Below, in pieces: positions 1 to 58,140 of a DNA stretch of 58,140 nt. The translations under genes were made by a program, and so were the position numbers. Every line of letters starts with the position of its first letter. The stretch's first letter is position 1. The notes beneath the pieces are model-generated. The model ran no database searches, was not told the DNA's origin, and worked only from the letters and a program-made list of their open reading frames with translations. This DNA comes from Verrucomicrobiota bacterium (GTDB taxonomy: Bacteria > Verrucomicrobiota > Verrucomicrobiia > Limisphaerales > UBA9464). The stretch lies in contig CANIZL010000035.1 of the NCBI GenBank assembly GCA_947471985.1, positions 1 through 58,140 of the forward strand, in the 5' to 3' direction.

Positions 1-1292
1 CCGGAGCCGGCGTTGCCCGTGGCTCCCGCCCCGGCCCGGGCGACGCCGCCGACGTTGTAAAAACGGTCGCTCGTATTCGCCAGCCAGAAGAGATGTCCCT
101 CGAGGGCGAGGCTCAGCCGGGGATGCGGCTTGAAGGTGGAGATGAGCCGGAGATTGCTCAGGTTTTGCAGCGAGGCGAGATCCTGGTAGCCGTAGAACTT
201 GTGGTTGGTGGGGTACAGGTTGTCGAAGGTCTCGTGCGTGCCGTCGTTGGGATTGCTGTCGCCGCTGCCGTAACAGTATTCCACCGCCAGCCGGGGCGTG
301 CCGAAGCTTTCCGCGAAGGTGTAGCCGAGGTTGCCGGTGAAGGCGTACGCGCGTTGTTCATCCCGCTCGTTGGGACGCACCCCGGCGGCCGGGCGCTTCC
401 AGCTGCCGAATTGCCCCATGGTTTCGACGGTGTAATCGAAGTTGCCCCACTCATTGGTGGCGGAACGGAACCGGGCACCCACGGTGTAGATGTCGCGGGC
501 CGTGGTATTGAAGGGAACCGGCGTGACCGCCGGGGCGAACAGGGTCGCCGATTTGGGGCTGACGTTCCGGGCCAGGATATAGAATTCCGTCCAATTCTTC
601 GGCAACTTCTGGGTGTTGAAATACAGGCCGGAGAATTGTTCGTAAGGATTGGAGGTGTTGAAATTGTTGTCATCGGGCACAACGACCCGGCCGGTGAAAC
701 CGTCCACCCCAAACCAGGCGTTCTGCCAGCGCACCTTGGCGGCGTCGAAAACGCGGCCGATCTGATTCCAACCAAAGGCCCCAATCACCCGCTCGTCGCC
801 GTAGGACAATTCCTGACGACCCACCTTGAGGGAGACGGGGAATTCCTTGTGATTGCCGAGGGTGAGAAAGGCCTGGTGGAGATCGACGGGACCGTCGGAA
901 TCGGGACTGGCACCGGTGGCGATATTGGGGGCGGACCCGCGGGAATCGCCGGTGGCGGAGCTGTTGCGTCCTTCGGCGGTGATGTTCCACCACTTTTCGG
1001 TGTGGGCCACGCGGAAGAGGAGTTTGGTGGAGAAATAGCTGTTGTCGTTGGCCACGCCGGCTTTGAAGTCGTTGGCCGGCGGGATACCCAGGGCGTTTTC
1101 GCGAACCTCATAGCGGAGGCGGACGCTGCCCCCGATATCCCAGTTGGCGAGGTAAGGATCCTGATTCCGGAGGTACTGGTTGATATATCCCGGAAACGGC
1201 GCCAGGGGCGGCGGCGGGGTGTATTGGGCCCACGCCATTGGGGTCGCGGCGAGGCCGACAGCGAGCGCGGCCGGGGAGATCGGAAGTTTCAT
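1..1292 (-). CDS. Alginate-export-family outer membrane porin, C-terminus cut by window edge
   Basis: The reading frame runs leftward from ATG at 1292 off the left edge, giving about 430 visible residues. It opens with a signal peptide (MKLPISPAALAVGLAATP, then AWA and a Pro-rich stretch). The mature part shows alternating aromatic strands typical of a beta-barrel and the stretch SYGDERVIGAFGWNQIGR, which resembles the alginate-export barrel family (PF13372) that includes AlgE. Such proteins form 14- to 18-stranded outer-membrane channels for anionic sugars or small solutes. The substrate cannot be read from sequence, and in Verrucomicrobiota this family is widespread without alginate synthesis genes. 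No alginate biosynthesis gene lies in the window. It follows ric on the same strand after about 130 bp, so it probably has its own promoter. The family call is fairly sure; the substrate is unknown. Confidence 0.8.
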   Translation of the reverse strand, partial: MKLPISPAALAVGLAATPMAWAQYTPPPPLAPFPGYINQYLRNQDPYLANWDIGGSVRLRYEVRENALGIPPANDFKAGVANDNSYFSTKLLFRVAHTEKWWNITAEGRNSSATGDSRGSAPNIATGASPDSDGPVDLHQAFLTLGNHKEFPVSLKVGRQELSYGDERVIGAFGWNQIGRVFDAAKVRWQNAWFGVDGFTGRVVVPDDNNFNTSNPYEQFSGLYFNTQKLPKNWTEFYILARNVSPKSATLFAPAVTPVPFNTTARDIYTVGARFRSATNEWGNFDYTVETMGQFGSWKRPAAGVRPNERDEQRAYAFTGNLGYTFAESFGTPRLAVEYCYGSGDSNPNDGTHETFDNLYPTNHKFYGYQDLASLQNLSNLRLISTFKPHPRLSLALEGHLFWLANTSDRFYNVGGVARAGAGATGNAGS

Positions 1293-1423
1293 GAGTCTGA
1301 TATTTTCGATGGATCTTTTGCCCGGCGGCCGGGTTGATCCGCGAGCCACGGGTGCTTGGAAGGGGCGGTTTTACGCGGGCTCGCGGAGTGGCGGGCGCAA
1401 AACCCGGATCCCCGGATTTGCCC

Positions 1424-2164
1424 CTACGCGGCCAGGGAATTCCGTGTGGCCAAAGCGTGGGCCGCGGGGAAGAGGACTGAATTTTCCAAATGAATGTGTC
1501 GGTGCAGATCGGTTTCCAGATCGAGCAATCCGGCGAACAGCGCGCGATAGGTATTGCAGGCGTCCACGGGAGGTTGATACCCGTGGGTCAGTTCCCGGAG
1601 GCGTACGAGGGCTCCGCCCGCGTCCTCATGCTCGCGCATCATGCAGGCAATTGGACCATCCACTGGAAGGTCGACGGAATCTCCGCTGTCGAGCGCAGTG
1701 ACGGCCGGAAAAAGGATCTGTTCCTCCTTTTCGAGGTGGATCAAGAGTTCGGCCTCCAACTGTTGATAGACGTCCCAGACTTCCAGCAGGGTGGGTGTGT
1801 GGCTGCCATGGACGCGGGCGACCTTTTCGGCCATCACGCGCAGTCGGGGGAATTCCCGGCGCAGATAGGCGTGGTGGATGGCGACGATATGTTTCACCAG
1901 TTCGGTCGGCGAGAGTTCCGCGGGATTGGGGCCGGTCGTTTCCCGGGTGGCGGCCTCGGCTTCCAACTGTTCGATGACACTATCGGGCGAAACTCCGACC
2001 CGTTGGCAGGCCTCGCCCAACGTGCGGGCGCCCTGGCAACAGAAGTCGATCTGGAATGACTGGAATACCCGCGAGCGTCCGGGGCGTTCGGCGACGAGTT
2101 CGCCGACGGTTCGGTCCGTCCAGGGCGTTCCCGCGGGAGTGGTGAAGGCAATCGAGTGGCTCAT
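1424..2164 (-). CDS. ric: Iron-sulfur cluster repair di-iron protein (RIC/YtfE/ScdA family)
   Basis: A 246-residue cytoplasmic protein of the RIC family, which repairs Fe-S clusters damaged by nitric oxide or oxidants using a non-haem di-iron site. Residues 1-75 form the ScdA_N-type domain with the diagnostic double-Cys motif DFCCQGARTL. The rest is a hemerythrin-like four-helix bundle carrying the expected His/Glu ligands (HHAYLRREF, LLIHLEKEEQILFP, MREHEDAGG, HRHIHLENSVLFP). Length matches the family (about 220-250 residues). A perfect FNR/DNR-type palindrome lies about 100 bp upstream of the ATG, and the gene just upstream encodes a Crp/Fnr regulator, so induction by nitrosative stress is a reasonable inference. 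Identification is confident. Confidence 0.93.
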   Translation of the reverse strand: MSHSIAFTTPAGTPWTDRTVGELVAERPGRSRVFQSFQIDFCCQGARTLGEACQRVGVSPDSVIEQLEAEAATRETTGPNPAELSPTELVKHIVAIHHAYLRREFPRLRVMAEKVARVHGSHTPTLLEVWDVYQQLEAELLIHLEKEEQILFPAVTALDSGDSVDLPVDGPIACMMREHEDAGGALVRLRELTHGYQPPVDACNTYRALFAGLLDLETDLHRHIHLENSVLFPAAHALATRNSLAA

Positions 2165-2203
2165 AAGCGTGGCGTGGCAATTTTATGGAGGTGCTCGCGC
2201 TGT

Positions 2204-2218
2204 GGGATCAATGATCCC
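2204..2218. promoter_or_regulatory. 15-bp perfect palindrome in the ric upstream region
   Basis: GGGATCA-A-TGATCCC, two 7-bp arms around a single base, lies between the FNR/DNR-like box and the ric start. It could be an operator for a second regulator. In RNA it could fold as a 5-bp stem (GGGAU/AUCCC) with a five-base loop. No known motif is assigned. Confidence 0.4.
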
Positions 2219-2264
2219 GCAGCCGCACCGTGAACGGAATGTGCCGGGTGGTTGGTCGGGAAGG

Positions 2265-2280
2265 TTTGACGGAGGTCAAA
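2265..2280. promoter_or_regulatory. Predicted FNR/DNR-type operator upstream of ric
   Basis: TTTGAC-GGAG-GTCAAA is a 16-bp perfect inverted repeat with the half-site and N4 spacing of FNR/DNR boxes (TTGAT-N4-ATCAA). The regulator encoded next door carries the ExxSR recognition-helix motif known to read TTGA half-sites. If activation is class II (site centred near -41.5), transcription of ric would start near 2231. Binding is inferred. Confidence 0.7.
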
Positions 2281-2304
2281 AGCGCCAGCGTTTTTCGCAC
2301 CGCT

Positions 2305-3030
2305 CTATTCGCCCAAGTTGCGCGATAGCAGTTTCCCCAAACGAAGCGGGGAAAGCAGAATGACGGTCGTTCCGCGGACCTGAATCAATTCCTGAGCCTT
2401 GAGTTTCGCCAGTGTGCGCGAGAAGGTTTCACTGACCGTTCCGAGTTCGCCGGCCAGCGCCCGCTTGGTTCCCGGGAGCTGAATTTCCACGCGCTCATCC
2501 CGCTGGGCGGTGCCTTCGGGACATCGTTTTAACAGCCAGCTGGCGAGCCGCGTCTCGACGTCCTTCAGCGTCAGATCCTCCAGTTGGGACAGCAGGATCC
2601 GCAGGTGGAGGCTCATGGAGGCCAGTAATCGCAGGACGATCTCGGGCTGCCGCTTCAGCAAATCAACAAACCCCGCTTTGCGGATCAGCAGTACCTGTGA
2701 TGATTCGACGGCCCGGGCGTCGGCGGGATAGCCCTTGTCCGTGGCGAGCGCTGCTTCGGCAAACGTTTCGCCGGCCCGGAAAACGTGAACCACCTGTTCC
2801 TTACCGCTGGCATTTACCCGGTGGACATTGATGGCGCCCTTTTGAACCAGATAAAATCCGACCGCTGGATCACCTTCGTGGAAGAGGTATTCGCCGCGGG
2901 CCAGAGGTTGGATGCTAACCTGATCAGCCACGGCGGCGAGATCATCGGGGCGCAGGCCATTGAACAGGTTGCAGGTGCGCAACGACGCCACGACAGCGGC
3001 ACGGCGCAGGTCGGCCAACTTCTGGTTCAT
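2305..3030 (-). CDS. Crp/Fnr-family transcriptional regulator, Dnr/NnrR-like
   Basis: A cyclic-nucleotide-binding-type sensory domain (about residues 20-135, with REYLFHEGDPAVGFYLVQKG) is followed by a dimerisation helix and a winged helix-turn-helix. The recognition helix reads SETFSRTLAKL, matching the E-xx-S-R signature by which FNR, DNR and NnrR recognise TTGA half-sites. The FNR-type N-terminal cysteine cluster is absent (one Cys near the N-terminus), so an oxygen-sensing [4Fe-4S] centre is unlikely and a Dnr/NnrR-type NO sensor is the better match. The start at 3030 lies 8 nt after the DUF2249 stop; an upstream ATG at 3072 would overlap that gene. It sits between the DUF2249 gene and ric on one strand, with palindromic sites on both sides. 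The effector is inferred; the family is certain. Confidence 0.88.
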   Translation of the reverse strand: MNQKLADLRRAAVVASLRTCNLFNGLRPDDLAAVADQVSIQPLARGEYLFHEGDPAVGFYLVQKGAINVHRVNASGKEQVVHVFRAGETFAEAALATDKGYPADARAVESSQVLLIRKAGFVDLLKRQPEIVLRLLASMSLHLRILLSQLEDLTLKDVETRLASWLLKRCPEGTAQRDERVEIQLPGTKRALAGELGTVSETFSRTLAKLKAQELIQVRGTTVILLSPLRLGKLLSRNLGE

Positions 3031-3038
3031 CCCCAACG

Positions 3039-3272
3039 CTAGGTGTCGGATCGTCGGAAATAAACCACCCAATCACCGCCGCCGGCCGGCTCCACTCGGG
3101 ATTGATAGCCCTCGCCGGCCAGCATTTCGATCAGCGGGGCCGGCAGGAAGGGCGTCACCAAGGCCAATCCCTGTTCGGCCGGCAAGCGAGCCAGAGCGGC
3201 ACGGATACGGGTGAGCGGCTCCTCGCCGCGCGCCATCAGTGGTCGGATGTCCAGTCGTTTGAACGTTATCAT
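3039..3272 (-). CDS. DUF2249 domain-containing small protein
   Basis: A protein of about 77 residues that nearly fills the DUF2249 domain (PF10006): it has LDIRPLMARGEEPLTRI near the N-terminus, a central LVTPFLPAPLIEML and a C-terminal strand ending DWVVYFRR. DUF2249 proteins are often encoded with denitrification or NO-detoxification genes and are sometimes fused to hemerythrin domains; their biochemistry is not settled. The start at 3272 is preferred over an in-frame ATG at 3302, because a class II promoter driven by the palindrome at 3341-3354 would begin transcription near 3306, leaving almost no leader for the longer form. It is probably co-transcribed with the regulator that starts 8 nt after its stop. 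Confidence 0.75.
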   Translation of the reverse strand: MITFKRLDIRPLMARGEEPLTRIRAALARLPAEQGLALVTPFLPAPLIEMLAGEGYQSRVEPAGGGDWVVYFRRSDT

Positions 3273-3340
3273 GGGAGGCCCGGAGGGTGAACACTCATAC
3301 ACCTCCGTCGCCTTGGGGAAAGCGGTTTCCCGGGGGAGGT

Positions 3341-3354
3341 TTGACCGGAGTCAA
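3341..3354. promoter_or_regulatory. Predicted FNR/DNR-type operator in the DUF2249/mscS intergenic region
   Basis: TTGAC-CGGA-GTCAA is a 14-bp perfect inverted repeat with the same half-sites and N4 spacing as the site upstream of ric. It lies between the divergent DUF2249-regulator genes and the mscS-like gene. Its position would suit activation of the leftward operon, which would be autoregulation. No convincing -10 element was found in either direction. Confidence 0.65.
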
Positions 3355-3421
3355 GGCATCCGCGGAATGGGCCGTGGAAGTGAGGGTTGCCGATGGGCTC
3401 GATCGGGGCAGTTTGCCTGGA

Positions 3422-4726
3422 ATGATGTGTGCCTCCTGGATTCGTCGCTGGTGTCCGCGGTCCGCTCGTGCGGCCACGGTGTTTCTCCTCGTGAGTTGGG
3501 CGTTCTGCCTGCGTGTGCCGGCCCAGACCAACGGCCCCGTCACCAATCGCCCGACGTCTCTGCGCGCTTTTGAAGGAGTGGTGCCCGGACGCGAATTCAT
3601 CGAGCGCAATCGCTCGGTGCTCAGCTTTGGTTTGGACAAGGTTGAGTTGCTGCAGGGGACTTTGCTGGGCAAACCGCTTTGGCAATACCTCGCCTTCACG
3701 GCGTACCTGATTCTGGCCTTCGTTCTGTCGAATTTGCTGGATCGGTTCATCAACCACCGGGTCAAGCAGTGGGCGGCCCGGACCGCAACGCATTGGGATG
3801 ACATCCTCGTCGGGCTGGTGGATGGACCGGTAAAGGTCATCACCTTCGTGTTATTACTGCATCTCGGGCTGCAGATTTTTGACTGGCCGGTCTGGTTGGA
3901 GGGTTGGATCTCCCGACTCACGCTGCTGACGGTCTTTTTCTCGGTTACGTATGTGATGCTCAAAACCGTCGATGCATTGATCGGCGTGGCGAAGACCCGA
4001 TTGGCGCCCGGCGGCGACCGCGCTTTCAACGAGCAATTCCTCGTGGTCTGCGGCAAAGCCCTGAAGGCGGTGTTGGTGACGGTGGCCATCCTGACCCTGT
4101 TTTCGAATTTCGGAGTCAACATCACGGCCGTCCTCGGGTCGCTGTCCGTTCTGGGGTTGGCCCTGGGTCTCGCCGCCCAGGATACGGTGGCCAATCTGTT
4201 CGGGGCCGTGGCGGTGTTCGTCGATAAACCGTTTCAACTCGGTGACCGGATTCAGATCGGGGCGATCGATGGTACTGTGGAAGAGATGGGATTGCGCGCC
4301 ACGCAGGTCCGCACGGCGGACGGTTATCTCGTGACGGTGCCGAACAAGACCGTCGGCAGCAATACGGTGGTCAACGTCTCCCGTCGACCCTCGATCAAAA
4401 CGGATCTGCTGTACCAGTTGGCGGCCAACACACCGACCGCCCGCGTGCAGCGCGCCGTGGAGATACTGAACGAGGTTTTTCGGGCGCATCCCAAGACGTG
4501 CGATTTGATTGTGACCTTTGATCGTCTGACGGATTCGGCGCTGATCCTGAAAGTGATGCACTGGTGGGGGGATACGGATGGACGGGCGAATTTGATGGGG
4601 ATCCTGGACCTCAATCTGCAAGTGAAGGAACGTCTGGATGCCGAGGGCATTCCGCTGGCGGGTGCGGACCGCACCGTGTGGCTTTTGCGGGACGCCCAGA
4701 ATCCTCAGGTGGCCCCGAAGATGTGA
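3422..4726 (+). CDS. MscS-family mechanosensitive ion channel
   Basis: A 434-residue inner-membrane protein of the small-conductance mechanosensitive channel family, which opens under membrane tension to release solutes during hypo-osmotic shock. The chosen ATG gives a signal-peptide-like N-terminus (MMCASWIRRW, hydrophobic core, VPAQ). An in-frame ATG at 3287 would add 45 unconserved residues across the palindromic operator. Transmembrane helices follow around residues 75-100, 125-145 and 160-185. The pore helix is clear (LSVLGLALGLAAQDTVANLF), followed by the beta domain hallmark DKPFQLGDRIQIG and the C-terminal alpha/beta domain. Divergent from the NO-response genes. Family is certain; conductance and gating are unknown. 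Confidence 0.9.
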   Translation: MMCASWIRRWCPRSARAATVFLLVSWAFCLRVPAQTNGPVTNRPTSLRAFEGVVPGREFIERNRSVLSFGLDKVELLQGTLLGKPLWQYLAFTAYLILAFVLSNLLDRFINHRVKQWAARTATHWDDILVGLVDGPVKVITFVLLLHLGLQIFDWPVWLEGWISRLTLLTVFFSVTYVMLKTVDALIGVAKTRLAPGGDRAFNEQFLVVCGKALKAVLVTVAILTLFSNFGVNITAVLGSLSVLGLALGLAAQDTVANLFGAVAVFVDKPFQLGDRIQIGAIDGTVEEMGLRATQVRTADGYLVTVPNKTVGSNTVVNVSRRPSIKTDLLYQLAANTPTARVQRAVEILNEVFRAHPKTCDLIVTFDRLTDSALILKVMHWWGDTDGRANLMGILDLNLQVKERLDAEGIPLAGADRTVWLLRDAQNPQVAPKM

Positions 4727-4844
4727 TTCATCGGTCGGCATTCCGGTCGTCATTCGTCGTTCCCGGGCCTTGGATTTCTGGTTTCGCAGGCGGGAAACGG
4801 TGTTCTATCTCGAAGGAGTTGCTGTTGGAACCAATTCTCACCTG

Positions 4845-5903
4845 ATGTCTGTCCAAGAACGAATCGTGATCTGCACGCGGGGAAGTGCGCTGGCCATGGC
4901 GCAAACGCGCGCGGTGGTGGCGGCGGGGCGGGCGGCCTTTCCGGCGGTGGAGTTTCATGTGGAAATCATCAAGACCACCGGGGACAAGCTGCAAACGGCC
5001 GCCCTGGCTCGCGCCGAAACGCCGGGTGAGTCGCTGCCCAAGGGGTTGTTCACCAAGGAGCTTGAGAACGTGCTGTTGGACGGTAGTGCGGATATTGCCG
5101 TGCACAGTTTGAAGGATGTCCCGACGGAGTTGCCCGAGGGCCTGGCGATCGTGGCGACGCCGCCGCGGGCCGATGTGCGGGATGTCCTTTTGTACCGGGG
5201 GGCGGAAGCATCGGCTTCGAAGGCGCCGGCGCCCACTGAGTGGCGGCCGGGAGGTCGGGAACGCTGGCATGGCGGGCCGGGTGTGTCGCTTGCCCAGCTG
5301 CCACCGGGAGCCTGCGTGGCCACGAGTTCACCGCGTCGTGCCGCGCAGGTGCAGGCTCTCCGGCCGGATATCACCATCGTCCCCATTCGGGGCAACGTGG
5401 GTACGCGGTTGCAAAAGTTGGCGGATGATTCCGGCTACGATGCCATCCTGCTGGCGGCAGCGGGTCTCGTGCGGTTGGGATTGTTTGCGGCGCCGAAATC
5501 CCGGCTGACTCTGGATCCCCGATTGCCCCGCGAGCACGACTGCACTCCACCTCCGGCGGGATTGCTGATTACGGTATTGGACGAAGAGGTCCTACTGCCG
5601 GCCGTGGGACAGGGTGCCGTGGCGCTGGAGACCCGGCAGGAACCCCGGCCGCTGGTGCGGGAACTCTGTGCCCAATTGAATCACCGCAATACGTTTGCCG
5701 CCGTCACGGCCGAGCGTGCGTTTTTGCAGGCCATGGGGGGTGGTTGCCAGAGCCCCGTCGGCGCGTATGCCCGATTGGTGGGGCATGAATTATGGTTGCG
5801 GGCTGTTTCCTTCCAGGGCGGCCAGGTACGGCGTGGCGAGGCCCGACGGCCGGTGGCGCAGGCGGCGGAATTGGGCCGCGAACTGGCCGGGCGTTTGCGT
5901 TAG
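4845..5903 (+). CDS. hemC: Hydroxymethylbilane synthase (porphobilinogen deaminase)
   Basis: Polymerises four porphobilinogen molecules into hydroxymethylbilane in tetrapyrrole (haem/sirohaem) synthesis, in the cytoplasm. The N-terminus has CTRGSALAMAQT and IIKTTGDKLQ, followed by LFTKELENVLLDG and DIAVHSLKDVPTELP. The cofactor-attachment Cys is residue 301 in MGGGCQSPVGAYA. At 352 residues it is longer than the usual 300-320, owing mainly to a Gly/Pro/Arg-rich stretch near residues 120-150, between RDVLLYRG and SLAQLPPG. The ATG at 4845 is chosen because homology begins right after it; an upstream ATG would run back into the mscS-like gene. The 3' end overlaps the convergent gene by 4 bp. 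Confidence 0.93.
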   Translation: MSVQERIVICTRGSALAMAQTRAVVAAGRAAFPAVEFHVEIIKTTGDKLQTAALARAETPGESLPKGLFTKELENVLLDGSADIAVHSLKDVPTELPEGLAIVATPPRADVRDVLLYRGAEASASKAPAPTEWRPGGRERWHGGPGVSLAQLPPGACVATSSPRRAAQVQALRPDITIVPIRGNVGTRLQKLADDSGYDAILLAAAGLVRLGLFAAPKSRLTLDPRLPREHDCTPPPAGLLITVLDEEVLLPAVGQGAVALETRQEPRPLVRELCAQLNHRNTFAAVTAERAFLQAMGGGCQSPVGAYARLVGHELWLRAVSFQGGQVRRGEARRPVAQAAELGRELAGRLR

Positions 5904-7462
5904 GGCCTCGTTGGGCGGGTAGATTCGACACGAGCCGCCGTGGTACTGGGAGCCTGAGCCTTGGACTGAGTGGGCAACGGGCGCCAGAAGAAGCGCCACT
6001 GGCGGCCGGCGGCTGATTTTTCCGTTTTGATCACTCCGAATAGAAGGGAGGTGCGTCGGGTGTCGGCGGTCACGTCCCGGCGCCAGAGATTCCACAGCAG
6101 CGATTGGCTGGCCCGCTGGGTCTTGGGATCGGATTCCGCCCGGTAAAGCGACCAGACGGGGGAGTAGAGACGCTCCATCGACTTGTTGTTCGGCAGCAGC
6201 GGTTCCGCGGGTGCAAGAATCTGCAGACGCTTTTGACCGTTAAGATCGCGCCGGTACGTGAACAAGGGCCACAGATCCCGCCGCCGGAATTCATCACCGG
6301 TGTCGGGATTGGCCAGTCGCTGGTCACTGTAGGCGAAATACAGCAGTCGCGTTCGATCACGCTGAAAAGCCGGTCCATGCGCGCCCTTGTGGGTGTACAG
6401 GGGCCAGAGCACGAAGTCGCTGCTCAAGCTGGGGCTGTGGGCGTGGCCGAATAGCGGAAACAGCCGGCGGGCGGTTTTTCCCGGGCCGTTGGCCCAACCA
6501 ATAAAGGGCCAGGGCGTGCTCCACTCCGAGAACTGATCCACCCGGTTGGTGCGGTGGCCGAAGAACATCACGCTCGTGTGATCCATCGCGGCCGAACGGG
6601 TTTGCGTATAGAAGGGAAAATAAAACCGGTTGGTTATCGCGCTGTCCGTACCCAGACCGGTGCTTTCGTGAATGAAGAAGGGCAGGGGGAAAAATTGTCG
6701 CGAATACCCCGGGATCACTTCGTCCTCACCGTCGGCGTCCTTACGATGGGTAACTTCCTTCTTCTCCGATCCAATGATCGGCCAGACTTGCCAGCCCCGC
6801 ACACCGCCCCCGTGTCGCCAGCTGAAAAACGGTAAGAGGAGGTTGTCGGTTTGAACGTCGCGTTTCTTGGAAGAGACCCACAGGGGGGCGAGGACAAAAC
6901 TTACTTCGTCCCGAAACAGGCGGTTTCGCACGTGCCCGTAGAACGGCAGAATTGCGAAGTATCCGTTCGTGGGATTGGTCGATTTTTGGTAGAAAAAGAA
7001 TGGAAAAATCGTGCGGCGATCCCGGGCTTCACCGTCGACGGTTGTCGATCCCGTGAGCTCAAAGAATTGCATGAAACGGGCGGCATATTCCGTCCCGAAT
7101 CGATCATAGGTGAAGAGCGGATAGAGCGCTTCGTATTCGCTGCGTTCGGTGCCGGCGTCTTCGTGATGCGAAATCAACGGACTGAATCGCCAGGTGCGGG
7201 CGCCATCGCCCTGTTCCTGGCCCCAGATGGGCCCGAAGGCCTCCGTGCCGGTGCCCGGCTGCAGGGTTAGCGGGAAATCGTGCCAGGCCGGGCCGGCTTC
7301 CACGCCTGCCTGCGTGGTTCCGCTGAGCAGCGTGCCCGCCACCGCGGCCAGGTAGCCGAGGATCTGCCAGCGGGTGGCGGGCGGGGAGGGGCGTGGGGGG
7401 ACGGCAGGAACTTGGGGTTTCACGTCGGGCGACTGCAGAGCACTCGGGGGGGCGAAGTCCAT
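5900..7462 (-). CDS. Exported protein of unknown function with a repeated xPLF/xPFY motif
   Basis: A 520-residue protein not assigned to a characterised family. A Pro-rich N-terminus (residues 1-30) precedes a hydrophobic segment at about 33-52 ending in TTQAG, consistent with export or a membrane anchor. From about residue 110 to 400 a short motif, an aromatic or Leu before Pro-[LFI]-[FYWI], recurs at least 12 times: YPLFTY 115, FPFFFY 154, LPFYGH 173, APLWVS 193, LPFFSW 211, WPIIGS 228, LPFFIH 261, FPFYTQ 283, WPFIGW 319, FPLFGH 336, WPLYTH 354 and WPLFTY 399 (Pro positions). Many copies are 17-22 residues apart, as expected of beta-hairpin units of a barrel or propeller. It follows the GT2 gene by 136 bp on the same strand. 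Confidence 0.65.
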   Translation of the reverse strand: MDFAPPSALQSPDVKPQVPAVPPRPSPPATRWQILGYLAAVAGTLLSGTTQAGVEAGPAWHDFPLTLQPGTGTEAFGPIWGQEQGDGARTWRFSPLISHHEDAGTERSEYEALYPLFTYDRFGTEYAARFMQFFELTGSTTVDGEARDRRTIFPFFFYQKSTNPTNGYFAILPFYGHVRNRLFRDEVSFVLAPLWVSSKKRDVQTDNLLLPFFSWRHGGGVRGWQVWPIIGSEKKEVTHRKDADGEDEVIPGYSRQFFPLPFFIHESTGLGTDSAITNRFYFPFYTQTRSAAMDHTSVMFFGHRTNRVDQFSEWSTPWPFIGWANGPGKTARRLFPLFGHAHSPSLSSDFVLWPLYTHKGAHGPAFQRDRTRLLYFAYSDQRLANPDTGDEFRRRDLWPLFTYRRDLNGQKRLQILAPAEPLLPNNKSMERLYSPVWSLYRAESDPKTQRASQSLLWNLWRRDVTADTRRTSLLFGVIKTEKSAAGRQWRFFWRPLPTQSKAQAPSTTAARVESTRPTRP

Positions 7463-7494
7463 GGGGCGGGCGTGTTGCTTCGGGGTGAACTTGA

Positions 7495-8358
7495 TCAGCC
7501 GTGCCGCAATTTGGCGGGTTGATTCTGCCGGGCTTCAGCCTCGGTGCGAGGCGGCGGCGCGTTCAAGCGGCGATACACCCATTGGATCACCGGTGCGAGC
7601 GGTTTTAAGAACGGATTGAACGGCGAGTACAGCAGTCGCAGCCGGAACAGGGAAAGCAGCATGTTGAGCGATGTGCGAAAGTTGAAGGCCACCTTGGAGC
7701 CGCACTTGTCGGTCCAGACGGTGGGGATCTCGGCAATCGTGAACCCCGCCCGCAGCAGCGAATAGAGCAGATTGACGTCGAAGGCGAGGTCCGCGAGGCG
7801 GAGCTTGGTCTGTACCCGTTCGACCGCCGCCCGCCGCATCACCTTGGCACCGCACTGGGTGTCCTTGATTCCCATCCAGAAGAGGGCTTCGACAGCGTGA
7901 TGAAACAGCCGGCTGGCCCGGCGGCGTCCCGTGGTCTGGGCCACGTCCACCTGCGCCCCGGCAATCCAGCGGGAGGCAATGACGCAATCAGCCTGTCCGG
8001 CGGCAGCCCGTTGGGCCAGATCCAGAAACGCTGCCGGCGGGGTGGCTCCGTCGGCATCGACATAGCCGATGAGGTCGGCCGTGGGGGCCAGTTTCAAACC
8101 TTCAATCAACGCGCCGCCCTTGCCAATCGCTTCCGGAAAATCCAAGTGAGCCAGGTCCGGGTAATTTTGTTCCGCGGCCCGCACCACACCCACGGTGTTG
8201 TCGCGGCACCCGTTCAGGATCACGACCAGCCGAAATGGCCCGGACCAATACTGGCGAAAGTGTTCCAGGTACTCGACCAGGACAGGCGGCAGCCGCCGTT
8301 CCTCGTTGTAAGCGGGGATCAGCAAGAGCAAGCTGGGCGAAGCAGCGGCGGCCGGCAT
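7495..8358 (-). CDS. Family 2 glycosyltransferase, dolichyl-phosphate glucosyltransferase-like
   Basis: A 287-residue GT-A fold enzyme that probably transfers a sugar from a nucleotide donor to a polyprenyl phosphate or similar acceptor on the cytoplasmic side of the membrane. It shows LLLLIPAYNEERRLPPVLVE at the N-terminus, the donor-binding YVDADGATPP (a DxD-type motif), the central IKDTQCGAKVMRR and a basic amphipathic C-terminus (LFRLRLLYSPF...) suited to membrane contact. The GAKVM region and overall length resemble the ALG5/dolichyl-P-glucosyltransferase branch. The start at 8358 is chosen because the catalytic domain begins there; the frame is open further upstream but uninformative. 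It runs in the same direction as the repeat-rich unknown gene after it. Acceptor unknown. Confidence 0.85.
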   Translation of the reverse strand: MPAAAASPSLLLLIPAYNEERRLPPVLVEYLEHFRQYWSGPFRLVVILNGCRDNTVGVVRAAEQNYPDLAHLDFPEAIGKGGALIEGLKLAPTADLIGYVDADGATPPAAFLDLAQRAAAGQADCVIASRWIAGAQVDVAQTTGRRRASRLFHHAVEALFWMGIKDTQCGAKVMRRAAVERVQTKLRLADLAFDVNLLYSLLRAGFTIAEIPTVWTDKCGSKVAFNFRTSLNMLLSLFRLRLLYSPFNPFLKPLAPVIQWVYRRLNAPPPRTEAEARQNQPAKLRHG

Positions 8359-8498
8359 CGGGTGCGACGCTAGCACGTCGTCCGGGTGGTCAAACGAGGG
8401 AATTGTTCCGATCACTCCCCCCCGGGCGGTGGCGATCCACGGATCAATCCGGCCTTTCCATGGCGGATTCTCTCGGCCACTGATTCCGTCTGTTGAAC

Positions 8499-9176
8499 AT
8501 GAGTCCTCGCGATTTGGCCCGTCACATCGATCACACCCTCTTGCGGGCCGATGCCACCGCGGCGGATATCCGCCAATTGTGCGCGGAGGCGCGCGAACAT
8601 CACTTTTGGTCGGTCTGTGTGAACGCTTCACGGGTGGTGCTCGCCGCCAGCCTGCTCGAGGAAACCGACATCAAGGTCGCGGCCGTAGTGGGTTTTCCCC
8701 TCGGGGCCACCGACGCGGATGCCAAGCGATTTGAGACGGAGTTGGTCATCGATCTCGGAGCGCAGGAGGTGGACGTGGTCCTGAACCTGGGCCGGCTCCG
8801 GGACGGCGAGGATCGGTATGTCTTGCGGGAATTGCGGGATGTCGTGGAAGCGGCGGGAGGAGTGCCGGTCAAAGTCATTCTGGAGACCTGCCTGTTAACC
8901 CAGGACGAAAAGCTGCGGGCGTGTTCCCTGGCCGTGGAGGCGGGAGCCCGGTTTGTGAAGACCAGCACGGGTTTTAGCACGGCGGGGGCGACCGAGGCGG
9001 ATGTTCGTCTGATGCGCGAAGCGGTCGGTCCCAAGGTGGGCGTTAAAGCCAGTGGAGGCATCCGCGATACGGCCACCGCGTTGGCGATGATCGCCGCCGG
9101 CGCCAGCCGCCTCGGTACCAGTGCCGGGGTCGGTATTGTCCGGGGGTATCAGCCGACCGGCGGGGCCGGATACTGA
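8499..9176 (+). CDS. deoC: Deoxyribose-phosphate aldolase
   Basis: Cleaves 2-deoxy-D-ribose 5-phosphate to glyceraldehyde 3-phosphate and acetaldehyde in deoxynucleoside catabolism. A class I TIM-barrel aldolase of 225 residues, normal for the short bacterial form. Seen are HIDHTLLRADAT at the N-terminus, VGFPLGA, DVVLNLGRL with the catalytic Asp region, the Schiff-base Lys at about residue 154 in FVKTSTGF and the second Lys in VKASGGIR. ATG at 8499 is preferred; an in-frame TTG lies 6 nt upstream. No other deoxynucleoside-salvage gene is adjacent, so it looks monocistronic. Identification is secure. Confidence 0.95.
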   Translation: MSPRDLARHIDHTLLRADATAADIRQLCAEAREHHFWSVCVNASRVVLAASLLEETDIKVAAVVGFPLGATDADAKRFETELVIDLGAQEVDVVLNLGRLRDGEDRYVLRELRDVVEAAGGVPVKVILETCLLTQDEKLRACSLAVEAGARFVKTSTGFSTAGATEADVRLMREAVGPKVGVKASGGIRDTATALAMIAAGASRLGTSAGVGIVRGYQPTGGAGY

Positions 9177-9222
9177 TTGATTCGGGCGGGGAAACGCCCG
9201 AGGGCGCGGCGCGGAAGTCCGT

Positions 9223-9837
9223 CTACTTGGCCGAAGTGACTGCGATCTCCGTGAAACCCAAGGAGCGGAGCAGACCCGTGATCTGGAGCCGTGCGCGTTC
9301 GTCGGCATCCCGCAGAATCCCGGCGCTGGCGGCGGCGACGCGGATCTGATCCACGGCCTGTCGGCGGGCGTCCTGCTCCAGATCCTTGTCAAACTCCCGC
9401 AGCAAGCCGGTCGTGCGCTCGATCACCTGAGTGTGTCGATCGTCCAGAAAAACCTCGGTGATCACCGCCCGGGGTAGCTTCAGTTGGAGGCGATGGCCTT
9501 GAATCACGAGGTCGGCGGGCCGGATTGAATTCAGGTTCACCCCGGCTCGTACGGCGCCGTGAGCCACCATCAGGAGGCGATTTTCGCCGTACCATTTAAC
9601 GTCCTGAAGCAATACCACTTTCTCCAATACGTACTTCACCGTCGTTAGCTCGTTAAGGGCCTGGACCTGGCGGATCAACGTGGGGGTGTCGGCGATGACC
9701 GGCGGGGCGGAGGGTGTGGAGCGAAGGAGGCCGGCGGCGATCCAACCGACCATTACGCTGAATGCGGTCAGGATGGCCAAACCCAGCAGGCCGAAGAACC
9801 AAAGCAGGCGAGACGATCCGCGAAATGTCCGGTCCAC
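9223..9837 (-). CDS. DUF4230 domain-containing membrane-anchored protein
   Basis: A 204-residue protein with one N-terminal transmembrane helix (about residues 11-37: LLWFFGLLGLAILTAFSVMV), so most of it probably sits outside the cytoplasmic membrane. The body has the DUF4230 (PF14014) pattern: a segment around LNELTTVKYVLEKVV, then LLMVAHGAVRAGVNL and the region LPRAVITEVFLDDRHTQVIER, followed by a helical C-terminal half. Function is unknown for the family. It converges on deoC with a 46-bp gap. Confidence 0.75.
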   Translation of the reverse strand: MDRTFRGSSRLLWFFGLLGLAILTAFSVMVGWIAAGLLRSTPSAPPVIADTPTLIRQVQALNELTTVKYVLEKVVLLQDVKWYGENRLLMVAHGAVRAGVNLNSIRPADLVIQGHRLQLKLPRAVITEVFLDDRHTQVIERTTGLLREFDKDLEQDARRQAVDQIRVAAASAGILRDADERARLQITGLLRSLGFTEIAVTSAK

Positions 9838-10041
9838 ACCGCACCCTAGCCCCGAGATGGGCCGACGGCCATCGGGGAAAGGGCAGAGTTCCCTCCAATT
9901 GTACGGGAGGACCGGACGCGTGGGACCAGATTGCCCGGACGGGGCCGGATGCGCCTATTGCTTGCGGCGGTGGGGTGCCTGGCGTTTTGTTGGGAAAACT
10001 ATCGGGATCGAACCTTCTTTCCTAACATACACATATTCTCC

Positions 10042-10494
10042 ATGAGTCTTCTCGAAAACATTGTTGGCGGTTTGGCGGGGCAGTTGTCGTCGGGTGGTTC
10101 GCCGGATGGACCAAATGCGCTGATGCAGATGGTCGCCCAGTTGGTGTCCAGCCAGGGTGGGCTCGCCGGTCTGCTGCAAAAATTCCAGGCAGCGGGACAT
10201 GGCTCGGCGGTGGATTCCTGGGTGGGAACCGGAGCCAATCAGCCGATCAGTGGTGACCAGCTCCTGGGGGCGCTTGGATCGGATCAAGTGGCCCGTTTGG
10301 CGGAACAACACGGCATGAATCCGCAGCAGGCGGCCCAAGGTTTGGCTCAGGTGCTGCCGGCCATGGTCGACAAGCTCACTCCGGCGGGCGCGATCGATCA
10401 GCGCCACTCGGGTGGCGAGCTGGAACGGGCCTTGGGCGGCCTGCTGCAAGGGGGCGTCGGCGGGCTGGGCTTGGGCAAACTCTTCGGTAACTAA
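10042..10494 (+). CDS. YidB-family (DUF937) protein
   Basis: A 150-residue protein with the YidB/DUF937 layout: MSLLENIVGGLAGQLSSG at the N-terminus, a Gly/Gln-rich linker, the core GLAGLLQKFQAAGHGSAVDS followed by WVGTGANQPISGDQL, LARLAEQHGMNPQQA-like helix and a Gly-rich tail GGVGGLGLGKLFGN. The conserved W-V-G-x-G-x-N-x-P-I is a good family marker. The function of YidB is not established. The start at 10042 is where family similarity begins; a longer in-frame start exists but is not conserved. Convergent with the S9 peptidase, 46 bp apart. Confidence 0.82.
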   Translation: MSLLENIVGGLAGQLSSGGSPDGPNALMQMVAQLVSSQGGLAGLLQKFQAAGHGSAVDSWVGTGANQPISGDQLLGALGSDQVARLAEQHGMNPQQAAQGLAQVLPAMVDKLTPAGAIDQRHSGGELERALGGLLQGGVGGLGLGKLFGN

Positions 10495-10540
10495 GCTCGC
10501 CGCCGCGGGTGTTTCGCGGGCCTGAGGCGCGGGCTCGCCT

Positions 10541-12646
10541 TCAGTTTTTCAAATAGTGGGCGAGCCATTCGAAAATGGTGCGGTGCCACAATTCGCTGTT
10601 CTGGGGTTTAAGCACCCAATGGCCTTCGTCCGGAAAATACAGGAATTTTGAGGGCACACCGCGGCGTTGCAGCACGGTGAACAGGTCCATTCCCTGGGTG
10701 ACCGGCACGCGAAAATCCAGTTCGTTGTGGATGATCAGATTGGGGGTCTGGAAGCGGCTCGCAAAACGATGGGGTGAGTCCCGGGAAAAATCCGGATTTT
10801 CCCACGGCACGCCATGTTCCCATTCATCAAACCAAAGTTCCTCCGTGGTGCCATACATCGTCTCGAAGTTGTAGACCCCGCAATGGGTCACGAGCGCCTT
10901 GAACTTGTCGGTGTGCCCCTGGAACCAGTTCATCATATAGCCGCCAAAGGATCCACCCGCGGCCGCCATCCGCCGGGTGTCCACCCACGGCTGTTGCTCC
11001 AGATGTTTCAGGCAGGCGAGGAGATCGACGAATACCCGGCCGCCCCAGTCATGCGAGATTTCGTCGGTGAACTTTTGACCAAACCCCGTGGAACCGCGCG
11101 GGTTGGGGAGGGCCAGGACATAGCCTTGCGCGGCCCAGAGCTGCGGATTCCAACGATAGGACCAGGCATCGGCAAACACCGACTGCGGGCCGCCATGGAC
11201 CCAGAACACCAGCGGATATTTTCGCGTCGGCTCAAATCCGGGGGGCTTCAGGATCCACATCTGCACCGGGGTTCCATCCGCGCCGGCGACCATCACCGAC
11301 TCCGGTTCCGAACGCTGCCAATCCGCTACCCGGGCCTCATTGAATCGAGTGACGGGCACCGGCGGGCCGCCGGTGGTGGCGACCCAGTACACCTCGGCCG
11401 GACGGGTCATCTGACTGCGGGTGAAGTACAACCACCGACCATCGTGCGAGAGATTCAACTCACCATTTCCAGCTCCTTGAACCAGCGGCCGGATTTCGCC
11501 ACCGCTGGAAGGCACCGACCAGATCGCCTTGGAGCCCCGGTCATCGGCTTCAAAAAACAAGGTTTGGCCATCTCGCGACCAATCAAACGAATGCACGCTG
11601 GCGTCGAAGTTCTCTGTGAGACTCCGACGGCGGTTTTGTTCGCGATCCAGAATCCATAATTCCCAGCGATCCGCCTCGTATCCGGCGCGGCGTTGGGCGC
11701 GGTAGGCGAGACGCTTGCCGTCGGGGGAGAATCGGGGCAGGCCGTCGGCGGCAGGATTCGTAGGAGTCAATGACGGTGGATTTACGTCGGGATGACGTGG
11801 GTCGACGGCGAGGATTTCGTGGTCGGTTCGCCAAGCCTCCTCCCGGAGGGGCAGGGGTCCGGCGGTATGCGCCAAGGTGGTCCCGTCCGGAGAAAAATCA
11901 TACTCGTCGCCGCCACTGAAGGTGCTCGAAGTCGGGACTCCGTCGCGCGGTCCCGGGGTCAGATTCCGGGGAATTCCCGCCGCGACTCCATTGGTAAAGT
12001 CGACCCAGAAAACATGCGGGCGCCGGCCGTCGACCCAGGAATCCCAGTGCCGGTAAAGCAGGTTGGTGAGGACGCGGGCCTTTACTTTGGAATCCTCCCG
12101 CGCCTTTAGTTGGACCCGATTGGCTTCGAGGGCGTCCGCGGGCGATCGCGTCGAGAATTCGGGATAGATCGAGGAAACGAAGGCGAGATGGGTGCCGTCG
12201 GGAGACCAGCTGGGTTGGGTCGCTTCGGTGGCGAGGCTGGTGATCTTGCGAGCTTCGCCTCCCGCTCTGGGCAGGGCATAAATCTGAAAATCGCCGTCCC
12301 GATTGGATTCAAACGCCAGCCAGTTTCCGTCCGGCGACCATCGGGGATGGCGTTCGTGCTTCGGGGAACTGGTGAGTTGTCGGGGGGCGCCGTTGGCCAA
12401 TCCGTCGGGTCCCAAGGGCACCAACCAGAGATCGGTGTTGACCCGATTGGCGTCGTAGTCCACTGCGCCCACGACCACCACGAGGGCGGTTCCGTCGGGC
12501 GACACTTGGGGCTCGCTGACGCGTTGCACCTGTCGCAGATCGTCGAACGTCATCGGATGCGGTGCGGCGATGGCGGAGCCCCAGACGGTCAGCAGCGCCA
12601 GCCAGAGGCATCGACGGGGGAAGCGGCGGGCGAAATCGGTACTCAT
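10541..12646 (-). CDS. S9 family (prolyl oligopeptidase/DPP-like) serine peptidase
   Basis: A 701-residue exported peptidase. The N-terminal signal peptide (FARRFPRRCLWLALLTVWG... ending SAIAA) is followed by a beta-propeller made of TolB/WD40-like repeats with recurring SPDG (SPDGTALVVV, SPDGNWLAFES, SPDGTHLAFVS, SPDGTTLAHT, SPDGKRLAYR). The C-terminal alpha/beta hydrolase carries the triad: Ser near residue 566 in GGSFGGYM, Asp in HNELDFRVP and His in PDEGHWV. Such enzymes trim short peptides, often after Pro or Ala, in the periplasm. ATG at 12646 is chosen; ATG at 12655 is equally possible, and neither has a clear ribosome-binding site. It stands alone, divergent from the TPR protein. Confidence 0.9.
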   Translation of the reverse strand: MSTDFARRFPRRCLWLALLTVWGSAIAAPHPMTFDDLRQVQRVSEPQVSPDGTALVVVVGAVDYDANRVNTDLWLVPLGPDGLANGAPRQLTSSPKHERHPRWSPDGNWLAFESNRDGDFQIYALPRAGGEARKITSLATEATQPSWSPDGTHLAFVSSIYPEFSTRSPADALEANRVQLKAREDSKVKARVLTNLLYRHWDSWVDGRRPHVFWVDFTNGVAAGIPRNLTPGPRDGVPTSSTFSGGDEYDFSPDGTTLAHTAGPLPLREEAWRTDHEILAVDPRHPDVNPPSLTPTNPAADGLPRFSPDGKRLAYRAQRRAGYEADRWELWILDREQNRRRSLTENFDASVHSFDWSRDGQTLFFEADDRGSKAIWSVPSSGGEIRPLVQGAGNGELNLSHDGRWLYFTRSQMTRPAEVYWVATTGGPPVPVTRFNEARVADWQRSEPESVMVAGADGTPVQMWILKPPGFEPTRKYPLVFWVHGGPQSVFADAWSYRWNPQLWAAQGYVLALPNPRGSTGFGQKFTDEISHDWGGRVFVDLLACLKHLEQQPWVDTRRMAAAGGSFGGYMMNWFQGHTDKFKALVTHCGVYNFETMYGTTEELWFDEWEHGVPWENPDFSRDSPHRFASRFQTPNLIIHNELDFRVPVTQGMDLFTVLQRRGVPSKFLYFPDEGHWVLKPQNSELWHRTIFEWLAHYLKN

Positions 12647-12756
12647 CGCGCGCATGGCGTAGATAAATTTCGCCCGCATATCAAGGATGAGGAACCGGCT
12701 TGGTTGATACACTTTTGGTTCCCTTATCACCCGATTTGGTGTACTCCTTTGTGAAC

Positions 12757-14592
12757 ATGAGCGAGGAATCCAAATCGGCACCGGCAGGAACGGGGCGCAG
12801 CGGGCGTCAGCGACGTCAACGGACCGAGTACCGGGCGGATGGCGAAGCGGCGAAACGGGGACTTCAGTTCATCATTTTGCCGGTTTTGGTGCTGACGGGG
12901 GTGGGGATTGCGGTCGCCTTGTTGGGCAAGCCTGCCTACCGGAAATACCGGGAGAACAAGGGCCGAACATTGGGGGTCAAAGCCGCCGAGGAGTTTGATG
13001 TCGGGCATTCGGTCGCGGCGGTGCGCAATCTGCGGCTGGCCCTGCAATTGGCGCCGGAAGATCCCGTGGTGATGCGCAATGCGGCGCGGATTCTGGCTAC
13101 GGAAGACGTTCCGGATGCCCTGACCTTTTGGGGCAAGGTTTTTGAGAAGGGTGAGGGCACCCCGGAGGACCGCCTTCGCTTTGCGGCTCTGGCGGTACGC
13201 TTGCGGCGTTATGGGCCGGCGCGGGAGCAGTTGGAGATTGTCCTGAAGGCCGACCCTAACAATAGCACGGGTCTGCGTTTGCGGATGGAGGTGCAGGAAG
13301 CGACCGGCGACTTTGCCGGCGCGATCGGCGAGGCGCGACGCTTGGTCGAACACGACAATAATCCGACGAACCAGTATTTTCTGGGGGAAATTCTGGCCAA
13401 GGCGAGCCGTCCGATTGCGATGGATGGTCGGGTGACGCCCGAGCAGGTGAAATGGGCGGAGGAAGGGGCCAAACTGCTCTTTCCGATGGCGACCACCAGT
13501 GGGTCCCTGCAATCACCGGCCATCGCTACGTTGGCGGACACGGTCAACCTGCAAGGGGAAGCGGCGGCGCAAGTCCTGGCGGCACTGGCGGCCAAGTCCC
13601 CGCGCACGCCGGCTGATGTCCTGTCGACCGCGGTGATTCAATCCAAGTCGGATCCGAAGAAGACGGATGAATACTGCGCCACGATCGTGCGCGAGCTGGC
13701 TTCAGTCGAATTGAACCAGCGGATGCGGGCGATCGATTGGTTGTCCAGCGTGGGGCGGCCCAATCTGGCGGCCCAATTGCTCAGGCCCTCCGATTCGGAA
13801 ACCAACATCGTGGCGGCCCACGTGGAGATGGATTTGGCGTTGAAGAACAAGAACTGGCCGCGGATCAAAGCAGTTCTCGCCAAGCCGCCGGCAGGACTCG
13901 CCGCCACCTTGACCAATGTTTTGACGGCGGCGGTGGCGGTCAGTGAAAACAATGCCGCCACGGCGGAGAAGATTCTGCGGACGGCCATTGATGCGGCCCG
14001 GGGCTCCATCACCGCGGACAGCGAATTAAATTATCTGGGACGGTCGGCCGAACAGATCGGCCTGCTACGGGTGGCGATTGTGGCGCAGGAGGCGCGGTTG
14101 GTCCGCGGAGCGGCGATCATGGATGCGTCGGAAACCATTCTGCGACTGACGTTTATCGAGCAATCCAAGGACCCGCAATTCCCGGGCCTGCTGCAGCAGT
14201 ATCCCGCGCTGCAGGCCCGCTATTCGGCGGCACCGGAGGATGTGGGCATAGCGTCTCAGTACTATTACGTTGCCAGCATCGTCGGGCGGGATCTTCCGCA
14301 AGTTCAGGCGGGTTGGGTGGCGCTCAAACAGAAATTCCCGGCCCAGCCCGAACCAACGCTGGGCTTGGCCATGGTTGCTTTGAAGACGGGTGCCGTGGCG
14401 GAAGCCACCCGCTTGGTGGAGGAAAACCCGATTGACTTCGCCGCGCTGCCCGTGCGGATGAAGCCCTTGATGATTCACATTCTGGGGCAGACCGGGCAAA
14501 AGGAACTCGCGCGATCCCTGGCGCAAAAGGTGGATCCGGCCCAGTATTTTCTGGAGGAACGGGAGCTGTTGACGCCTTGGTTGCAGCGTTAA
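12757..14592 (+). CDS. Membrane-anchored tetratricopeptide-repeat protein of unknown function
   Basis: A 611-residue protein. A basic, charged N-terminal tail (about residues 1-45) precedes a single transmembrane helix (FIILPVLVLTGVGIAVALLG), then a long helical region with TPR-like units: VAAVRNLRLALQLAPEDP, then an Ala-rich array with GPAREQLEIVLKADPNNS and FAGAIGEARRLVEHDNN. The C-terminal third keeps the helical Ala/Leu pattern without clear repeats. Positive residues before the helix suggest that the TPR region is outside the cytoplasm. TPR proteins scaffold complexes, but no partner is indicated. The gene is isolated: divergent upstream neighbour, terminator about 170 bp downstream. Confidence 0.7.
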   Translation: MSEESKSAPAGTGRSGRQRRQRTEYRADGEAAKRGLQFIILPVLVLTGVGIAVALLGKPAYRKYRENKGRTLGVKAAEEFDVGHSVAAVRNLRLALQLAPEDPVVMRNAARILATEDVPDALTFWGKVFEKGEGTPEDRLRFAALAVRLRRYGPAREQLEIVLKADPNNSTGLRLRMEVQEATGDFAGAIGEARRLVEHDNNPTNQYFLGEILAKASRPIAMDGRVTPEQVKWAEEGAKLLFPMATTSGSLQSPAIATLADTVNLQGEAAAQVLAALAAKSPRTPADVLSTAVIQSKSDPKKTDEYCATIVRELASVELNQRMRAIDWLSSVGRPNLAAQLLRPSDSETNIVAAHVEMDLALKNKNWPRIKAVLAKPPAGLAATLTNVLTAAVAVSENNAATAEKILRTAIDAARGSITADSELNYLGRSAEQIGLLRVAIVAQEARLVRGAAIMDASETILRLTFIEQSKDPQFPGLLQQYPALQARYSAAPEDVGIASQYYYVASIVGRDLPQVQAGWVALKQKFPAQPEPTLGLAMVALKTGAVAEATRLVEENPIDFAALPVRMKPLMIHILGQTGQKELARSLAQKVDPAQYFLEERELLTPWLQR

Positions 14593-14763
14593 TGGGGCGC
14601 GGTTGAAGTTCAATCCAAATCCAGCGTGCGTCGAGGGCGCTGGATTTGGGTGGTCCCAGGCAAGGCGCGGGAGATTGAAGCCGTGGTCGCGGCGACCGCC
14701 AGCGACGTCGGTGGGCAATCGGGCTTGCGGACGGATTCGCCGTCACGGGCCATAAGTGGCGAC

Positions 14764-14800
14764 ACAAAAAAACCACCACGGTGAAGTGGTGGTTTTTTGT
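14764..14800. terminator. Bidirectional rho-independent terminator
   Basis: A perfect 7-bp GC-rich stem (CCACCAC / GTGGTGG) with a 6-nt loop is flanked by an A-tract on the left and a T-tract on the right, so it can act on both strands. It lies between the convergent TPR and first PEP-CTERM genes. Confidence 0.9.
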
Positions 14801-14817
14801 AAGACTTACTTCGTCAA

Positions 14818-15465
14818 TTAGGCCTTGCGGCTGCGACGATAGAAGCCGTAGCCGGCCATGCCGACCAACGCGAGACCAGCAACATACGTTTCCGCTTCGG
14901 GAACGTTGGTGGCCGTGTACGTGTAGGTGACCGTGCCGAGGCCGGAGCTCGTGACCGTGGGGGTCGAGAGGATCTGGACTTGAGGCGTACCGGAAACGGC
15001 TGCCGCACCGACGAAGCCGATGAGCACCGGAATGGTGCCGCCGGTCCATCCGCTAGGACCACCGGCGGCCGTGCCGCTCAGGGAGGCGGAAACGGGTCCG
15101 AGAGTGGCCGTCGCACTGGGGAGCGTCAGGAGGCCCGCCGAGGTGGCGTTGATGTTGTTGACGACCGTGAGGCCGTTGATGGAAACCGTGTGGTTACCGA
15201 TCAAGAGCAAGGACAGGGTCGAGTTGACATTGCCCTGGTTCTGGGCGGTCGCCGTGCCGACCACCGAGGTGCCCGTGAGGTTGATCGAGACACCGGTCAG
15301 GGTGCCGAGCGCGCCATTGAAGCCGGCGACAGTGACGTTGACGGCGGCCTGGGTGAGGCTGACCGGAACGTTCTGCGACGCCCAAGAGAAGTTAACCGAC
15401 GTGGTGTCAGCGAACGCCGCCGTGGCGACAGACGCGAGCACGATGTTGAGTAGTGTTTTTTTCAT
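14818..15465 (-). CDS. PEP-CTERM-type exported protein (paralogue 1)
   Basis: A 215-residue exported protein. A signal peptide (MKKTLLNIVLASVATAAFA) is followed by a Thr/Ser/Val-rich beta domain and a C-terminal sorting tail: VPEAETY, hydrophobic helix, then YRRSRKA. That tripartite tail is the PEP-CTERM pattern recognised by exosortase, but the core is VPEAET rather than the usual VPEPxT. In PEP-CTERM systems the tail is cleaved and the protein is sent to the surface or exopolysaccharide. The beta domain closely resembles the neighbouring protein at 15958-16599 (GALGTLTGVSINLTG; GTVTYTYT). A good AGGAG ribosome-binding site sits about 8 nt before ATG. No exosortase lies in the window. Function of the beta domain is unknown. 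Confidence 0.82.
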   Translation of the reverse strand: MKKTLLNIVLASVATAAFADTTSVNFSWASQNVPVSLTQAAVNVTVAGFNGALGTLTGVSINLTGTSVVGTATAQNQGNVNSTLSLLLIGNHTVSINGLTVVNNINATSAGLLTLPSATATLGPVSASLSGTAAGGPSGWTGGTIPVLIGFVGAAAVSGTPQVQILSTPTVTSSGLGTVTYTYTATNVPEAETYVAGLALVGMAGYGFYRRSRKA

Positions 15466-15771
15466 ATATGACTCCTAAACTGCGGCCCTATTGTGCCGCT
15501 TCAACCTGAGGAGGCAAGGTTTTTTTGAGCCTTTTCGCGGTTCGCAAGGGTTTCGTAGAGGTTCTTTTTTTGGTGGTTAACTTGTTTCAATTGAGATGGT
15601 TGAGTGGGTTGTGATCGATCGACTTAAGGCCGGGATTGATCGGTGGAAGTCGAAAAAGTTGGAGTCGTGGGGCGAGTCGATCACTCGCGCGTTTTAATTA
15701 ATCCAAGGGAGATGCGTCGATGGTGGGCTGAGTTTTACGGGCGGTGGAAAACTATGACGAAGCCCCTGTAA

Positions 15772-15794
15772 AAAAACGGTTTTGTGCCGTTTTT
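15772..15794 (-). terminator. Orphan intrinsic-terminator-like hairpin
   Basis: AAAAACGG-TTTTGTG-CCGTTTTT, an 8-bp stem with A/T tracts on both sides; read leftward it is followed by seven T. It lies about 110 bp past the terminator of the second PEP-CTERM gene and about 300 bp before the first, so it belongs to no annotated gene. It may be a back-up terminator or the end of a small RNA. Confidence 0.55.
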
Positions 15795-15905
15795 GGGACG
15801 GGGGATACTGGGTGGCGGAAACTTGGAACCGGGCAGATCGGAGAGGTTAGGTGTTTGGTTTAGTTTAATGGTTGACCCGGATGGGCGATGGCAGTTTCAA
15901 GGTAG

Positions 15906-15941
15906 AAAAAACCCCGAACACCTTGCGGTGATCGGGGTTTT
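15906..15941 (-). terminator. Rho-independent terminator of PEP-CTERM paralogue 2
   Basis: CCCCGA/TCGGGG outer stem with an inner CACC/GGTG stem and a 4-nt loop, flanked by A6 and T4 on the plus strand, i.e. a T6 tract on the leftward transcript. It begins 17 bp beyond the stop of the gene at 15958. Confidence 0.85.
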
Positions 15942-15957
15942 GGGGAAAGCGACTCGC

Positions 15958-16599
15958 TTAGGCCTGACGGGTGCGGCGGAAGCAGCCGTAGCCAACCAAG
16001 CCAACCAGTGCCAGACCGGCGACGTAGGTTTCGGCTTCGGGGACACGAGCCTCGGTGTAGGTGTACGTCACGTTGCCGATGCCGTCGCTAGTGACTACCG
16101 GACTCGACTGGAAGGTCACTTGGGGGCTGGCCGAGACCAAAAGGCTGCCGGGGAATTTGAAGAACACCGGAATGTTTCCGCTGGTCCAGCCGGACAAACC
16201 GCCGTTGAGACTGCCACCCAAGGCGCTGGAGACCGGTCCGAGGCCGACCGTCACCCCGGGACCGATCGGTACCGTCGGGGAGGTCAGATTGATGGCGTTA
16301 TCAATCGTGAAGCCGTTAATGGTGACCGTGTGAGTTCCGGTCAGAATCAAAAAGAAGTTGGCCGTCTGGAACGTGCTGGCATTCAGCACCGACGTCGAAC
16401 CCACAATCAGGTGGCCGGTGAGATTGATTTGCACGCCGGTCAGAGTGCCCAAAGCGGTGTTGAAAGGCGCCACCGTGGCAATTTGCGTGTTCGCCGGGGG
16501 GACCGATGTGTTGTCCCAGCTGAAAGGCGCCACCTGGGTGCCCGCAAATGCAGAGGCCGCAACAGTGAGCAGGGAAAGCCGAATGAGAGAGCTTTTCAT
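15958..16599 (-). CDS. PEP-CTERM-type exported protein (paralogue 2)
   Basis: A 213-residue exported protein with a signal peptide (MKSSLIRLSLLTVAASAFA), a beta-rich domain and the same unusual sorting tail as its neighbour (VPEAETY, hydrophobic segment, RRTRQA). The two proteins share blocks such as ALGTLTGV-INLTG, HTV-ING, GLGPVS, VTYTYT and nearly the whole tail, so they arose by local duplication. Each has its own terminator, which argues for separate transcription. No catalytic motif is visible; a surface or matrix role is the usual inference for this class. The leader before ATG at 16599 contains TAGGAGGAAAC about 35 nt upstream, too far to be the ribosome-binding site. Confidence 0.82.
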   Translation of the reverse strand: MKSSLIRLSLLTVAASAFAGTQVAPFSWDNTSVPPANTQIATVAPFNTALGTLTGVQINLTGHLIVGSTSVLNASTFQTANFFLILTGTHTVTINGFTIDNAINLTSPTVPIGPGVTVGLGPVSSALGGSLNGGLSGWTSGNIPVFFKFPGSLLVSASPQVTFQSSPVVTSDGIGNVTYTYTEARVPEAETYVAGLALVGLVGYGCFRRTRQA

Positions 16600-16700
16600 A
16601 GGTATATGATCTGGTGAAACTTCCTACCAGTTTCCTCCTAAAATTCGCCGAAGCAAGAAGTTTTCTTATGGGCGGGGTTTGAGGGTGGAGGGATGCGAGG

Positions 16701-19013
16701 GTGCCGTGGACGACCGACCGGGGCAATCCGAGTCCGCCCGGTTTTGTCGTGGTATCCCATTTCCAATGCCCGGCCGTGCCCGCTAAATCTCCGTCTGTGA
16801 TTTCGCTGGCTGATCAAGCGGCAGGCCCGGCCGTGACAGATCTGGTAAAACAGGTGGAGGAGATTTTTTCGGCCACGGGTATTTTTTCGCAGGCCAAGAA
16901 TTTTGAATTCCGGCCCGAGCAGCAGGCCATGGCTGTCGCCGTGGCCCGTGCGCTGGTGGATCAGGGGCATCTTTTGGTGGAAGCCGGCACCGGGGTAGGC
17001 AAAAGCTTCGGGTATCTGGTGCCCGCCATCCTATTTGCTGTGGCCCGGAAAAAGAAAGCGGTCATTTCCACCCACACCATCAATCTGCAGGAGCAGCTGG
17101 TGGAGAAGGATCTCCCGATTCTCCGCAAGGTATTGCAGGGATTGTTGACCCCGGTGGAGTTCAGCTTTGCGATGTTGAAGGGGCGCGGCAATTACCTCTG
17201 CACCCGGCGGCTGCAGAAAGCCCTGCAACAGTCGGAGGCCCTTTTTACCTCGCCCGAAGCCAGTGAGCTCAAACGCATTCACGAATGGAGTTTGGAAACC
17301 ACCGACGGTTCGTTGAGTGATTTTGCCGAGGAACCCGATCCGAAGGTTTGGGAACATGTCTGTTCCGAGCGGGGCTTGTGCACGCCGAAGAAGTGCGGCT
17401 TCGCCAGCGATTTCGCCAAGACCGGGCACGTGTGCTTTTTCCAGCGGGCCCGGCAACGCATTCTTTCGGCGGACGTCCTCGTGGTGAATCACACGTTGTT
17501 TTTCACCCTGCTCAATGGGGTCGACGAGGAGCAGGAGGGGGGTGTGCTGTTCAAGAATGACTTCGTCATCTTTGATGAGGCCCACACGGTGGAGCAGGTC
17601 GCCGCCCGGCATATCGGCATGAATGTCAGCAGCGGCGCGATCCGCTATGCCTTGAACCGTCTCTGGAACCCACGCACAGAAAAGGGGTTGCTGGCCACGC
17701 TTCGGCAGGGGCCGGCGGTGAAGTTGGTGGCGGACGTCCTGCACCAGGCGGACGATTTTTTTCAGCGGGTTGAGCAAAGTTGTGATGAGTTGGTGAAGGA
17801 GCCGGGTTCTTCGGGTTCGTCCGAAACGCCACCGTCACGCCCCGGCGAGTCGGGTGGTGGCACCGCTCCGCGTGGGGGCGGAAAATTTCGCCCCGCGGAA
17901 TGGCGGGAGCTGCGGATTCGTCGACCGGATCTGGTCGAGGATATCATGACGCTACCGCTGCAACGGCTCCGGGAATCGGTTCACGAACTGGTGCAGCAGA
18001 CTGACGACCGCGAGACGGGTGAGGAATTGCTGGAATGCAATCGGCGGCTGGGCGATCTGCGCGGGGCGATCCAGTTGTTTCTAAAGCAGGCGGAAGAGGA
18101 ACACGTGTATTGGGTGGAACGGACCGGTCGCACCCAACGGACTTTGACGTTGAATGCCGCGCCGGTGGACGTGGCGGACTTCCTCCGCGAACGCCTGTTT
18201 GCCTCGGGTACCAGCGTGGTCATGACCAGTGCGACGTTGTCCGTCAAATCGGCCGAACGCCGGGCCCCGGAAGCCCCGGAAGGTGAGTCACGGGCGAATG
18301 CCGCCCCGGAACGGAAGGGGCAGGGGAGGCGGTCGGGGCCGGCCCTGGCCTATTTTGCGACCCGCGTCGGGGGCGAAGCGGCGGTGCAGTTGCAATTGGG
18401 CTCGCCGTTTGATTATTCGCGGCAAATGCGGGTGTACGTCGCCGGCAAGATGCCGGATCCGCGGGATCCCGGCTACGAGGACGCGCTGGTGGCCCAGATA
18501 GAGCATTTCGTCGCACTCACACACGGGAAAGCCTTTGTGCTGTTTACGAATTCGAAGCTCATGCAGGCGGTGGCGGGCCGGATGGAGGCTTTTTTTCATC
18601 GTCTCGGCCTGGAGTGTTACGTACAGGGCACGGGAACCCCGCGGGCGACCATGCTGGAGAAATTCAAGGCCAACGTGGATTCGGTGCTGTTTGGCCTGGA
18701 TTCCTTCTGGCAGGGGGTGGATGTGCCAGGGGAGGCCTTGAGCAACGTGATCATCACCCGGCTGCCGTTTGCGGTCCCGGATCATCCATTGATTGAAGCG
18801 CGGTTGGAGCGGATTGAGGCGGCGGGGGGGAATGCCTTTGCCGATTTCAGTCTGCCGGAGGCGGTTTTGAAGTTCCGCCAGGGCGTGGGCCGGTTGATTC
18901 GATCCCGCACGGATGAGGGGATTGTGGTCCTGCTGGACAATCGGGTGCTGACCAAACGATACGGGCAGGCGTTTCTGGATGCCGTCCCCAAGTGCCCGGT
19001 GGAAATTGTTTAG
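16701..19013 (+). CDS. dinG: DinG-type ATP-dependent DNA helicase
   Basis: An XPD/DinG-type superfamily 2 helicase (5'-3' unwinding, DNA repair and R-loop or replication-conflict resolution), up to 770 residues. Walker A is EAGTGVGKSFGYL, and Walker B is a canonical DEAH box in VIFDEAHTVEQ. Between them lie cysteines suited to a [4Fe-4S] cluster (YLCTRR, HVCSERGLC, PKKCGF, HVCFFQ). The C-terminal motifs include LFGLDSFWQGVDVPGEAL and QGVGRLIRSRTDEG. Two low-complexity Gly/Ser/Pro- and Arg/Ala-rich linkers (about 17800-17890 and 18250-18340) enlarge it relative to E. coli DinG. The start is uncertain: GTG at 16701, 16749 or 16797 are all in frame and none has a clear ribosome-binding site; 16797 would leave a usual-length N-terminus. 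Confidence 0.88.
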   Translation: MPWTTDRGNPSPPGFVVVSHFQCPAVPAKSPSVISLADQAAGPAVTDLVKQVEEIFSATGIFSQAKNFEFRPEQQAMAVAVARALVDQGHLLVEAGTGVGKSFGYLVPAILFAVARKKKAVISTHTINLQEQLVEKDLPILRKVLQGLLTPVEFSFAMLKGRGNYLCTRRLQKALQQSEALFTSPEASELKRIHEWSLETTDGSLSDFAEEPDPKVWEHVCSERGLCTPKKCGFASDFAKTGHVCFFQRARQRILSADVLVVNHTLFFTLLNGVDEEQEGGVLFKNDFVIFDEAHTVEQVAARHIGMNVSSGAIRYALNRLWNPRTEKGLLATLRQGPAVKLVADVLHQADDFFQRVEQSCDELVKEPGSSGSSETPPSRPGESGGGTAPRGGGKFRPAEWRELRIRRPDLVEDIMTLPLQRLRESVHELVQQTDDRETGEELLECNRRLGDLRGAIQLFLKQAEEEHVYWVERTGRTQRTLTLNAAPVDVADFLRERLFASGTSVVMTSATLSVKSAERRAPEAPEGESRANAAPERKGQGRRSGPALAYFATRVGGEAAVQLQLGSPFDYSRQMRVYVAGKMPDPRDPGYEDALVAQIEHFVALTHGKAFVLFTNSKLMQAVAGRMEAFFHRLGLECYVQGTGTPRATMLEKFKANVDSVLFGLDSFWQGVDVPGEALSNVIITRLPFAVPDHPLIEARLERIEAAGGNAFADFSLPEAVLKFRQGVGRLIRSRTDEGIVVLLDNRVLTKRYGQAFLDAVPKCPVEIV

Positions 19014-19094
19014 CGGGCCGTTTTGTGACGCTGGCGTAACCTTGATCCTTGCGAAGGGTCATCTCCAACGACGAATCTGTCCGGTATCGCTGAC

Positions 19095-19682
19095 ATGGAC
19101 GAATCCGGGCTGGACGTCGCGGCTTGTCTGGTCCGGGTACGGGCTGGAGAAGACGAGGCGGTGCGTGCCCTGATGGCGCATCTTCACCCCTTGGTGGCGA
19201 AGATCGTCCGTGGGCACTTGCCGCGGCGGACGGACGAGGAAGATTTGGTGCAGGCGGTGTACGTAAAAGTGTTCACCAAGCTGGAGCAGTACCGGGGTGA
19301 AGTTCCCCTCGAGCACTGGGTCTCGCGCGTGGCGGTGAACACGTGTTTGAATGAGATCGCCCGGGAGAAGCATCGGCCGGAATGGCGGCATGCCGATCTG
19401 GGTGAGGATGAAGTCGAGGTGTTGCAGAATCTGGCCGCGGACACCAAGGACCTGGGGGCCGAGCAGGCGGTGGGCGCACGGGAATTGGTGGAAAAGATGC
19501 TGGCGGATCTCAGCCCGGAAGATCGGCTGGTGATTTCGATGTTACATCTCGAAGGTCGGACGGTGGAAGAGATTCAGGTCCGGACCGGTTGGAGCCGGCC
19601 ATTGGTGAAGGTACGGGCCTTCCGGGCGCGGGCGAAGATGAAGAAGCATTTGTCGGTATTGATGAAGGAAAATGTGCCATGA
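19095..19682 (+). CDS. ECF-type RNA polymerase sigma factor
   Basis: A 195-residue sigma-70 family protein of the extracytoplasmic-function type. Region 2 is clear (LVAKIVRGHLPRRTDEEDLVQAVYVKVF, then YRGEVPLEHWVSRVAVNTCLNEIAREK), as is region 4 (LSPEDRLVISMLHLEGRTVEEI, then VRTGWSRPLVKVRAFRARAKMKK). The stop overlaps the ATG of the next gene (ATGA, 19679-19682), so the two are probably translationally coupled, the usual arrangement for an ECF factor and its anti-sigma factor. It starts 81 bp after dinG and could share its transcript. The target promoters and inducing signal are not evident. Confidence 0.92.
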   Translation: MDESGLDVAACLVRVRAGEDEAVRALMAHLHPLVAKIVRGHLPRRTDEEDLVQAVYVKVFTKLEQYRGEVPLEHWVSRVAVNTCLNEIAREKHRPEWRHADLGEDEVEVLQNLAADTKDLGAEQAVGARELVEKMLADLSPEDRLVISMLHLEGRTVEEIQVRTGWSRPLVKVRAFRARAKMKKHLSVLMKENVP

Positions 19683-19981
19683 AAAAGCAGTCACTTGATT
19701 TGGATCGGTTGCTGCGCTCGGCGTCAGTGGCGCCGGTGCGTCCCCTGGTGGAGCTCGATATGGGGCTCCAGAACCGGGTGCTGGCGCGGTTGCACGCCTC
19801 GCCGGTGGCGGCGGGAATTTCCGCGCTGACCACCCTGTGCTGGCGCGGGGCGCTCGCGGCCTGTTCGCTCGCGGCCGTCGCGGTGACCTTGGCGGTCCTG
19901 CAGGCGCCAACCGATAGCCAGGACCCCTATTCGGAGGCCGAATCCGTTTCCGTCGACGCGGCGGGTATCGCCTCGAATTAG
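19679..19981 (+). CDS. Small single-pass membrane protein, candidate anti-sigma factor
   Basis: A 100-residue protein with an N-terminal cytoplasmic half (MKKQSLDLDRLLRSASVAP, then a leucine-rich stretch), one transmembrane helix at about residues 58-78 (CWRGALAACSLAAVAVTLAV) and a short acidic outer tail. The size, topology and ATGA overlap with the sigma gene fit a minimal anti-sigma factor. No zinc-binding ZAS motif (HxxxCxxC) is present, so the role rests on context only. The next gene starts 27 bp downstream and encodes a periplasmic LTxxQ protein, which would complete a sensor set. Confidence 0.65.
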   Translation: MKKQSLDLDRLLRSASVAPVRPLVELDMGLQNRVLARLHASPVAAGISALTTLCWRGALAACSLAAVAVTLAVLQAPTDSQDPYSEAESVSVDAAGIASN

Positions 19982-20008
19982 TGCGTTTTGGCTGTGAAGG
20001 CTACCTTG

Positions 20009-20464
20009 ATGAAATCCCGGTTCGCCATCCTCGTGGCCTTGGTGGTCGTGTTTTTTTCAGGCGCCGCTGCGGGCTGGGCGTATGGCCGACGGGAGGGGAT
20101 GGCCCGCAGTCAGCGTCCGCCGCCCCGTCCCGAAGACATGCAGCAGCGCATCATTGAGGGGCTGCAGCGGGACTTGGAATTGACCCCCGAACAACGCGCC
20201 AAGTTGGAGCCGATCGTCAAGGAAACCTGGGGCAAAGTGAGTGAGGTCCAGAAGGCGACCGGGCGGCAGATTCGGGAGATGTTTCGCGCGCAGCATCAGC
20301 TTTTCAAAGAGTTCCTGACGGAAGCCCAATGGGTGAAATTGCAGGAAGTGGAAGCGCGACGCTGGCATCGTCACGGGGGAGGAACCAATGGCCCCTCGTC
20401 GCGTCCGGATGGTCCGCCGTCCGGTCCACCACCGGGCGAGCCTCAGCCTCCGGCGCGACCGTAA
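20009..20464 (+). CDS. LTxxQ (Spy/CpxP-like) periplasmic protein
   Basis: A 151-residue protein. The N-terminal hydrophobic segment (FAILVALVVVFFSGAAAGWAYG) acts as a signal peptide or anchor. The helical core contains LTPEQRAKLEPIVKETWGKV and a second related block FLTEAQWVKLQEVEARR, matching the paired LTxxQ pattern of Spy, CpxP and metal-resistance sensors. The tail is Gly/Pro/Ser-rich and low complexity. Spy and CpxP bind misfolded proteins or report on envelope stress. Placement behind a sigma factor and possible anti-sigma suggests the same kind of role here (inference). ATG at 20009 is preferred to a TTG 21 nt upstream. Confidence 0.72.
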   Translation: MKSRFAILVALVVVFFSGAAAGWAYGRREGMARSQRPPPRPEDMQQRIIEGLQRDLELTPEQRAKLEPIVKETWGKVSEVQKATGRQIREMFRAQHQLFKEFLTEAQWVKLQEVEARRWHRHGGGTNGPSSRPDGPPSGPPPGEPQPPARP

Positions 20465-20470
20465 CCCGGA

Positions 20471-20971
20471 CTAGGTTGCGTTACGGCCCAGGTTTTGCAG
20501 CGATTCCCCCGTGACCCGACAGATCCGCCAATCCGGCAGGACCTCGGCGCCTTGTGACCGATAAAACCGGATCGCGGCTTCATTCCAATCCAGGACCGAC
20601 CACTCAAATCGCCCGCATCCCCGGGAAGTGGCGATGCCCGCCAGATGCCGCAGCAAGGCCTTGCCGTAGCCGCGACCGCGGAACTCGGGCTTCACGAATA
20701 AGTCTTCCAAGTACAATCCGGGCCGGGCCAGAAACGTGCTGAAGTTGGTGTAGAAAAGGGCAAATCCCACCACGTGACCTTCCGCCTCGGCCAGAATGGC
20801 CTCGGCCGCCGGCCGGTCGCCGAAAAGTGCAGCCGCCAGTCGCTCGGGGGTTGCCGTTACCTGATGGGTCAGGTTTTCAAACTCAGCCAGACCGCGGATC
20901 AGATCCAGCAGGATCGGGACATCGCCTCGCATGGCGGGACGGATTCGGAAGGGCTCGGGCAGGGGAGTCAT
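20471..20971 (-). CDS. GNAT-family N-acetyltransferase
   Basis: A 166-residue acetyl-CoA-dependent acetyltransferase. Seen are the N-terminal IRPAMRGDVPILLDLIRGLA, the beta4 stretch GFALFYTNFSTF, the pyrophosphate-binding loop FRGRGYGKALL after LYLEDLFVKPE, and the C-terminal WSVLDWNEAAIRFYRSQGAE. The ordering LEDLFV-x-PE-x-RG-x-G resembles the diamine/thialysine acetyltransferase (SSAT) branch. The substrate cannot be fixed from sequence. It is the last gene of the leftward export operon, starting 10 bp after the stop of the propeller gene. Confidence 0.85.
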   Translation of the reverse strand: MTPLPEPFRIRPAMRGDVPILLDLIRGLAEFENLTHQVTATPERLAAALFGDRPAAEAILAEAEGHVVGFALFYTNFSTFLARPGLYLEDLFVKPEFRGRGYGKALLRHLAGIATSRGCGRFEWSVLDWNEAAIRFYRSQGAEVLPDWRICRVTGESLQNLGRNAT

Positions 20972-20981
20972 GGGAAGGCGA

Positions 20982-22610
20982 TTACTGAAGGGCCACTTTC
21001 AGGAGCACCGCTTCCTGATCATTGCGCACCAGAAGCAAATCACCCGCCAAGGCGATGGGGTTCCATGTCTTGCGATCAAAGATGCGGAATCGGGCCAGTT
21101 CGATCGGCGCCTCCGGGGTGGGTTGGAGCAGAATGAGTTCACCACTTTCGGCCATCAGCAGGTAATGCTTTCCTACCAGCAGACCCTGCCCGTGGCCGTA
21201 GCGGCCCGCTTTCCATGGCTGGGAACCGTCTTTGAGATCCAAGCAAGCCCAGATCCCGTCGTCCAGTGCGTAGGCGTAGTCGCCGAGACGCACCGGATGG
21301 TGGAACTTGGCCTTGAGCCGGCGCGACGACCAGAGACTGGTAGCCGCCAAAGCCCCGTTGGTGCCCGGGTTTACCTCCAATAACTCAGCTCCCACGCCGT
21401 AGCCCGCGGACAGGAGGACACGATCCGGACCCACCGCCAGGGGGTTGGCAACGAGGGGGAACTGGCCGCCAAACGGCCGCTGCCAGAGGATCCGGCCGGT
21501 GGTCGGATCGTGCGCGGAGATTTTTCGGGAACTGAAGATCAAGACCTGCCGGACACCTCCGAGGGTTAACAAGGTGGGGGAGCTGTAGTCGACACTGTCG
21601 TCGCCGGCGGTCCATTCAAGTGCCCCGTTGGCGGCGGAGAATGCGGCCAAGGATCGTCCGCGGTCACCGCCGGGTTGGACGATGACCCGCCCGTCCACCA
21701 CCAAGGGGATTCCGGCGTAGCCCCAATCTGGCAGGCGGGCGATATTGGTTCGTTGGCCAGGGGTGCCGCCTTTCAATTCTGCATCCCGCTTCGCCAAGTC
21801 CATAATGTTGGTGCCCCAGATGCGGCGACCCGTGGCCAGGTCGAGGCAATTGACCAGCCCGGTGGCGCCCATGGTGTACACCCGGTCCCCCACGACGACC
21901 GGCGTTTGCCGCGGACCGGTGCCGGCGATGACGGTATCGTACTTGGCGACATCGCTGTGTTCCCAAACGCGTGCGCCGGTGGTGAGGTTGCGGCAGGTCA
22001 CCAACTCCTCTTCGTCCCGCTGTTCCTGGGTGAGGGCCAGCTCGCCGACGATCACGAAGCCGCTCCAGGCGCTGCCCACGGGAATGCGCCAGAGCACTTG
22101 GGGCGGGTGCTGGGCCCAGTCCGGGTTCAAGGCAATGCCCGGCACCGTGGTGTCGCGGTTGGGGCCGAGGTATTGGGCGAAATCGGGCCGGGGAGGGCCG
22201 GTGCGAGCCGGTGCGGATTGGGGCGACGCCGGGCTTGGCGAGGTCGCCGCCGTTGTCAGCGCACCGGGGAGGCTCGGGCGGGTCCGCCAGCGTGGCTCCA
22301 GAATGGGGAGCAGGTCGCCGCTGACCCCGCGGATGCGAAAAAGCCCGGCGCCAATGCCCACGGCGAGCAGCATCGCCAGAAAGCCCAGACCCCGGAGTTT
22401 CCACCTAGCCCGCGATCCAAGCAGCCACCAGAGCACTACCAAAATGCTGGTGACGATCCCGATCAGCAAACTGCGCAGGTTGCGGTCTTGAAACGTGCTG
22501 CCGGGATCAAGTCGGACCGCCGCGACGCCCGCAGCGGCGAGGAACAAAAGGAGCCACAAGGGCCAGAGTCGCAGGGGTGGGCGGCCAGAGGCGGCAGCGG
22601 GTTCAGCCAT
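20982..22610 (-). CDS. PQQ-like beta-propeller protein with N-terminal membrane helices
   Basis: A 542-residue protein. Three hydrophobic helices lie near residues 10-30, 40-65 and 70-92 (LWPLWLLLFLAAAGVAA, SLLIGIVTSILVVLWWLLGS, GLGFLAMLLAVGIGAGLF), followed by a low-complexity Pro/Ala/Ser linker and then a propeller from about residue 150. The repeats show the PQQ-type pattern: LTCRNLTTGARVWEH-like, NCLDLATGRRIWGTN, AFSAANGALEWTAGD, ISAHDPTTGRILWQRPFG. Such domains occur in BamB and quinoprotein relatives, but no PQQ ligands or calcium site were identified, so a scaffold role is more likely than a dehydrogenase. It sits between the second permease and the acetyltransferase in one operon (15-bp gap upstream). 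Confidence 0.8.
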   Translation of the reverse strand: MAEPAAASGRPPLRLWPLWLLLFLAAAGVAAVRLDPGSTFQDRNLRSLLIGIVTSILVVLWWLLGSRARWKLRGLGFLAMLLAVGIGAGLFRIRGVSGDLLPILEPRWRTRPSLPGALTTAATSPSPASPQSAPARTGPPRPDFAQYLGPNRDTTVPGIALNPDWAQHPPQVLWRIPVGSAWSGFVIVGELALTQEQRDEEELVTCRNLTTGARVWEHSDVAKYDTVIAGTGPRQTPVVVGDRVYTMGATGLVNCLDLATGRRIWGTNIMDLAKRDAELKGGTPGQRTNIARLPDWGYAGIPLVVDGRVIVQPGGDRGRSLAAFSAANGALEWTAGDDSVDYSSPTLLTLGGVRQVLIFSSRKISAHDPTTGRILWQRPFGGQFPLVANPLAVGPDRVLLSAGYGVGAELLEVNPGTNGALAATSLWSSRRLKAKFHHPVRLGDYAYALDDGIWACLDLKDGSQPWKAGRYGHGQGLLVGKHYLLMAESGELILLQPTPEAPIELARFRIFDRKTWNPIALAGDLLLVRNDQEAVLLKVALQ

Positions 22611-22625
22611 GGTAGTTACCCAGGC

Positions 22626-23993
22626 TTATTCGTAACGAAGAGCCTGAATGGGCGGCAGACTGGCGGCCTTGAAGGCCGGTAGCAAGCCCGCGACCATGCC
22701 CACGGCGGCACTGAAACCAACGCCCACCAACACGGCGGGAAGGGTGATGATCGGGGTGTTGGCGGTCGGCGATAGGGTGGTGAGCAGTTCCACCAGAGCG
22801 AAACTGGCCCCGACTCCCATGGCGGCGCCGAGCACGGAGAGGACCACGCTCTCGACGACAATCTGAACAAACACATCCCCACCCGTGGCTCCCAGCGCCT
22901 TGCAGGTGCCGATCTCGCGGATGCGTTCGCTGATGCTGGCGAGCATGATGTTCATGATCCCGATCCCACCGACCAGCAGGCTGATGCCGGCAATGAACCC
23001 GCCGGTCAGGCGATAGTTTTTCACCTGGGCGCGGATCCCTTCCAGCTGGTTTTCCTGCGTCTCGAATGTGAAGTCCTCGATGCCCTTGTGGGTGACCAGG
23101 AGAACGTTGCGCGCCTGCTGCAGTGCATCCTCCAGGCGGTCGAAATCCTTGACCTTGAGGTCGATATCGGAGAGCCGGTTATCGGGGATGCCGGTTTTGT
23201 CGCCGGCCAGACGAAAGCGCATCCACGCAGTGTTCAGCGGGATATAAACGGTCATGTTTTTCCGGTAAAAGGCCCAGCCGCCGCTGCCGCCACGGCCAAA
23301 GCCGCGCATGCGCTTGGGCCCCCCGGACTCGACCTTGGGCAATTCGCCCGCCAGGCGCAGCGCTTTTTCCTTGGCATCCTTTTCACTGAGGTATTCCTCA
23401 AACATGCCCACAATGGTAAAGGGCTGACCACTGAGATAAATCGTCTCGCCCAAGGGAACGATCGCACGTCCTTGTTCATCGGGTTTGCCGAAAAGCTCGT
23501 CGCGGATGCCGGTTCCGATGACACAAACGGCGTGGGCCTTTTCCTCGTCGATTTCGTTGAAGAATCGGCCGTAGGCCAGCCGGTGAAGATTCATTTCAAT
23601 GACGGCCGAGGTAACGCCCACGCATTCGGCCGGATTGCACCGCTTGTCATTCCGGGTGAGGACCACCTCGTCAACGCTCATCTGCGGGGAGACCTCGCGC
23701 AAAAGTGGGGCACCTTGGCGAAGCGCCACGGCGTCCAGCAAGGTGCGTCCCGGGGCTTGATCGGCGAGGTGTTCCTGGTAGGCCGGCACCGCCTGGCGTC
23801 GGAGCAGGACCTTGTCCGCCCCGCCCATGGCCACCATTGCCTCGCGGGCGCCGTTCTCCATGCCTTGAATGAGGGCGCTCATCGCCACCAAGGCGGCGAC
23901 CCCGAGCACAATGCCCAGCATGGTCAGCAGGGAGCGAAATTTGTGGGCCCAAACCTCCCGCAGTCCGATGACGATGGTGTTGAAAAGGTTCAC
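22626..23993 (-). CDS. FtsX/MacB-family ABC transporter permease (second of pair)
   Basis: A 455-residue permease of the MacB type: an N-terminal helix (HKFRSLLTMLGIVLGVAALVAMS), a large periplasmic domain (about residues 45-330) and three C-terminal helices (YRLTGGFIAGISLLVGGIGI; SVVLSVLGAAMGVGASFAL; PAVLVGVGFSAAVGMVAGLL). The conserved MNIMLASISERIREIGTCKA marks the coupling region with the ATPase. It is clearly related to the permease just upstream, sharing GTGIRDELFGKP, HKGIEDF and the TM blocks. Type VII/MacB transporters transmit ATPase movement to the periplasm rather than pumping across the inner membrane. The 45-bp gap and shared direction place it in the same operon. Confidence 0.88.
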   Translation of the reverse strand: MNLFNTIVIGLREVWAHKFRSLLTMLGIVLGVAALVAMSALIQGMENGAREAMVAMGGADKVLLRRQAVPAYQEHLADQAPGRTLLDAVALRQGAPLLREVSPQMSVDEVVLTRNDKRCNPAECVGVTSAVIEMNLHRLAYGRFFNEIDEEKAHAVCVIGTGIRDELFGKPDEQGRAIVPLGETIYLSGQPFTIVGMFEEYLSEKDAKEKALRLAGELPKVESGGPKRMRGFGRGGSGGWAFYRKNMTVYIPLNTAWMRFRLAGDKTGIPDNRLSDIDLKVKDFDRLEDALQQARNVLLVTHKGIEDFTFETQENQLEGIRAQVKNYRLTGGFIAGISLLVGGIGIMNIMLASISERIREIGTCKALGATGGDVFVQIVVESVVLSVLGAAMGVGASFALVELLTTLSPTANTPIITLPAVLVGVGFSAAVGMVAGLLPAFKAASLPPIQALRYE

Positions 23994-24038
23994 AAGGCTG
24001 ACGCCGAGCGCCGCTGGAGGTTTCTCCGGGACGCTGGC

Positions 24039-25427
24039 TTAATCATACCGCAGGGCTTGAATCACATTCATCCGGGCCGCTTTGATGGCGGGAAACAGGC
24101 CCGCAACGATCCCGATGAGGACGGAAAAACCAAAAGCGACCGCCATCGCGGGCCAGGTGATGATCGGGGCGTTTTCGGTTGGGGTGAGCTGGGAAATGAC
24201 CCAAACCATGGCGTTGGAGGCGGCCAGCCCGGACAGGCCGCCCAGCCCGGCGATGACGACGCTTTCCACGATGATTTGAATGAAGATGTCCGGCCCCGCG
24301 GCGCCCACGGCCTTGCGGATGCCGATTTCCCGGATGCGCTCGCTGATGCTGGCGAGCATGATGTTCATGATGCCGATCCCGCCCACAAAGAGGCTGATGC
24401 CGGCGATCAGCCCGCCGCTGATCCGGGCGTTCTTCATCGTGTCCTGAATGCGATCCGCCCAGTCCTCCTGGGTGCGGAACGCGAAATCCTCGATGCCGCG
24501 ATGGGTGATCATCAGGACATTCCGGATCTGGGTGAGGGCCGTGTCCAACTTCTCCACATCGCGAATTTTGGCTTCGATGACGGTGATCCGGTTGGGGTTG
24601 GCGTTGGTGTCTCCGAGAATGAACTGCTGCCGCATCGTTTCGAGCGGGAGGTACACGGTATTGTTTTTGATCCAGTAGGAGAAGTTGCCCCGGCGCCCGC
24701 CGCCACCGCCCCACCCGCGGCTGCGTTTGGGGCCATCCAGAGTATTGGTGGCCCCGGCGGCTCGCTGGGCGAGACGTTCCGCCCGGGCGAGTTCACGGGC
24801 CTTGCGATCCTGCTCCCCTTCATAGTGCTGAAACATGCCGATCACCTTGAAGGGCTGGCCATTGATCGCGATCATCTGATCGACGGGAATGATTTCCTCT
24901 CCGTCATCGGTCGGTTTGCCCCAGAGTTCATCGCGAATCCCGGTGCCGATGACACACACCGACCGGGCCTGTTCATTGTCCAGGGCGGTGAACATACGAC
25001 CGTGGCCCACCACATGCTCCATCAGCTCCAATTGCTGAGGCAGGCACCCGGCGGTCATCCAGGTGCGGGAGCTCTTGCCGTTGGCTGATAAGACGGGGGG
25101 GATATCGAGCCGGATGTGGGGTGCCAGTTCCTGAATTTCGGGGACCCCGGCGGCCAGCGCCCGAACGTCCTGAATCGTCACTCCGGTGGCGAAATCGCGC
25201 AGATGCCGTTGTTCAATGGGGACCGGCTGGGCCTCGATGCGCACTTTTTGCAGGCCGCCGATGGCGGTGAGTCCCTCTTTTAATCCGCGTTCATTGCCGG
25301 CGATGATGGCGGACATGGCCACCAGGGCCGAAACACCGAGAAGAATGCCAAACAGGGTAAGCAGGCTGCGAAGGGGATGAGCCTGAATCTCCTTCAGCCC
25401 GACCCCCACGGCGTTGACAAAGTTCAT
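24039..25427 (-). CDS. FtsX/MacB-family ABC transporter permease (first of pair)
   Basis: A 462-residue MacB-type permease: N-terminal helix (HPLRSLLTLFGILLGVSALV), a periplasmic domain including a Gly/Arg-rich insert (about 24690-24720) and three C-terminal helices. The conserved IMNIMLASISERIREIGIRKA motif is intact. Its start codon overlaps the ATPase stop by 4 bp (25424-25427), so coupling is likely. With the paralogue just downstream and a single ATPase, the two could form a heterodimeric channel; alternatively each pairs with itself. Cargo is not identifiable: MacB relatives move peptides, lipoproteins or macrolides. Confidence 0.9.
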   Translation of the reverse strand: MNFVNAVGVGLKEIQAHPLRSLLTLFGILLGVSALVAMSAIIAGNERGLKEGLTAIGGLQKVRIEAQPVPIEQRHLRDFATGVTIQDVRALAAGVPEIQELAPHIRLDIPPVLSANGKSSRTWMTAGCLPQQLELMEHVVGHGRMFTALDNEQARSVCVIGTGIRDELWGKPTDDGEEIIPVDQMIAINGQPFKVIGMFQHYEGEQDRKARELARAERLAQRAAGATNTLDGPKRSRGWGGGGGRRGNFSYWIKNNTVYLPLETMRQQFILGDTNANPNRITVIEAKIRDVEKLDTALTQIRNVLMITHRGIEDFAFRTQEDWADRIQDTMKNARISGGLIAGISLFVGGIGIMNIMLASISERIREIGIRKAVGAAGPDIFIQIIVESVVIAGLGGLSGLAASNAMVWVISQLTPTENAPIITWPAMAVAFGFSVLIGIVAGLFPAIKAARMNVIQALRYD

Positions 25428-26161
25428 GCGGGGGCGACGGCGGGGGCGGCATTGGGGACGATGCGATCCAAGCCGGCCAGTTTCCGATCCACGTTGTCGG
25501 CAATGCGGCCGTTCCGGATCTCGATCCGCCGCGGTGTGACCGCGGCGATCTCCGGATTGTGGGTCACCAGAATGACGGTACGTCCCTCGGCGGCGAGTTT
25601 ACGAAACAGGGCGAGGATTAATTCGCCGGTGTGCGTGTCGAGGTTGCCGGTTGGCTCGTCCGCCAGGATGATCTTGGGATTGTTCACCAGGGCCCGAGCG
25701 ATGGCCACGCGCTGTTGCTGTCCGCCGGAAAGTTGGCTGGGCCGGTTCTTCAGGCGGTTGCCCAGTTCCACCAGATCCAAGGCCTGGAGCGCCCGCTCGC
25801 GCCGCTCGCGGCTGTTGAGGCCCGCATAGATCATCGGTAGCTCCACGTTCTGCACCACGTTGAGCTTCGGCAGCAGGTTGAAGAATTGGAAGACGAAGCC
25901 GATCGTCCGATTCCGGATACGTGCCAATTCCCGCTGGGACGCCGAGGCGATTTCGGTGCCGTCCAGCTTGACGCTGCCTTTGGATGGAGTGTCCAGGCAG
26001 CCCAGAATGTGCATCAGTGTGGATTTGCCACTGCCGGAAGGCCCGATGATCGAAACGAATTCACCGTTCCCCAAGTCCAGGGAGACGTCATCCAAGGCGC
26101 GGATTTCCTCGCCGCCCAGATGGTAGATTTTGCTGACGTTGCGCAGTTCGAGGAGCGCCAT
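25424..26161 (-). CDS. MacB/LolD-type ABC transporter ATP-binding protein
   Basis: A 245-residue nucleotide-binding subunit that powers the two following permeases. Walker A is GPSGSGKST, the Q-loop region is IGFVFQFFNLLPKLNVVQNVEL, the signature is LSGGQQQR and Walker B is ILADEPTGNLD, followed by the H-loop VTHNPE. The layout (LRNVSKIYHLGGEEIRALDD) matches the LolD/MacB/FtsE subfamily. ATG at 26161 is chosen because similarity begins at MALLELRNVSKIY. The last residues are Ala/Pro-rich. It lies 22 bp after the adaptor gene and overlaps the first permease. Confidence 0.94.
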   Translation of the reverse strand: MALLELRNVSKIYHLGGEEIRALDDVSLDLGNGEFVSIIGPSGSGKSTLMHILGCLDTPSKGSVKLDGTEIASASQRELARIRNRTIGFVFQFFNLLPKLNVVQNVELPMIYAGLNSRERRERALQALDLVELGNRLKNRPSQLSGGQQQRVAIARALVNNPKIILADEPTGNLDTHTGELILALFRKLAAEGRTVILVTHNPEIAAVTPRRIEIRNGRIADNVDRKLAGLDRIVPNAAPAVAPA

Positions 26162-26183
26162 GAGAGTTCGGTGGGCTGGAAAC

Positions 26184-27410
26184 TCAACGCGCCGGAGCGG
26201 CCGCTGGTCGGGTGGCCGGGGCTGCTGGCGCTGTCGGAGCACTGACCGGCTTGGTCGCACTGGGGGCGGCGGAGGTGGCCCGGGGGAGTCCGGGGCCGAA
26301 GGCGATGGTTTTCTGCTTGGATCCCTTGGATTTGTCCTCCAACGCGACTTCCGCGCCCGCTTGCAAGCCCTTGGTCACCTCAACAAAAAAGTAATCACTG
26401 ACCCCGATTTCCACCAACTGCCGCTCCCAGTCGTCGCCCTTCTTCACGTAAACATAACGCTCCATGGCGCGCGTTTCGGGATTGGTTTCGGTGAAAATCG
26501 CGGCCAGCGGCGCCGCCACAATTTCCTCCGCACTTGCCACGGGAATGGAAATGTTGGCGGTCATGCCCGGGCGGACCTTTTGATCGACCGACTTCAACAG
26601 GATGCGCACCGGATAGCCGCGGATGTTGTTCTTGATCGTGCTCTGCGGCTGGATCCGTTCGACCTTTCCCGTGATATGCAGACCCGGGATGGCTTCCAAG
26701 GTCACGCTGACTTCCTGCTCCACCTTCAGGCGGGAGATGTCCGCCTGATTGATGTGGGCGCTGATGACCAGGTCGTCGAGATTCGCAATGGTGAGGACTT
26801 CGGTGCCGGAATTGAATCCACCGGAACCGCTCACCGCCTGTCCGACGGAAACCGGGCGGGTAAGGACGGTGCAGTCGAAGGGGGCCGTTACGCGGGTCTT
26901 GCGCAGGCGATCAATGGTCAATTCGAGGTCCTTTTGGTGGCTTTCCAGGGAATTCTTGGCGAGCTCCGCCTTGGTTTTGGAGTCCTCATACAGCTCTTGA
27001 GAAATTAACTTTTCGGTGAAAAGTTGGCCGGCCCGCACGTATTCCCGCTGGGCTTGGTCCAGCTCCAGGCGGGCCCGCTCGACCCCCTTGTCCTTGGATT
27101 CACGTTCAATCTGGAGGTCCTTGTCGTCGAGTTTGAACAGGAGCACGCCTTTTTTAACGGAATCGCCCACATCGACCGTCAACTCGTCCAGCTTGCCATT
27201 CACCTCGGGGCGTACGCTGACTTGGTCGGCGGGGCCAATGTCACCGGCGGCCGTCACGGCAAAATGGATGCTGCGCGTTTCGATCCGGGCGCTGGTGGCC
27301 CGGGTTTCGACGGTGGCGGCAGGCCCGGCGGATTTCTGCTTTTGCCAGAAATACCAACCGCCTCCGCCCATGATGGCGGCCGTCGTGATCACCGAGAGAA
27401 ACGTCTTCAT
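26184..27410 (-). CDS. MacA/HlyD-type periplasmic adaptor protein
   Basis: A 408-residue membrane-fusion protein. One N-terminal helix (FLSVITTAAIMGGGGWYFW) anchors it; a biotinyl-lipoyl half (EVNGKLDELTVDVGDSVKKG) and a long coiled-coil hairpin (about residues 95-170) follow. Next come the second lipoyl half (TRVTAPFDCTVL, RPVSVGQAV), the beta-barrel and the membrane-proximal domain. The C-terminus is a long Ala/Pro/Thr-rich tail that is unusual for the family. In MacAB systems the adaptor links the inner-membrane ABC transporter to a TolC-like channel; no TolC homologue lies in the window. First gene of the leftward operon; gene order points to MacA rather than an RND adaptor. Confidence 0.88.
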   Translation of the reverse strand: MKTFLSVITTAAIMGGGGWYFWQKQKSAGPAATVETRATSARIETRSIHFAVTAAGDIGPADQVSVRPEVNGKLDELTVDVGDSVKKGVLLFKLDDKDLQIERESKDKGVERARLELDQAQREYVRAGQLFTEKLISQELYEDSKTKAELAKNSLESHQKDLELTIDRLRKTRVTAPFDCTVLTRPVSVGQAVSGSGGFNSGTEVLTIANLDDLVISAHINQADISRLKVEQEVSVTLEAIPGLHITGKVERIQPQSTIKNNIRGYPVRILLKSVDQKVRPGMTANISIPVASAEEIVAAPLAAIFTETNPETRAMERYVYVKKGDDWERQLVEIGVSDYFFVEVTKGLQAGAEVALEDKSKGSKQKTIAFGPGLPRATSAAPSATKPVSAPTAPAAPATRPAAAPAR

Positions 27411-27485
27411 CCGAATGCAAACCCACTCAATTGTTTCCGCGTAACGTCACCAAAGGCGTGCACGTGCCGGCGGACGTCAAAATTA

Positions 27486-27499
27486 GTACGACTACGTAC
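27486..27499. promoter_or_regulatory. Inverted repeat between divergent macA-like and M48 genes
   Basis: GTACG-ACTA-CGTAC, two 5-bp arms with 4-nt spacing, lies in the 155-bp divergent region, 76 bp upstream of the adaptor gene and 67 bp upstream of the peptidase. An operator shared by both is possible. The short arms make chance likely. Confidence 0.3.
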
Positions 27500-27565
27500 G
27501 ATCTTCGCAAACCCCGCCGTTGCGTTGGCGCCGCGGGGAATCTTAACGAATCTCTACTGACTACG

Positions 27566-28819
27566 ATGGATGCGATGAGATTCATTCTGTTTTTTGCGGT
27601 GGGGTTGATTGGTTTGCGCTGGCTGGGGCAGTGGATTCTGGCCCAAAAAAACCAGGCGCACGTCCTGGCCCACCGCGACGAGGTCCCGCCGGAGTATCGT
27701 GCCACGGTGGACGACGCGACGTACGCGAAATCGGTGGCCTATACCTTGGCCAAATCACGCTTTGGACAATGGGAGGTGGCGGGGGATACCCTGATTCTGG
27801 TGGCGATTTTGGTGAGTGGGGTCCTTCCCTTCAGCCTGGCGTGGGTGGAGCGTGGGTTGGGTTCGTCGGCGTGGGCGCAGGCGTTCTGGCTGTTTCTGGT
27901 GGGCTTTGCGCTGTCGCTTCCCGGATTGCCCTTCACTTGGTGGGAACAATTTCGCCTGGAGGAACGTTTCGGATTCAATACGACCACGACCTCCTTGTGG
28001 TGGTGGGATCAGCTCAAAGGGTGGTTGTTGGGCGCGGGGATCGGCTATCCCTTGCTGGTCCTCCTGCTCAAATTGGTGGGATGGATGGGGCCGATGTGGT
28101 GGGTTTGGGGCTGGGCTGTCCTCTTCGGCTTCCAACTCGTGATGATGGTGCTGGCCCCGATCCTGATCCTGCCGCTGTTCAATAAATTCACCCCGTTACC
28201 GGACGGGACGCTGCGGGAGCGCCTGTTGGCTCTCGGGGAACGCACGGGTTTTAACGCGCGAACGATTCTGGTCATGGATGGATCGAAACGCTCACGGCAC
28301 TCCAATGCGTATTTCACGGGCTTGGGGCGGTTTCGCAAGATTGTGCTGTTTGACACGCTCATTGCGCAGTTGACCGAGGGGGAATTGGAAGCCGTTCTGG
28401 CCCACGAGATCGGCCACTACAAGAAAGGGCACATTCCCAAAATGCTGGCCTGGGCGGCGCTGAGTTCCCTAGCGGCCCTCGGACTCATCGGGTGGCTGGC
28501 CGGTCAGCCGTGGTTTGTGGGTGCTTTTGGCTTTCCTGCGGGTGTCGGAGTGGCCCCGGCGTTGCTCCTCTTCGGCCTGGTCAGCGGAGCGGTGACCTTC
28601 TGGTTTTCGCCGGTGAGCAATTACTGGTCCCGCAAACACGAGTTCGAAGCGGACGCTTACGCGAAGGCGGCAGTGGGCAGTGCGCCACCGTTGCTGGGAG
28701 CTTTGCGCAAACTCTCCGAGAAGAATCTCTCGAACCTGACGCCGCATCCGTGGTTCAGCACCTTCTACTATTCCCATCCCACGCTGCTGGAACGCGAACG
28801 CGCGCTGACCGCGCCCTAG
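27566..28819 (+). CDS. M48-family CAAX-prenyl-protease-type zinc metalloprotease
   Basis: A 417-residue integral-membrane zinc protease of the Ste24/CAAX type. Several transmembrane helices flank the catalytic core (FILFFAVGLIGLRWLGQWIL; DTLILVAILVSGVLPFSLAW; FWLFLVGFALSLPGLPFTWW). The zinc site HEIGH is at about residue 280 in AVLAHEIGHYKKGH, with the third ligand in SRKHEFEADAYAKAAVG. VMDGSKRSRHSNAYFTGLG is the Ste24 hallmark before it. In bacteria, which lack prenylated CAAX proteins, such enzymes serve membrane-protein quality control (family knowledge). ATG at 27566 is chosen; ATG at 27575 is possible. It is divergent from the MacA operon. Confidence 0.92.
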   Translation: MDAMRFILFFAVGLIGLRWLGQWILAQKNQAHVLAHRDEVPPEYRATVDDATYAKSVAYTLAKSRFGQWEVAGDTLILVAILVSGVLPFSLAWVERGLGSSAWAQAFWLFLVGFALSLPGLPFTWWEQFRLEERFGFNTTTTSLWWWDQLKGWLLGAGIGYPLLVLLLKLVGWMGPMWWVWGWAVLFGFQLVMMVLAPILILPLFNKFTPLPDGTLRERLLALGERTGFNARTILVMDGSKRSRHSNAYFTGLGRFRKIVLFDTLIAQLTEGELEAVLAHEIGHYKKGHIPKMLAWAALSSLAALGLIGWLAGQPWFVGAFGFPAGVGVAPALLLFGLVSGAVTFWFSPVSNYWSRKHEFEADAYAKAAVGSAPPLLGALRKLSEKNLSNLTPHPWFSTFYYSHPTLLERERALTAP

Positions 28820-28853
28820 CGGGAGTGGGAGGGTAGGGGAGCCGTGGGTGCCG

Positions 28854-28897
28854 AAAAAATAACGGCAGCGGGAGGGGGAAAGCCCTCGCGCTGCCGT
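28854..28897 (-). terminator. Rho-independent terminator of the A-type Fe-S carrier gene
   Basis: ACGGCAGCG pairs with CGCTGCCGT (9 bp) around a G/A-rich loop that can form an inner GAGGG/CCCTC stem. The plus strand has A6 before it, which is a T-tract on the leftward transcript. It lies 17 bp beyond the stop of the gene at 28914. Confidence 0.85.
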
Positions 28898-28913
28898 CCG
28901 TTGATCGATTTGA

Positions 28914-29297
28914 TCAGGCCTCGAAGCTCTTACCGCAACCGCAGGAGCTGTGGGCATTGGGATTCTTGATCTTGAATCCGCCGCCGGTCAGGGCGTCGCT
29001 GAAATCAATGGTCGCCCCGCGCAAATAGTTGGCGCTGAATGGGTCAACGATGACGCCCACTCCGTGGAATTCATGGGCCAGATCGTCGGCCCCGGTTTCG
29101 TCAAAAACCATGCCGTATTGCATTCCGGAGCAGCCACCGGCCTCCACATAGACCCGGAGGGATTTTCCACGGTTTTCCGGATCGCTGTCCCGCATGGAGG
29201 CGATCTCCCGGGCGGCGGGTTCGGTCAGGATGATAGGGGGCTCCACGACGCCCGCCACGGGCGCAGAGGCGGGTACAGATTCAGTTACAGTACTCAT
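28914..29297 (-). CDS. HesB/IscA-type iron-sulfur cluster carrier (ErpA-like)
   Basis: A 127-residue A-type carrier that receives Fe-S clusters from a scaffold and passes them to apo-enzymes. The three conserved cysteines are in VEAGGCSGMQYG and SSCGCGKSF. The core (IILTEPAAREIASM, then VDPFSANYLRGATIDFSDAL) fits ErpA/IscA/SufA, and an extra 20-residue Ser/Ala/Pro tail precedes it. The C-terminal GG-FKIKNPNAHSSCGCG pattern is close to ErpA, but the isc/suf partners are not adjacent, so no gene name is given. It stands alone on its strand, with a terminator after it. Confidence 0.93.
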   Translation of the reverse strand: MSTVTESVPASAPVAGVVEPPIILTEPAAREIASMRDSDPENRGKSLRVYVEAGGCSGMQYGMVFDETGADDLAHEFHGVGVIVDPFSANYLRGATIDFSDALTGGGFKIKNPNAHSSCGCGKSFEA

Positions 29298-29488
29298 ATC
29301 GGGACGAGACTATGCACGAGGGCGGACAAGTCAAACCAGATTAAAAGCATCCGCTTTGAAGGGGGGGGGCGGAATGCGCCCGTGCGGGATCAACCGGGGG
29401 ACAAAAGGTAAAATGCCCAAATCGGCTCTTGCGAATGGCCGCGGAATTGTCACTGTTCGGTATTCCGCACACAGTAATCGCTACACCT

Positions 29489-30292
29489 ATGAAACACATT
29501 TCATGCCGGTCGAAGACGTCCGGTTTTACATTGATCGAGCTGCTGGTAGTGATCGCAATCATCGCGATTCTCGCCGGCATGCTGTTGCCTGCACTGGCCA
29601 AGGCAAAAACCAAGGCGCAGGGCATTGGCTGCCTGAACAACACCAAGCAGTTGATGCTCGGCTGGAACCTGTATTCCGGTGATTTTCAGGACAAGCTGTG
29701 CCCGTCAGGCGGGCTGGACGTGTTGATCGACACGGCAAAGGCGGACAAGAATTACGGGGCGAACCAGCAGTGGTGCATGGGCACCATGAGCTCCGCGCCC
29801 AGTTGGACCAACACGGTTCTGATCCGCGATTCCCTGCTGTATCCGTACGTGAATTCGCTGGCGGTTTATAAGTGCCCGGCCGACAAGGCCACCACCAAGA
29901 ACAACTTCGGCGGCGGCGGCGGCGTGCTGAAAGTGCGCAGTCTCTCCATGAGCTGCTACATGAACCCGATCAACCCTTGGTCGACGGGCAAGCCGTACCG
30001 CAAGCAGGGTGATTTCGTTCTCGGCTCCGCCAACACTTGGGTGACGATCGATGAAAACCCGGCCTCCATCAACGACGGCTGGTTCGTCCATGCGGCCAAG
30101 AATTCGTTCGTGGATTACGCTGCCAGCTATCACAATCGCGCCGGTGGTCTGTCCTTCGCGGACGGTCACTCCGAGATCAAGCCCTGGCGTTCGCCGGCCA
30201 TTCTCACGTATGGAACCTCGAAGGCCACGTCGAATGCCGCACTGGACACGACGGACGCCACGTGGTTGTACGAACGCACGACGACCTACTAA
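29489..30292 (+). CDS. Prepilin-type exported protein with H-X9-DG C-terminal motif
   Basis: A 267-residue protein with a type IV prepilin leader: after a short basic stretch comes GFTLIELLVVIAIIAILAGM, with Glu at position +5 of the mature form, cut between Gly and Phe by prepilin peptidase. The rest resembles the large family of Planctomycetes/Verrucomicrobia pseudopilin-like proteins, with LNNTKQLMLGWNLYSGDFQDK near the N-terminal helix end and YHNRAGGLSFADGHSEIKPW near the C-terminus, the H-X9-DG motif. Bacteria of this phylum often encode dozens of copies; they may form pilus-like or secretion fibres, but the role is unknown. A terminator follows. Confidence 0.88.
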   Translation: MKHISCRSKTSGFTLIELLVVIAIIAILAGMLLPALAKAKTKAQGIGCLNNTKQLMLGWNLYSGDFQDKLCPSGGLDVLIDTAKADKNYGANQQWCMGTMSSAPSWTNTVLIRDSLLYPYVNSLAVYKCPADKATTKNNFGGGGGVLKVRSLSMSCYMNPINPWSTGKPYRKQGDFVLGSANTWVTIDENPASINDGWFVHAAKNSFVDYAASYHNRAGGLSFADGHSEIKPWRSPAILTYGTSKATSNAALDTTDATWLYERTTTY

Positions 30293-30320
30293 TCGGCTCC
30301 AGGAGACGTCGATTGAATCT

Positions 30321-30348
30321 GGCCCGTGGAGAAATTCGCGGGCCTTTT
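30321..30348 (+). terminator. Rho-independent terminator of the prepilin-type gene
   Basis: GGCCCG pairs with CGGGCC (6 bp) around a 12-nt loop and is followed by TTTTGCTTT. It lies 29 bp past the stop of the prepilin-type gene. Confidence 0.75.
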
Positions 30349-30420
30349 GCTTTCTGCGGCTAGGACGTTGGTCCCTCATCATTCGCTCGCCAAACCCCGT
30401 CCCGCGTCGGAAGCTGCCCC

Positions 30421-31335
30421 ATGCAACTCGGGTTCGTTTCCGCCATTCTGCCGGAGCTTTCGCTGGACCAGGTGCTGACCTTTGCGCGGGACGAGGGGTT
30501 TTCCTGCGTGGAAATCATGTGCTGGCCCGAGGGGCGCGCGGAACGGAAATATGCCGGGGTTACGCACTTGAGCGTGGCTGATTTCACCCAAACCCAGGCG
30601 GATGTCGTCAATGGCTTGGCGGCGGACCGCGGGGTGACCTTTTCCGCCCTCGGCTACTACCCCAACCCACTGGACCCGGATCCGGCCGTGGCCCGGACGG
30701 CCGTTGTGCATTTGAAGCGGGTGATTATGGCCGCGGCAAAGTTGGGCCTGAAAAACGTCAATACATTCGTCGGCCGCGATTGGACCCGGAGCGTGGAGGA
30801 TAATTGGCCGCGGTTTTTGAAAACCTGGCGCCCCCTCATCGCCTTGGCTGAGGAGCAGGGCATCCGCGTCGGCATTGAGAATTGCCCCATGCGATTTACC
30901 CAGGATGAGTGGCCGGGTGGAAAAAACCTCGCGACGACTCCGGTCATCTGGCGGCGCATGTTTGAGGATCTGCCGTCACGCCACTTTGGCCTGAACTACG
31001 ATCCGTCCCACTTTGTGCTGCAACATATGGATCCGGCGAGTCCCTTGCGGGAGTTTCAGGACCGCATTTTTCATGTCCACGCCAAGGATGTGAAGATTCG
31101 GCGCGATCGAATCGACGAAGTAGGCATTTTTGCTCACCCGCTGGAATGGCACCAGCCCCGCATTCCGGGCTTCGGTGAGATGAATTGGGGCAACTTCCTT
31201 GGGGCGCTGCGGGAAACCAGCTATCGCGGACCGGTGTGCATTGAGGTGGAGGATGCGACTTTTGGTCAGACACTTGCCGGCCGTCAGTCCGCCCTACGGG
31301 TGGCTGGGCAGGTCCTGCGCCCGTTCTTCGGCTGA
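30421..31335 (+). CDS. Sugar phosphate isomerase/epimerase (xylose-isomerase-like TIM barrel)
   Basis: A 304-residue protein with the AP_endonuc_2/xylose-isomerase-like TIM barrel. Metal-site residues are spread along LGLKNVNTFVGRDW, VGIENCPM, HFGLNYDPSHFVLQHMDP, IFHVHAKDVKI and CIEVEDATFG, as in hydroxypyruvate isomerase, tagatose epimerase and myo-inosose enzymes. No signal peptide is seen, so it is probably cytoplasmic. The substrate is not identifiable, and no sugar-utilisation genes are adjacent. It converges on ffh with an 85-bp gap and no strong terminator in between. Confidence 0.85.
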   Translation: MQLGFVSAILPELSLDQVLTFARDEGFSCVEIMCWPEGRAERKYAGVTHLSVADFTQTQADVVNGLAADRGVTFSALGYYPNPLDPDPAVARTAVVHLKRVIMAAAKLGLKNVNTFVGRDWTRSVEDNWPRFLKTWRPLIALAEEQGIRVGIENCPMRFTQDEWPGGKNLATTPVIWRRMFEDLPSRHFGLNYDPSHFVLQHMDPASPLREFQDRIFHVHAKDVKIRRDRIDEVGIFAHPLEWHQPRIPGFGEMNWGNFLGALRETSYRGPVCIEVEDATFGQTLAGRQSALRVAGQVLRPFFG

Positions 31336-31420
31336 TACCGCAAAACAGATGGCCGGCGGATCCGTGCCAAGACTCGATCCGGATTTTCCGGGAATCCGGC
31401 TCCAAGATCGGGCGGGCAGC

Positions 31421-32770
31421 CTACCGGCCCAGCATGCCCATTCCGGGAATTTTGCCGCCCATTTTGCCGAACATTTTCTGCATCTTACTGAATTTGCGCA
31501 TCATGTCGCGCATTTCGTCGAAACGTCGGAGCACGTTGTTCACCTCGGTGACGCTGACGCCGGAACCTTTGGCGATGCGCTGGCGACGCTTGGCGTTGAG
31601 CAGGGCCGGGTTATTCCGTTCTTTGGGCGTCATGGCGCAAACGATGCCTTCCATTCGACGAAACTCCCGTTCACCCTGCTTCAGATCGGCGCCTTTGATC
31701 AACTGATCGCCGTTGGGCAGCAACGAGACCAAGTCTTCCAGTGGGCCCAGTCGCTTCATTGCGCGGAGCTGGTCCAAAAAGTCCTGCAGCGTGAACTGCC
31801 CCTTGCGCATCTTCTCTTCGAGGCGGGCGGCCTCGTCCATGTCGATCTTCTCCGCCGCCTTTTCCACGAGGGTCACGACGTCGCCCATCCCGAGGATCCG
31901 TTGGGCCATCCGCTCCGGGTGGAAAGGTTCGAAGTCCTCAAGCTTTTCACCCGTGCCCATGAACTTGATGGGTTTGCCCACCACCGAGCGGAACGAAAGC
32001 GCGGAACCACCCCGGGCATCGCCGTCGAGTTTGGTCAAAATGGCGCCGGTGACCCCCAGTGCCTGATCGAAGTGCGTCGCGACGTGGACGGCCTCCTGCC
32101 CGGTGGCGGCGTCCAAAACGAGCAGGATTTCGCAAGGACGAATCAAGTCACGCAAGCGGACGAGTTCCTGCAGGAGGGGCTCGTCGATTTGCAGGCGGCC
32201 GGCGGTGTCGAAAACCAAGGTATTGCAGTTTTTGGTCCGGGCGACCTCCAAAGCCTCGCGGGCGATCACCAGGACATCGGTTTCGCCCGGTTTGGTAAAC
32301 ACCGGAACTCCGAGTTTCTCTCCCAAGACCGCCAATTGATCCATGGCGGCCGGTCGGTAGACGTCCGCCGCCACCAGCAGCGGCTGCCGGCCTTGCTTGA
32401 GGATCAGGCGGGCGAGCTTGGCTGAACTGGTGGTTTTACCGGAGCCATGGAGCCCGCACATCAGAATGCAGGCGGGGTTACCCGACAATTGCAGCCCCGC
32501 ATTCTCGCCGCCCAGGAGGTTAACAAGTTCATCATGAATGACTTTGATGATCTGTTGTCCCGGTTGAACGGATTGGATGACTTCCTGTCCCAGGGCCTGG
32601 GTCTTGACCTTCTCGATGAAATCCTTGGCCACCTTGAAATGGACGTCGGCCTCCAGCAGGGCGAGGCGGACATCGCGCAAGGCGTCGGCGACATTGGCGT
32701 CCGAGATCTTTCCTAGCCCACGCAGGTTTCGGAAGACGTTTTGCAGCTTTCCGCTCAGGGAATCAAACAT
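31421..32770 (-). CDS. ffh: Signal recognition particle protein Ffh (SRP54)
   Basis: The GTPase subunit of the signal recognition particle, which with 4.5S RNA delivers nascent inner-membrane proteins to FtsY. A 449-residue protein with an N domain (about 1-90), G domain and M domain. G-domain motifs are GLHGSGKTTSSAKLA (G1; the first position is H where many have Q), VAADVYRPAAMDQL, DTAGRLQIDEPLLQEL and TKLDGDARGG (G4). The Met-rich M domain ends KMGGKIPGMGMLGR. The RNA partner was not seen in the window. The gene is alone on its strand. Confidence 0.96.
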   Translation of the reverse strand: MFDSLSGKLQNVFRNLRGLGKISDANVADALRDVRLALLEADVHFKVAKDFIEKVKTQALGQEVIQSVQPGQQIIKVIHDELVNLLGGENAGLQLSGNPACILMCGLHGSGKTTSSAKLARLILKQGRQPLLVAADVYRPAAMDQLAVLGEKLGVPVFTKPGETDVLVIAREALEVARTKNCNTLVFDTAGRLQIDEPLLQELVRLRDLIRPCEILLVLDAATGQEAVHVATHFDQALGVTGAILTKLDGDARGGSALSFRSVVGKPIKFMGTGEKLEDFEPFHPERMAQRILGMGDVVTLVEKAAEKIDMDEAARLEEKMRKGQFTLQDFLDQLRAMKRLGPLEDLVSLLPNGDQLIKGADLKQGEREFRRMEGIVCAMTPKERNNPALLNAKRRQRIAKGSGVSVTEVNNVLRRFDEMRDMMRKFSKMQKMFGKMGGKIPGMGMLGR

Positions 32771-33001
32771 GCCGGCGACGCTAGCGGGTGGTCGGTGGGG
32801 AGGCCAAAAGCAATCGAACGAGACAAAGCGGAGGGTCGCTTTAGTCCGTACCGATGGCGGCGGTGGAAATTGGGGGCCACCGGGTCTGGTTTTTTGAATT
32901 TCTTTTCACTATGTGCTTGACCCTCGCGGGGTTCTCAGGCTTTGTATCCGGGTAAAGCACGCGGTTGAGTCAGCAAACGAGATTTTTTCCGTAAGATTTC
33001 T

Positions 33002-33658
33002 ATGAACATCAAGGCCTTAACAGGTTTGGCGGCCCTAGCCATCGGGGTATCTTCGGTTCGCGCTTCAGTCGTATACGAACTGTCGTCCGGTCCGGGTAAC
33101 GACTTTTACCAAGGGTTCAAGGAATTTGGTGATGAGTTACGGTTGGGCGGCACTGACCGCGTAATCGAGAGCTTCTCGTTCGATTTTTTTGCCAACTATG
33201 CCGAAACCGGGGGCATGACCTTCCGGATTTACGCCAATGACGGCGCGTTGGTGAGTGGCAGTCACACTCCGGGAACCATTTTGGATGTCCGTACGATCGA
33301 CGTGACGCCCGGTGGTGGTCATGTGAAGATCGATTTCCCGATCGATTCGGCGAATGTCCTTCCCGACACCATCACCTACACCGTGAGTTTCTCGGGGATT
33401 GGTGCGGGTAGCCCCAATCGCGCGGGTCTCCTGCTGCCGAACAGCACTCCTTCTGTGGGTGCGAGTTTCGACGATATCTGGCAGCGCACGGGTCCGGGCG
33501 CTTCGGATTGGGCTTTGATTCAGACCACGGATGCGAACGGTCTGCCGGTGATCGCCAACTTCCGCGCCACGGTAACGGCGGTTCCCGAGCCCGGAACGCT
33601 GGCTTTGCTCGGTTTGGGTGGGTTGGGCTTGCTGATTGCCCGCCGCCGCTCGGCCTGA
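33002..33658 (+). CDS. PEP-CTERM sorting domain-containing exported protein
   Basis: A 218-residue exported protein: signal peptide (MNIKALTGLAALAIGVSSVRA), a beta-rich domain from about residue 24 to 190 (VVYELSSGPGNDFYQGFKEFG, YAETGGMTFRIYANDG) and a canonical PEP-CTERM tail (AVPEPGTLALLGLGGLGLLIARRRSA, residues 190-218, VPEPGT plus hydrophobic helix plus Arg cluster). It is a substrate for an exosortase not present in the window. The beta domain differs from the pair near 15-16 kb. A promoter-like TTGACC followed 18 bp later by TTTGTA lies about 80 bp upstream. A 13-bp perfect terminator follows. Confidence 0.85.
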   Translation: MNIKALTGLAALAIGVSSVRASVVYELSSGPGNDFYQGFKEFGDELRLGGTDRVIESFSFDFFANYAETGGMTFRIYANDGALVSGSHTPGTILDVRTIDVTPGGGHVKIDFPIDSANVLPDTITYTVSFSGIGAGSPNRAGLLLPNSTPSVGASFDDIWQRTGPGASDWALIQTTDANGLPVIANFRATVTAVPEPGTLALLGLGGLGLLIARRRSA

Positions 33659-33675
33659 TTTAAGCTTTACTTTTT

Positions 33676-33708
33676 GAGCGCGACTCGGTCTCCGAGTCGC
33701 GCTCTTTT
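33676..33708 (+). terminator. Strong rho-independent terminator of the third PEP-CTERM gene
   Basis: A 13-bp perfect stem (GAGCGCGACTCGG / CCGAGTCGCGCTC) with a TCT loop is followed by TTTT, then a further T-rich stretch. It begins 18 bp after the stop. Confidence 0.95.
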
Positions 33709-33875
33709 CATTTTCACCCATCGAGTGGAACGCTTTCGAACGTGGACGTCCATTGGTGGGTGTACGTCCTGTACGCTGGAATGATTTTACAACAATTCTC
33801 TGACTTCCCGGTCCTTAAGTCGATGCGATCCACGCAAGGCGACGCAAAGTCAGCTAAAATCCATTCGATCACCCA

Positions 33876-36092
33876 ATGAGAAAAATCACACGGCTGCCGC
33901 CATGGTTGGCGCTGCTCTCCCTCTTTTGGGTAGTCTTGCCGTTGCGTGCGCAAATTGGCGCTCCCGGCCGCCTAAATAGCGCTTCGGGGAGCCACGTGCG
34001 GTGGGAGATGGTCAGCGATCAAGTGGTGGTTGTACCGGGCCGAACGAATTCAGTGGCCCTCCGAATGCGGATCGCCCCGGATTGGCACACGTACTGGCAG
34101 CAGCCCAGCGATTCAGGCGACATCGGGCAGGCCCCCAGCGTGCGGTGGACACTCCCTCCGGGCGTTAGCGTTGGTGAACTGGCGTGGCCGACTCCGGAAG
34201 CAAAGTACGATCCGACCTTGCGGGACACCGCCTACATCTACCATGGGGAGGTTTGGTTGCTGGCGCCCTTGGTGCTCGGCCCGGAGGTTGCGCCGGGTTC
34301 ACTCAATCTTCAGGCGGAGATCAAGTGGCAGGAGTGTGATGCCAATCAATGTTTGCCCCAAAAGACGCTCGTATCCCTCGACTTGACCGTCGGATCGGCG
34401 GCCCGGCCGGCCACTGAACTGGAATCCGGCTTTGCTGCGGCCCGGGCGAAGTTGCCCAGTCCGGCGGATTTTGCGGTCTTGCTGCAGTGGTTGGATCCGC
34501 CGACCAGTGAAGCCCGCCGTTTTTTGGTGGAGTTTGCCCGACCCTCCGGCCGTTGGGATTTTTTCCCGTACCAGAACCCTGGTCTCGCGTTGGGCGATGC
34601 CGACGCCAGTGTGGTGAAAGATCTGGGGGGGCGTTTGCAGGTGACGAAGCGGGCGACCAAGACCGGCCAGGATTGGCCGTCGGTGATCCACGGTCTGGTC
34701 GTTCATCTGGACGAGCAGGGGCATCCTTTGGAGGGGCGGGTGGCGAATGCCCGTCAGGTGGATCCCGAAACACCGTCGATCTCCGGCACCCCTCCTTCCG
34801 ACGCGGCTCCGGCGGCCCCTGCGGCATCCTTCTGGGCCATGCTGGGCGCGGCCTTTCTGGGGGGATTGATTTTGAACATCATGCCGTGCGTATTGCCGGT
34901 CATCGCCCTCAAGATCCTGGGGTTTGTGCGGCAGAGTCAGGAATCTCCGGCGCGCGTGCGTATTCTTGGTTTGGCGTACGGAGCCGGCGTGTTGATTTCC
35001 TTCGTGGGACTCGCTTTGATGATCATCATTGCCCAATCGATCCGTGGTTGGGCCAGCTGGGGCATGCAGTTCCAGGATGCCCGTTTCCTGGTGCTGATGA
35101 CCACCCTGGTAACGCTGGTATCGTTGAATCTGTTTGGCGTGTTTGAGGTGCATTTGGGGAGCCGGACGATGACCGCGGCCAGCGGGTTTGCTCAGCGCGA
35201 AGGTGTGGGGGGTGCCTTGGCCAACGGGGTGCTGGCCACGGTGTTGGCGACGCCTTGTACCGCTCCCTTTCTGGCTCCTGCGCTGGGTTATGCCATCCCC
35301 CAGAAATCGGCGGCCATTATTCTGCTGTTTTTCCTGATGATCGGTCTGGGGCTCGCCACGCCCTACGTGGTGCTGTGCTGGAATCCGCGCTGGCTCAAAT
35401 TGCTGCCCAAGCCCGGCGCGTGGATGGAAAAATTCAAGATGGCGATGGGCTTTCCCATGCTCGCCACGGCGGTCTGGCTCCTGTACCTGACGGTTCCGCA
35501 CTTTGGCGAGGATGGTGTTCTGTGGATGGGCATTTTCCTGGTGATGGCCGCCTTGGCGGCGTGGATTTTTGGTGAGTTTGTTCAGCGTGCGCATCGACGT
35601 CCGATTTTCGGATGGGTCGCAGTGGGGATTGTGGTGGCGGTGGGTTACGGTTTCATCCTGGAGGGACGGCTGGAATGGCGGATGCCAAATCCGCAAGCGG
35701 GGGCAGGAGCGACGGCCACGACGACGCGGGGAGGCTCCCATTTGCCTTGGGAAAAATGGTCGCCCGCGGCGGTCGCCGCTGCGCGGGCGGCGGGTCGGAC
35801 GGTACTGGTGGATTTTACCGCCAAATCCTGCCTGATCTGCCAGCTCAACAAGAAGATTGCGATTGAGGTTCCGGCGGTGGCGGAGAAGATTCGCACCAAC
35901 GATGTCACCATTCTGAAGGGGGATTTCACCATGGAAGACCCGGCGATCTTGGAAGAGCTCCAACGCTATGGGCGTTCGGGCGTTCCGCTGGTGCTGGTGT
36001 ATCCTCGGGACGGCAAGGGCGCACCGCAGGTTTTGCCGGCCTCCCTGACCAAGGGGGTCGTACTGGATGCCCTGGATCGGGCGAATCGTTAA
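33876..36092 (+). CDS. DsbD/ScsB-like thiol:disulfide interchange protein with thioredoxin domain
   Basis: A 738-residue inner-membrane protein that passes reducing power from cytoplasmic thioredoxin to periplasmic proteins. Order: signal peptide (to about residue 25); a DsbC-like/ScsB-type N-terminal domain with a Cys pair at about 154 and 159 (WQECDANQCLPQ); then eight-helix DsbD membrane domain with Cys in NIMPCVLPVIALK (about 338) and ATPCTAPFLAPALGY (about 461); then thioredoxin-like C-terminal domain with CLIC at about 652-655 and a cis-Pro in GVPLVLVYP. The CLIC motif differs from the CVAC/CGPC of better known relatives. It has its own leader after the terminator, and its substrates are not indicated. 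Confidence 0.88.
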   Translation: MRKITRLPPWLALLSLFWVVLPLRAQIGAPGRLNSASGSHVRWEMVSDQVVVVPGRTNSVALRMRIAPDWHTYWQQPSDSGDIGQAPSVRWTLPPGVSVGELAWPTPEAKYDPTLRDTAYIYHGEVWLLAPLVLGPEVAPGSLNLQAEIKWQECDANQCLPQKTLVSLDLTVGSAARPATELESGFAAARAKLPSPADFAVLLQWLDPPTSEARRFLVEFARPSGRWDFFPYQNPGLALGDADASVVKDLGGRLQVTKRATKTGQDWPSVIHGLVVHLDEQGHPLEGRVANARQVDPETPSISGTPPSDAAPAAPAASFWAMLGAAFLGGLILNIMPCVLPVIALKILGFVRQSQESPARVRILGLAYGAGVLISFVGLALMIIIAQSIRGWASWGMQFQDARFLVLMTTLVTLVSLNLFGVFEVHLGSRTMTAASGFAQREGVGGALANGVLATVLATPCTAPFLAPALGYAIPQKSAAIILLFFLMIGLGLATPYVVLCWNPRWLKLLPKPGAWMEKFKMAMGFPMLATAVWLLYLTVPHFGEDGVLWMGIFLVMAALAAWIFGEFVQRAHRRPIFGWVAVGIVVAVGYGFILEGRLEWRMPNPQAGAGATATTTRGGSHLPWEKWSPAAVAAARAAGRTVLVDFTAKSCLICQLNKKIAIEVPAVAEKIRTNDVTILKGDFTMEDPAILEELQRYGRSGVPLVLVYPRDGKGAPQVLPASLTKGVVLDALDRANR

Positions 36093-36166
36093 TTCCGCTC
36101 AGATAGCTCGTGTTTTTCAACAATGCCCGATTGGCAGGTTGATTTGGTTTGCTAGGCTGGCGACAA

Positions 36167-36904
36167 GTGAATTTTCCGTCCACGCATTGGAGTATCCTGC
36201 GCGACGCCACCATGAGTGGTGGCGATCGGGCCAAGGCCGCGTTGGATGAAGTGTGTCGGCGCTATTGGGTGCCCGTCTTTCAGACCATAGTGCAGCGACG
36301 CTATCCGGAAGCGGAAGCGCAGGATTTGACCCAGGAATTCATCGTAAAGCTTACCGACAGTTCGCTTTGGCGACGGGCTGATCCCAACCGCGGGCGCTTC
36401 CGGTCCTTCCTGCTCGGCGCACTGGCCCGGTTTCTCCGGGAGATCGAGGTGCGACGGCGGGCCCAAAAGCGGGGTGGGGACATCACTCACCTGAGTGCTG
36501 ATGACGCACGAATCGCGGATACCATGCCGGATACGGAGTTCACCGAGGAGATTGTCCGGAACTTTGACCGCAATTGGGCTCTGGGGATCATGAATGAGGC
36601 TTTGATCCGCACGCGTGCGGAATATGCAGCCGCGGGCAAACTGGCGCTGTTTGAAGTGCTCAAGACGTTTTTGCCGGCGGGCAAGGAACCACCCGGCTAT
36701 GGCCCAATGGCCGAGCAACTGGGACTGCACCTGGCCACTCTGAAGACCGAGATCCACCGTCTTCGCATCGCCTTCAAGGCCAATGTGCGGGCGGAAGTTG
36801 CGCAAACCGTTTCGGCCCCGCACGAAATCGAGGCGGAATTGGGCTGGCTTCAGCATATCCTGATGGATCGCGGCAGTCGCCTCAATGGTGCTGAAGCGGC
36901 ATGA
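36167..36904 (+). CDS. ECF-type sigma factor paired with a Ser/Thr kinase
   Basis: A sigma-70 family protein of about 245 residues. The region-2 core is DLTQEFIVKLTDSSLW, then GRFRSFLLGALARFLREIEVRRR, and region 4 is the C-terminal MAEQLGLHLATLKTEIHRLRIAF. It lacks an anti-sigma gene; instead a Ser/Thr kinase with WD40-like repeats starts 22 bp downstream. In several ECF groups found with such kinases (for example EcfP/PknT of Vibrio), phosphorylation of the sigma factor replaces an anti-sigma switch; the same is inferred here. GTG at 36167 is chosen because the frame then begins NFPSTHWS, a start seen in this kinase-linked branch; a TTG at 36149 is possible. Confidence 0.85.
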   Translation: MNFPSTHWSILRDATMSGGDRAKAALDEVCRRYWVPVFQTIVQRRYPEAEAQDLTQEFIVKLTDSSLWRRADPNRGRFRSFLLGALARFLREIEVRRRAQKRGGDITHLSADDARIADTMPDTEFTEEIVRNFDRNWALGIMNEALIRTRAEYAAAGKLALFEVLKTFLPAGKEPPGYGPMAEQLGLHLATLKTEIHRLRIAFKANVRAEVAQTVSAPHEIEAELGWLQHILMDRGSRLNGAEAA

Positions 36905-36925
36905 TTCGGCCATCCCGCAGGACCT

Positions 36926-39900
36926 ATGGAGTCGCGAAATTGCCCGGATTGCGGGGCGGTGCTGTCGGCGGCAGCGCTGGAGGGCATGTGCCCTTCCTGT
37001 TTGGCTGGTTTGCTGGGTTTTGACGACCGAAGCGCCGAGTTTCCGGCAGAACGTGCTCCTGGCGCGGGCCCGGTTTTTTCAGCGACCGGAACTGACGAGA
37101 CGAAGGCGCCATTGCCAGCCGCCGACACATTGTGGCCGGGCGCTAAGCCGTCGCCCAAACCACTAACTCCTCCGCCAGTTGTCGCGACGCCTAATGCCCT
37201 GCAGGGTGGGTTCAAGGCGCCACCCCAGCGCATCGTAGCGGGAGCGGTTCATGGTCAGTTGCTGAATGTCCTGCTGGACGTGCCCGGGCATGTCGTCACA
37301 GCCGAGATTGCGCGCGGCGGCATGGGTATTGTTTACCGGGCCACCCAGCTGGATCCACGGCGGGAAGTCGCCCTGAAGATGTTGCTGTCGAGCCAGGTGG
37401 GCATCCAGCATCTGCGCGACCACTTCTTATTGGAAGCCCGGGCGATCGCCCGGCTCGATCATCCCAACATTCTGCCGATTTATCATCTCGGCGAGCACGA
37501 GGGAATCCCGTTCTTTACGATGAAGTTGGCCACCCACGGCTCGCTGCATCATCGCCGTGCCCGATATCGGAACCAGTGGGCCCTGATTGCCGAACATATC
37601 GCCACCCTGGCGGACGCGGTCAGTTATGCGCACCAGCACGGGGTTCTGCACCGGGATCTGAAACCCGGGAATGTCCTGTTCGACGAGTCCAATCGGCCGT
37701 ATGTCACGGATTTTGGTTTGGCGCGGGTCATTGAAAGTGGCGCCCAGGTGGTCTCTGAGGGAACTCATCTGGTGGGTACTCCGCGTTATATGGCCCCGGA
37801 AGTCATCGAGGGTGGGGCGGATGCGGCCACGACCGCCAGCGATGTCTATGCGCTGGGCTTGATATTTTATGAACTGATCGCCCAACGGGGACCCTACGAA
37901 GCGGGAAACGAGCATGAACACATGCGGCGGGTACTCAATGAGCCTATCCCGCGGCCGTCGACGTTTGTGTCGGGTGTGCCGGTAGACTTGGAATTGCTGT
38001 GCCTTCGGTGCCTGGAACACGACCGGCAACAGCGCCTGAGTTCGGCGGCGGTATTGCGCGACGAGCTGCGCCTTTGGATGGCGGGAAAACCTTTGCATTT
38101 GCGCAAATTGAGCTGGTGGGATCGGTGGCGCGTCTGGGCGCGGCGGCATCAGATTCTGACGGCTTCGGTGGTCGTGGGACTCGTGGCGGCCGCTGTGGCC
38201 ACGGTGGCGGCGGTGATCGCCATCGTCGGATTGCTGCGGTTCAAGCAGGATCAAATTCAATCGCGGGAGAGCAACACGGAAAACCTCGCCGCGAGCCGCG
38301 TGGGTGAAGCCCAACGCTTGCGATTCGAGGGGCGACTCGGGCAGAAGACGGCCATCCTAAACCTGCTGCGCGAGGCGGGTGTGGCCAGTTCGACCACGGG
38401 CCTACGTTCCGAAGCGGTCCGACAAGTGACTCAACCCAACGTGGGCGAAGAACTGGCTCGGTATTCGTTGGGCATGATTGTTGATCGGGTCGAAACCACC
38501 GCTGATTTCGATTTGCTGGCACTGGCCAGTCCCTCGGGTGAGCTCCGGGTGTGGCGGCGAAGTACGGCCAAGGTGCTCTGGCAGCAGCAATTGACCTCGG
38601 CGCACCCTCCGGCCGTGCTGGAATTCAGCCCGGGCGGCCAATGGCTCGCCGTGGGATCGGAAACCAATACGGTCAGTCTGTACGAAGCCGCCAACGGTAA
38701 CCTTTTGCGCACCCTGGCGGGAACTTGGGTGGGTTTTTTGCCCGAGGATCACGATCTGGCGCTTTGGCAGGGGGATTCGCTGACGTATTCAGCGATCCGG
38801 ACGGGCGAATCGAAAGGAATACTGAAGATCCCTGTCGCTCTGGGTGGAGTCTCGGGTATCCCCCGATTGAACCAGGCCCGAGGGAAATCCGGGGTCATTG
38901 TCCCCCGGCGCGATGGGTTGGACCTGTTGGCCGCAAATGGGGCCGTGGTCCAACGTCTGCCTTGGGCGGGCGATCCCCCGACGGCGTTGCTTTGGTTCGA
39001 TGAGATCGTGGTGGCTGGGGATGCGACGGGGGTGCTCCACGTTTGGTCGCTGCCGGAGCTGACACCTCGTGTATTGGCTGGCCATTCGGGATCTGTACGG
39101 CGGCTATTGCTGGAGCCGGAATGCCGACGCCTCTGGTCCACGGCCGGGCGCGGCGAGGCATTTTGGTGGGAATTGCGGACGGGCTCTTTGTTGGGGAGAG
39201 CGCCCAATTGGCAGCCGATTCGTCCATCCCTGGATGGCCAGCAACTCCTGGTGATGGAGGATGATGTCGCATCAGTGCTTCCTGTGATGCGAGAGGCCGG
39301 CCGGCGGCAGTTGGAGCTATCGTCCGCGGAGCCCGTCCGTTTTATTGAATTTGCGACGGGAGATTTTCGAATGGTGACGGTTCAGCCGCACAGTCTGGCG
39401 CTGTGGGATGTTGCGACCGGGCGGCATTTGACCAGCATCGCCTCCCAGGGCGCGGAATCCGCCCACTATAACGCGAGCGGTACCCGCCTGGCTCTAATAG
39501 AAGCAACGCAGGTCCGCTGGTTACAGGTGGTCGCCTTGACAAATGGTGTCGGGCTTAAGGAGTTTCAACCTCCGCTGGCGCTGGGGCCGGGTCGACGGCG
39601 GCCGGGCCAAGTGACACCCCGGCGGGGGACGGTTCTGCTGATTGATGCCCGCGGCGATTTGCTTTCGCTCAATGTAGAGCACGGCGAGGCGACCAAGCTC
39701 CTGTCCAACCTTCGCCCCGATTTGTTGGTGACAGGTGACGAACGCAACGAGACGCTGGGGTTCAGTGGGCCCGCTTATGGTATCTCAGCTTTTGTACGTC
39801 CCAGCGGCCGGCGCTTGTTCAATCGGGCGGATCGTTGGGGGACCCTGATATTAAGTCCCGATGGACAGTCTTTTCTACAACCTGGTCCCGGGGAACACCG

Positions 39901-40237
39901 TTTGTTGGAAGTCTCAACTGGTCGCGTGAAATGGATCGCGCCAGCCGAGCCGGGGGCCATGGGAAGTGGTTTGGGGGCTTGGCCGGCCGACGGCCATTAC
40001 GTGGTGGCGGCGGCGCAGGATGGCGCGATCCGGTTGTTGCAGCCGGATACGGGCTACGGTATCTTTGATCTGTTCCCGCCGGCCCCGCTTACCAGCCTGA
40101 CGGTGACTGCCGATGGAAAGCAAATCGCTGCGGGCACGGCCAATGGTACGGTGACGCTCTGGAATATCCCGGCCTTGGAAACGGCTCTCAAGGCCGCCGG
40201 CGTTGGACTTCCAGTGAGTCCAACGGCCGCGCGGTGA
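36926..40237 (+). CDS. Membrane Ser/Thr protein kinase with WD40-like sensor region
   Basis: An 1103-residue Hanks-type kinase. Residues 6-26 form a CPDC...CPSC zinc ribbon, followed by a Pro-rich linker. The kinase domain (about 120-385) has all key residues: Gly loop IARGGMGIVYRA, VALKML (Lys), HRDLKPGNVLF (about 241), DFGLAR (about 261) and MAPE (about 290). A transmembrane helix lies at about 408-438 (ILTASVVVGLVAAAVATV...). The outer half (500-1095) is a WD40/propeller region with SPGGQWLAVGS, SPDGQSF and ASGTRLAL-like repeats. The linker before it is Arg/Glu-rich. The upstream sigma gene is 22 bp away, so this is probably its regulator. Ligand and substrates are unknown. Confidence 0.9.
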   Translation: MESRNCPDCGAVLSAAALEGMCPSCLAGLLGFDDRSAEFPAERAPGAGPVFSATGTDETKAPLPAADTLWPGAKPSPKPLTPPPVVATPNALQGGFKAPPQRIVAGAVHGQLLNVLLDVPGHVVTAEIARGGMGIVYRATQLDPRREVALKMLLSSQVGIQHLRDHFLLEARAIARLDHPNILPIYHLGEHEGIPFFTMKLATHGSLHHRRARYRNQWALIAEHIATLADAVSYAHQHGVLHRDLKPGNVLFDESNRPYVTDFGLARVIESGAQVVSEGTHLVGTPRYMAPEVIEGGADAATTASDVYALGLIFYELIAQRGPYEAGNEHEHMRRVLNEPIPRPSTFVSGVPVDLELLCLRCLEHDRQQRLSSAAVLRDELRLWMAGKPLHLRKLSWWDRWRVWARRHQILTASVVVGLVAAAVATVAAVIAIVGLLRFKQDQIQSRESNTENLAASRVGEAQRLRFEGRLGQKTAILNLLREAGVASSTTGLRSEAVRQVTQPNVGEELARYSLGMIVDRVETTADFDLLALASPSGELRVWRRSTAKVLWQQQLTSAHPPAVLEFSPGGQWLAVGSETNTVSLYEAANGNLLRTLAGTWVGFLPEDHDLALWQGDSLTYSAIRTGESKGILKIPVALGGVSGIPRLNQARGKSGVIVPRRDGLDLLAANGAVVQRLPWAGDPPTALLWFDEIVVAGDATGVLHVWSLPELTPRVLAGHSGSVRRLLLEPECRRLWSTAGRGEAFWWELRTGSLLGRAPNWQPIRPSLDGQQLLVMEDDVASVLPVMREAGRRQLELSSAEPVRFIEFATGDFRMVTVQPHSLALWDVATGRHLTSIASQGAESAHYNASGTRLALIEATQVRWLQVVALTNGVGLKEFQPPLALGPGRRRPGQVTPRRGTVLLIDARGDLLSLNVEHGEATKLLSNLRPDLLVTGDERNETLGFSGPAYGISAFVRPSGRRLFNRADRWGTLILSPDGQSFLQPGPGEHRLLEVSTGRVKWIAPAEPGAMGSGLGAWPADGHYVVAAAQDGAIRLLQPDTGYGIFDLFPPAPLTSLTVTADGKQIAAGTANGTVTLWNIPALETALKAAGVGLPVSPTAAR

Positions 40238-40311
40238 GGGGTAGTTGAGGAGGGTACGCGGTGTGGGTTGCGGACGGTGCCGCGGATTTTTGGCCGTCCG
40301 GTTATCGGCTA

Positions 40312-43300
40312 TCAGGGGGACAGAACTTGATAGTACTGCGCGGCTTCGATGGGAGTAATGTTCACGCTGATGGTCCGGGCCGCTCCGCCGGGTTCCGTGG
40401 CCGTGGGTATCCAAACTCCGCTGCCAAGCGCGGTCCGACGGCGGACGGTGTAGCTTCGATTGGCTTCGGCCGCGAAACTGAGCAGCAGGCTACCGTTGGT
40501 GTTCCGAGTCAGCGTCAGCACGGGAGACGTTGGAGTGGTCGCCGCTTGGACGACCACGCGGAGCTGATCCACGGCCGTCAATAAGGAATCATTGACGGAG
40601 AATTGAAGATCATACGTTCCCGCGGCGCTGAAACTGGCGCTGGTTTGCGGTGAATTGGCCGAGGTAAAGGTTACGGTTCCCGGCCCGACCAGCTTGCTCC
40701 ACACAAAGCTCGGCACTCCGGGATTGATCGGAAGTCCGTCTTCCGTGAAACTCGCCAGCAGCTGGGCGGCCACCGGTAGCGTCACGTTTTGGTCGGCCCC
40801 GGCGTCGGCGGTGGGCGCACGGTTTGAAGTTTGCGCGATCCCCGTCAACGACAGGTCGAGGCCCAGATCCGAACTGGAGGCGTTGGCTTGATGCATCTCC
40901 ACTGCCAGGGTGTTTTCGCCCGTCCGCAGTCGTGCGGGTGAGATCGGCTGCGTCAGGGGCGTCGTTTCGTCCCCGCCGCCAATGGCCGTGGACGCCAGGG
41001 TGGTGAAGAGAATCTCCCCCTCCGGCAGGTTGTTGCGAAAAACCTCGTCGCCGTTCAGATAGACGACCACGCCATCATCACGGATCACCTGGAGCGTCAG
41101 GGCGGTCAACGCGGCAGCATCCAAGAGATTGAATTTTAGTCGGAAGTAGGCGGTGGGAATGCGATTCCCCGAAGAATCGCCATTGATCAGGGTCACCTCA
41201 CCATCGCCACCGTAACCAAGTCGGGCGGGACCGGATTTCCATCCCGCGGGCTCGACGTAGCCGGGGGCCCGCCAGGCGGTACCGAGATCCTGGCGCTGGT
41301 CGAAGTAGCGCCAGGTGGAGCCAAAGGGTACGAGGGTCACGGCCGAGCCGGGGCGGTCGAGGGTCACCAATAGTTGATCCCGGGTCGCCCGTTGCCCGTC
41401 GCTGACCGAGAGTTGCAGGACAAAGGTTCCGGCCCCAGGCAGGCGGGCGGTCGTGGTGGCGGCATTGGGATTGTCGAAGGTCACCCCCGGCGGACCGCCG
41501 GTTTGCGACCACGTGAAGGCCAGAGGTCCGCCCGGCAGTCCATCGTCCGTTGCTGTTCCCGATAGAGCGACCGCCACGGGGAAGTTCAAGGCGCTAAATT
41601 GTTGGCTGGGTCCGGCACTTACCTGCGGCGGTCGATTGCCATCGTTTTCCAAACCGGGGGAGGGCGTTAGAACGCTCGCACGCCAGTTGGCAGGATCATT
41701 CCCGTACGCGGTCACGTTGCGTCGTTCCAAGGATGCCCCCCCGCGATTGGCTCCGACGCGGTTGGTTGGCCACGGCGACTTGTCGTCGTAGCGGACAACA
41801 TCCACGGCCGGGTAGGGAATGACGTATCCCGTCACCTGTCCAAACTGGTTGGTGAGGGGATCGGGTGCGTCGGGACGCTGTAGCTCCAGTCGTTCGCCAT
41901 TGGGCTGGAGCACCCCTGAGTAGGGGCCCAGAACCAGGACGTCTCCGGGGAGCCCGTGGCGGGCGCGGAAGGTGGCTGGATCGCCACCGACGACCACCGC
42001 CAGGCCGCCGGGCAGCAAGGTCAATCCGCCGGGAAATTCGAACCCGAGGCCTTCGATGCGCCACCGGTTGGTGGAGAACTCTGGATGGAAGAGCGGGACA
42101 TTGGTGGACGCGATGTTTTTGATTTCGACGAACGGCAATTCGCCCGGGGCCGGCGCCGCGAGAATCTCGTTGAAGACCACAGGGCCCACTTGTGGGCCGG
42201 CATTCACGAGCCCGAGGGTTGGACGGATCTGCAGGGGGAAATCCACGTCACCCGCTGAATTGGTATAGCGACCAAAACTCACGCCGTTGGGGGCCGCCCC
42301 AAAGGCGAGTCCGTCGCTATATCCGGTCGGCAGTCCCGTGGCGTCTGCGGAATAGAGAAAGACCGCGTCGCCGTGGGAGCTCAGGCGAAAGGCGTTCGTA
42401 CCCAGGGAGGGTTGGTTGAACTGACTTTCGTCCACCACCCGGTATCCCTGGGAGGGAATAATTGTGGCGGGCGGAAAGCGATACTTTCTGGGTTGGGTGC
42501 GGTCGTCCGAGAGATACCAATTGCTGATATCCGCCGGCGCGGGGCCCGGATTAAAAAGTTCGATGGAATCCAGCTGGGGCGGATCCGTGTGGGTGAGCAC
42601 CTCGTTGACCAAAATCACGGCTACATCGACCGGCGGATCATCCATCCCGGGCGAGCCGCCGATGGCGGAGCTGGCCCGCCATCGGGCGGGATCGTCCGCG
42701 TTGCCGTTGGAATTGGGATCGCGGGGTACGAGGGAGAAGCCCAGGCCATCCGCGCTGCCGGGCCACGGAGCTTGGTTGTCGTAGCTCACCTCAAATTCGG
42801 TCGTGCCGACGGCGTGGGTGAGGGTAATACGCTCGCCGGAGTCACTGAGTTTGCCGGTGAATTGACCGAACGGGCGAACGCCGGGATAGCGATTGGTAAA
42901 GGCGTCGGAGTTGCCCGCCAGCACCGCGAATTTTCCCGGAGCCAGCCGGGTGCCGCGGGGGAAGACAAAATTCACCGCGTTGGTGACGCGGACGCCACTG
43001 AGATCCAGTTCCACGGTTCCCGTGTTTTTTAGTTCCAGGAACTCCAGATCATCGCGGTTCACGCCGGGCGTCGCCGCCGGCCGATACATGATCTCCGTGA
43101 TCAAGAGATCGTGAAATGTCTGGATGATGTTGAAATCAAACTCCACCAGGGCCGACCAGTTGTTGCCGTCGCGGGTCCGGGCCTTGACGGTGACGGATTC
43201 ATTGAGGGTGATTGGGGAGGTGTAGCTGCTCGCTCCCAGATAAATGCCGCCGCCGATCTGCCGTGGATCCTCGCCGTTGATCGTGTAGAGAATCTGGCCG

Positions 43301-45591
43301 GCAGGAGCGCTGAGGGTAAGGCTGGTGCCTCGGGCTGTGGGGCCTCCGGTTTGACTGAACGCGGGCGCGGCGACGCTGGGATAGAGGGATTTGGCCCGTA
43401 GTTGGGTGAGCAGGGTGGCGGTTCGGGTTTGCAGAAACGATGTCTGCACGTTTCGGACGGCCGTAAACCAGTCGGCCTGGGTGAGCGGGGTGAGCGGGGT
43501 GGCCCGTTTGCTGTCCCCCCAGCGGGCGGATTCCGCGATTACCGGGAGCTGAATCTCGTTGGTCCGGGCATTGAACCGGCTGAGGACCTGCGCGGTGGTT
43601 AGTGGTCCGTTATTAAACAGCGCCCGCTGGACGCGGTCGGCAAAACGCAGTCGGTACTCCGCATTGACGATCAATCGTTGGTGGAGGTATTGCGGATTGC
43701 TGTAGACCACGCTGTCGTTCCCTGCGGTGAATGGGCCGGTGCGATCAATGCTGGGTTCGTCCGCCTTCAAGGTGTGTTCGGCGTCATGGGAAATGAAGCG
43801 GAAGCCCCCGTTGGCGCCGCTGTGATCACGAAGCCCGTACCAATTGTTGGGCCGTGAGTCTCCCAGAAACCGGGATACCGGGGCGTCGTAATTGCCGCCG
43901 TAGTAAATCACGAGCAGATAGTCGATCAGGTTGTCGATATCGAGCAGCGTCTCGCCGGCGGGGTCGGGGGTGCCGTCCGCCCGACGGCTTTCGAGCGCGA
44001 AATAGATGGCGTCATTGGTGATGCCAGCGCGGCAGCGGTTGTAGAGCCGGGTCCAAGCCGCCAGGGTGCCGTCGGTGGCATTGATGGCGTAGGGGCCGGC
44101 TTCCACCTTGATGACGTCGTAGTCGGCGGCCTTCCCGCCAAAGTAGGTGGCCCCAAAATTCGCTTCGGCCCGTTCGTCGGTATTGAACAAGCCCCAATAG
44201 ACTCCGTTGATGTACAGATGGGCGTAGATGCCGCGTTCGCCTTGTTGGCCGAGGGCCAATTGCGCATCCCGCGAAAACTGGTCGCGTACAAAAATTCCGA
44301 CGGGATCCCCTTGGAAGCTCCAGGAATAATTCTGAAAGGTGCGCAGATCGAATGCATCGAACTCTTCCGTGCCACCCGGGTGCAAGGGATACCGCAGCTT
44401 GGACGGACCGTAGGCGTCACGGAAGAAAAAGCGGAAAGCGTGCTTCGGATTGCCGGTGTCGCGGCTGAAGCCTCCGCGGATGCGCACTCCTGCGTTGGCT
44501 TGAAAACCGGTCACGCCATCCGTTCGAATGAATTCCAGGGAGCAGGCCCGCTCCCAATCTCGGCCGTCCTGCCCGGGATTCGCGTAGATGCCGGTGCTCC
44601 CAAACAGGTTGGTGAGATCCGTTACGAGGCTGAAGCTGGGCAGGGCCTTGAGTGCCGGAATGATCTTGTCCCGGTACGCCGCGGCATCCACGACCCGCGG
44701 GTCCATGCCATAATTGATCGAACTCACCGTCCCTGGGTTGGGCCATTCCGAACTGGGCGCCGCACCGTTCGTCTGCTGCCGGATGACATCGGCGAGAAAC
44801 AGATAAGTCTGAGTGTCGACATTGGACGGTTGCAGTCCTGCTCGGAACGCTGCCGCTCGCACGACCATCGTGTGGGTGATCCGGAGCGGTGCGCTATAGA
44901 GGAAACCGGTCGTCGCGGTGGGCGTCGCTCCGTTGGTGGTGTAACGAATGGCCGCGTTTGCGGTCGCCGTGGTAATCGTCAGATCGAACGGCGTTTCGTA
45001 GAAGCCCCGATCCTGGCTGAATTTGGTGTCGGCCACGAAATCGGAGAACCCGCCCGCGTTGGCCGCCAGGGGAGTCGGTGGATTGAAATAGAAACGTTGC
45101 CCGGCGCGGAGGCCGTAGGAGATGTCTGCCTCCTGGCGGGGGTAGGGCGCGAACTCGGTGCTGGGCGTGGTGTTCTCCGGGCCGAAAAGTGCCAGATACC
45201 CCCCGTCGGTGGCGAGGCTGAAACTGGTATGCAGCGGTGCCCCGGGCGAACTGCGATTTTTGCCTGACGCAAACACCAGCAGGTAGCCGCCGGCGGGTAC
45301 GTTGGTGGAGGGCAGGAGCCACAGCCGTGGCTGGGTGGGATCGTCCGTGAGCGACCAGCCGCCCAGATTTACCGGTTGATCCGAGGTGTTCTGGAGTTCG
45401 ATCCAGTCGCTGGAATCGCCGTCGCCGTCGAGCAGCCCCGCGCGGTTGTTGGCGAGGAATTCGGTGATGGCCATCTGCGCGTGGGTGGTGAGGGGTGAGA
45501 GCGCCAGCAGCCCACCCATCAGTATTCCGGCCCGGAACGGACGGCGTACGGGCCATTTCGGCTGCGCGGCACGGCAGAAATTCGTAAACAT
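40312..45591 (-). CDS. Giant exported lamin-tail/CotH-kinase multidomain protein
   Basis: A 1759-residue secreted protein. After a signal peptide ending LTTHAQ, domains appear in order: a lamin-tail domain (about 38-150, MAITEFLANN, SSDWIELQN); a chitobiase-C-terminal-like repeat (about 190-260, AAIRYTTNGATPT); a CotH-like kinase region (about 280-640, VRIRGGFSRDTGNPKHAFR, YINGVYWGLFNTDERAE); a second chitobiase-type repeat; three further lamin-tail domains (LLITEIMYRP, VILVNEVLTHTD, PVVFNEILAAPAPGEL); and two PKD/Ig-like blocks toward the C-terminus. The CotH fold is a divergent kinase; a cell-surface role is inferred. ATG at 45591 is used because only this start yields a signal peptide. No sorting tail was seen. 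The gene converges on the kinase gene. Confidence 0.88.
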   Translation of the reverse strand: MFTNFCRAAQPKWPVRRPFRAGILMGGLLALSPLTTHAQMAITEFLANNRAGLLDGDGDSSDWIELQNTSDQPVNLGGWSLTDDPTQPRLWLLPSTNVPAGGYLLVFASGKNRSSPGAPLHTSFSLATDGGYLALFGPENTTPSTEFAPYPRQEADISYGLRAGQRFYFNPPTPLAANAGGFSDFVADTKFSQDRGFYETPFDLTITTATANAAIRYTTNGATPTATTGFLYSAPLRITHTMVVRAAAFRAGLQPSNVDTQTYLFLADVIRQQTNGAAPSSEWPNPGTVSSINYGMDPRVVDAAAYRDKIIPALKALPSFSLVTDLTNLFGSTGIYANPGQDGRDWERACSLEFIRTDGVTGFQANAGVRIRGGFSRDTGNPKHAFRFFFRDAYGPSKLRYPLHPGGTEEFDAFDLRTFQNYSWSFQGDPVGIFVRDQFSRDAQLALGQQGERGIYAHLYINGVYWGLFNTDERAEANFGATYFGGKAADYDVIKVEAGPYAINATDGTLAAWTRLYNRCRAGITNDAIYFALESRRADGTPDPAGETLLDIDNLIDYLLVIYYGGNYDAPVSRFLGDSRPNNWYGLRDHSGANGGFRFISHDAEHTLKADEPSIDRTGPFTAGNDSVVYSNPQYLHQRLIVNAEYRLRFADRVQRALFNNGPLTTAQVLSRFNARTNEIQLPVIAESARWGDSKRATPLTPLTQADWFTAVRNVQTSFLQTRTATLLTQLRAKSLYPSVAAPAFSQTGGPTARGTSLTLSAPAGQILYTINGEDPRQIGGGIYLGASSYTSPITLNESVTVKARTRDGNNWSALVEFDFNIIQTFHDLLITEIMYRPAATPGVNRDDLEFLELKNTGTVELDLSGVRVTNAVNFVFPRGTRLAPGKFAVLAGNSDAFTNRYPGVRPFGQFTGKLSDSGERITLTHAVGTTEFEVSYDNQAPWPGSADGLGFSLVPRDPNSNGNADDPARWRASSAIGGSPGMDDPPVDVAVILVNEVLTHTDPPQLDSIELFNPGPAPADISNWYLSDDRTQPRKYRFPPATIIPSQGYRVVDESQFNQPSLGTNAFRLSSHGDAVFLYSADATGLPTGYSDGLAFGAAPNGVSFGRYTNSAGDVDFPLQIRPTLGLVNAGPQVGPVVFNEILAAPAPGELPFVEIKNIASTNVPLFHPEFSTNRWRIEGLGFEFPGGLTLLPGGLAVVVGGDPATFRARHGLPGDVLVLGPYSGVLQPNGERLELQRPDAPDPLTNQFGQVTGYVIPYPAVDVVRYDDKSPWPTNRVGANRGGASLERRNVTAYGNDPANWRASVLTPSPGLENDGNRPPQVSAGPSQQFSALNFPVAVALSGTATDDGLPGGPLAFTWSQTGGPPGVTFDNPNAATTTARLPGAGTFVLQLSVSDGQRATRDQLLVTLDRPGSAVTLVPFGSTWRYFDQRQDLGTAWRAPGYVEPAGWKSGPARLGYGGDGEVTLINGDSSGNRIPTAYFRLKFNLLDAAALTALTLQVIRDDGVVVYLNGDEVFRNNLPEGEILFTTLASTAIGGGDETTPLTQPISPARLRTGENTLAVEMHQANASSSDLGLDLSLTGIAQTSNRAPTADAGADQNVTLPVAAQLLASFTEDGLPINPGVPSFVWSKLVGPGTVTFTSANSPQTSASFSAAGTYDLQFSVNDSLLTAVDQLRVVVQAATTPTSPVLTLTRNTNGSLLLSFAAEANRSYTVRRRTALGSGVWIPTATEPGGAARTISVNITPIEAAQYYQVLSP

Positions 45592-45782
45592 GGGATGCCG
45601 GAGGCTAGGCAGTTTCCGGGCCAATGCGAGTTCTGCTGCGGGAATTTCCCGAACAAAACGGGTCTTTCCTGCGTGACATACCCGCTTGCAACCAGTCAAT
45701 TGGGGTGGCGTCACCAGCGGTTGACAGTCTTGCGGCTGGTCCTTAGCGTGCGCCCGATTTAACACAAAACACGCGCTGTATC

Positions 45783-46538
45783 ATGTTGCGTCCCGTTCTT
45801 ATTTTTGCGTTCCTGGCCTCCCTTGCGGCGGCTCTCACTGCTTTCCTCATTACCAAGCCAAAGGTGGAGGAGATTAACACCACCCTGGCCTCAACCCGGG
45901 ATCAGCTTTCCAAGTCACAGGAGTCGGACCGGAAAAACACGGCCGAGGCCAAGGCCAACAAGGCGGCCAAGGAAGAGGCGGAGAAGCAGCTCGCCGGCAC
46001 CAAGGAAGAGCTGACCAAGGTCACGGCCAAGGCCGATGAGCTCGAGACCCGCTCGACCAAGTTGGCGGCGGATCTCGCCAAGACCACCTCGGATCGGAAC
46101 GATGCCCGGAACGAGCTGGCCCAATGGGTCGCGACGGGATCCAAACCCAGCGACATCAATGCCTTGAAGGTCGGCAAGAAGGCGGCCGAGGACGAACGCG
46201 ACAATCTGGCGGCCGAAAAAATCGTGTTCCTGCGCAATCTGCAATCCCTGCAGGCCAAGCTCGATCAGTACGTGAATCCCGACAAGGAAGTGCCGCTGCC
46301 GATCGGTCTCGCTGGCCGGGTCGTGGCGGTGAATCCCAAGTGGAATTTCGTTATGCTCGACATTGGCGCCAATGCGGGTGTCCTCGAACGCGGCCAGCTG
46401 AAGGTGCACCGCAATGGTAAGCTCGTGGCGAAGGTGCGCATTGTCTCCGTGACCCCCACGTCGGCCATCGCCAACGTCATGCCGGAATGGCATCAACCCG
46501 GGCAGGAAATTGCCGAGGGTGATTCGGTCCTGTTCTGA
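45783..46538 (+). CDS. Membrane-anchored coiled-coil protein with C-terminal beta domain
   Basis: A 251-residue protein. An N-terminal helix (MLRPVLIFAFLASLAAALTAFLI) anchors it, probably leaving the rest outside. A long Lys/Glu/Ala-rich coiled coil spans about residues 28-175 (EEAEKQLAGTKEELTKVTAK; RNDARNELAQWVATG). The last 75 residues form a beta-type domain: LAGRVVAVNPKWNFVMLDIG, NGKLVAKVRIVSVTPTSA and the ending GQEIAEGDSVLF, recalling the beta domain of MreC-like or efflux-adaptor proteins. No family name can be assigned. It starts 22 bp before a 55-residue lipoprotein gene and shares its terminator, so the two form an operon. Role in the envelope is inferred. Confidence 0.65.
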   Translation: MLRPVLIFAFLASLAAALTAFLITKPKVEEINTTLASTRDQLSKSQESDRKNTAEAKANKAAKEEAEKQLAGTKEELTKVTAKADELETRSTKLAADLAKTTSDRNDARNELAQWVATGSKPSDINALKVGKKAAEDERDNLAAEKIVFLRNLQSLQAKLDQYVNPDKEVPLPIGLAGRVVAVNPKWNFVMLDIGANAGVLERGQLKVHRNGKLVAKVRIVSVTPTSAIANVMPEWHQPGQEIAEGDSVLF

Positions 46539-46560
46539 ACGATTCCTTCCCGCTCCCGTT

Positions 46561-46728
46561 ATGAAAAATCGCTGGTATCGCGGTCTGCTGCTGCTGGTGA
46601 CGCTTCTCGGTTTGGTTGGGGGGGCGGCCGGCTGCCGCACCGGGGGCGACGATCTGAGTGAGCGCCCGTGGAATACACCGAAGAGCTGGGAGAACGGCCT
46701 TCCCTCCGCGCTCACTGAAGGACGCTAG
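46561..46728 (+). CDS. 55-residue lipoprotein of unknown function
   Basis: A very small protein: a basic start (MKNRWYRG), a hydrophobic core (LLLLVTLLGLVGGAAG) and a Cys at residue 25 in GAAGC, a workable lipobox. The mature part is only about 30 residues (RTGGDDLSERPWNTPKSWEN plus GLPSALTEGR). The gene lies 22 bp after the coiled-coil gene and is followed by a strong terminator, which supports a real coding unit. Function is unknown; it may be a partner or surface anchor of the neighbour. Confidence 0.6.
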   Translation: MKNRWYRGLLLLVTLLGLVGGAAGCRTGGDDLSERPWNTPKSWENGLPSALTEGR

Positions 46729-46752
46729 GCGGCCAACAGGGTTTCCCAGAAT

Positions 46753-46780
46753 GGCATCCGGAGTTCCGGATGCCTTTTTT
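46753..46780 (+). terminator. Strong rho-independent terminator after the coiled-coil/lipoprotein operon
   Basis: GGCATCCGGA pairs perfectly with TCCGGATGCC (10 bp) around a GT loop and is followed by TTTTTT. It starts 25 bp after the lipoprotein stop. An ATG at 46751 that could begin the symporter reads into this hairpin, so the symporter's own start is probably further down. Confidence 0.95.
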
Positions 46781-46813
46781 GTTCCTCCGCACGGTCAGGT
46801 TCACTTTTCGCTC

Positions 46814-48325
46814 GTGTCGCCTCTGATCATTTTTGCCAGTGTGGCCGGCTACTTCGCCGCCCTGCTGGGGGTCGCGTGGTGGACCGGACGCCGGGCCGAT
46901 GCCGGTGGGTATTTTCTGGGCAACCGGGCATCGCCGTGGTGGGCGGTGGCGTTGGGATTGATTGGGGATTCCCTATCCGGTGTCTCCTACATTTCCGTTC
47001 CTGGAGCCGTGGGAGTTGGCCGGTGGTACTATCTCCAAGTCGTTCTGGGCTACGTCATCGGCTACGTGATCATCATTCACCTCCTGCTGCCGATGTACTA
47101 CCGGCTCAACCTGACCTCGATTTACGGCTATTTGGGCATTCGCTTTGATCGTGCTGCCCAACGGACGGGGGCAGCCTTCTTCATCTTGTCGCGACTGTTG
47201 GGGGCCGCAGCCCGGCTCTATCTCGCGGTGAACGTCTTTCAGGTTTTCGTCCTGAACCCTTTCGGGGTGCCCTTTGCCGTCACATCGGTAATGATCATTG
47301 GTTTGATTCTCCTCTACACCGTGCGGGGAGGGATCAAGACGCTGGTTTGGACGGATCTGTTTCAGAGCGCGTTTCTGGTCCTGGGTGTCGTCCTGAGCGC
47401 CGGACTGATTGCGCGCCAGTTGGGGCTGGGACCGGTTTCGCTGGTACAAATGATCGCCAGCAGTCCTCTGAGTGAGGTTTTCGATGGGCGCTGGCGTGAA
47501 ACGACCTTCTGGGCGAAGCAATTGTTGGCCGGCGCCGCAATCGCGCTCGTCATGACCGGCCTCGATCAGAACACCATGCAGAAAAACCTGTCGTGCCGAT
47601 CGCTACGGGACGCGCAGAAAAACCTCTACACGTTCACTGCGGTCATGGTGGCGGTCAGTGTGGCCATTCTTTCCCTGGGTGTCCTGCTGCAGGAATATGC
47701 GACCCGCCAGGGAATCCCGCTCCCGGAACGGTCGGATGACCTTTTTCCGATGCTCGCTTTCCGCCATCTCGGGCCATGGGCGGGCTTGGTCTTCATCATT
47801 GGGCTGACGGCGGCGACGTTCAACTCGGCGGATGCCGTGCTCACCACCTTGACCACGAGTTTCTGTCTGGATTGTCTCGGGTGGGACGCCGAGCCGGTGG
47901 GTGATTCCGCCGCCCGGCTTCGTCAAGATTCCTGGCGTCAGCGGATTCACTTGGGTTTTGCCGTCCTCCTGCTGCTGGTGCTGCTGCTGATCGGCCGGCT
48001 GGCGACCGGTCCCGTAATCAACCTGGTGCTCAAACTGGCCGGCTATACGGGCGGTCCGCTTTTGGCTCTTTTCGGCTTGGGGCTTTTCACTCGGGTGCAG
48101 CTCCGGGGGCTGGCCATCCCGGCGGTTTGCCTGGGAAGCGCCGGGTTTTGTGCCGGGTTGGAGTTTTGGATGAACGGACGCCCGCAGGGCTATCGGTTTG
48201 GCTTTGAACTCCTGCTGCTCAACGCGCTGATTACCGCTGGTGGGCTCTGGGCGGTCTCCGTGATTCAGTCCGTCGCCCGTGGCGACCAAGGTGGTACGGG
48301 CACCAAGGCCTCGCACGCGGCCTAG
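46814..48325 (+). CDS. Sodium:solute symporter family protein
   Basis: A transporter of about 503 residues, SSS/SLC5 type, with around 13 transmembrane segments. N-terminal features include FASVAGYFAALLGVAWWTGR followed by GGYFLGNRASPWWAVALGLIGDSLSGVSYISVPG, the sodium-binding first-helix region of the family. Later segments carry DLFQSAFLVLGVVLSAG and TMQKNLSCRSLRDAQKNLYT. Substrate is not predictable; relatives move sugars, proline, panthothenate or organic acids with Na+. GTG at 46814 is preferred to ATG at 46751, which lies in the upstream terminator. It overlaps the convergent glycosyltransferase by 4 bp. Confidence 0.85.
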   Translation: MSPLIIFASVAGYFAALLGVAWWTGRRADAGGYFLGNRASPWWAVALGLIGDSLSGVSYISVPGAVGVGRWYYLQVVLGYVIGYVIIIHLLLPMYYRLNLTSIYGYLGIRFDRAAQRTGAAFFILSRLLGAAARLYLAVNVFQVFVLNPFGVPFAVTSVMIIGLILLYTVRGGIKTLVWTDLFQSAFLVLGVVLSAGLIARQLGLGPVSLVQMIASSPLSEVFDGRWRETTFWAKQLLAGAAIALVMTGLDQNTMQKNLSCRSLRDAQKNLYTFTAVMVAVSVAILSLGVLLQEYATRQGIPLPERSDDLFPMLAFRHLGPWAGLVFIIGLTAATFNSADAVLTTLTTSFCLDCLGWDAEPVGDSAARLRQDSWRQRIHLGFAVLLLLVLLLIGRLATGPVINLVLKLAGYTGGPLLALFGLGLFTRVQLRGLAIPAVCLGSAGFCAGLEFWMNGRPQGYRFGFELLLLNALITAGGLWAVSVIQSVARGDQGGTGTKASHAA

Positions 48326-49050
48326 GTGCGCTCCAGAGCGACGGGATTGAGGCGCCGGCGCTGATACCACCCGACTCCGACCAAGTCATAAATCCCGCGC
48401 CACAGGCGGTTCCAGACACCGTACTTGCTGATGCCGGCGACCCGTGGGCGGTGTTTGACGGGTACCTCGCGGCATCGACTGCCGTTTCCTGCTACTAAAA
48501 TGGGGAGAAAACGGTGGAGTCCGTTGAACGGAAATACGCCGGTCAGTGCCGAGCGTTTGAACGCGCGCAGAGCACAGCCGGTATCGGCAAAATCGTATCC
48601 CAGAACGGCCTTCCGCGCGCGTCGGGCAATCCAGGAACTGAATTTCCGGATCCGGGAATCCTGTCGGCTGACGCGATGTCCACAGACAAAATCCACCTCC
48701 TGCAGCAGAGCGAGCATGCCGGGCAATTCCGCTGGATCATTCTGGAGGTCGCCGTCGAGCGTGCAGAGAAGTGGGGCGGTGGATTCGTGAAGTCCCGTCC
48801 AAACTGCGGCACTTTGTCCGCGATTGCGGGTGTGCCGGAGTCCGCGGACCCGGGGATCCGCCCCGTGCGCGGCGAGGATTTGGGGCCAAGTGGCATCGGT
48901 GCTGCAATCATCCACCAGCACGATTTCCCACGGTGCCTGAACGGGGCTGAAGATCCGCACGAGTTCCGCTACCAGGGGCGCGACGTTTTCCGCCTCGTTG
49001 TACATGGGGACAACGATCGCGATCTCCGGGGCAGTGAGGGGTGGCATCAC
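48322..49050 (-). CDS. Family 2 glycosyltransferase, DPM1/ArnC-like
   Basis: A 242-residue GT-A glycosyltransferase, cytoplasmic or membrane-bound. It shows IAIVVPMYNEAENVAPLVAE, the donor-contact DDCSTDATW, TLDGDLQNDPAELPGML (DxD-type GD), FADTGCALRAFKRSA and PVKHRPRVAGISKYG. This matches polyprenyl-phosphate mannose/glucose synthases and undecaprenyl-P-sugar transferases (ArnC/DPM1). There is no C-terminal transmembrane pair, so the enzyme is the short soluble type. ATG at 49050 or 49047 can both start it. The neighbouring small membrane protein (49108-49296) lies 57 bp upstream in the same orientation. Confidence 0.87.
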   Translation of the reverse strand: MMPPLTAPEIAIVVPMYNEAENVAPLVAELVRIFSPVQAPWEIVLVDDCSTDATWPQILAAHGADPRVRGLRHTRNRGQSAAVWTGLHESTAPLLCTLDGDLQNDPAELPGMLALLQEVDFVCGHRVSRQDSRIRKFSSWIARRARKAVLGYDFADTGCALRAFKRSALTGVFPFNGLHRFLPILVAGNGSRCREVPVKHRPRVAGISKYGVWNRLWRGIYDLVGVGWYQRRRLNPVALERT

Positions 49051-49107
49051 GAAAAAGGCCGCGGTAACCGCGGCCGTGGCTAAAACCAGACGGAGTGACC
49101 GGACAGG

Positions 49108-49296
49108 TCAGTGGCTCCGATTGGGGGAATTGTCAATACAACCGATCTTGGCGAACAGGCCGAGGATGACCACCAAGGCGACGCCCAGCGGCAGCAGGTT
49201 ACTGGGCGACGTGTCAGTGCCGACGGCCTTGACCATGCCGAAGGCCAGCAACGCGCCTTCCGCGAGGAAAAACAGAATGCTCAACCAAAACTTCAT
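49108..49296 (-). CDS. Small two-helix membrane protein
   Basis: A 62-residue protein with two predicted transmembrane helices (FWLSILFFLAEGALLAFGMV and LLPLGVALVVILGLFAKIG). The frame is open further upstream, but the extra part is Pro/Gly-rich and not membrane-like, so the start at 49296 is preferred; ATG at 49308 is possible. No family is recognised. Its proximity to a GT2 gene on the same strand might mean a membrane partner, as small flippase-like or anchoring subunits are common for such enzymes, but nothing in the sequence proves this. Confidence 0.45.
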   Translation of the reverse strand: MKFWLSILFFLAEGALLAFGMVKAVGTDTSPSNLLPLGVALVVILGLFAKIGCIDNSPNRSH

Positions 49297-49394
49297 CGCG
49301 CCCAGCATAATGACGAAGTGGCCGGACACAAGGGCGGGCCCGGCGGATGGTGGCGGAGTGCCGTCGGCCCGCATCCAAGCTGACGTCCTCCCGC

Positions 49395-49423
49395 AAAAAG
49401 GCCCGGGCTTGCGCCCGGGCCTT
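49395..49423 (-). terminator. Rho-independent terminator of glnN
   Basis: AAGGCCCGGGC pairs perfectly with GCCCGGGCCTT (11 bp) around a TTGC loop. On the leftward transcript the stem is followed by five T. It lies 31 bp beyond the glnN stop. Confidence 0.93.
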
Positions 49424-49453
49424 GAGTCTCAGTCTACTGCGGGTTGGCAGGAC

Positions 49454-51619
49454 TTACTTGCTGAAAAGGATTTCCTCGTAAGAGGGCACCGGCCAGTAGT
49501 GATCGGCTACGACGCCTTCGAGGGTGTCGACGACTCCGCGGATGGCGAGCATCTGCGGCAGCACATGGTCCTTGAAGTGGGTGGCTTCAGCGAGGAGGCC
49601 ATCGACATGGTGGCTGCGGGTCTTGACCAGCTTGGCCAGTTCCACCTGGAGATCAGCAATCAGGCCGCTGACCTTCTCGAGCAGAGCCGTATCCGCTTTG
49701 ACACCGGCCGCCTTGAGGGCCGCGACGTTGTTGGCGAGATCGGTCTGGTACTGGATCGACGCCGGGAGGTACTTGGTGTTGACCAGTTCGACGACCAGGT
49801 TGGCTTCGACGATGACGGACTTGCAATATTGCTCCAGCGCGACGTCGCGACGGGATTCGAGTTCGCGGGCCGTCAGAACCCCGTACTTCTCGTACGTGGC
49901 GATGGTTTCCTTGCTGGCCAGGACCGGCATGGCGTCGGGGGAGGTCCGGAGGTTCAGGAGGCCGCGTTTGACGGCTTCCTTGTGCCATTCCTCGGAGTAT
50001 CCGTTGCCGTTGAAGATCACGGCGCTGTGCTCCTTGGCGATCTCCGTCAGCAGTTCGGCGACATTGTCTTCGAACTTGCCTTTGGCCTTCTCCAGTTTGG
50101 TGGCGATGTAGTCGAGCGACTCCGCCATGATGGTGTTGAGGGCGGCGAGAGGAGCGCCGATGGACTGGTTCGCCGCGACAGCGCGGTATTCGAACTTGTT
50201 GCCGGTGAAGGCGAACGGTGACGTGCGGTTCCGATCGCCGGCATCCTTGGGCAGGATGGGCAGGGACGGGACGCCGAGATCCATGGTGCCGGCCTTCTTG
50301 CTGGACTTGGCCTTGCCCTTCTTGAGCTGCTCAAAGACGTCCGCGAGCTGCGAGCCGAGGAAGATCGAGATGATGGCCGGGGGCGCTTCATTCGCGCCAA
50401 GGCGGTGATCGTTGCTGGCGCTGGCGACCATGGCGCGGAGCAGTCCGCCGTGGCGGTGCACCGCACGGACGACCGCGGCGCAGAACACGAGGAACTGGAG
50501 GTTCTCGTGCGGCGTGCTGCCGGGCTCCAGCAGGTTGCCCTGGGTCGCATTGCCGAGCGACCAATTCAGGTGTTTGCCGGAACCGTTGACACCGGCGAAC
50601 GGCTTCTCATGGAGCAGGCACTCGAGACCATGCCGGCGCGCCACGCGCTTGAGCATTGTCATGACGAGTTGCTGATGATCGGCGGCGACGTTGGCCTGTT
50701 CGTAGATTGGGGCGATCTCGTACTGGTTCGGGGCCACCTCGTTGTGGCGGGTCTTGACCGGCACGCCCAGTTTGAAGAGTTCCGCCTCGGTCTCCGCCAT
50801 GCAGGCCAGGACCCGCTCCGGAATCACGCCGAAGTATTGATCTTCGAATTCCTGTCCCTTCGGGGGCCGGGCGCCGAAAAGGGTGCGGCCGGCGGTCATC
50901 AGGTCCGGACGGGCCAGAACGAAGCTCCGGTCGACGAGAAAGTATTCCTGTTCCGGGCCGGCGGTGGCCGTGATGTGGGCGATGTTGGCGTGCCCGAACA
51001 GCTTGAGCACGCGGCGCGCCTGTTCGTCGAGCGCCTTCATGGAACGGAGGACCGGGACCTTGAGGTCGAGGGCTTCACCGGTCCAGGAGACGAACGCGGT
51101 GGGGATGCACAGCGTCGCCCCGTTGGCGCCTTCCTGCAGGTAGCAGGGGCTGGTGACATCCCACGCCGTGTAGCCACGGGCTTCGCTCGTCGCGCGGATG
51201 CCGCCGGAGGGGAAGGAGGAGCCGTCCGGCTCGCCTTGGATGAGCACCTTGCCGTTGAACTCGGCCACGGCACCGCCGCGACCATCGGGCTCGAGGAAGC
51301 TGTCATGCTTTTCCGCCGTGATACCGGTGAGCGGATAGAAGATGTGGGCGTAGTGGGTGGCGCCATGTTCCACGGCCCAATCCTTCAGGACCGAGGCGAC
51401 GGTGTCCGCCAACGATGCGTCCAGCACGGCGCCGGCTTCGATGGTCTTTTTGAGGGATTTGTAGACCGCCTTCGGGAGGCGGGCCTGCATCACCTTGTCA
51501 TTGAAGACCAGGGAACCGTAGTGGCAGGCGGTCTTGGCGCCTTTGCACGGGAGCGTGGTGGCCACGCGGGAATAATTGGCCGCCGTCAGGGCGGCGATGC
51601 GTACAGGACTGGCACTCAT
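49454..51619 (-). CDS. glnN: Type III glutamine synthetase
   Basis: A 721-residue enzyme that makes glutamine from glutamate, ammonia and ATP. The length and motifs identify the GSIII class (dodecamer of larger subunits): [20 protein letters not shown] near the N-terminus, then [21 protein letters not shown] and [19 protein letters not shown]. Further on come [14 protein letters not shown] and [16 protein letters not shown] (catalytic-barrel loops), and [19 protein letters not shown]-like sequence ([18 protein letters not shown]) around residue 290. It is the last gene of glnK-amt-glnN, and the cluster places it under nitrogen control. GSIII is not adenylylated in the way GSI is. Identification is secure. 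Confidence 0.95.
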
Positions 51620-51755
51620 GATTTCAGTAATTTGCTTTGCTGCGATTCAGTACGTTTCAAAAAGTCCGGGGAATGGACCCCGAAGATTGGGAGAGAGTTG
51701 GCGCGAATCAAATGCGGGTTATTGACAGGTTTTCCGGGGAGCAGTTAGCGGGAAA

Positions 51756-51781
51756 GCCGCGTCCGGTTGCCCGGACGCGGC
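51756..51781 (-). terminator. Terminator-like hairpin after amt
   Basis: GCCGCGTCCGG pairs with CCGGACGCGGC (11 bp) around a TTGC loop. The leftward transcript then has only TTT, so it is a weak or partial terminator, possibly allowing some read-through toward glnN. Confidence 0.65.
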
Positions 51782-51800
51782 CGTTCCCCACTCAAATCCA

Positions 51801-53303
51801 TCAGCCGACGTAGCCTTCCTCGCCGTGCTCGACGATGTCGAGACCTTGGGTCTCACCTTCCGTGGTCGGACGCAGACCCAGAACAGCTTTGATCGCGTAG
51901 GCAATCACCGCCGTCGCTACCACGGACACCACGATGGTGATGCCCATCGCCTTCAGTTGCTCGATCCAGAGGGTGCCGCCGGAGACGATGGCCGCGAGGC
52001 CGTTTTCCTTCGCCGCCGCGTTCGCTTCGGTGAGGTTGGCATTGACGCTGCCGTTGGCAAAGAAGCCGGTAACCAGGGCGCCGAGGGTTCCACCCACTGC
52101 GTGGACGCCGAACGTATCCAGCGCGTCGTCATACTTGAGGAGCGGCTTGAGGAACGCGCAGGCCAGGTAGGGCACCACACCGGCGAGGATGCCGATGATG
52201 AACGCGCTCTTCACCGTGACGAAACCGCAGGCGGGGGTGATCACCACCAGGCCCGCCACCACACCCGAGCAGAAGCCCAGGATCGAGGGCTTGCCGCGGT
52301 GCAGATATTCCACGCCCGCCCAGACGAAGGACGCCACCGCCGCCGCAATGGTGGTGGTCGTGAACGCGCTCGCCGCGATACCGTCCGCCGCCACAGCCGA
52401 ACCGGCGTTGAAGCCGTACCAACCCACCCACAGCATGCCCGTGCCGACCGCGCAAAGCGTCATGCTGTGCGGCGTCATCGGTTGACGGCCAAATCCGATA
52501 CGGGGTCCGAGGATGAGGCACAGCACCAAGGCGGACCAACCCGAGCTCATGTGAACCACCGTGCCGCCGGCGAAGTCGATCGCCTTGATCGCCGCCTTGG
52601 CGTTCCAGACACCGTTCATCGCGCCATTGATACCCCAGACCCAGTGGGCGAGCGGGAAATAAACCACCACCATCCAGGCGGCCACAAACAACATGATCGC
52701 CGCGAACTTCATACGTTCCGCGATGGCGCCGATGATCAGCGCCGGGGTGATGATCGCGAACATCAGCTGATACATCGAAAACACGTTCTGACTGACCCAG
52801 GCGGAGTAGTCGGTGTTGGGGTTGCTATCCACGCCCCCGAGAAAACCGTACTTCGAAAGATTGCCCAGCCACGGACCGGAGTCACCGGCGAACACAAAGC
52901 TGTATCCGAACAAAACCCACAGAATGGTCACCAGACCGGCGATGCCGTAGCATTGGGCGACCACGGAGAGGATGTTCTTTTTGCGCACCAGACCGCCGTA
53001 GAACAGGAAGAGTCCGGGCAGCGTCATGAACAACACCAGCGCGGCACAGATCATTTGGAAGCCGTTGTGACCCGGCCCGGCACCGTTGACCTTGCCGGCC
53101 ACCTTGTCGTTGGTGACACGGGCGCCGTTGTTGATGTAGGCCTCAATGTCGGCGATCCGTTCCGAATCGGTCGGCTCCTTGAGTGCCGCGGGCGCCGCTG
53201 CGGCGGGGGCCGGAGCGGGGTCGGCCGGAGCCTGGGCACTGGTTCCGGGCACCAAACAGGTCAGACTGAGCGCCAGCCAAAAGGCGGAAATGAGTTTCTT
53301 CAT
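51801..53303 (-). CDS. amt: Ammonium transporter (Amt/MEP family)
   Basis: A 500-residue inner-membrane channel for ammonium. A signal peptide (MKKLISAFWLALSLTCLVPG, SAQA) and a Pro/Ala-rich plus acidic N-terminal extension of about 55 residues precede the usual 11-helix domain. Helix features are VLFMTLPGLFLFYGGLVRKKN, GDSGPWLGNLSKYGFLG, the twin-His channel residues in DFAGGTVVHMSSGWSALV and HAVGGTLGALVTG, and the cytoplasmic end GETQGLDIVEHGEEGYVG that PII proteins use. It lies between glnK and glnN on the same strand, the standard amt-glnK pairing in which GlnK blocks the channel when nitrogen is ample. Confidence 0.95.
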   Translation of the reverse strand: MKKLISAFWLALSLTCLVPGTSAQAPADPAPAPAAAAPAALKEPTDSERIADIEAYINNGARVTNDKVAGKVNGAGPGHNGFQMICAALVLFMTLPGLFLFYGGLVRKKNILSVVAQCYGIAGLVTILWVLFGYSFVFAGDSGPWLGNLSKYGFLGGVDSNPNTDYSAWVSQNVFSMYQLMFAIITPALIIGAIAERMKFAAIMLFVAAWMVVVYFPLAHWVWGINGAMNGVWNAKAAIKAIDFAGGTVVHMSSGWSALVLCLILGPRIGFGRQPMTPHSMTLCAVGTGMLWVGWYGFNAGSAVAADGIAASAFTTTTIAAAVASFVWAGVEYLHRGKPSILGFCSGVVAGLVVITPACGFVTVKSAFIIGILAGVVPYLACAFLKPLLKYDDALDTFGVHAVGGTLGALVTGFFANGSVNANLTEANAAAKENGLAAIVSGGTLWIEQLKAMGITIVVSVVATAVIAYAIKAVLGLRPTTEGETQGLDIVEHGEEGYVG

Positions 53304-53358
53304 GGGATGAAAAGTTGAGGGTTCAGTTCAGGTTGCTGGGAAAGGAGGGCACCGCGGC

Positions 53359-54124
<766 letters not shown>

Positions 54125-57103
54125 ATGACCGGTTTTTTGCGGCCTTTGGCCACCCTTGGCAGAACGCGTGCCGCGTTATGGGTTGGACTTTCTTTGGTTT
54201 GCCGGGCTTTGCCGGCCGGGGCTGGCGGCTCTCCGACGGCGATTCGCCACTGGGCCTTCCAGCCTCTGTCAACGCCGCCCGTTCCGGTCGTGCGTCAGGG
54301 GGCGTGGCCGCGCACGGCGCTGGATCGCTTTGTCCTGGCGCAGCTGGAGCAGGTGGGACTGTCGCCGTCGGATGAAGCGACCCCACTGGAACGATTGCGA
54401 CGCGTGCATTTGGATCTTACGGGGCTTCCTCCCACGCCGGAACAGGTGGCGGCGTTCTTGAGCGACCCGCGGGGTGATGCCTGGGAGCGTGTGGTGGAGG
54501 AGTTGCTGCAGTCCCCCCGCTATGGGGAACGTTGGGCGCAACCCTGGCTGGATTTGGTGCGGTATGCCGATACCGACGGCTTTGAGGTCAATACGGAGCG
54601 TCGTCATGCCTGGCCCTATCGGGACTACGTGATCCGGGCGCTCAACCAGGACATTCCGTACGATCGCTTCATCCGGGAGCAACTGGCTGGGGATGTCCTG
54701 GGAGAGGATGCGGCGACGGGATTTCTGGTCACCGCCGCGGCCCTGTTGCCGGGGCAGATTGGCGCGGATGATGTCTCCAAGCGACTCGCCCGGCAGGATT
54801 CCCTCAGCGAAATTGTCAGCGGCACGGGGGACTCGTTTCTGGCCCTGAGCATTGGTTGTGCGCGGTGTCACGATCACAAATTCGATCCGATCCCGCAGCG
54901 CGATTTTTACTCGATTCAGGCCTTTTTTGCGGGTGTGCAGTACGGCGAACGTCCGATTCATTCGCCCGCGACCGAGGCGAATCTGCGGCAGGCGGATGCA
55001 CTGCAATTGCGGGTGGCGGAATTGGAGCAGGCGCTGGCGCAGTTTGAGCCGCTGGCCCGCAAGGACCTCACGCCCCGGCGGGAAACCCAAGCCCGGCTGA
55101 ACGAGGAGGTGTTTCCTGCCCGGCCGGCCCGGTATGTCCGCTTCACGATTCATGGATCCAACCGGCATCCCACGCTGGGAGTCATCGAGCCCTGCCTCGA
55201 CGAGTTTGAAATCTTTACCGACGAAGAAACGCCGCGGAACGTGGCGCTCGCCGCTTACGGCACACGCGTGACGGCTTCGGGCAGTCGCAATTCCGGGGAG
55301 CATCGACTGGAGCACGTGCACGACGGCCGGTATGGCAATGGGCACAGTTGGATGTCCGATGAAGCGGGGCAGGGCTGGCTGTTGTTCGAATTGCCGGAAG
55401 CCCATCGGCTCCGCCGGATCACCTGGAGTCGGGATCGGGAGGGAGTTTTTTCGGACCGCTTGGCGACGTCTTACACGTTGGAGGCGGGGCTGACCCCGGA
55501 TGATTTGGAGCGGCTGGCTTATGTTCCGCCGTTGCGTCGACCGGTCAATCCCCGGCTGACTTCGGATCGATTCGCCCCGGTCCGCGCGCGGCGGGTTCGC
55601 TTCACCATTACCGCGTGTACGAGCTTGGAACCGTGCCTCGACGAGTTGGAGGTCTTCACCGCCGGGTCCGTGCCTCGGAATATCGCGCTGTCCAAGTACG
55701 GGACGAAGGCGACGGCCACCAGTACGCTCAGCGGTTCCCCTCAGCAAACGCTGGAGCACCTCAACGACGGGTTGCCTGGGAATGATCACAGTTGGATTTC
55801 CGGTGACGTGGGCCGGGGGACGGTGGAGTTGGAGTTTGCGCAGCCCGAGTTGATTGAGCGCGTGGTGTGGGCGCGGGACCGTGAAGGGAAGTTCACCGAT
55901 CGGCTCCCGACGGCCTATCGCATCGAGGTGGCGGACGAGTCCGGGACGTGGCGGTGGGTGGCGGGTTCGGGTGATCGGGAGGCCTACGAGCCGGGGATCG
56001 CGGGCCCGGTGGCCTTCACCACCGCCGGCTTGAGTGCCGTGGAGGCGCAAGAGACCAAGCGGTTAAGTGAGGAAAAGAGATCGTTGGAGCAACGGATCGC
56101 CCAGCTTCGGGCCGTGCCGCAGGTTTTTGGCGGAATTTTCGGTGCGCCGGAGCCGACGCACTTGCTGCGACGGGGCGATCCGGAACAGCCGCTGGAACGT
56201 TTGGCGCCGGCGGTTTTGACGGTGCTGGGAGATCGGACGCTGCCGGCGGACGCACCGGATCCGGTGCGGCGGAAGCTGCTGGCTGACTGGATCGCCAGTG
56301 CCGACAATCCCCTCACGGCCCGCGTCTTGGTGAACCGCATTTGGCAGGGACACTTCGGCCTTGGACTGGTGGAGACGGCCAGTGATTTCGGACGCAATGG
56401 CACGCCTCCATCGCATCCCGCCCTATTGGATTGGCTGGCCGGTGACTTCATCCGCTCCGGCTGGTCCATCAAGCACCTGCATCGCCTGATTCTGAATTCG
56501 GCGACCTACCGGCAGTCCGGCCGGATACGTCCTGCGGCCCAGGCGCGAGACGCGAGTTGCCGCTGGTTGTGGCGGTTTCCGACCCGGCGCCTGGAGGCGG
56601 AGACCATTCGCGACGCGATGCTGGCGGTGAGTGGGCACATAAACCTGCAAATGGGCGGCGCGGGTTTTAATATCTTCCGATCCCGGGGTGGTCTGGACGG
56701 CTTTCCCCCGGTGGAATCCTTCCGGGAGGACGGGCTCCGCCGCCTGGTTTACGCCCACAAGGTGCGCATGGAACGGGATCCGGTGTTTGGCGCATTCGAC
56801 TGTCCGGACGCCGGGCAGGGGACGCCGCGGCGTCGTCAATCCACCACGCCGATCCAGGCGCTGAACCTCTTCAACAGTCGTTTCACCTTGGACGTGGCGG
56901 AGGCTTTCGCCGCCCGGGTTCGGGCGGAAGTTGGCAGCACGGGCGATGGACGTCCCGCGATCCGTCGGGCCTATCAGTTGGCTTTCGGGCGGGATCCGCA
57001 GGCCGCCGAATATGCCGCGATTGAACCGGTGGTTCGCTCCCAGAGTCTGGCCGCACTGACCCGCGTTCTGCTCAACAGCAACGAATTCCTTTTTCTCCCA
57101 TGA
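54125..57103 (+). CDS. DUF1549/DUF1553 (PSD1) protein with two inserted discoidin-like domains
   Basis: A 992-residue exported protein. After a signal peptide (about residues 1-30, ending AGAG) comes a PSD1-type DUF1549 region (about 50-265, with [57 protein letters not shown] and [18 protein letters not shown]). Next are two tandem F5/8 type C (discoidin)-like domains (about 335-465 and 485-625), then the DUF1553 region (about 700-985, with [19 protein letters not shown]). The stop overlaps the next gene's start (57100-57103). PSD1-DUF1501 pairs are common in Planctomycetes and Verrucomicrobia, often linked to polysaccharide use. No cytochrome domain is seen here. ATG at 54125 is chosen for its signal peptide. 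Confidence 0.87.
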
Positions 57104-58140
57104 GCCCGGTAACCTCCCGTTGGTTGAACACCGCCCGAACCTGGCCGCGGGCCGGGGAGCTTTCGGTGACCGGTCGGCATTTGTTGGATCGACGGAATTT
57201 TCTCGGCCGCACGGCCACCGGTCTGGGCGCGGTGGCCCTCGCCAATCTGTTGGCGCGGGACCGCCTTTTGGCGGCCCACCGACCGGTCATCGAGGCCGCG
57301 CGTCCGTACGCGCCCCGGCCGTCGCCGTCGCGAGCCAAGGCTCGGAATGTCCTGGTGATTTTTTGCGCCGGTGCCGTCAGTCAATTGGAGACTTGGGATT
57401 ACAAACCGGAGCTGATAAAACAGGATGGCAAGCCGCTCGCGGGCGGTCCGCCGGTGACTTTCCAAGGTCCGGCGGGAAATCTGGCCCGGCCGCAGTACCC
57501 GTTCCGACCCCGCGGTGAATCCGGCAAGATGATCTCGGATCTGGTGCCACATCTGGGCGGACTGGTCGATGACGTGGCCTTCATTCACTCGCTGACCAGC
57601 AAAACCAATACCCACGGTCCGGCGGAGAATTTCCTTTCCACGGGATTCGTGCCGGACGGATTTCCCAGCATTGGCGCGTGGGTGACGTACGCGCTCGGAA
57701 GTGAGAATCAGGAGTTGCCTGCGTTTGTGGCAATTCCCGATCCGAGAGGCGTGCCGCAGGCGAGTGTTAATAATTGGGGCCCCGGTTTCCTGCCCGCGGA
57801 ATTTCAGGGAACACCTTTCAGCGCCAAGGAACCGCTCCGCAATCTCGCCGCTCCGGGCATTGCGCCCGGGGACGACCGTGCGGCGCGGGCATTGCTGCAA
57901 CGGCTCAATCAACGGCACCTGGAGGATCATCCCGGTGACGGTGGTCTGGCGGCCCGGATTGCCAGTTATGAACTGGCCGCCCGAATGCAGTTGAGTGTTC
58001 CGGAAATCAGCGATTTATCGACCGAGCCGGCGCATATCCTCAAGCTCTATGGCGCGGACGACACCACGAATCCGACCAAGGCCGCCTTTGCTCGCAACTG
58101 CATTTTGGCCCGGCGCCTGGTCGAGCGGGGCGTGCGTTTC
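57100..58140 (+). CDS. DUF1501 domain protein, C-terminus cut by window edge
   Basis: At least 347 residues, running off the right edge. The N-terminus carries a twin-Arg-like stretch ([20 protein letters not shown], with RRNFLG), suggesting Tat export. Then follow the DUF1501 hallmarks: [54 protein letters not shown] and a C-terminal segment with [17 protein letters not shown]. These proteins resemble sulfatase-like or alkaline-phosphatase-like folds and occur in pairs with PSD1 proteins. Start overlaps the PSD1 stop (ATGA), so they are translationally coupled. Function unproven. Confidence 0.9.

Follow-up and report, generated by a model that had tools for sequence, protein, structure and literature searches.

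A conserved pair of genes for a coiled-coil protein and a very small lipoprotein in Verrucomicrobiota

A gene for a coiled-coil protein that is predicted to end in a beta barrel (designated here as CC) and, directly downstream, a gene for a very small lipoprotein (lip) occur together in Verrucomicrobiota, and there is hardly any doubt that they form a real, conserved gene pair. Both genes are present in the window, that is, the whole stretch of DNA analyzed here (58,140 nucleotides). In the bacterial family of the window, the lipoprotein was found in 45 of 50 sampled genomes, in 27 of the 28 genomes of good quality and in all nine genera. CC lies immediately upstream and on the same strand in each of the 30 family loci examined, window included; a stricter script recognized it in 28 of these. 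Over the last 21 codons of lip, with all pairs of 30 sequences pooled, a pN of 0.104 and a pS of 0.702 were obtained (pN/pS = 0.15). Because of the frequency of the lipoprotein, the constant position of CC and the low pN/pS, the arrangement is not ascribed to chance. Both products are very probably located in the cell envelope, and the pair may have a role in cell shape or envelope integrity.

Organization of the locus

The pair is encoded on the plus strand, and its features are listed in Table 1. The layout put forward in the original prediction, two genes with a gap of 22 bp, a lipoprotein of 55 residues and a strong terminator, was confirmed to the base.

Table 1. Position of the CC and lip genes, their predicted protein features and the terminator within the window
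Feature	Position	Strand	Description
CC gene	45783..46538	+	ATG, 251 aa; predicted signal-anchored coiled coil with C-terminal beta barrel
Predicted N-terminal membrane anchor, about residues 4-24	45792..45854	+	Hydrophobic stretch read from the sequence
Predicted coiled-coil stalk, residues 27-164	45861..46274	+	Model helices 3-118 and 122-164
C-terminal beta-barrel domain, residues 174-251	46302..46535	+	Structure matches and domain profile
Intergenic gap	46539..46560	+	22 bp
lip gene	46561..46728	+	ATG, 55-aa prolipoprotein, mature 31 aa
Lipoprotein signal peptide, residues 1-24	46561..46632	+	Precedes Cys25, predicted to be lipidated
Lipobox Cys25 (in GAAGC)	46633..46635	+	Leaves 31 mature residues
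Conserved core RPWNTPKSWE, residues 35-44	46663..46692	+	Alignment of 44 diverse homologues
Intrinsic terminator	46753..46780	+	Hairpin 46753-46774 (9-bp stem, 7 G-C pairs, loop of 4), then TTTTTT

A 62-nt region comprising the terminator has a folding energy of -26.9 kcal/mol (z = -3.7), and none of 200 shuffled sequences was as good. Among the named loci described below, a terminator was detected up to 150 bp past the lip stop codon in 16 of 62, versus 7 of 308 random positions. This excess suggests that the pair likely forms a separate transcription unit in some members of the family. A search for a sigma-70 consensus promoter at the window locus found none. The gap between CC and lip, as parsed by script, ranges from 5 to 77 bp within the family; elsewhere the two genes often overlap or are separated by 1-9 bp.

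The pair is flanked by a large minus-strand gene on one side and, from our own reading of the translation, a symporter-like gene on the other. The minus-strand open reading frame (40312-45765, 1817 aa) reads to us as a secreted protein with lamin-tail-like repeats; its real start codon is probably downstream of the listed one. The first listed start of the symporter-like frame (46658-48325, plus strand) overlaps lip in another frame, and its real start is probably near 46800.

Distribution of the pair and separability of the two genes

Profile searches covered the phylum Verrucomicrobiota. A lipoprotein profile derived from 14 family members matched 139 of 387 genomes, and at 26 of 29 distant loci obtained with it a coiled-coil gene was present just upstream. 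Using a broader profile (44 sequences), the lipoprotein was detected in 296 of the 387 genomes, corresponding to 240/311 genomes of good quality and 167/198 genera. The barrel domain of CC was matched in 331/387 genomes (266/311 of good quality, 176/198 genera), a figure that gives the maximum for CC, since a further, lipoprotein-like open reading frame encodes the barrel as well. That frame, in the genome of the window (L127; G000:C93, around 18344-18523), has 134 residues and carries the same kind of barrel without a coiled coil. It is a second, weaker barrel relative in a genome that has one copy of CC and a single lipoprotein match.

To describe the arrangement phylum-wide, 60 loci from 42 families besides that of the window were compiled, 41 picked for the lipoprotein and 19 for CC. 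The two genes are adjacent in 47 of the 60 loci and in 37 of the 42 families (families counted by hand), where adjacent means on the same strand within about 600 bp, with lipoproteins beside CC accepted from about 15 bits upward; those with the lowest scores (L255, L256, L258 and L260) rest partly on their position. Thus, the pair is conserved together in other Verrucomicrobiota, as had been anticipated, with adjacency in 30/30 loci of the family and 47/60 beyond it. Nine loci, two of them from 0.9-Mb genomes, have a lipoprotein without an adjacent CC. CC without a recognized lipoprotein was seen in four; in one of these (genus g12), a diverged lipoprotein of 68 aa was identified by eye at the expected position.

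A collection of named genomes was scanned whole with two family-type peptide patterns, yielding 119 candidates, of which 65 were confirmed. All of these come from records that bear the label Verrucomicrobia or a name within that group, apart from L113 and L118, which are labelled Proteobacteria. Among the 62 loci that could be parsed, 60 have CC, the other two (L093, L104) lying too near a contig end; the lipoprotein script missed the remaining three of the 65 (L096, L106, L125). The pair-bearing records include two labelled Proteobacteria bacterium (L113 and L118) and six labelled Akkermansia muciniphila (L067, L074, L083, L084, L090 and L119). Their pairs resemble those of Verrucomicrobia or Limisphaerales records, which suggests that these draft genomes carry wrong labels.

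The barrel profile left 56 genomes without a match. Of these, 35 were checked (20 listed without a barrel match and 15 of families f31 and f24, which are absent among the listed barrel matches). A lipoprotein match is present in every one of the 35. In some, a CC may exist that has diverged beyond recognition by the profile; by eye, no CC-like frame was present upstream of the lipoprotein in four loci (L210, L214, L222, L233). In the two 0.9-Mb genomes (L195 in G085, L196 in G106) the lipoprotein is likewise kept, with no CC upstream and no barrel match in the genome. These observations indicate that the lipoprotein can do without CC, and that the pair is usual but separable. The description of the locus as a dedicated module is hence right in that the two genes usually go together, but too strong, as several lineages keep the lipoprotein alone and a few keep CC alone.

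Retention of the lipoprotein in all 35 genomes that lack a barrel match, the two of 0.9 Mb included, suggests that it has a role of its own. It is in line with an alternative in which the pair is an accessory of outer-membrane biogenesis: the lipoprotein would serve an outer-membrane machine (BAM, Lpt or Lol) as a small subunit or as a regulator, with CC as a periplasmic helper that is sometimes lost. Small lipoproteins serving such machines exist. Furthermore, in four loci (L062, L095, L115 and L116) BamA-like and Skp-like genes are located upstream of the pair in the same direction (checked against Pfam in L115 and L062). However, in at least L115 and L116 a gene on the opposite strand parts the Skp-like gene from CC, the BamA/Skp link was not seen in the other lineages examined, and the lipoprotein matched no protein family at an E-value up to 0.001. 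We consider this explanation rather unlikely.

Properties of the two proteins

The mature lipoprotein of the window, CRTGGDDLSERPWNTPKSWENGLPSALTEGR, has 31 residues, Cys25 included, in agreement with the predicted size of about 30; across the lipoproteins, mature lengths range from 28 to 37 residues. Lipoboxes direct lipidation, and the signal peptide, lipobox and cysteine expected of an Lgt/LspA substrate are all present, so that the protein is predicted to be lipidated. In an alignment of 44 diverse lipoproteins, Met1, Gly24, Cys25, Pro36, Trp37, Pro40, Trp43 and Pro48 are invariant and Glu44 is conserved in at least 90%. The finder script demanded the lipobox cysteine and PW[NSGT]-x-P-x-x-W, and the invariance of the cysteine, Pro36, Trp37, Pro40 and Trp43 is therefore partly by construction; within this alignment, Gly24, Pro48 and the nearly invariant Glu44 alone are unaffected by this requirement. 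In distant lineages, core variants occur with PQN, PHN or without the second tryptophan. Apart from a short acidic linker and a PWN-x-P-x-x-WE motif, the mature protein contains little. With about 31 residues, it approaches the lower size limit of a conserved docking element, and the two tryptophans can readily be targeted by mutation.

For so short a gene, a leader peptide or a chance reading frame without a working protein has to be considered, but the small size is the one point in favor of it. The pN/pS given above shows that the lip frame is under selection as protein and, on this evidence, translated, and the invariant proline, arginine and glycine positions are encoded by up to four codons. 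In addition, the signal peptide, the lipobox and the core turn up repeatedly across the phylum. At the level of sequence, a chance frame is refuted, and we give this possibility practically no weight.

The residue at position +2 after the lipidated cysteine is alanine, arginine or lysine in 73 of 92 distinct lipoproteins and aspartate in one (a 93rd could not be parsed). Under the E. coli +2 rule, which is not established for this phylum, these residues favor the outer membrane.

CC is predicted to be anchored by its N-terminus. Among 116 homologues, counted with duplicates, 97 have a more positive charge on the N-terminal than on the C-terminal flank of the anchor, which fits an N-in, C-out orientation. 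The AlphaFold2 model of CC has a mean pLDDT of 87.9 and a pTM of 0.41, with strands between residues 177 and 250. The roughly 135 helical residues of the stalk would measure about 20 nm if straight. All 30 distinct family sequences are 250 or 251 aa long, and identity to CC of the window is only 34-44% in the six family homologues compared. Phylum-wide the length varies, from 249 to 377 aa as parsed, with some loci longer.

The modelled barrel was compared with solved structures. With VIA-align, the closest were 8z5n chain 0 (LPHT ring, presumably FlgT; Z 11.2, rmsd 2.3 over 74 residues) and FlgT 3w1e (Z 10.2, rmsd 1.9 over 70 residues). ATP synthase barrels come close to these values (Z about 10), indicating that the fold is a widespread one. 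MreC was absent among the 50 matches listed. Foldseek matched the barrel to both MreC and FlgT, with an E-value of 1.6e-4 to 2j5u_A and, for MreC 2qf5, an rmsd of 2.5 over 59 columns. At the sequence level, CC of the window had no match to the Pfam families MreC (PF04085) and FlgT_C (PF16538) up to an E-value of 1. Among 40 homologue barrels, nine matched PF04085 at an E-value up to 0.1 (best 0.002, 18.4 bits against a cut-off of 28) and nine matched PF16538 (13.6 to 24.9 bits, cut-off 27), so that CC of the window and all homologues scored stay below the cut-off of either family. Matches to NCBIfam models, some of them for MreC, were sub-threshold, and no convincing match emerged when solved structures were searched by sequence. 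On the model, the barrel appears to have a fold of the MreC and FlgT C-terminal type; a shared fold does not prove function. The MreC-like beta end of the original prediction accordingly holds for the fold, as found with Foldseek, but not for the sequence, and as a label it is one-sided, since the FlgT C-terminal domain matches at least equally well.

CC resembles MreC (PF04085) in its predicted combination of an inner-membrane anchor, a periplasmic coiled coil and a beta barrel. It differs in having one barrel domain of about 78 residues, whereas the MreC crystal structure, as described in the part of the report available to us, has two (PMC8804602). The C-terminal domain of FlgT (PF16538), a component of the flagellar basal body, is the best structural match; in CC, however, this domain sits on a membrane-anchored coiled coil, and homologue scores stay below the Pfam cut-off. 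We also considered whether CC is simply the MreC of its genome. The window genome has a separate MreC (G000:C68:21822-22271, 135.9 bits) about 400 bp past MreB, and profile comparison of CC with Pfam-checked MreC proteins from loci of genus g7 gave probabilities of 4.1% and 1.2%. This candidate was ruled out.

In several loci the CC stop codon is in frame with lip. Reading the stop as a residue in 13 of them yields an artificial single-chain fusion with an alignment of 13 rows. AlphaFold2 predicted no contact between the two parts of this fusion, and the mature lipoprotein had a pLDDT of about 41-55 with no regular element. With so few rows this is a weak test, which speaks neither for nor against binding.

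Braun lipoprotein (Lpp) is a very small outer-membrane lipoprotein whose C-terminal lysine links it to peptidoglycan. The lip product is alike in being very small and in its probable outer-membrane location, and could be a tether of the same kind between outer membrane and peptidoglycan. Unlike Lpp, it has no predicted helix and no conserved C-terminal lysine, and comes with a companion gene for a predicted inner-membrane coiled-coil protein. The mature part has 28 to 37 residues, the fusion model contains no helix of at least four residues in it, and the window lipoprotein ends in arginine. A terminal lysine was found in L013 (duplicate L068) and L123, while most other sequences read end in arginine or other residues. 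A tether of this kind has been proposed for a different lipoprotein of Verrucomicrobiota, WP_009060351 of Methylacidiphilum (PMC10260701). According to the passages of that report available to us, it is highly expressed, was detected in the membrane and peptidoglycan fractions and is proposed to link the outer membrane to peptidoglycan; its C-terminal stretch of 53 residues has been reported from Verrucomicrobiota alone. With 139 aa and a gene beside those for an amylase and galT, it differs, by its description there, from the lip product in length and gene neighbors; the authors highlight its C-terminal tyrosine and lysine. That lip encodes an Lpp-like tether appears very improbable.

Neither window protein reached a Pfam cut-off, and among the 44 lipoproteins there was one weak Pfam match (DUF6491, E-value 0.0074). 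The literature search found no paper on the pair. Signature proteins of the superphylum have been reported (PMC3444138), and the pair is not among the content of the passages available to us. The claim that the two genes match no known pair stands as far as tested. That a pair kept in a large part of a phylum has no Pfam family marks a gap in the knowledge of diderm envelopes.

Genomic context and possible function

In genus g7, all 14 family loci that could be tested have mreB on the strand of the pair, about 120 to 340 bp downstream of it. Sixteen named loci with the g7 type of CC, from genomes partly the same as those of the family set, also carry the pair before mreB. Where the sequence reaches, mreC and genes for PBP2-like, RodA-like and RNase E/G proteins come next (one representative of each neighbor gene confirmed with Pfam). 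Together with the barrel fold common to CC and MreC, this arrangement speaks for an accessory role in the Rod complex (elongasome), where CC would be a second MreC-like scaffold working with MreB, MreC, PBP2 and RodA, and the lipoprotein would couple wall growth to the outer membrane. However, the mreB link was seen in genus g7 only, the other family loci having been read about 1.5 kb to each side, and in three named loci (L066, L067, L099) a terminator separates lip from mreB.

If CC served the Rod complex only, it should vanish along with MreC. In genus g12, a Pfam search found MreC over the cut-off in none of 23 genomes, but the barrel was matched in all 23; two CC genes in tandem were read in each of L187 and L188. 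G070, the only genome of g12 searched for MreB, has it. Conversely, MreB and MreC are both present in each of the 35 genomes that were checked among those lacking a barrel match. A barrel kept without detectable MreC, and MreB and MreC where no barrel was matched, make a dedicated Rod role less likely, and a function in the Rod complex, once our first choice, was demoted to a rival that we now hold to be improbable. A part in wall growth may still be compatible with both results. As a separate observation, in the one g12 locus read around mreB (L269; G070:C1:776000-788000), an RNase E/G-like gene directly follows mreB.

Beyond these lineages, the nearest open reading frames of the 60 phylum-wide loci were scanned (109 of 117, with seven long frames and one short frame left out). 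The commonest neighbors in the other families are pgi and genes for an RsmI-type methylase and a semialdehyde dehydrogenase; among the 25 of 68 neighbor families listed, TP_methylase accounts for 10/109, PGI for 9/109 and semialdehyde dehydrogenase for 8/109. The commonest families listed are thus housekeeping families rather than families of envelope assembly, and indicate no enrichment of envelope genes beside the pair. The pair stays constant while its outer neighbors change between lineages.

We tentatively favor a function as an envelope scaffold or connector, at somewhat less than even chances. The N-terminus would anchor CC in the inner membrane, and the coiled-coil stalk would project into the periplasm and cross much of it, bearing at the far end a putative barrel of the FlgT C-terminal and MreC type. 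The lipoprotein, probably in the outer membrane, would present a docking peptide in the form of its PWN-x-P-x-x-WE motif; the barrel would bind either this motif or a partner shared with the lipoprotein. The chances that the two proteins are physical partners seem about evenly balanced. Such a function is consistent with the conservation and adjacency of the genes, the selection on the motif, the +2 residues, the constant length of CC within the family and the confident model. FlgT and MreC work in the periplasm, and the barrel fold common to both, like the envelope genes beside the pair in two lineages, points the same way. Counting against a connector are the lack of a predicted contact in the fusion, the separability of the genes, the variable length of CC across the phylum and the housekeeping neighbors.

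In its most specific form, which we think rather unlikely, the connector would be largely specific to Verrucomicrobiota and join inner and outer membranes, with CC as a ruler whose barrel grips the PWN-x-P-x-x-WE tail of the lipoprotein. If so, it would do part of the work done elsewhere by other tethers, and the lipoprotein would be among the smallest conserved ones known. The portions available to us of a saturating transposon study of Verrucomicrobium spinosum, a species with established targeted mutagenesis, report 100 essential proteins of unknown function (PMC12283558), and whether orthologues of CC and lip are essential may already be answerable from those data.

Tandem copies of either gene were also observed. 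In two family genomes (G006:C26 and G008:C64), two lipoprotein genes lie in tandem about 200 bp apart. Tandem CC copies are present in L187-L191, L197, L198, L235, L254, L263 and L264 (families f4, f9, f26 and f29), and most of these loci have one lipoprotein gene after the CC copies.
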